23,984 nt of DNA from a virus: the IMG/VR virus record IMGVR_UViG_3300044627_000187, positions 1-23,984 of that record. The stretch is one strand, 5' to 3'. The stretch's first letter is position 1. The number at the start of each line of letters is the position of its first letter. The notes beneath the pieces were generated by a model. The model saw nothing but the letters and a program-made list of their open reading frames with translations. It ran no database searches and was not told the DNA's origin. Both the position numbers and the translations under genes were made by a program. Shown here in pieces: positions 1-23,984 of this stretch.

Positions 1-1422
1 AAAAGTTTCTCCTTCGATCACGCCTGCCTCTTCACTAATCAATAGTCCGTCACCGATTCTAAAATCACCGAATTGATCAGTACTTGTATAATTTACCCTT
101 CCGCCATTAGTCTGACGAATTTCATTCGCTTGTATTGGGATGCCACCTAATCTTGGAGTTGCTGTTAAAATGTTGGTACCAGTTCCAACATATTCAAACG
201 TTTGTCCACTTGCTGATATCAAAGATATCTGCAAGAAATTAACAGCGCCAGGTGTAGGTGTAAACTCTAATGTTTCACTAAATGTTATAACGCTTGTACC
301 TGATGCCAGTGCCGTAGCCTCACGTACTAATATATACTGAGTGCTTACCCCATCAGTTAACAATACAGCGTCATTAACTGCTGGACGTACACTTAATCCA
401 CTAACTGTTAATGTGGTACGTGTATTAGATACTAATGTTCCAGTATACAATGTAGGTCCTACGCCTTCTGCCCATAATCCATAATCACCGAAACTGTTGT
501 TTGAGTTAGTGATTGAGCAAGTACCGCCATTTTCACACTTAACACCTGCTGTACAGCAGATAGTGAATATACTTACCAACTGTGCATAACCTTGATTAGT
601 GATGTGTATACCTAATCCACCTTGATTGAATTGAGTATAACTGTCAAGAACCATTGACTTCAAGCCACTTGCTAAATTGCCATCTACACGCATACCTGCA
701 CCAGTAGTTGTGATACTGCTACAGTTTTGAATGTATGGACTAGTTATAATTGGGCCAGCACCGGTGCTTGGAAATGCTACAGCAGCGGCTGGATCTAGAT
801 GATCTCTGAATGTCATACCGGTTATATAGCAACGATTGCGAACCCAGAAGATATCGCTTGTTGGTGTTGCTGGTCTTACTGTTACCGCACGTAAGTTATC
901 ACCTACGATACTAACACCTGAACTCAAAGAAATAGGATTTATTTCAGTATAATCACCTGCTTTAACCATGATCACAGTCACGCCAGTTGGATTCAATGCT
1001 TGTAATGCATTGGCTGCTGTTACTGCTGATGCGATTGTTAATTTAGCATGTGTCAAATCTGTGCCGCTATTGGCGTCATTGCCTGATTTGCTTACATACA
1101 ATACGTTTTGTGCGACACCAGCTACGCCAGTAGCACCTGTTAGGCCAGTAGCACCGGTTAGACCTGTAGCACCTGTCGCACCGGTTAGACCTGTAGCACC
1201 GGTACTTCCTAATCCGGTGGCACCTTGAATACCGGTCGCTCCAGTAGCGCCAGTAGGTCCGCCCGAAGGACCAGTGGCGCCTTGTGGACCAGTAGCACCA
1301 GTTGGACCACCTGATGGACCAGTAGCACCAGTTATTCCTTGTGGACCAGTAGCACCTACTGCGCCTGCAGCAAGAGGGACCCATCCACTAGAACCGTAAT
1401 CGTAATATTTTAATTGACTCAT
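1..1422 (-). CDS. Collagen-repeat / beta-helix phage structural protein, 3' end cut by the window
   Basis: The frame is open from an ATG at 1422 to the window edge (474 codons), so the C-terminus is missing. The N-terminus ([17 protein letters not shown]) is of a kind seen on phage fibre proteins. Residues about 23-103 are Gly-X-Y collagen-like triplets rich in Gly-Ala-Thr. From about residue 107 a stretch with [10 protein letters not shown] and later [10 protein letters not shown] resembles the start of right-handed beta-helix (pectate-lyase-like) domains in T4-like cyanophage structural proteins. The last visible part ([14 protein letters not shown]) also resembles those proteins. It is probably a tail fibre or other surface protein; whether the helix cleaves or binds polysaccharide cannot be told. 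A late-type octamer lies just upstream. The downstream neighbour in transcription is outside the window. Confidence 0.8.
1114..1356 (-). repeat. Collagen-like Gly-X-Y repeat tract in the left-edge structural gene
   Basis: About 27 near-continuous Gly-X-Y triplets, mostly GAT, GPQ, GPS, GLT and GIQ. The register is broken twice by an extra Gly (GPSGGPTG). At DNA level the tract is built of near-identical 9- and 18-base units. Such repeats can form collagen-type trimers and can shrink or grow by recombination. Confidence 0.85.
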
Positions 1423-1432
1423 AATTTCTTAG

Positions 1433-1440
1433 TATTTATT
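1433..1440 (-). promoter_or_regulatory. Possible T4-type late promoter (AATAAATA) for the left-edge gene
   Basis: On the minus strand the octamer AATAAATA is followed by CTAAG, close to the T4 late consensus TATAAATA. It ends 10 bases before the ATG at 1422, so the transcript would have a leader of only about 5 bases. No good Shine-Dalgarno site is visible. In AT-rich DNA a chance match is possible. Confidence 0.4.
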
Positions 1441-1450
1441 GTCCTATAAT

Positions 1451-2920
1451 TTATGCGTAACTTGCTCCAACTGTGTACCACTGTGTTGAACTTATTGCGT
1501 AATATTGTAAACTTGCTCCTGCTACATGTGTATATGCAGCGTTAGTTGCTAAACTATTAATTGCTGCACCGCTTGCAGGATATACATTTAAATTTGTAGC
1601 ACTTGTATTATTCACTATGATTACCATACCTGCTATCGCTGTTGGTAATACAACACCTTGACCAGCACTTACTGTGCTGACTACGTTAATATCTTTTGTG
1701 ATCGCTGTACCTGTACCTTGTGTTGAACCGGCTGCACTTATTCCTGTCTGTACACTTCGTAGATAATTACCACCTACACTTAGTGAACCAGTTGTCTTAT
1801 TAAATGTTAAGTTAGCATCTGCACCGAATGATGTCGCATCATTGAACTGAACTTCTGTATTACTACCTGCAGCAGTGCCTGAACTTCCTGTAGCACCAGT
1901 CAGACCTGTAGCGCCTTGAATGCCAGTAGCACCAGTTGGACCAGTTGGTCCTGTCAATCCTGTCGCGCCCACACCAGTAGCACCAGTTGGACCAGTTGCT
2001 CCAGTAGGACCGTTCTGACCAGTCGCACCCGTTGCACCTGTTGGGCCGTTTATCCCGGGTGTTAATGTATCAAGCCACAAGTAATCTCCGGGTGGAGGTG
2101 CAGTAGGACCCTCTACTATGCCTGCTTCACCGGTGGCGCCAGTAGCACCAACTGGACCTGTAGTTCCTTGTGGGCCTGTTGGACCAGTAGCACCTTGCGG
2201 GCCAGTTGGACCAGTAGCACCTTCTGTGCCAGTAGCACCGGTTAGACCTGTAGCTCCTATACCAGTTGCACCTGTATTACCTATTGGACCTGTACTGCCT
2301 TCTGGCCCTGTTGCGCCAGTAGGTCCGCCCGAAGGACCAGTCGCACCTGCAGGACCAGTCGCACCTGCAGGACCAGTAGCGCCAGTTGCACCTGTGGCTC
2401 CTGAACCGGTAGCACCGATTATACCTGTTAAATAATATCCATTACCTAAAAAATAAGTTGCAGAGATGTTTCCTACTGCTGAAATGTTGCCTGCTGAATC
2501 AATATTACCTGATGCTGTTATTGTTCCGTTTTCAATATAAACATTTGCTTCACCGGGGCTAACACTACCTACTCTTAATGAGGTATTGATAATAGTATTG
2601 TCTAATAAATCTACATATAAATTTGATGAACCTGAACTTATGGTAACCGCGTCTAATTCGCTACCTGCTGATAGACCAAGACCTAAAGAAGTAGTTTTTA
2701 CTTTTAATTGATAGAAATCGTTAGAAAGTAATACATTGCCTGTGCTACGATTTACAGTTATGCCGGGTTGTTTAGAAACGTTAATTGAGCTAACGCCGGA
2801 GTTACCAACCGTATTAAATAATTCCGTGAAATTTTCTTGTGTTTTTTGAAGCGCAGATCGTATGGCATCTGCATCTGGATCGTCTGGAAAACTACCGAAA
2901 TCTATATTTCTCTGTGCCAT
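1451..2920 (-). CDS. Collagen-like repeat structural protein (489 aa)
   Basis: The N-terminus ([10 protein letters not shown], then [21 protein letters not shown]) is of a type common on structural proteins of T4-like marine phages. Residues about 168-267 and 291-348 are Gly-X-Y collagen-like triplets. A 23-residue break between them contains GDYLWLDT, a module also seen in the sheath. After the repeats comes a stretch ([24 protein letters not shown]) recurrent in phage tail fibres. The C-terminal 70 residues, with [16 protein letters not shown], look like a small beta-sandwich tip domain. The likely role is a trimeric fibre or capsid/tail decoration that contacts the environment. It has its own late-type promoter and follows a strong terminator; the next gene starts 28 bases after its stop. 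The assignment as structural is firm; the exact location on the virion is unknown. Confidence 0.8.
1877..2050 (-). repeat. Second collagen-like Gly-X-Y tract of the 489-aa protein
   Basis: Residues about 291-348 are Gly-X-Y triplets of the GPT/GAT/GLT type. The tract has one or two register breaks (TGVGATG). It shares codon-level units with the other tracts in this region. Confidence 0.8.
2120..2419 (-). repeat. First collagen-like Gly-X-Y tract of the 489-aa protein
   Basis: Residues about 168-267 form roughly 33 triplets. The register break GPSGGPTG is identical to the one in the neighbouring fibre gene. An exact 29-base match links 2313-2341 here with 1247-1275 in the adjacent gene. Tandem 18-base units are visible around 2333-2385. 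Confidence 0.85.
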
Positions 2921-2943
2921 TTATAAAAATACCCGTTATCATG

Positions 2944-2951
2944 TATTTATC
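2944..2951 (-). promoter_or_regulatory. T4-type late promoter (GATAAATA) for the 489-aa collagen protein
   Basis: GATAAATAC on the minus strand lies 23 bases before the ATG at 2920 and immediately after the terminator of the upstream gene. The same GATAAATA octamer occurs before the tube, neck and 208-aa genes. A G-rich ACGGG element sits about 12 bases before the ATG as a poor ribosome-binding site. Confidence 0.6.
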
Positions 2952-2974
2952 GTTTCGGGGACAAAGCACATACC

Positions 2975-3004
2975 AAAAAAAATGCCCGGCTATTAACCGG
3001 GCAT
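2975..3004 (-). terminator. Intrinsic terminator of the 1497-aa gene
   Basis: Minus-strand hairpin with stem ATGCCCGG/CCGGGCAT (2997-3004 with 2982-2989) and a 7-base loop. It is followed by an unbroken run of T residues. It starts 22 bases after the stop of the large gene, a textbook Rho-independent terminator. Confidence 0.9.
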
Positions 3005-3026
3005 CTTCACTTCAGTTTCCTTAAGT

Positions 3027-6000
3027 TTATTTTTGTAGTCCTGCTAATTTTTTCCAGGCTTGCACATCTTCGTCGCCTATTCTTGCTTCTTGACCGGCAA
3101 TAACAGGAATAGTTGTCTGACCAGTTGCTTTAGGTTTGTTTAATCCACCTGCTATCACTTTAGTCATGAACTCAATGTCACGTTCAAATGCTTGATCTGT
3201 GCCTTTTTGACCAGCATTATTTGCCCATTCATCAAGTTTCTTATCCTTCTTGTCATCATATTCAATGTCTTTCTTCACTTCGTTCCCGGCTTTTTCAGCA
3301 CGGTTGTCGTCTTTACCTTTATGACCTTCGTCATATTCAATATCTTTAGCGACTTTCTTAGCAGCAACTTCTGCTTTGTCATCCTTCTCAGCAGTTGATT
3401 CTTCCATAACATTGCCTATAGGACCCAAACCTTTCATCATTGCATCAAGTTGTGCTTTAATTGATTCCATATCTGAATCTACTATTTCATCGTCGCCCGG
3501 TACCGGCACACGCTTACCAGTTACTTGAACCGGTTGTAATTCATCTTCGCCAGGCGGGATAGTGCTGGTAAAATTTTTCTTTTTTGACTGAATAGTTACA
3601 GGTTGTAGATCATCAGGACGACCTCTATTCTTTAACCATGCTGCTAATTCATCATATGTATTAGCACCTGATAGATTTAATAAATCACCTAGTTGTCTGT
3701 CACCGGGTAAGTCTTGATCTTTTGGAGTTGCTCTCTTTGATGTTACATCTACAGGCGGTAAAATATACTGATCAAAATCTTTCATATTTACTTTTGAGCC
3801 GTTTGGAAGTGTGATGTATTTTTCATCACCCTGGCCCATGTTACCCATATTACCTAATCTTCCAGCCATACCTTTTGAGAAACCTGACAACCCCTGCATA
3901 TTTTTGAATATATCAGCAAAATTTGTCTGCATATTTGACATAGCAGGATTGTTGCCTAACATGTCTGGCATTGCTGGCATTGATGGCATCTTAAAGTTAG
4001 CAATAGCCTTGTTATATTCATCTTGAGTAGCAGGTTTGCCATCTACTTCATATGATGAAGTGTTTGAAAATGAGTTGTCTGATTTATTACTGATATCATC
4101 TAATTTGCCTAGCATATCTTTCATATCAGTCTCAGGTTCATAATCAACTGGACCTGCAGCATCTACTGCGTCATCGTCTTTTTTTTGTTGTTCTATGACT
4201 TCAACGCTTTCATTTACTGCGCCGCCCCTTGCTGGCATGCTAGCATTAATTTCTGCTTCTTGTGCGCCTGCTTGAATTGTGCCTTCGCCGTCATCTTCGG
4301 CTACCATTTCTTCGCTTTGGTCTACTGTTTGTGTTTCTTTTACTTTTTCTTTATCGCACTCGCACTTTGCTTCCATCATTCCGCATTCGTTGCAAGGTTC
4401 TGCATGGTCATGATCGTGATCATGGTTATCTTCTGCGGATTCGATACCAGTTAGTTTTGATAACAAACTTGACATGTCATCTCCGTGTCCAGCAAATTTT
4501 GGTCCGCCGTAATCACTGACGACTGCTACTGCAGGTTCTGCGCTAACGACTCCTCCTTCTGCACCACCTAATCCGCCTAGACCTACTTGTTTGATGAAAT
4601 CTAATAATTTAGCGGAATCATCATCTGTTGCTGTAACACTCACACTATCTGGACTACCTTGTTGTCCAGTTGACATGCTTACGCTTAGACCTTCGTTGAC
4701 AGGTGTTTGTTCTACATCTTCGTTAATTAATGCATTTAATTTTTTGTCTAATGCTTCAAAAGCAAGTTGATCCATTTCTAGAACTTCTTTATCTTTAAAT
4801 GTTTGACCAAATGCCTTGAATGTATCGCCCGGTGTTGATTGTGCCTTATGCTTCATCCATTCTGTTTTATCCATTTCGGCTAATGAACCTTCTTCAGCAC
4901 CGAAACTTGCCATGTTATCTACAACGTCCTGTGCTGATTGTTCATCAACAAGACCGCGATTTGGCTGTAAACCATAGCATTCTTCAAGACCACATTTGTA
5001 GCCTTCAAAGTATTGCTTTGCTTCTTCCATATCTTCGTAATGCTTGAAACGGCTTCCCATTTCTCTTAAACCATGTGCATAGCCTTCTTGGTAGGCTGCT
5101 TTTAATTTTTTGAAGTTCATAGATTCATTCACCTTGTGTCTATTATTTATGTCAAAATCAACAGATTCTTTTGCTTTAGATTTATTATAAGAAGCCCACG
5201 CTACAGCATAAGGGTTATCAACTTTTCTTTTTAACGCTTTTACCTGTTTTTCGCGTCCCGGAGGTGCTTTTTCGCTGATAGTTCCTTTAGGTAATCCAAC
5301 TAAAGCATCAATATCATCAAAATTATAATTTTGTGTCGCTGCGGGTTCTGGTTTTACATCTTTGCCGCGCTGTGTGCCTAAATAGTAGCCTTGATCATCT
5401 TTACCTATGTTAAAGAGTTTTCTAAACCAGCCGGGTTTATTTTCATCATCTGCCGGCTCATCTGAGGCTTGCGCACCTATATCACTTAATTTTTCTCTGC
5501 TAGCCGCGACAGCATCAGTATCATATGAGTCAACACCACCGACATTCAATTGAGGTTGAACATTTGCTGCTGCTGGTGCTGCAGGTTCTGACGGCAATCC
5601 GGCGTTCTTTTTAATTGCATCTAACTCTGCATCACCTGCTGCAGGCTCTGTTGCTGCAGGTTCTGCTGCTGGTGCTGAAGAAGGTTGATTACCTGCTAAA
5701 GCACTACCTAACCTTGTATTTAGATTACCTAGAAAGTCAGCATTTTTACTTGCAATTCTAGCCCATCTTTCAGGGTCGCTATCATACGTGACTGTTTCTA
5801 GTTCGCCGTTTTTATTTCTAACCTTAAAGGCATAGTCAAGAGGAACGTTTGCATCAATTTCGCCTTTCTTAACAAGTTCATCATATTTTTCCTGAGATAC
5901 TTTTTCTATCTTACCTGTTGCAGGATCTTGGACTTGATAACTTGTTTCTACATCTTCTAGTATATCTTCACTTTCTAATACGGTATCACTGCGACCTGCG

Positions 6001-7520
6001 CCTAAGCCAGCACCGTAGTCTGCGCCTTGATTTGGTATCTCTGCTTCATTAACACCGTCTTTCCAATCTTTCTTAGCACGTATCGCAAATTGAATTTGCT
6101 TCCTACGCTTATCCTCTGTGCTTCCTTCTTCATGCGGACCAGATGCTTTGATCTTACTAAGCATATCCTGCAATTCTTTGATAGTCTTTCCAGAATATTG
6201 ACCAGTTTGATTGATTTTAGGATTTCCTGCCCATTTTTCACCAAGCATTTCTTGTTCTTTAAGTCGGTTAGTATATTGATCTAAATATTTCACGAACTCT
6301 GGATCTCCTTGCTTGATTTTTCGTAGAACTTTGCCATCCTTATCTTTTAATGTAAAATCTATCGGACCATAATCGCCGCGAGTCATGTTTCTTCTAAAAG
6401 CATCTGCTGATACATTTCTATTACGTGAAAGCACAGACCCTCTAGGACCTCTTTCACGATATGAAACTTTAGGTGCATTGGCTGCAGGTTCTGCTGTAAC
6501 TGTTGCAGGAGTTTCACTACTTGCTGCTTGAGCACCGATATCACTTAATTTTTCTCTGCTTTGAGCAACAGCATCTGGGTTAGATGCTGATACACCACCT
6601 ACATTTAATTCTGGTTGTGCAGGGGGTGATGCAGTTGCAGTAGGTGCAGGTGTAGATGCAGAGGCAGTAGGTGCGGGGGAAGCAGGCTCAACCGGAGCCG
6701 CTGGAGCAGCAGGTTCAGCATTAGCAGAATTTTGTGTGTTTGATGTTGTATTACTTGTATTAGTTTGTTGTGCTGTATTTGCTGTTTGTGCTGCTTTCTT
6801 AAAATAATCTGCTAATGCTAAATTACTTGCTGCGCTTCCTGCCTTGAATTTTGACGTACCGTCTGCGTTTTTTCCTAATACACTATCAACTTTTTCTTGG
6901 CTTAGTCTATCATTTTTATTCATGAATTGACCACCACTAGTGTACATTAACTCTGCACCAGTTTTTCCTTGACGTTCAATATCTTGCTGACTTGGTGATT
7001 TAGGTGGTTCTGGAGGAGTAGGCGATGTTGGTGCTGTTGGTGCAGTAGGTGGTTCGGGTGTAGTTGGTGCAGTAGCAGTACTTACTCCTGCTGCAGGATT
7101 ACCAGCATTCAAATCTCCAGCACCTCCTGCTGTAGGTTTTACTTCTTCATCATCCTGCTCAGCTAATCCTGCCATTCTTCTTAACATGCTTAGATCAGTA
7201 TCACCGTCATCCTCATCAATCATATCTTCCTTTACGCTAGGACTCTGACCGGACATCGCTGCTTTTTTAGCAGCAGCCAATGCTGCAACTTTTGCTGCTG
7301 TTTCTGTGCGATTATCAGGGACCATCGCTGTGATACCACCTGTACGCACTGCGCTTGTTAATGCTGCGTTCAACGCATTACCATCAGGACCACTAAAATT
7401 TGTTCTTAATTGAACAGGAGGTTGTCCTGGAATAGGTTTTCCGTCTGGACCTTTTGTAGGCACTTGCATCTGTGCCTCTGAAAGTTCTGTTAAAGATTGT
7501 AAAACTTTTTTGATATCCAT
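3027..7520 (-). CDS. Large acidic repeat-rich phage protein of unknown function (1497 aa)
   Basis: No enzyme domain is recognised. The protein is hydrophilic, acidic and patchy. Residues about 128-178 and 268-305 are Pro/Ala/Thr-rich linkers. Residues 304-332 and 657-685 are near repeats starting with LNVGGV and ending SREKLSDIGAQA. A helical block at 800-850 (MNFKKLKAAYQEGYAHGLREM) is followed by a His/Asp-Cys cluster at 1033-1055. Residues 1254-1337 carry three copies of an LxPVxVTxKR-like motif. The segments at 1390-1397 and 1415-1422 repeat KDIEYD, echoed by FERDIEF at 1446. Short AGL motifs occur near 117, 640 and 1493. The start has a good AGGA site, and the gene begins 10 bases after the 208-aa gene, so it belongs to the late structural operon. 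An internal head/core or structural role is a guess from position only. Confidence 0.75.
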   Translation of the reverse strand: MDIKKVLQSLTELSEAQMQVPTKGPDGKPIPGQPPVQLRTNFSGPDGNALNAALTSAVRTGGITAMVPDNRTETAAKVAALAAAKKAAMSGQSPSVKEDMIDEDDGDTDLSMLRRMAGLAEQDDEEVKPTAGGAGDLNAGNPAAGVSTATAPTTPEPPTAPTAPTSPTPPEPPKSPSQQDIERQGKTGAELMYTSGGQFMNKNDRLSQEKVDSVLGKNADGTSKFKAGSAASNLALADYFKKAAQTANTAQQTNTSNTTSNTQNSANAEPAAPAAPVEPASPAPTASASTPAPTATASPPAQPELNVGGVSASNPDAVAQSREKLSDIGAQAASSETPATVTAEPAANAPKVSYRERGPRGSVLSRNRNVSADAFRRNMTRGDYGPIDFTLKDKDGKVLRKIKQGDPEFVKYLDQYTNRLKEQEMLGEKWAGNPKINQTGQYSGKTIKELQDMLSKIKASGPHEEGSTEDKRRKQIQFAIRAKKDWKDGVNEAEIPNQGADYGAGLGAGRSDTVLESEDILEDVETSYQVQDPATGKIEKVSQEKYDELVKKGEIDANVPLDYAFKVRNKNGELETVTYDSDPERWARIASKNADFLGNLNTRLGSALAGNQPSSAPAAEPAATEPAAGDAELDAIKKNAGLPSEPAAPAAANVQPQLNVGGVDSYDTDAVAASREKLSDIGAQASDEPADDENKPGWFRKLFNIGKDDQGYYLGTQRGKDVKPEPAATQNYNFDDIDALVGLPKGTISEKAPPGREKQVKALKRKVDNPYAVAWASYNKSKAKESVDFDINNRHKVNESMNFKKLKAAYQEGYAHGLREMGSRFKHYEDMEEAKQYFEGYKCGLEECYGLQPNRGLVDEQSAQDVVDNMASFGAEEGSLAEMDKTEWMKHKAQSTPGDTFKAFGQTFKDKEVLEMDQLAFEALDKKLNALINEDVEQTPVNEGLSVSMSTGQQGSPDSVSVTATDDDSAKLLDFIKQVGLGGLGGAEGGVVSAEPAVAVVSDYGGPKFAGHGDDMSSLLSKLTGIESAEDNHDHDHDHAEPCNECGMMEAKCECDKEKVKETQTVDQSEEMVAEDDGEGTIQAGAQEAEINASMPARGGAVNESVEVIEQQKKDDDAVDAAGPVDYEPETDMKDMLGKLDDISNKSDNSFSNTSSYEVDGKPATQDEYNKAIANFKMPSMPAMPDMLGNNPAMSNMQTNFADIFKNMQGLSGFSKGMAGRLGNMGNMGQGDEKYITLPNGSKVNMKDFDQYILPPVDVTSKRATPKDQDLPGDRQLGDLLNLSGANTYDELAAWLKNRGRPDDLQPVTIQSKKKNFTSTIPPGEDELQPVQVTGKRVPVPGDDEIVDSDMESIKAQLDAMMKGLGPIGNVMEESTAEKDDKAEVAAKKVAKDIEYDEGHKGKDDNRAEKAGNEVKKDIEYDDKKDKKLDEWANNAGQKGTDQAFERDIEFMTKVIAGGLNKPKATGQTTIPVIAGQEARIGDEDVQAWKKLAGLQK

Positions 7521-7529
7521 GAATTGTTC

Positions 7530-8156
7530 CTACGCCATCGCACCTGTCTTAGGTTTATCAGGGCGCTTGATGTTCGTCATAGGGCTCTTACTTGATTTGT
7601 CATCTAAGTAAGGCTTGAATGGATCAAAACTATCTGGAGTACGTTTTGCATTGAATTGCAAATCTTTACCTTGGAATCCATCTTTTGCCTGATCTTTTAT
7701 ACTGTCAAGGTAAGAATTGCCATAATCTTTGCTTGCTTTCTTTGCAGCATCACCTGCATCTTCTAATTCTTCATGTGTCAATACTGGACTATGTTCCATC
7801 TGATTAGCATACTCTTCTTGTTCTTTATTGATGCTATCATCATATTTGCTATCAACTAATCTTACATAATTAACATTATATCCTAACAATTGTGCTAACT
7901 GTTGAACCATTGGTTCTGTAGCAGGATAACGGAACTTACATTTTAATAATGTTACAGGTTCGTTGTGAATACCAGGAAAACCATATGGGTCTTTAGCGAT
8001 AGGTAAAGTTTTAGTTCCTATCTCTCCAACCGGGTCAAACTTCTTTAGATTAAATTTAAACATGTCTAAGAAGTTTTTATCAACTTCTCCGGCTATTTTG
8101 ATTGTCACTTCATATAAGTGAACGCTTTCCACGATGTAATGTTTTAGATTCTTCAT
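7530..8156 (-). CDS. Conserved T4-like marine phage protein of unknown function (208 aa)
   Basis: It begins MKNLKHYIVESVHLYEVTIK. The first 110 residues look like a compact alpha/beta domain (KNFLDMFKFNLKKFDPV, DPYGFPGIHNEPVTLLKCKF, EPMVQQLAQLLGYNV), while the last 90 are charged and probably disordered. The pattern is familiar from cyanophage-type genomes, where I recall it only as a hypothetical or virion-associated protein. It lies between the gp16-like terminase subunit and the 1497-aa gene, with a 10-base gap to the latter, so the two are almost certainly co-transcribed. Its own late-type promoter overlaps the end of the terminase gene. A role in head assembly is possible from context but not shown. 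Confidence 0.7.
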   Translation of the reverse strand: MKNLKHYIVESVHLYEVTIKIAGEVDKNFLDMFKFNLKKFDPVGEIGTKTLPIAKDPYGFPGIHNEPVTLLKCKFRYPATEPMVQQLAQLLGYNVNYVRLVDSKYDDSINKEQEEYANQMEHSPVLTHEELEDAGDAAKKASKDYGNSYLDSIKDQAKDGFQGKDLQFNAKRTPDSFDPFKPYLDDKSSKSPMTNIKRPDKPKTGAMA

Positions 8157-8175
8157 ATATAAATCCCGTATCTAA

Positions 8176-8183
8176 TATTTATC
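8176..8183 (-). promoter_or_regulatory. T4-type late promoter (GATAAATA) for the 208-aa gene
   Basis: GATAAATA on the minus strand overlaps the TGA stop of the small terminase gene (TGATAAATA). It lies 19 bases before the ATG at 8156. A GGGA element stands between it and the start codon. Confidence 0.55.
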
Positions 8184-8661
8184 ATTTTTCCAGATTTTTA
8201 TCTAAAAGTGTCTTTAGCAACTCGTTACGATCTAAAACTTTGCCCTCCCCTATAGGGGTAGCCTCAATTTGCTTTTCGTTCGCAGACAATTTCTGGTCTA
8301 GACTTGCTTTCTTTAACTGTAATTCAATCATTTTTAGTTTTTTCTGTACTTTTGCTGTTTTGGCTGTAATAGCATGTCCTAACATAGTACCCGCAACATT
8401 GAATATCTCGCTGCTATAGCGGCTATCTACTTGCATGCCTAGATCCATCAAATCTTTATAACTGGCTTGTGCTAATTCTGCAAGACTATCCATTTCTGTA
8501 TCCGCGCTTTCTAGTCCACGGACCTGAGGTAACGCTTGCTCAATCTTTTCTATGTTAGTCAATGCTTGTTCTGTTACTTCCTGCGTATTTTCAGGTAGTT
8601 CAAATTGTTCATCAGTATTTTGGGCTGCTAGGTTGAAGAGTTCTTCTAATTTCTTAGTCAT
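8182..8661 (-). CDS. 16: Small terminase subunit, T4 gp16-like
   Basis: At 159 residues it is close to T4 gp16 (about 164). The N-terminal 60 residues are acidic and variable. The centre (about 60-125: AELAQASYKDLMDLGMQV, SSEIFNVAGTMLGHAITAK, VQKKLKMIELQLKK) is a long helical hairpin, as in the gp16 family, whose core has a similar pattern of helix, small turn, helix. The family forms a ring that recognises DNA and stimulates the large terminase ATPase during head filling. It follows the gp4-like nuclease gene, whose stop lies 7 bases before this ATG. The large terminase gp17 is not in the window. The assignment rests on length, helical pattern and context, with no catalytic signature to confirm it. 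Confidence 0.7.
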   Translation of the reverse strand: MTKKLEELFNLAAQNTDEQFELPENTQEVTEQALTNIEKIEQALPQVRGLESADTEMDSLAELAQASYKDLMDLGMQVDSRYSSEIFNVAGTMLGHAITAKTAKVQKKLKMIELQLKKASLDQKLSANEKQIEATPIGEGKVLDRNELLKTLLDKNLEK

Positions 8662-8665
8662 GTAT

Positions 8666-8673
8666 TATTTATT
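8666..8673 (-). promoter_or_regulatory. Weak candidate late promoter (AATAAATA) before the gp16-like gene
   Basis: AATAAATA on the minus strand overlaps the stop of the gp4-like gene. It ends only 4 bases before the ATG at 8661. A transcript from it would start at or inside the start codon, so this may be a chance match in AT-rich sequence. Confidence 0.2.
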
Positions 8674-9106
8674 TTCGTTTGCCCTTATAAAACAAATCAT
8701 CTTCTGTTATGACTCTAAAATTGACTCCGATCTTTTTAGCATAGGCTTTTGCTGCTGCCCACTTAGCATGATTAAGTGCTACTGTTGCTCTATCTCTGGC
8801 GCTTGCTACTCTGCTTTCTATCAAACTTTGTTTCTTAGGTTTAATCTCAACAATCTCTGCTTTTTGCATACCGTTTTTATCTTGGTACAAAACAAAGAAA
8901 TCAGGAACATATACTGTAGGCTTGCCTGTAAAAGGATTTCTATACGGTATTTGAATAGATTCGCTAGCCCAATGCAGAACGCTATCGTGTTTATCGCAGA
9001 ACATCATAAAACTTAATTCCCAACCGCTGCGATATTTAGGTACGTTTTTCCCTATATACTTACCTGTATTTTGAATTTTATATTTGCCTTGAGCCCAGTT
9101 AGCCAT
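8669..9106 (-). CDS. 4: Head-completion nuclease, T4 gp4-like
   Basis: At 145 residues it is about the size of T4 gp4 (head completion protein, also called 50). The N-terminal part (KYRSGWELSFMMFCDKH) and the following PYRNPF, VYVPDFFV and EIVEIKPKK match the family. They outline a TnsA-like PD-(D/E)xK nuclease core with Glu30, Asp69, Glu87 and Lys89 in the expected order. In T4 the protein acts on filled heads before tail joining. The start codon lies 1 base after the stop of the upstream gene, pointing to translational coupling. All expected catalytic positions are present, so it is probably active. Confidence 0.85.
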   Translation of the reverse strand: MANWAQGKYKIQNTGKYIGKNVPKYRSGWELSFMMFCDKHDSVLHWASESIQIPYRNPFTGKPTVYVPDFFVLYQDKNGMQKAEIVEIKPKKQSLIESRVASARDRATVALNHAKWAAAKAYAKKIGVNFRVITEDDLFYKGKRK

Positions 9107-9107
9107 G

Positions 9108-9470
9108 TTAAATTACTACATTTCTTGCAACAGGCAAGTTAGGTTCTACTGCTCCTATCACGCCATATAAACTTGTTTTGCTCTTAAAACTATTGAAGTA
9201 AAATGCCATTACTTGGTTTAACTTAACTTTGTTTACAGATTGATTCTGTAATTCTTGTAATAATGTGATGACATTTATACCATTATCTTGTGCCATTTTA
9301 AAGAAAACATAAGTGAAATTTTCTGCTATTTCTTTGGTGCCGCATACTTCTTTAAAATAAGCATAGACTTGATTATATTCATTTACGCCTATTGTGATGT
9401 CTTGTTTATAGAAAGCATCAAATATTTGAACAGTTTGATCTAAGGTATTTTTTGTAATTTCATAAAGCAT
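9108..9470 (-). CDS. Small conserved phage protein of unknown function (120 aa)
   Basis: The protein is mostly helical (TLDQTVQIFDAFYKQDI, EYNQVYAYFKEVCG, NFTYVFFKMAQDNGINV, NQVMAFYFNSFKSKTSLYGV) and ends in PNLPVARNVVI. No catalytic motif is visible. Its place between the tube-like gene and the gp4 nuclease, with gaps of 5 and 1 bases, makes it part of the tail/head-completion operon. An AAGGA site precedes the ATG. A structural or assembly role is likely from context only. I recall similar proteins in marine T4-like phages but cannot name the family. Confidence 0.7.
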   Translation of the reverse strand: MLYEITKNTLDQTVQIFDAFYKQDITIGVNEYNQVYAYFKEVCGTKEIAENFTYVFFKMAQDNGINVITLLQELQNQSVNKVKLNQVMAFYFNSFKSKTSLYGVIGAVEPNLPVARNVVI

Positions 9471-9475
9471 ATATG

Positions 9476-10675
9476 TTATCCTTTAGGAGGAATTTGAGTG
9501 CCTGCTGTTGGTGTCGATCTTCTAGTGCTAGTTACTGTGACTTCTTGTAAATCATCAATAGAACCTGTATTATTTGATTTAGGTGACTCAATCTTCTTTC
9601 TAGTTTTACCTACAGATAAGGATCCTAATGCTCCTTTAATTAAATTCTCTGCTTCTAACTTCCCTGCTGTCTTTAAGTCAAATGTTTTTAAATTATTATA
9701 TGTAGCACCAGCAATCTTTGCTGCACCTACTAAATCGCCCTCTAATAGATTTCCTATAAATCCACCTACACCATCTACTATGCCTGCAGGGCCTAATATT
9801 TTGCCGTTAGCACCAGGTATGCTTATTGGACTTGATTCTTTATCATAACTTGCAGCGTCAGCAAAATAAGGCATTTGCGGAACAGGTGTATCATCACCAT
9901 TAAATGCACCTTCATCATATTGCACGTATTCATAATCTAGTGTCATGCGATTGGTCATGATACCATTGCCCATTTCGTAATCATATGTGTCATGTGCGAA
10001 TTGAGTTATTATTGGATTAATAAGTGTATATTGTGTGAACTTGTGTTGATTGAATCCAAATATTTTTATATAAGAAAAGAATGATTGCTTACTAACTCCA
10101 TATGTCGGTGCATTACTTCCTGCTGCTGTTCCTGTAGATTCACCTATATAGCCCCAATCAAGTTTGCTATCCATGTCATAAGAATAAATGTTTCTAGTTC
10201 TATCATAAGGCTTAGGTGTATTAGGTGTTGAATTTGTTAATGAACCACCTTTTACAGCATCTTTATAATAATACGTATAGTAAGCATACCATAATTTATT
10301 GATAACGTTTGAGTTATCATCATGAAAATTTATTTCTACAGGTTCGTAATTAATCTTTGACTGTGCTAAACGTTTTCTATTATATTGATTTAAAATTGTT
10401 GTATTGAATCTATAGGAAGGAAGTCTAACGTCTTTTACAAGTAATCCGAAATTGGGTTGTTCAGTTCCCCAGAAAGGTTGTACGCTTTCAGTATTAATAC
10501 CGAACTCAACGTGAAATAAAAATTTATATTTAGGTGCTAGTGCGTAACTGTCACTGACGAACGTCTTACTAGCATGACGGAAATCTTTAAAATACATGCC
10601 GCCGGGCGCTTGCGGAGTACCGAAGAACGCACCGGCAGCACTTTGTAGTTGCTGGGCCCAATAACCTTTAGCCAT
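9476..10675 (-). CDS. Tail-tube-like (gp19/gp54 superfamily) protein (399 aa)
   Basis: Residues about 45-275 have the layout of a T4 gp19-type tube domain. A first strand LAPKYKFLFHVEFGI is followed by LLVKDVRLPSYRFNTTILNQYNRK, a segment INYEPVEINFHDD, and a late hairpin NRMTLDYEYVQYDEG. It is longer than gp19 (210 aa here) and has an insert plus a C-terminal extension of about 110 residues. The extension ends in a low-complexity tail containing LQEVTVTSTRR, a motif shared with the 1497-aa protein. By analogy with gp54 or gp48, it may initiate or cap the tube at the baseplate; this is inference. It starts 15 bases after the gp19-like stop with a strong AGGAG site. Confidence 0.7.
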   Translation of the reverse strand: MAKGYWAQQLQSAAGAFFGTPQAPGGMYFKDFRHASKTFVSDSYALAPKYKFLFHVEFGINTESVQPFWGTEQPNFGLLVKDVRLPSYRFNTTILNQYNRKRLAQSKINYEPVEINFHDDNSNVINKLWYAYYTYYYKDAVKGGSLTNSTPNTPKPYDRTRNIYSYDMDSKLDWGYIGESTGTAAGSNAPTYGVSKQSFFSYIKIFGFNQHKFTQYTLINPIITQFAHDTYDYEMGNGIMTNRMTLDYEYVQYDEGAFNGDDTPVPQMPYFADAASYDKESSPISIPGANGKILGPAGIVDGVGGFIGNLLEGDLVGAAKIAGATYNNLKTFDLKTAGKLEAENLIKGALGSLSVGKTRKKIESPKSNNTGSIDDLQEVTVTSTRRSTPTAGTQIPPKG

Positions 10676-10690
10676 TGTAGGCTCCTAAAC

Positions 10691-11323
10691 TTACGATCCT
10701 ATACCAGTTGTTGAAGTACCAGATAAGATTCTTCCAATATCTTGACCAACACCGCTTGTTAGTGGTGATTGAATTGCGTTATCGTAGCAAATAGTTAACT
10801 GAATTGTTACTGCATCGCTTTGACCATAATTCAATTGTTGATAGTTTGCTGTCTTTAACCAGCAACCATATAGTTCCCATGTTTCAAGAACTGCAGGAAC
10901 TTGTGTACCGTTACCACCATCAAGAATTTCAATGTTAGTTTGAAACTTATAATCTTGACCAGCAGCAGCAGATGATTGCTCAACGAAATCTACTTGCTTC
11001 TGTAATTGTTGTCCAACAGCCTTAGAAACAGAACCAGTTGCATCATCACGGATAGTAGTTGTGATATCAGTCCATGAATGCTTGCCTGCAATTTTTACAA
11101 CTGAGTTGTAAATTTGTAGGGGAATTTCTTGCCATTGTACAGTTGGTCTGTTGATATCAACAACTTGCTTAGTTAATGACAAACCACCTGTTGTGTCAAC
11201 TCCAAAATTAATGAAGTTAACTCTAAAGCGATATTGTAGTTTAGGCATGAGTAAGCCCTGGTTACCACCTGCGTTGTCACCAGCGACTGTCATGTTAAAC
11301 AATGATTGTGAGGCTGTTGCCAT
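10691..11323 (-). CDS. 19: Tail tube protein, T4 gp19-like
   Basis: At 210 residues it is somewhat longer than T4 gp19 (163). The pattern is characteristic: KLQYRFRVNFINFG, SLTKQVVDINRPTVQWQEI, IYNSVVKIAGKHSWTDITTT, a helix (VSKAVGQQLQKQVDFVEQ), then TWELYGCWLKTANYQQLNYG and AVTIQLTICYDNA. Hexamers of this protein stack to form the inner tail tube, which the sheath surrounds. It lies directly downstream of the sheath gene, as in T4. It has its own GATAAATA promoter and a TAGGAG ribosome-binding site. Confidence is high because fold pattern, size and neighbour agree. Confidence 0.9.
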   Translation of the reverse strand: MATASQSLFNMTVAGDNAGGNQGLLMPKLQYRFRVNFINFGVDTTGGLSLTKQVVDINRPTVQWQEIPLQIYNSVVKIAGKHSWTDITTTIRDDATGSVSKAVGQQLQKQVDFVEQSSAAAGQDYKFQTNIEILDGGNGTQVPAVLETWELYGCWLKTANYQQLNYGQSDAVTIQLTICYDNAIQSPLTSGVGQDIGRILSGTSTTGIGS

Positions 11324-11347
11324 TTGTAAAATCTCCTAATATAATAT

Positions 11348-11355
11348 TATTTATC
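11348..11355 (-). promoter_or_regulatory. T4-type late promoter (GATAAATA) for the tail tube gene
   Basis: GATAAATA on the minus strand is 24 bases before the gp19-like ATG. It directly follows the hairpin downstream of the sheath gene. An AGGAG site lies between it and the start, so tube production can be raised independently of sheath. Confidence 0.6.
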
Positions 11356-11358
11356 TTA

Positions 11359-11385
11359 ATTGAGGCTCATTACCTGAGCCTCAAT
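11359..11385 (-). terminator. Hairpin between sheath and tube genes (possible attenuator or 3' end)
   Basis: A perfect 11-bp stem ATTGAGGCTCA/TGAGCCTCAAT with a 5-base loop begins 4 bases after the sheath stop. On the minus strand it is followed by TAAGATAAATA rather than a T run. A classical Rho-independent terminator is therefore doubtful; mRNA 3'-end protection or partial termination fits better. Confidence 0.5.
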
Positions 11386-11389
11386 ATTC

Positions 11390-14300
11390 TTACGCTTGAT
11401 TTCCTATTTCACCTGTATTCAATATACGTACTGGGATGTAGATAAACTCTGCTGCCTTCACAGGCTCAATTGCAACGTCTACCCATAACTCATTACGATC
11501 TATTCTTTCTGGAGTATTGTTTGACTCATCACAGACTACTAGGTAATCATATAAACCTCTCTTCGCAACAAGATCAATCATTAGTGACTGAACTACGCCT
11601 GCTATACCTGCTCTTGTAATGGCGTCATTTGGTTCAAACACGAAAGGTCTTCCTGCTATAGTCAATTGACGACGAATATAAGCCACGAGTCTTGAGACAT
11701 TTGTACGGTCTAGTGCGCTTTGAGTATCCAATGAATTCTTGTTACCAAAGTTTAACAAACCGTTACCAGTAAAGAACACTAGTGGATTGATTTGATTTTC
11801 ATAACAAACATCACGTATACCTATACGTGTTTTAGTTGCTACGAATTCGCCTGTTGCTGCATCTAAGTAACCGATACTTGTTGCATTGCCTATCTGACCT
11901 CTCAATGTACCTGCTGCTGCGAACCAAGGATAAGCAATCGTGTCATTACGTAAGAATGTACGCAACATCATAAATGAAGCCGGTACGACAACGTTGTTAC
12001 CACTTAGGTCAACTGCTGTACCGCTTGGGTAGAATAGACCCATGTATTCATTACGATTTACTAATCCATCTTCACCTGTGCTTGATACACCAGCAGCGTT
12101 TGTTGCCCATTCTCTGATGGCTGTAGCATCTTCTGGTAGACGCAATGGAGTATCACCTATGATATATCCTGTATCGTTGCGTGCCTGATTGAGTTCAATC
12201 ATGGCTGCTTGACATTCTGGATAATTTGGTGTAGCAATCAAGTTGAAGAAGTTATCTTCGTCACGTATTGCAGTATTGCTTGCTATCACAGAATTCAATG
12301 CTTCTACTACCATATTTCTTTGAGCCTTACGACCCATATAAGGTGCGCCGTTTGATTGTAAGCCTGATACGCTGTACCAAGTTCCAGTAGCCATCGGCAA
12401 CCAATATGTTGTATCCTCTGGATCATTTCCTGTAGTTGCTTTTATACAGACATAAAATGTCTGTGAAAATAACACTCTGTCTCCAGGAACATAATTTGCA
12501 GAATTGCTGTATACATCAACTAAATCGCCATATGCTGAAACTGTAAAATAATTTGATTTATATTGTTTTACGTTGTTACCGCTACGGCGTGTATTGAATA
12601 ACAAAATACCTGTTGGTGATAATCCTGGATCTGGACAATCTAAATCAGTATAGTCGCTTGTTAGCATTGATTTAGTTGTTGGGATAGGATCTTCAATTGG
12701 ATCAACTGCACCAGTGCCGCTCCAACGTGCATCTTGGAACAATACACCTGAGCCGCTGGTATTATCTGAATTATCAATTAGTACCCACTGATCTTCACCA
12801 TTGACTGATTGCCAACGATTGATTAATGGATAATTGTCAAGATCGCTTGTGTCAATCCACAAGTCACCATACACTAATTCGGTGCCATCGCTTTGAGTAG
12901 TTGGTGCTGAAGCACTGAATTGTGGTCCATTTGGATCAGTTTCGTTGCTACCGCTTGGTAGTGGGAAACCATTTGAATCAAAGTCAGGTACATTCTTATA
13001 ACCTGTCCAACCTGTTGAAGTTTTAACCATGATATCAACTTGGTTAGTGATTTGTGAATAGAACCAATTTTGATTTTGTGCTGGAGGATTTACTGGAGCA
13101 CTATCGTTTGCTTCATATGTAAATTCTACCCAGTTACTTAATAGTGTATAGAATTGATAATTAGGAGCATTTGTAGCAGTGTTTGATAATACTACTTTAA
13201 GTACGCCGCCTGATCCATTAACTGCTGTAACTTCTACAGCAAAGTCATTATCAGGACTTGAACCGCCTAATCCTACACTGTCACCGTCCCATGATACTAT
13301 GTCTCCCACTGCATAGCCAGAGCCTGCAGAAGCAATTGCATCAATCACATATTGTAGTTGACTACCTGACATAGATACACTTAAAGTCAATCCGGACCCT
13401 GCACCAGTTGTGCTTGTTTGTGCAGCAGTAGTGATCTGGCGACCCTTGACGCCGTCAAATTTGACTCCTTCATCATCTCCTGCAACTAGTCCTGCTGTTG
13501 CTAAGAAACCATTTGATATACCAGTCGCATAAACTGTATCGCTTATTTTGATTTCGCCACCTAGTGTATGTGTGAGTTGTAGTGCACCATCAGTTGAAAC
13601 TGATGCTATAGTATAAGGTATAGCAGCAGTAGTCCAAGCATCTGCTACGTCCGCTACAGTTGAATTATCATTAATTGTCACTGTATAAGGACCTAGATAT
13701 GATGTTGAGTTCGCTTGTGATGTATATACTGTCAAATAGTAAGGTCCGCTGTTGAATTCAGGATTTATAACTGAACCAGTCACAACAGTTTGACCGGTTG
13801 TTAAACGTCTCCAATAATAGATTGGACCTGTGACATCTACAGAATCATATTGAGCGTATAGAGTTCCAGCAGGTATTGCTTTTCCTCCTGTTGGATCAAG
13901 ATCATTAGTAGCCTGTGTATCACTTAGTGCTAGATTTACATTTCTTGATGTCCATAAACCTGTAGTACTATTGAATACTAACATTCTTGGGTTGAAGCCA
14001 TTGCCTGAATTACCAACCTTCATCCATATTGAGCCACTTGGGCGAGGTACGTCCTGACCCTGTTGCCATAATGGTTGTTGAGCAGCAGTGCCGTATTCGA
14101 ATGCTGGAGAATTATATTCTCCTGCTTCGATACCTAGATCGGCTAATACTGTGCCTGTACCGGCTGCTATTACCATACCATCATAACTATAAATTTGTAA
14201 TCTGCCTGCTGAGTTAACACTTGCACTTAAATCTTTATAACCTAAGTTGTTTATAGCATCTTTTACTTTTGCCACTGTGTTATTTGGTCCTGCAGGAACA

Positions 14301-15070
14301 GTGATTGTTGTAGTAGTGTCGGCACCGCCACCAGGTATCGTGATAGTAAATGTATTACCTGCTGTCAATGTATCAGGTGAAGCAGTACCTACTACAGCAG
14401 GTAAACTCATGCGCCATGCTGCTGATCCTAATGCTACCCATGTGTTTAAATAATTCTTATAGAAAAATTGAAACACTGTGTTTGGTGTATCTGGTAGTTG
14501 AAGTGCGTTGACAGCATAACTACCGATTTGACCTAGTGTTTGTAAAGGATAACCATTACTAATATTTGAACTATCAATTATAACGATAGGTTCAACTAGT
14601 GAAAAACTACCTGTAGTTGCATTAAATTCATAAATGCCCCAGTCTGTTGCTGATGTATCTAACCAATATGAACCGTTAGCCACTGGACTTGTTGGTCTTG
14701 TTGCTGAACCTTCTAGGCTTGCTAAGTCAATGTCTGCTCTTAAGCAATAAACACGATTAGATGCACCTAGTGCAGAATATGCTGCAAATAGACCATATTC
14801 GTTTAGTTCATAACCTTGAAGTGGTGTACCATTGTCTGTGTAGAAAATTGGATTACCGTAAAGAGTTACTAAGTCGCGTTGACTTGTGACTTCTTTAAGT
14901 TTTCCAGCATTCGCTGAAGTGGTCATTACCGCTACTGAAGTGTCTGTACCGCTTACTTTGTTTGAAGCAGTAGCAAATACTACTAGGGGAACTGAACCTG
15001 TTGTGGCTGGTAGATATTGACTTTGATCAATAACTGTGACTGATACGCCCGGTGAAATTAGTGTTGGCAT
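11390..15070 (-). CDS. 18: Tail sheath protein, T4 gp18-like, greatly enlarged (1226 aa)
   Basis: Residues 1-117 (MPTLISPGVSVTVIDQSQY to NRVYCLRADI) are the N-terminal sheath domain. Residues about 786-1226 include the sheath hallmark GILLFNTRRSGNNVKQY, the helix region near 980, and the conserved C-terminal domain (SRLVAYIRRQLTIAGRPFVFEPND, ELWVDVAIEPVKAAEFIYIPV). T4 gp18 has 659 residues; here about 670 are inserted after residue 117. The insert holds W-rich GSYWLDTS and GDLWIDTS modules, two segments resembling flagellar-hook repeats, and a GSGYAVGDIV module. A short CBM5/12-like stretch lies at 852-892. The sheath contracts to drive the tube through the cell envelope, and the inserted domains would face outward. 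Start: AGGA site before ATG, with a TATAAATA promoter upstream. Confidence 0.92.
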   Translation of the reverse strand: MPTLISPGVSVTVIDQSQYLPATTGSVPLVVFATASNKVSGTDTSVAVMTTSANAGKLKEVTSQRDLVTLYGNPIFYTDNGTPLQGYELNEYGLFAAYSALGASNRVYCLRADIDLASLEGSATRPTSPVANGSYWLDTSATDWGIYEFNATTGSFSLVEPIVIIDSSNISNGYPLQTLGQIGSYAVNALQLPDTPNTVFQFFYKNYLNTWVALGSAAWRMSLPAVVGTASPDTLTAGNTFTITIPGGGADTTTTITVPAGPNNTVAKVKDAINNLGYKDLSASVNSAGRLQIYSYDGMVIAAGTGTVLADLGIEAGEYNSPAFEYGTAAQQPLWQQGQDVPRPSGSIWMKVGNSGNGFNPRMLVFNSTTGLWTSRNVNLALSDTQATNDLDPTGGKAIPAGTLYAQYDSVDVTGPIYYWRRLTTGQTVVTGSVINPEFNSGPYYLTVYTSQANSTSYLGPYTVTINDNSTVADVADAWTTAAIPYTIASVSTDGALQLTHTLGGEIKISDTVYATGISNGFLATAGLVAGDDEGVKFDGVKGRQITTAAQTSTTGAGSGLTLSVSMSGSQLQYVIDAIASAGSGYAVGDIVSWDGDSVGLGGSSPDNDFAVEVTAVNGSGGVLKVVLSNTATNAPNYQFYTLLSNWVEFTYEANDSAPVNPPAQNQNWFYSQITNQVDIMVKTSTGWTGYKNVPDFDSNGFPLPSGSNETDPNGPQFSASAPTTQSDGTELVYGDLWIDTSDLDNYPLINRWQSVNGEDQWVLIDNSDNTSGSGVLFQDARWSGTGAVDPIEDPIPTTKSMLTSDYTDLDCPDPGLSPTGILLFNTRRSGNNVKQYKSNYFTVSAYGDLVDVYSNSANYVPGDRVLFSQTFYVCIKATTGNDPEDTTYWLPMATGTWYSVSGLQSNGAPYMGRKAQRNMVVEALNSVIASNTAIRDEDNFFNLIATPNYPECQAAMIELNQARNDTGYIIGDTPLRLPEDATAIREWATNAAGVSSTGEDGLVNRNEYMGLFYPSGTAVDLSGNNVVVPASFMMLRTFLRNDTIAYPWFAAAGTLRGQIGNATSIGYLDAATGEFVATKTRIGIRDVCYENQINPLVFFTGNGLLNFGNKNSLDTQSALDRTNVSRLVAYIRRQLTIAGRPFVFEPNDAITRAGIAGVVQSLMIDLVAKRGLYDYLVVCDESNNTPERIDRNELWVDVAIEPVKAAEFIYIPVRILNTGEIGNQA
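12395..12517 (-). other. CBM5/12-like module inserted in the sheath
   Basis: Sheath residues about 852-892 read YSNSANYVPGDRVLFSQTF, then YVCIKAT and a closing TYWLP. The Y-x-x-G-D-x-V...Y...W spacing is like that in the gp14-like protein and in CBM5/12-type modules. This is a by-eye call. Confidence 0.4.
12716..14719 (-). other. Large outward-facing insertion in the sheath gene
   Basis: Residues about 118-785 have no counterpart in T4 gp18. Visible sub-modules are GSYWLDTS (124-165), hook-like repeats TFTITIPG and PYTVTINDNSTVADV (229-315 and 440-525) and PSGSIWMKVG (344-378). Also present are SGYAVGDIVSW with a following GGVLKVVLS (560-630) and YGDLWIDTS (722-766). The limits are estimated by eye from where sheath-like sequence stops and resumes. 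Confidence 0.65.
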
Positions 15071-15092
15071 TTTTTTATTCCTACGTTATATT

Positions 15093-15121
15093 TTGAGGGT
15101 AACTACCCTGTTGCTTAATAT
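15093..15121 (+). promoter_or_regulatory. Weak sigma70-like promoter candidate for the HNH-like gene
   Basis: TTGAGG and TAATAT are separated by 17 bases, each matching four of six consensus positions. The implied start is about 6 bases before the TTG codon at 15134. The match is modest, and the region overlaps the sheath late promoter on the other strand. Confidence 0.3.
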
Positions 15122-15129
15122 TATTTATA
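15122..15129 (-). promoter_or_regulatory. Consensus T4 late promoter (TATAAATA) for the sheath gene
   Basis: This is the only exact TATAAATA octamer I found upstream of a minus-strand late gene here. It lies 51 bases before the sheath ATG, giving a leader of about 45 bases. The leader ends in GTAGGAATAAAAAA before ATG and contains a small GGGT/ACCC inverted repeat. Confidence 0.65.
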
Positions 15130-15133
15130 ATAA

Positions 15134-15532
15134 TTGGCAAAAAAGCGCACTTTAGCAAACCTTCAAAGGTTTTTAAGTAAATACAACGTGAGACCTATCT
15201 GTAAGCAATGTAACAAGAACTTTTGTGCTGTTAACTATATAAAAAACGATGTTCGTCACTATAGGAGCATATGTGACGAATGCGGCAGTAAAAAGCCTAA
15301 GGTTAAGCCTAAACAAAAAAATTGGGAAAAAGCAGGCTATAAAAAGAAAACAGTCTGTGATAACTGTGGATTTAAGGCTTTATATAATACTCAAATGACA
15401 GTTTTCCATATAGACGGAAATCTTAAGAATTCAAAACACAACAATTTAAGAACAATCTGTTTGAATTGCGTAGAGATTGTTAAACGTAAAGAAGTAACTT
15501 GGAAGCGAGGAGACTTAACTGTTGATTATTAA
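15134..15532 (+). CDS. HNH-like zinc-ribbon protein (132 aa)
   Basis: Two zinc-binding Cys groups are visible: C23xxC26 with C47xxC50, and C75xxC78 with C109xxC112. Between the latter pairs is FHIDGNLKNSKHNNLRTI, with His92, Asn96 and Asn103/104, which has the layout of an HNH treble-clef nuclease motif. HNH proteins of this size act as DNA nicking or cutting enzymes or packaging partners. Similar small proteins occur in cyanophage-type genomes, but their substrate is unknown to me. The start is a TTG directly after an in-frame TAA, with no clear ribosome-binding site and no alternative ATG before the first zinc pair. It runs opposite to its neighbours and overlaps the dNMP kinase 3' end by 18 bases. 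Whether it is active cannot be told. Confidence 0.75.
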   Translation: MAKKRTLANLQRFLSKYNVRPICKQCNKNFCAVNYIKNDVRHYRSICDECGSKKPKVKPKQKNWEKAGYKKKTVCDNCGFKALYNTQMTVFHIDGNLKNSKHNNLRTICLNCVEIVKRKEVTWKRGDLTVDY

Positions 15533-16147
15533 ATCTACATTACGATGAAGTTCATCTATAGTACCATTGTTCTCAACGTAATAATCATAATCTAACCCAA
15601 CGCTGCTATATTCACTAGCATGGACTCCAAGATTGTCTAAAACTTTTCTGGCTTCTAGATAACCCTCTGTATAATAACCCTTATTTAAGGCTACAGCACT
15701 ATCATACCAATCAGGATTAGTACCCCGTGAAACACGTATCGTTATACCACCTGCACGTTTAATGCTTTTTAACTCATTAGGAAAACGACAATCACTTATC
15801 ACTATGTCATCTTTGACACTACGCAGTTTATTTTCAATACTTGCGATCCATATATCATCATGGAATGCCCTACGCCCTACTTCTGTTCCCCACTGTTGTA
15901 GTACCCATCTAGGAGTTAGATGTGGGATGCTTAATCTTTCTGCCCACCAAGTATCTATGGTATCACGCCATTCACGGCTATACTTTGTGGTACCCTCAAG
16001 TAATTCACGTTCCCAGCCAAAAATACTTGCGATAGCATCCTTTAGGGGTTCAGCATAACTCATACGCCTAAATCCCTTGAACGTGATCAAATAGTCGGCA
16101 ATGGTATCTTTGCCGCTTCCTATAAAGCCTGCTACACCTACTATCAT
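15515..16147 (-). CDS. 1: Deoxynucleoside monophosphate kinase, T4 gp1-like
   Basis: The N-terminus has a P-loop, GFIGSGKDT (residues 7-15, Lys13), followed by MSYAEPLKDAIASIFGW, the usual nucleotide-site helix of phage dNMP kinases. TPRWVLQQWGTEVGR, DIWIASI and DIVISDCRFPNE fit the family, including the DxRFPNE segment. Length 210 is close to T4 gp1 (241). The enzyme phosphorylates dNMPs to dNDPs and so recycles host DNA precursors. It lies just after the neck gene but has its own sigma70-like promoter that overlaps that gene's stop, so it can be expressed early. No Shine-Dalgarno is visible; the predicted transcript start coincides with the ATG. It converges with the HNH-like gene. Confidence 0.88.
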   Translation of the reverse strand: MIVGVAGFIGSGKDTIADYLITFKGFRRMSYAEPLKDAIASIFGWERELLEGTTKYSREWRDTIDTWWAERLSIPHLTPRWVLQQWGTEVGRRAFHDDIWIASIENKLRSVKDDIVISDCRFPNELKSIKRAGGITIRVSRGTNPDWYDSAVALNKGYYTEGYLEARKVLDNLGVHASEYSSVGLDYDYYVENNGTIDELHRNVDLIINS

Positions 16148-16153
16148 ATAAAA

Positions 16154-16182
16154 AGTATAACAATAATTTGTAGTAAAATCAA
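16154..16182 (-). promoter_or_regulatory. Sigma70-like early promoter of the dNMP kinase gene
   Basis: On the minus strand TTGATT and TATACT are separated by exactly 17 bases. The -35 box overlaps the TGA stop of the neck gene. The ATG at 16147 begins 7 bases after the -10 box, at the expected start of transcription, so the mRNA would be leaderless or nearly so. Confidence 0.6.
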
Positions 16183-16964
16183 CCCTGTATCCAAGTTAAG
16201 GGCTGGCTATAATCTTGGTATCGGCGTAAATCTTCAAGCAATCTTTCCATATCTGCTTTGCCTTCTGCTTTCAGTGCTGTACCATTTAATGATGTTCCAC
16301 CGCCCGGACCTGCTATCGTAGCAAATTTTTCACGCGCTTCACCGATAATCATTTTAAGTTGAGAAAAAATAAAGTCATTTAACCAGACACCTATACCCGG
16401 ATCCTGTAATAATTCAATTTCTGGTCTCTGCACGTCCGCCCAAATTAATACACGCTCACCTGTACCTTTAAAGTCGCGCACGACCTTTAATATTTTGGTA
16501 ACAGGGTTAAATGTATAAGTTACATAACCACCGAACATACGTGCTGCTAGTTCTACATAGCCTGCATAGAAATCGTATGTAGCCATACCACCTGTATAGT
16601 TGTAGTTTAACAAATATGTGTTGAGAATAGCACTACTGAATGGGTCAAAACTTGTGCTGCTAGGGCCAGTCTCTAGACCTACTGTTCTACGGAATATAGC
16701 ACGAACGTTTATAAACTCGCTAGGTAAGGTATATGTGTCTACGTTTTTAATGATCGTCATCAAAGTATAACTTTCTATATTCGCATTCTGCGCACGTTGA
16801 CGGTAAACTTTTAAAGCATAATCGTAAGATGCTTCGTAGTGCTGAGGATCTAATTCAAGGTCAATTATATCACCACCTAAACGTAATCTTAAGTTATTAA
16901 ACATCTGCTCTTTCAATTCTTGTAAAGAAAGATTAGTAGGTACTGAAAGTGGATCGTTAGCCAT
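16179..16964 (-). CDS. 13: Neck protein, probably T4 gp13-like (261 aa)
   Basis: The N-terminal pattern LQELKEQMFNNLRLRLGGDIIDLELDPQHYEASYDYALKVYRQRA, followed by VDTYTLPSEFINVRAIFRR, matches what I recall of the gp13-type neck proteins of marine T4-like phages. These have a helical connector domain and a beta core. The C-terminal half includes a helical segment (WLNDFIFSQLKMIIGEAREKFA) and ends LTWIQG. In T4, gp13 and gp14 close the filled head and form the site of tail attachment. Here gp14- and gp15-like genes lie 2.4 kb away on the other strand. The ATG is preceded by GGGAATTTTT, inside a hairpin that also contains a late promoter. Identity as gp13 rather than another neck component is moderately sure. 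Confidence 0.65.
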   Translation of the reverse strand: MANDPLSVPTNLSLQELKEQMFNNLRLRLGGDIIDLELDPQHYEASYDYALKVYRQRAQNANIESYTLMTIIKNVDTYTLPSEFINVRAIFRRTVGLETGPSSTSFDPFSSAILNTYLLNYNYTGGMATYDFYAGYVELAARMFGGYVTYTFNPVTKILKVVRDFKGTGERVLIWADVQRPEIELLQDPGIGVWLNDFIFSQLKMIIGEAREKFATIAGPGGGTSLNGTALKAEGKADMERLLEDLRRYQDYSQPLTWIQG

Positions 16965-16998
16965 AAAAATTCCCGATAATGTATTATTTATCGGGAAT
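16964..16998 (-). terminator. Terminator hairpin of the MazG operon overlapping the neck-gene ribosome-binding site
   Basis: An 11-bp perfect stem ATTCCCGATAA/TTATCGGGAAT with an 8-base loop begins 10 bases after the MazG stop on the minus strand. It is followed by TTTT and then the neck-gene ATG. The second arm includes the GGGA that would serve the neck gene as ribosome-binding site. Confidence 0.75.
16985..16992 (-). promoter_or_regulatory. T4-type late promoter (GATAAATA) inside the terminator hairpin
   Basis: GATAAATA spans the first arm and loop of the hairpin. T4 late transcripts begin about 6 bases after the octamer, which here falls at the start of the second arm (about 16979). The resulting mRNA would lack the first arm and leave the GGGA and ATG exposed. 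Confidence 0.6.
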
Positions 16999-17008
16999 AA
17001 TATTCAAA

Positions 17009-17458
17009 TTAAAGATCGTTTGCTTTGCGATTTTCGCTATAGTAAACGTCAAACTTGCCGCCCGGATAACGTGCTTCAAGTTTCTTCACGTTCTCTGCTA
17101 CTACGTCATTGGGGTCAAAGCCCAATGCACGACAAGCATTGATCCAGTACCACATGATATCGCCCAATTCACGCTTCATATGAAAGTGTGCTTCTTCATT
17201 GAGCGGCTTACCCTGAAACACGACCTTTTTTACGATCTCTTGGAACTCGCCTGTCTCGCTACCAAGACCGATAGCACCACAAAGCAATAGTGGTACATTG
17301 ATATCTGGTCCATGCATGTACTCACCGTCCGGACCATAACTTTCATAATTAGCATCAATACGATCTAACCTATCCATAAACTCAGTAAGGTCCTGACTAG
17401 GCTTGCTAGTGACTGCCTCTACAAACTGCTTATATTTGTTTAAATCTACCTGGCTCAT
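17009..17458 (-). CDS. mazG: MazG-like nucleotide pyrophosphohydrolase (149 aa)
   Basis: The metal-binding signature of all-alpha NTP pyrophosphohydrolases is present: Glu68-x-x-Glu71 in GLGSETGEFQE and Glu97-x-x-Asp100 in KRELGDIMWYW. The C-terminal NVKKLEARYPGGKFD is also typical. The family hydrolyses NTPs or dNTPs to monophosphate and pyrophosphate. In marine phages it is thought to adjust nucleotide or alarmone pools; which substrate applies here is unknown. Its ATG overlaps the stop of the 64-aa gene (ATGA), so the two are translationally coupled. It ends the minus-strand non-structural operon, and a terminator hairpin starts 10 bases after its stop. Confidence 0.9.
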   Translation of the reverse strand: MSQVDLNKYKQFVEAVTSKPSQDLTEFMDRLDRIDANYESYGPDGEYMHGPDINVPLLLCGAIGLGSETGEFQEIVKKVVFQGKPLNEEAHFHMKRELGDIMWYWINACRALGFDPNDVVAENVKKLEARYPGGKFDVYYSENRKANDL

Positions 17459-17649
17459 ACTAAATCCTTAAACATTTCTTTACGACCATTTGGACCCAAC
17501 GTAGCATCAAAGATTTCTCTTGTACGTTGTAGCATAGCGCATGCCAACATGAGTTGATCATTTCTATCATTAGTAGATAGAATTGCGGTATCAATAACCG
17601 TCATCATAGTTTGCATACGTGCCTCGATTGGATTAAACTCACCTTTCAT
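17455..17649 (-). CDS. Small helical protein of unknown function (64 aa)
   Basis: A 64-residue helical protein (NPIEARMQTMMTVIDTAIL, NDQLMLACAMLQRTREIFD) with no recognised motif. A strong GAGGTG ribosome-binding site precedes the ATG. The stop overlaps the MazG start by four bases, so it is very probably a real gene and made together with MazG. It could be a partner or regulator of that enzyme, but this is only suggested by the coupling. Confidence 0.75.
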   Translation of the reverse strand: MKGEFNPIEARMQTMMTVIDTAILSTNDRNDQLMLACAMLQRTREIFDATLGPNGRKEMFKDLV

Positions 17650-17669
17650 TATTCACCTCTAATAGTTTT

Positions 17670-18188
17670 TTAAACTTTAATTGACCACAAACTTGTGCCC
17701 TGATACAACTGTACCTCTTTATTATACAAGGACGAAAAATATTTTACATTTTCTATCACGTCAGGAAAACTTTTATGGTAATCATGCCCACATAACATGA
17801 AACTTTTTTTAAAAAATTTTTGGAAATGATTAAAATTTTGAATGTCGTTAGGGTTAGTATGAGCAGCATCCATAAAAAATATATCAATTGAATCACCGGG
17901 ATAATTTATATTTTTAGGGCTAACTCCTTTTAACACAATAATGTTGTCACAATCTTTTGTATTTCTTTTAAAGTTTTCGTAAATGTTAGGTATTTTTTCG
18001 TTTTCAAATTTGTCTATACAATAAATCTTCACACTTGGGTCACAAGATTTTGACCAACAATAAGCAGACCTGCCTTGATGAGATCCTAATTCAACGATGA
18101 CTCCGTTTTTCGGAACTGACTGAGACCAGGACTCAATAATTTTAAGTTCTGGCTCAGTCATATGTCCTGAAATACTTATGTCATACAT
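17670..18188 (-). CDS. SAM-dependent methyltransferase, class I (172 aa)
   Basis: Motif I is clear: VIVELGSHQGRSAYCW (residues 30-45), followed by an acidic strand end at Asp59 (KIYCIDKFE). FFMDAAHT at 105-111 provides the second acidic site, and MLCGHDYH follows. This layout fits the Methyltransf_24 group of small Rossmann methyltransferases, whose substrates include sugars and small molecules. No DNA-recognition domain or DPPY-type motif is present, so DNA methylation is less likely. The gene starts 5 bases after the 376-aa gene and 20 bases before the 64-aa gene, as part of an operon. Its DNA is strikingly A/T-rich compared with the gene upstream, suggesting separate acquisition. Confidence 0.8.
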   Translation of the reverse strand: MYDISISGHMTEPELKIIESWSQSVPKNGVIVELGSHQGRSAYCWSKSCDPSVKIYCIDKFENEKIPNIYENFKRNTKDCDNIIVLKGVSPKNINYPGDSIDIFFMDAAHTNPNDIQNFNHFQKFFKKSFMLCGHDYHKSFPDVIENVKYFSSLYNKEVQLYQGTSLWSIKV

Positions 18189-18193
18189 ATCTT

Positions 18194-19324
18194 TTAGAAT
18201 GCCCGCAAGATGATCATGTTAGCATTGAATCGTCCGTTAGGCTTAGCACCAACTGCCTTGATACTATCAAAGAATTTACGTGCAGCCGGCTTGCTACCCA
18301 TCACTTCCTTGATTTGCTGTTCGGGCTTACGTAGAGTTTTGATTTCTGATTCCTTAGTACAGAAACCAACTACAGTGTTGCCCTTGACGCTAAGGCTCTT
18401 AGCATACTCATCTGCGACATAGTGATGCAGTTTGCGCTTCTTAGTGTCGTAGACCCACGCTTCACTACAATTATGTAGTTTAGTCGGGCTCACGCTCTCA
18501 AGTTCAAGTTTCTCCAACTTGAAAGTCTTGAGATACTTGAGGCGCTTGACGATCTTCTCGACCGGCACAGGCTTCTTAGCGCGTGGCTTCTTACCTGCCT
18601 TCTTGAGATTGATATACGCATTGAGATCGGCGATGACAGTCTGAATAGTATTGATAATGTTCTTCAATTGAACCTTACCAAAACGCTCATAGGCTTCATT
18701 CAACTGCTCGTCCTTACCTGCAAGGACCTCTTCATACTCATAGAGTTTGCCTTCCCACGCACTAACCAACATAGGTACATGCTGCGGTAGAATGTTGCGC
18801 TGAGACAACAAGTCCATTGCCTTGATGCCTTCCTTACCAGCACCAGATTTCAGATAATCATCCCACAAGCCCTCAAGTTCACCACCAACTTGTTGAGTAC
18901 GCTCACGCATGATCTCCTGCACGTTGGGGCGATTGCTAGTAGGGGCTTCATCGTCAGAGGTATCTACCGTTGTGAATGACACAAGACGATCAACCTCACT
19001 CTGAAGTTTGTTCAAAGTGTCGTTTGACACTACACTTCCCCTCAGAATACAACGCGCAAGCCAACCATAAGTGGTCTTAATGTGTCTATCATTGACACGG
19101 CGTATGCTTTTAGCAACTTGTTGCTTGCCCGCAACATCTAGATATTGGGCAATGAATTCTTTAGCGTCCTTGTTATCGTAAAAGTGATTATACCAATTGA
19201 ACGCCTTAGCGAGTTCCCAATCAGTCGCAACCAGATCAGCATTGAAACTGGGTTCGGGACCAATGTGCTTCAAGTCAAAGTCCTTAGGCTTCAACTCTCT
19301 GATTTCTACTTTGTGCTTTACCAT
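18194..19324 (-). CDS. Conserved T4-like marine phage protein of unknown function (376 aa)
   Basis: No catalytic motif is recognised. The N-terminal third is helical (WELAKAFNWYNHFYDNKDAKEF, RHIKTTYGWLARCILRG). The middle is acidic and helical (GELEGLWDDYLKSGAGKEG, YEYEEVLAGKDEQLNEAYERF). A Lys-rich linker (KKAGKKPRAKKPVPVEK) leads to a beta-rich C-terminal part with SEAWVYDTKKRKLHHY, VVGFCTKES and KTLRKPE, ending in NGRFNANMIILRAF. I recall similar hypothetical proteins in cyanophage genomes. Lys richness could mean nucleic-acid contact, but this is a guess. The gene is the first of the early-type operon ending with MazG, has a good sigma70-like promoter and an ACGGAG ribosome-binding site. 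It is visibly more GC-rich than its neighbours. Confidence 0.75.
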   Translation of the reverse strand: MVKHKVEIRELKPKDFDLKHIGPEPSFNADLVATDWELAKAFNWYNHFYDNKDAKEFIAQYLDVAGKQQVAKSIRRVNDRHIKTTYGWLARCILRGSVVSNDTLNKLQSEVDRLVSFTTVDTSDDEAPTSNRPNVQEIMRERTQQVGGELEGLWDDYLKSGAGKEGIKAMDLLSQRNILPQHVPMLVSAWEGKLYEYEEVLAGKDEQLNEAYERFGKVQLKNIINTIQTVIADLNAYINLKKAGKKPRAKKPVPVEKIVKRLKYLKTFKLEKLELESVSPTKLHNCSEAWVYDTKKRKLHHYVADEYAKSLSVKGNTVVGFCTKESEIKTLRKPEQQIKEVMGSKPAARKFFDSIKAVGAKPNGRFNANMIILRAF

Positions 19325-19342
19325 GACAACTCCGTTGTTTCA

Positions 19343-19350
19343 CTAATTTA
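19343..19350 (-). promoter_or_regulatory. Near-consensus late octamer (TATAAATT) in the leader of the 376-aa gene
   Basis: The minus-strand octamer differs from TATAAATA only in the last base. It lies between the sigma70-like -10 box and the start codon, so it could allow late re-expression of the operon. It may also be chance. Confidence 0.25.
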
Positions 19351-19353
19351 TAT

Positions 19354-19382
19354 ATTTTACGCTAAAACAGGGCTAAAGTCAA
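19354..19382 (-). promoter_or_regulatory. Sigma70-like early promoter of the non-structural operon
   Basis: On the minus strand TTGACT and TAAAAT are separated by 17 bases, one or two mismatches from consensus in each box. The leader of about 25 bases contains GGAG before the ATG at 19324. This promoter would drive the 376-aa gene, the methyltransferase, the 64-aa gene and MazG. Confidence 0.7.
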
Positions 19383-19408
19383 TACCTTTGTAAGTCATTG
19401 ATTTTTAT

Positions 19409-19416
19409 ACTAAATA
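19409..19416 (+). promoter_or_regulatory. Possible late-type promoter (ACTAAATA) before the gp14-like gene
   Basis: ACTAAATACTACT on the plus strand resembles the extended T4 late sequence TATAAATACT. It ends 5 bases before the ATG at 19422, so any transcript would be essentially leaderless. One position of the octamer core deviates. Confidence 0.3.
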
Positions 19417-19421
19417 CTACT

Positions 19422-21137
19422 ATGCCCAAACTGTCGCTATATAGCCCTACCAAACAGAATGATTACAGATACTTGGATAGAACGATATCCGAAACACTAA
19501 CTGTGGGCGGGACAGATTTATACATACACAAGTATTTAGGCCCTGAAGCACAGACACCTAGTCCGGACTATACACAACCACAATACATTTCACCAGACCC
19601 TACACAGATACAAGATTTACTATTTTTGGAAAATCGTGATAGAAAGTATGATCCTAATATTTACAGGCTACGTGGGCAATACAATGTACAGAATTTAGAT
19701 TTTGATTTAAGCCAGTTTGGTTTATTTTTAAACAATGATATTATTTTTATTGTCGTACATTACAACGACATGATTGATATTATTGGGCGAAAACTCATGG
19801 TAGGAGATGTGTTAGAACTACCGCACTTGCTTGATTACAATCCATTGAAAGAAACTATACCAGTAGCATTGAAACGTTTCTATCAGATCACAGATGCAAA
19901 CTTCGCAAGTGAAGGATTTAGTCAGACATGGTATCCACACTTGTGGCGTATCAAATGCGAACCACTGATTGATAGTCAAGAGTTTAGCAATATACTTAAA
20001 GAGCCAATCAATACTGACAATTATCTCGGAGATTGGGACGCAAACAAAGTATACCCACCTGGCTATGTTATAAGTTTTGGTGACAAAAACTATATCAGCA
20101 AGATTGAAGTACCTGCAGGCATAAAGCCTCCTAATCCTACATATTGGGAACTTGATCCTAATCAGAATCTTAAAGATATACTTGCTACATATAACAAAAA
20201 TATTGAAATCAATAATGCGCAACTTGATGAAGCAAAAAGAATATTACCTAAAGCAGGATACGACAATAGCAAGATGTATGTCGTACCAACATACGGTGTA
20301 TATGAAAATAATAACGTTCCGTCTGGTAGACTAAATCAACCAGCACCTCCTATAAGCGTAGTAACTTATAGCGGAGGGGCACCAAGCACAACTGTTGGTA
20401 CAGTTGTTTACATGCGTAATTACAAATACAAAAATCCTAACATAGGTCTAAGAGTATCTAAAGAAGCATTAAAGAATATTTGGGATATGACAGCAGACAC
20501 AGACTTGTCCGATAAACTTGATAAGTTTGTGCAAACACATTTAGAAGTTATAGAAACACCTCCTCCTGAAAGTAAATCCGGCGGAAGATTTATTGAAGGA
20601 GATAAAATACTCACAGTAAAATCAATGGGCCCGATCACTGGCCCATATGGTACTGCTGATAATACATATGCGACTGCTGATGCTGATCCTACACAGCCAG
20701 GGTTTACTGGAACTATAAGCACTGAAATGGATTGGCGCGCAGACTGCGATCCTGCATTCCAATATATAGTTAGATCAACTCCTAGAAGTTTTGGTTATGA
20801 AACTGGTTATCTATCAGGTGACGGCACAGCACCTAATGGTTTACCAAGCGGCGCTGGTATAGCGTTCCCGCAAAATCCACAAGTAGGTGATTACTTCTTA
20901 CGCATTGATTATAGTCCACAAATTTTATATCGCTGGGACGGAAAATTGTGGATACGTATTTCTACTAATGTAAGAACAGAAACAGGTATGACCGCGACTG
21001 ATAAATCACAGTTATCACAATTCATAAATAATGAGGCAGTAATTTATAGCAATAATGAAGAGAAGTTAATACCGTCTGCTCAACCATTATCAAGTATACT
21101 TGAGTTAGCACCAGATAACTTACCACCTAAACCATAA
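19422..21137 (+). CDS. 14: Neck protein, T4 gp14-like, enlarged (571 aa)
   Basis: The first 190 residues match the gp14 pattern: EDxxxRDRKYDP-like acidic segment, LDFDLSQFGLFLNNDIIFIV, then GDVLELPHLLDYN and RFYQITDANF with WRIKCEPL. T4 gp14 has 256 residues; here the C-terminal 370 are extra. They include a CBM5/12-like module at about 200-246 (YPPGYVISFGDKNYIS and PPNPTYWEL) and later VGDYFLRIDYSPQILYRWDGKLW, a W-rich module also seen in other virion proteins here. With gp13 it forms the neck ring to which the tail docks. ATG 19422 is chosen over an in-frame TTG at 19398, although neither has a clear ribosome-binding site. The gp15-like gene follows after 9 bases. Confidence 0.72.
   Translation: MPKLSLYSPTKQNDYRYLDRTISETLTVGGTDLYIHKYLGPEAQTPSPDYTQPQYISPDPTQIQDLLFLENRDRKYDPNIYRLRGQYNVQNLDFDLSQFGLFLNNDIIFIVVHYNDMIDIIGRKLMVGDVLELPHLLDYNPLKETIPVALKRFYQITDANFASEGFSQTWYPHLWRIKCEPLIDSQEFSNILKEPINTDNYLGDWDANKVYPPGYVISFGDKNYISKIEVPAGIKPPNPTYWELDPNQNLKDILATYNKNIEINNAQLDEAKRILPKAGYDNSKMYVVPTYGVYENNNVPSGRLNQPAPPISVVTYSGGAPSTTVGTVVYMRNYKYKNPNIGLRVSKEALKNIWDMTADTDLSDKLDKFVQTHLEVIETPPPESKSGGRFIEGDKILTVKSMGPITGPYGTADNTYATADADPTQPGFTGTISTEMDWRADCDPAFQYIVRSTPRSFGYETGYLSGDGTAPNGLPSGAGIAFPQNPQVGDYFLRIDYSPQILYRWDGKLWIRISTNVRTETGMTATDKSQLSQFINNEAVIYSNNEEKLIPSAQPLSSILELAPDNLPPKP
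20013..20158 (+). other. CBM5/12-like module inserted in the gp14-like protein
   Basis: The spacing W...Y-x-P-G-x-V...Y...P-x-x-P-x-x-x-Y-W-E resembles small chitin-binding-type (CBM5/12) modules. A similar run is present in the sheath at 12395-12517. This is a by-eye resemblance, not a profile match. Confidence 0.4.
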
Positions 21138-21146
21138 GAGTGATTC

Positions 21147-22523
21147 ATGGCACAATTTTTTTACGATAATCAAATACGCAGATTCTTGATACAGTTTGCA
21201 AAAATCTTTAGTAACTGGTATGTAACTAAAGGTAAAGATCCTAATGGCAATGATATACTTGTTCGTGTACCTGTAATGTATGGTGATCAAAGCAGGCAAG
21301 TCTCAACAATAATTGCAAATAATAGTGCTAGCACATTACCTAGTGCGCCTATCATTACTTACTTTATTACTGGATTAGAATATGATCAACGTAGAACACA
21401 AGAGCCTTTCTTTGTTGACAGGCTTAACGTAAGACAGAGACAGTATAATCAAGAAACACAGACATTTGAAGAAGTGCAAGGACAAGCATTTACGATTGAA
21501 AGATTAATGCCAGTTCCTTATACATTAAGAATGCAAGTAGATTTTTGGACTACAAACTATAATCAAAAATTAGAATTGATTGAGCAGTTAGGTACACTAT
21601 TCAATCCTAGCCTTGAAATTCAAAGCACTGACAATTTCGTTGATTGGACTTCACTAACTGTAGTTTATCAAGATGGATTAACTTTTAGTTCACGTAGCAT
21701 TCCGATCGGCAATAATAATCCTATTGATGTGATGAGCTGGAAATTTTATTTACCTATATGGATAAGCACAAGCAGCAAACTTAAAAAGATGGGTGTTGTT
21801 CACAAAATTATCGCAAGCATTTACAAAGGCAAGGCTTTACAAGATATACAAGATGAAGATTTATTATTAGGAACAAGACAAAAGATAACACCATATGGAT
21901 ATAAATTATTATTGATAGGTAATAGATTACAGTTACTTCCTGCAAATGAAGCATTTAATCCATCTAACTCTACTTTAGAAGAACCTGTACCTCCTAATAC
22001 TAATTTATATTGGACAAGTTTGTTGAACGTTTATGGCAAGTATAAACCAGGCATTAGTCAAATTTGGTTACAAAACCCTTACATGGAAGATGATATTGTA
22101 GGTACTATCGTACAAGATCCGTTAGATGATAGAATTTTAATATATGATATTGACCAAGATACATTACCACAAAACACCCTTGATCCTGTAGATGCTGTGA
22201 TTAATCCAATCACACAAGGTCCAAATTTCGGTTTGCCAGGACCTATCAATGGGCGCAGATATTTAATTGTTGAAGATGTAGGTAGCGAAGGTAGCCCAAC
22301 TGCTGCATGGGGCGATTTAGTAGCAAGCGCAAACGATATTATCCAATTTAGTTCAGCGACCATGTCATGGTCCGTATCTTTTGATGCAAGCGAATCAACA
22401 ACCGTACAGTATGTGACCAATCTAACGACTAATATACAATACCGATATGTACAACAAGAAGGGCAATGGATGAAGTCCTATGAAGGTTGGTACGATCAGG
22501 GCGACTACAGTATTGTACTTTAA
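21147..22523 (+). CDS. 15: Tail terminator / sheath stabiliser, T4 gp15-like (458 aa)
   Basis: The N-terminus FFYDNQIRRFLIQFAKIFSNWYV, then VRVPVMYGDQSRQV and ITYFITGLEYDQRRTQEP, is the gp15 pattern. PVPYTLRMQVDFWTTNYNQKLELIEQLGTLFNP and the PIDVMSWKFYLPIWIST strand pair also fit. In T4, gp15 hexamers cap the tail and connect it to the neck. T4 gp15 has 272 residues; this protein is longer by a C-terminal region from about residue 250. That region includes GRRYLIVEDVG, AANDIIQFS-like and YVQQEGQWMKSYEGWYDQGDY segments, again W/Y-rich repeats of phage structural type. It follows the gp14-like gene after 9 bases with an AAGAG site, so the two form one operon. Confidence 0.85.
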   Translation: MAQFFYDNQIRRFLIQFAKIFSNWYVTKGKDPNGNDILVRVPVMYGDQSRQVSTIIANNSASTLPSAPIITYFITGLEYDQRRTQEPFFVDRLNVRQRQYNQETQTFEEVQGQAFTIERLMPVPYTLRMQVDFWTTNYNQKLELIEQLGTLFNPSLEIQSTDNFVDWTSLTVVYQDGLTFSSRSIPIGNNNPIDVMSWKFYLPIWISTSSKLKKMGVVHKIIASIYKGKALQDIQDEDLLLGTRQKITPYGYKLLLIGNRLQLLPANEAFNPSNSTLEEPVPPNTNLYWTSLLNVYGKYKPGISQIWLQNPYMEDDIVGTIVQDPLDDRILIYDIDQDTLPQNTLDPVDAVINPITQGPNFGLPGPINGRRYLIVEDVGSEGSPTAAWGDLVASANDIIQFSSATMSWSVSFDASESTTVQYVTNLTTNIQYRYVQQEGQWMKSYEGWYDQGDYSIVL

Positions 22524-22541
22524 TTTCACAACTGTTAAAAT
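22513..22541 (+). promoter_or_regulatory. Sigma70-like promoter candidate for the NUDIX gene
   Basis: TTGTAC and TAAAAT are 17 bases apart and overlap the 3' end of the gp15-like gene. The -35 box is weak (about three of six). The ATG at 22548 starts 7 bases after the -10 box, so the transcript would be leaderless, as for the dNMP kinase. Confidence 0.35.
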
Positions 22542-22547
22542 TATTGA

Positions 22548-22949
22548 ATGAAAAATATTTCCGCAGGACTTTTCTTCTATTGTAAATCTACTGCGCGGTT
22601 TTTATATCTACTAAGATCAGATGCAAACTATTCTTGGGGAGTGCCCGGGGGAAAAATAGAAAAAAATGAAACGTTATTAGAGGGTTTAGAGCGTGAATGC
22701 TTTGAAGAAATTGGATATTTCCCACAAGATGCAAAATTAATACCAATCCAAAAGTTTGTCAATAATAATTTTACGTATCATACCTTTTTCTGCGCCGTAG
22801 ATGAGGAATTTGTTCCTGATTTAAATGATGAACATGTAGGTTATGCTTGGATAGGAGATGGGCAACATCCTAAACCCATGCATCCCGGACTGTTTAGCAC
22901 TATCAATATAGACATCGTTAAAGAAAAACTAGCAACTCTCACAAAATAA
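22548..22949 (+). CDS. NUDIX hydrolase (133 aa)
   Basis: A complete Nudix box is present at residues 35-57: Gly35, Glu41, Arg49-Glu50, Glu53-Glu54 and Gly56 at the right spacing, with Cys51 at a position usually occupied by Ile, Leu or Val. GVPGGKIEKNE and the preceding SW are typical of the MutT-like core. The family hydrolyses nucleoside diphosphates linked to another group (dNTPs, NDP-sugars, ADP-ribose, cap-like ends); the substrate here is unknown. The gene starts 24 bases after the gp15-like stop and has no visible Shine-Dalgarno site. It is closed by a strong bidirectional terminator. Confidence 0.9.
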   Translation: MKNISAGLFFYCKSTARFLYLLRSDANYSWGVPGGKIEKNETLLEGLERECFEEIGYFPQDAKLIPIQKFVNNNFTYHTFFCAVDEEFVPDLNDEHVGYAWIGDGQHPKPMHPGLFSTINIDIVKEKLATLTK

Positions 22950-22974
22950 AAACGGGGCATAAAGCCCCGTTTTT
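22948..22974. terminator. Bidirectional intrinsic terminator
   Basis: Perfect 11-bp stem AAAAACGGGGC/GCCCCGTTTTT with a 5-base loop lies between the convergent NUDIX and coiled-coil genes. The A/T arms supply a T run in both directions. Confidence 0.9.
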
Positions 22975-22994
22975 ACTAGTCATATTGACTATTA

Positions 22995-23309
22995 TCAACT
23001 TGTTAGAAACATTTGAACTGCCTCAACACCTGTAGCGCCCAGTATTGCTGCTGCGCCCATTAGCATCCATTTTATCTTTTCAATACTAGATACTTTGTCT
23101 GCTAATTCTTCATGTTGTTTGGTTTGACCTTCTTGGAATTCTTTTAAAAATTCTCTAGTCTCAGCCATATTACGATCCAAACAATCATGCAGGTCTTTTA
23201 CATCAGTTTTAAGTTCATCAACCTTGTCATGAAGGTTACGAACTTCTAACTGCAACACTGCTACATCTGTAACAGTTTGTTCAAATTTCTTTCTAACTGC
23301 TGCTGGCAT
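22995..23309 (-). CDS. Coiled-coil protein with C-terminal membrane anchor (104 aa)
   Basis: Residues about 10-78 form a long amphipathic helix with heptad-like Leu/Val spacing (VAVLQLEVRNLHDKVDELKT, VKDLHDCLDRN). Residues 81-102 (WMLMGAAAILGATGVEAVQM) form a hydrophobic segment long enough for one membrane crossing. The charged-helix-then-membrane-helix layout recalls XhlA-type phage lysis proteins, but similar layouts occur in other membrane proteins. No signal peptide is seen. It has an AGGAAA ribosome-binding site and starts 13 bases after the structural gene upstream, so it is probably expressed late. The C-terminal end is followed by the bidirectional terminator. Confidence 0.7.
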   Translation of the reverse strand: MPAAVRKKFEQTVTDVAVLQLEVRNLHDKVDELKTDVKDLHDCLDRNMAETREFLKEFQEGQTKQHEELADKVSSIEKIKWMLMGAAAILGATGVEAVQMFLTS

Positions 23310-23322
23310 TTTCTATTTCCTA

Positions 23323-23984
23323 TTAACTGTTTGTAATAGTTACTACAGGTGGTAGAGATGCCTGTGCGTTCGCAACGATTGCTGAGTTGAATGATGCGAT
23401 TACATCAGGATTTACATTTGCAAGAACTGCTGTACCTGAACCTGAACCAGAACCTGTTGCAGTAAATGTAATACCAGTCATATTAGCAAATGCACCAACT
23501 GCTGTCCAGTTAGTGTTACCTGCGTTATAGATGGTATATACTGTACCTGCTACTAATGATGCTGCTGCTACTTGTGCTGGGAACACCTCTGAATTATAAT
23601 CATTCAATGATGAAACCTTACTTGTTGCTGTGTTGGCATAAGTTGCTGTAATAGTCATTGTGTTTGGAGTCAACGCTGTATTGGCAACGTTAGCAGTGAA
23701 ACATTGTGCTGTTAGACCAGTTGTTGCACCTGTTACTAAGTACTTTGTCTTGCCCTTCTGACGAACAATGAAACCTGCTTCTGGAGTTGCATATACATAT
23801 GCTGAACCAGCGAGGTTAGCACTTGCATCATTAGTTAGAAGTGTAGTATCTTGTAGCGCATTAGGTGTACCTGTTGCATCTGACAAGTCAACTTCTGCAC
23901 CACCAACTGTTGTAGAAACAGTAAATGCAGATGTGTTAGCAATTGACAATACGAAATAAGTAGTTCCTGTAACTAGACCACCTA
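23323..23984 (-). CDS. Modular virion structural protein, 5' part beyond the window
   Basis: The reading frame is open through the right edge. The codons upstream of a TTG at 23949 read GGLVTGTTYFVL, which joins directly to the next part and completes a module common in phage structural proteins, so TTG is not the start. Next come GFIVRQKGKTKYLV and TMTITATYAN, resembling segments of marine T4-like structural proteins. A LVAGTVYTIYNAGNTNWTAVGA module with a Gly-Ser-rich turn follows. The C-terminus ends SLPPVVTITNS. It is probably a tail or surface component built of small beta domains; its complete length and exact role are not visible. Confidence 0.75.
   Translation of the reverse strand, partial: GGLVTGTTYFVLSIANTSAFTVSTTVGGAEVDLSDATGTPNALQDTTLLTNDASANLAGSAYVYATPEAGFIVRQKGKTKYLVTGATTGLTAQCFTANVANTALTPNTMTITATYANTATSKVSSLNDYNSEVFPAQVAAASLVAGTVYTIYNAGNTNWTAVGAFANMTGITFTATGSGSGSGTAVLANVNPDVIASFNSAIVANAQASLPPVVTITNS

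Follow-up and report, generated by a model that had tools for sequence, protein, structure and literature searches.

In bacteriophage T4, the ribosome-binding sites of e, soc, 49 and I-TevI are hidden in early RNA and freed in the RNA that starts at an overlapping late promoter (PMC3014915, PMC2988022); mobE and segB work likewise (PMC3014915, PMC2988022). The genes guarded by such hairpins are late genes located on long transcripts together with early and middle genes (PMC2988022). The hairpins of Aeh1 mobE and of T4 segB, I-TevII and I-TevIII (PMC2988022) have the same layout as the one described here, but they guard mobile genes, while the present hairpin stands before a virion gene.

The locus in question is the junction of a mazG gene and a neck gene in a 23,984-nt stretch of DNA from a jumbo T4-like phage (the window; positions 1 to 23,984 of IMG/VR record IMGVR_UViG_3300044627_000187). 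As in T4 e, soc, 49 and I-TevI, the late promoter overlaps the first arm of the hairpin, the Shine-Dalgarno (SD) sequence lies in the second arm, the first arm would be missing from the late RNA, and the gene is located behind codirectional genes. Unlike in the four T4 cases, the gene is a core neck gene, the octamer is GATAAATA, the arrangement is kept across distant jumbo phages and a T-run follows the stem in some of them. The initial annotation had named e, soc and I-TevI as precedents, and the published accounts (PMC3014915, PMC2988022) do concern the same device. The mechanism proposed below is that of the known T4 e, soc, 49 and I-TevI device, and the neck gene is an addition to its targets; in the open-access literature, searched mostly by keyword, we found no earlier account that places it at a neck gene or in a jumbo phage. 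The leader of T4 gene 13, which belongs to the orthologous gene family phrog_211, was considered as a precedent and rejected, since its hairpin is positioned upstream of the SD sequence and has no nested octamer.

All elements of the junction are on the minus strand. The neck gene (16179..16964, ATG at 16964) codes for the head-tail adaptor Ad2 of the T4 gp13 type; it matched phrog_211 with E 1.2e-23, and T4 gp13 matched phrog_211 too, which places both in the same family. The 11-bp hairpin (16998-16969) reads, from 5', as the first, promoter-side arm ATTCCCGATAA (16988..16998), the loop ATAATACA (16987-16980) and the second arm TTATCGGGAAT (16969..16979), followed by TTTT and the ATG. The late octamer (16985..16992), a strand-biased motif upstream of structural genes, begins in the last bases of the first arm and runs into the loop. 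In T4, the late octamer occupies positions -13 to -6 relative to +1. By this spacing rule late transcription is predicted to start at 16979, the first base of the second arm. The SD sequence GGGAA (16970..16974) is inside the second arm and paired in the predicted read-through RNA, while the T-run between the stem and the ATG (16965..16969) is a possible terminator tail. Thus the 11-bp hairpin, the octamer in its first arm and loop and the ribosome-binding site in its second arm are all present as the initial annotation had described them (its range, 16964-16998, extends over the T-run to the first base of the ATG), and the start that it had put at about 16979 is the position given by the T4 geometry.

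The last gene of the upstream unit, a MazG-like pyrophosphatase (17009..17458, minus strand; phrog_229, E 1.5e-45), has its stop at 17009. The remaining codirectional unit (17455..19324, minus strand) codes for proteins of 64 aa, 172 aa (methyltransferase-like) and 376 aa (phrog_11903), and the motif scan of the window found no NATAAATA octamer within it. Before the unit there is a sigma70-like promoter match (TTGACT, 17 nt, TAAAAT; 19354..19382, minus strand) with 10 of 12 consensus bases, a kind of match that barely exceeds chance in the scanned region of the window. This match, along with the absence of the late octamer over about 2.3 kb, weakly suggests that the upstream genes form an early-type operon. 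Downstream of the neck gene are the genes of a dNMP kinase and then of the tail sheath, the same order as in Pseudomonas phage PA5oct. We also observed a small plus-strand ORF (15134-15532), antisense between the dNMP kinase and sheath genes, with a weak match to an HNH endonuclease (E about 1e-3).

The stem by itself has 11 pairs and a free energy of -13.4 kcal/mol. For the 81-nt region folded as plus strand, z was -3.2 and none of 200 shuffles folded equally well. Folding of early versus late RNA, a check suggested in the initial annotation, gave a cost of opening the start region of 14.0 kcal/mol in the read-through RNA compared to 2.3 kcal/mol in the late RNA, with 0 of 100 shuffles as high. 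In the predicted fold of a 140-nt read-through RNA, the probability that the SD GGGAA is unpaired was 0.013; in a longer late RNA, weak alternative folds left it partly paired (probability unpaired about 0.18).

We consider it highly likely that the junction is a timing switch at the mRNA level, in which the stem would hide the neck SD sequence in read-through RNA and late initiation within the stem would relieve it. The RNA reading through from the mazG unit would carry both arms and fold into the 11-bp stem; with the SD sequence hidden, ribosomes could not start on this RNA. Late RNA polymerase with a gp55-type sigma would recognise GATAAATA inside the stem and start at about 16979. Because this predicted +1 is the first base of the second arm, neither the first arm nor the loop would be part of the late RNA, which could form no stem and would allow translation of the neck gene. 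We infer from the DNA that the late polymerase uses the octamer, where exactly +1 lies, that the neck gene is actually repressed, and when it is expressed.

A comparison with relatives supported the claim of a ribosome-binding site hidden in read-through RNA and freed by a late start in the stem. From 79 IMG/VR neck junctions we obtained 47 distinct sequences, whose loci are related to one another, and the junction counts are not independent. Over these 47 the stem score was 19.2, compared to 10.3 with the upstream part shuffled; 32 of them were individually significant in the stem shuffle test (p<0.05), and in arm swaps the native arm outscored the foreign arm in 82%. Covariation was assessed in an alignment (A4) of 26 distinct junctions, all of the CCGAT class, with the CTGAT class not included. 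Compensatory changes, as the initial annotation had proposed to look for, were found: 27 cells were altered on both sides of a pair, compared to 14.7 in shuffles, and the covariation score was 0.172 versus 0.093, a value reached by 0 of 500 shuffles. When the partner was slid by 1-3 columns, the score dropped to 0.084 or less. Loss of the stem in relatives with the same gene order, which the initial annotation had named as a refutation, was not seen, although a few had a weakened stem.

Across all clades, 75 hairpins had 67 distinct arm pairs. The pre-start arm paired with the SD region in 74 of the 75, with the AUG also paired in 25; in L051, L070, L073 and L079 the predicted fold extends over the AUG and the next codons. 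The same arrangement was present in 12 named RaK2-like jumbo phages (XaC1, 121Q, GAP32, RaK2, XbC2, Hallingskeid, fENko-Kae01, Munch, CBB, BF, RCIP0023 and Kaldavass). These patterns bear on the possibility that a phage RNA-binding repressor uses the hairpin as its operator, like those of T4 gp32 or gp43. T4 does have such operators at start regions (PMC3014915), but here the stem sequence, the loop length and the pairing partner vary freely, with only the promoter bases and the pairing kept; as there is no conserved loop apart from the octamer, we rejected this explanation as very unlikely. Chance pairing of an A/T-rich promoter with the start region is hardly conceivable: the A/T bases of the octamer do pair easily and the z value of the region is only -3.2, but the shuffle, swap, slide and gene-specificity tests contradict it and led us to rule it out.

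The hairpin could also act on transcription. In the window it has the pattern of an intrinsic terminator, with 11 pairs, of which 4 are G-C, and a T-run directly after the stem. The initial annotation had proposed that it doubles as a terminator; the stem and T-run pattern stood, but such patterns occur at chance frequency (3 found in the 4.6 kb scanned versus 3.0 expected) and a T-run follows only 22 of the 75 hairpins, in the window subclade, most RaK2-like phages and two others. It is absent in the other 53 and so is not conserved together with the stem. Most relatives in the window clade, many with mazG upstream, keep the stem without a T-run, and stem and T-run occur together in most RaK2-like jumbo phages; in the GAP32 and Munch records, terminators are annotated elsewhere and not at the neck hairpin. 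We consider it unlikely that the main role of the hairpin is intrinsic termination of the mazG unit, with the promoter and SD overlap due to a short intergenic space. The stem with 4 G-C pairs followed by TTTTT would suit this role, as would the T-runs in most RaK2-like phages, but the stem persists where the T-run is absent, it tracks the neck gene while the upstream gene varies, the number of patterns in the scanned region matches expectation, and the hairpin is unannotated in two records that mark other terminators. A pure terminator as the main role was rejected, since the T-run is not conserved with the stem; termination may be an added role in some lineages and is not the conserved feature. 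For the window subclade and the RaK2-like phages both roles are possible, though doubtful: within 30 bp that also hold the late promoter, the hairpin would end most upstream transcripts and silence the remainder. The T-run, stem and promoter do occur together in L001, L005, L048 and L052 of the window subclade and in most RaK2-like phages; against this, the terminator pattern in the window is at chance level.

If the stem guards against read-through, as we propose, it should be dispensable behind a divergent gene. In the window, the upstream genes are codirectional with the neck gene and have no late octamer. Among 128 distinct junctions, we counted those with a scored promoter, shuffling both the upstream bases and the bases from the octamer to +1. 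The stem was present in 74 of 82 codirectional junctions, compared to 1 of 6 divergent ones (Fisher p = 2e-4, indicative only, since the loci are related; the directions for L077, L177, L179, L186 and L195 were set by inspection). Eight codirectional junctions showed a weak stem. Six divergent neighbours, three of them among the scored junctions, matched known phage families (terminase, endolysin, virion protein and one of unknown function). In one cluster at 80% identity, L175, with a divergent ORF whose direction is less sure as it has no family match, had no stem, while L176, L182, L183, L188, L190, L191, L193 and L194 had it. The anatomy, the compensatory conservation of the stem, the link to a codirectional upstream gene and the specificity for the neck gene, described next, are readable in the sequences themselves.

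For the octamers preceding an ORF in 11 related records and the window, upstream arms were scored by shuffling only the bases upstream of the octamer, a procedure that misses first arms located between the octamer and +1; it was also used for GAP32. The neck group was conserved in 12 of 12 records; its early-late difference had a median of 9.8 kcal/mol, and 92% of its members were significant. In the remaining late groups the significant share was 0-33%, or 50% in two small groups (n = 6 and 4). Across the 12 records, no late gene other than the neck gene had an upstream arm that was consistently conserved. The idea that the arm is a general property of the late promoters of the clade was rejected, as the tail tube, sheath and other late groups mostly had no arm. 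The same script gave the highest ranks to the T4 controls I-TevII, e, 49 and segB; the T4 stretches covered did not include I-TevI. GAP32 had no part in forming the idea; its neck gene ranked first of 55 (19.8 kcal/mol). Next in rank in GAP32 came the gene of an HNH endonuclease, preceded by a tRNA, and the gene of a virion protein amid small hypothetical genes, with nested late-promoter hairpins at 278826 (GAP32_373) and 16348 (GAP32_032), respectively; the endonuclease gene has a layout of the homing-endonuclease type too.

The late motif itself has a counterpart in described phages. ATAAATA was reported as the late motif of jumbo phages CBB and GAP32, along with a gp55-like sigma, and as in the window the motif precedes structural genes (PMC5259590); hairpins at late promoters are unmentioned in the passages of that paper searched by keyword. 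In our counts, ATAAATA was the most enriched upstream 7-mer in GAP32, present in 37 upstream regions compared to 4 antisense. In the window, the minus strand has 8 copies of NATAAATA and the plus strand has one; most copies directly precede structural genes. A gp55-like sigma was present in 9 of the 9 named jumbo relatives tested; searches of the window-clade records, all incomplete, with a single sequence, two families and a profile did not find one.

Some relatives lack an SD sequence. Of 39 neck genes from a marine clade (L226-L285) and a few others, 37 had GATAAATA, exactly 5 nt and then the ATG, and none of these neck genes had an SD-like triplet at -16 to -5. In two long records of this clade, G017 (L286-L298) and G018 (L299-L309), the exact 5-nt spacing occurred in 24 of 59 and 13 of 46 octamer-preceded genes, with no gene at 0-4 nt; no gene in GAP32 or in the T4 stretches had the 5-nt spacing. 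The late +1 in the marine clade is probably the A of the AUG, which would make the late mRNA leaderless, and the precise spacing points to many leaderless late mRNAs there; we found no paper on leaderless late genes of this type by keyword search of the open-access literature. The fixed spacing also supports the +1 rule applied to the window. The leaderless arrangement is predicted to keep the same logic, as read-through RNA would offer no usable start; other relatives would achieve this through a paired start codon. We lean slightly towards a broader reading for jumbo T4-like phages, in which the gp13-type neck gene would be untranslatable on read-through RNA through an SD stem, an AUG stem or a leaderless start without SD, the device would be absent or weak behind a divergent gene, and the neck would be a translational gate on head-tail joining that has evolved repeatedly.

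Besides the lysozyme, the minor capsid protein and the homing endonucleases for which this textbook T4 device is known, the switch as proposed adds a core virion gene of widespread giant phages to its targets. It leads to a testable rule: a late gene that follows codirectional genes of non-late type has its SD sequence hidden or has none. If right, the switch shows how phages can put late genes after early ones and avoid leaky early synthesis, prompts the question of why early neck protein would harm, and helps to locate promoters in uncultured phages.

Several other late promoters showed related features. At 8661-8673 of the window, on the minus strand, a gene of 159 aa starts 4 nt past AATAAATA with no SD sequence and is probably leaderless too; its apparent orthologue (start MTKKLEE) has the 5-nt spacing in G017 and G018. 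Late promoters at 2920-2951 and 8156-8183 of the window (minus strand) are located between short complementary arms (CCCG..CGGG and AAATCT..GGATTT), with no significant sequestration on scoring. A second recurrent late-promoter hairpin was observed before a tail-fibre-like gene on the minus strand (L095:3056, L106:5946, L109:9150, L112:14597 and L101:8080). Here CATAAATA is followed by the stem GTTGTAC..GTACAAC, which ends at the ATG, with the first arm between the octamer and +1 and a compensated version in L101.
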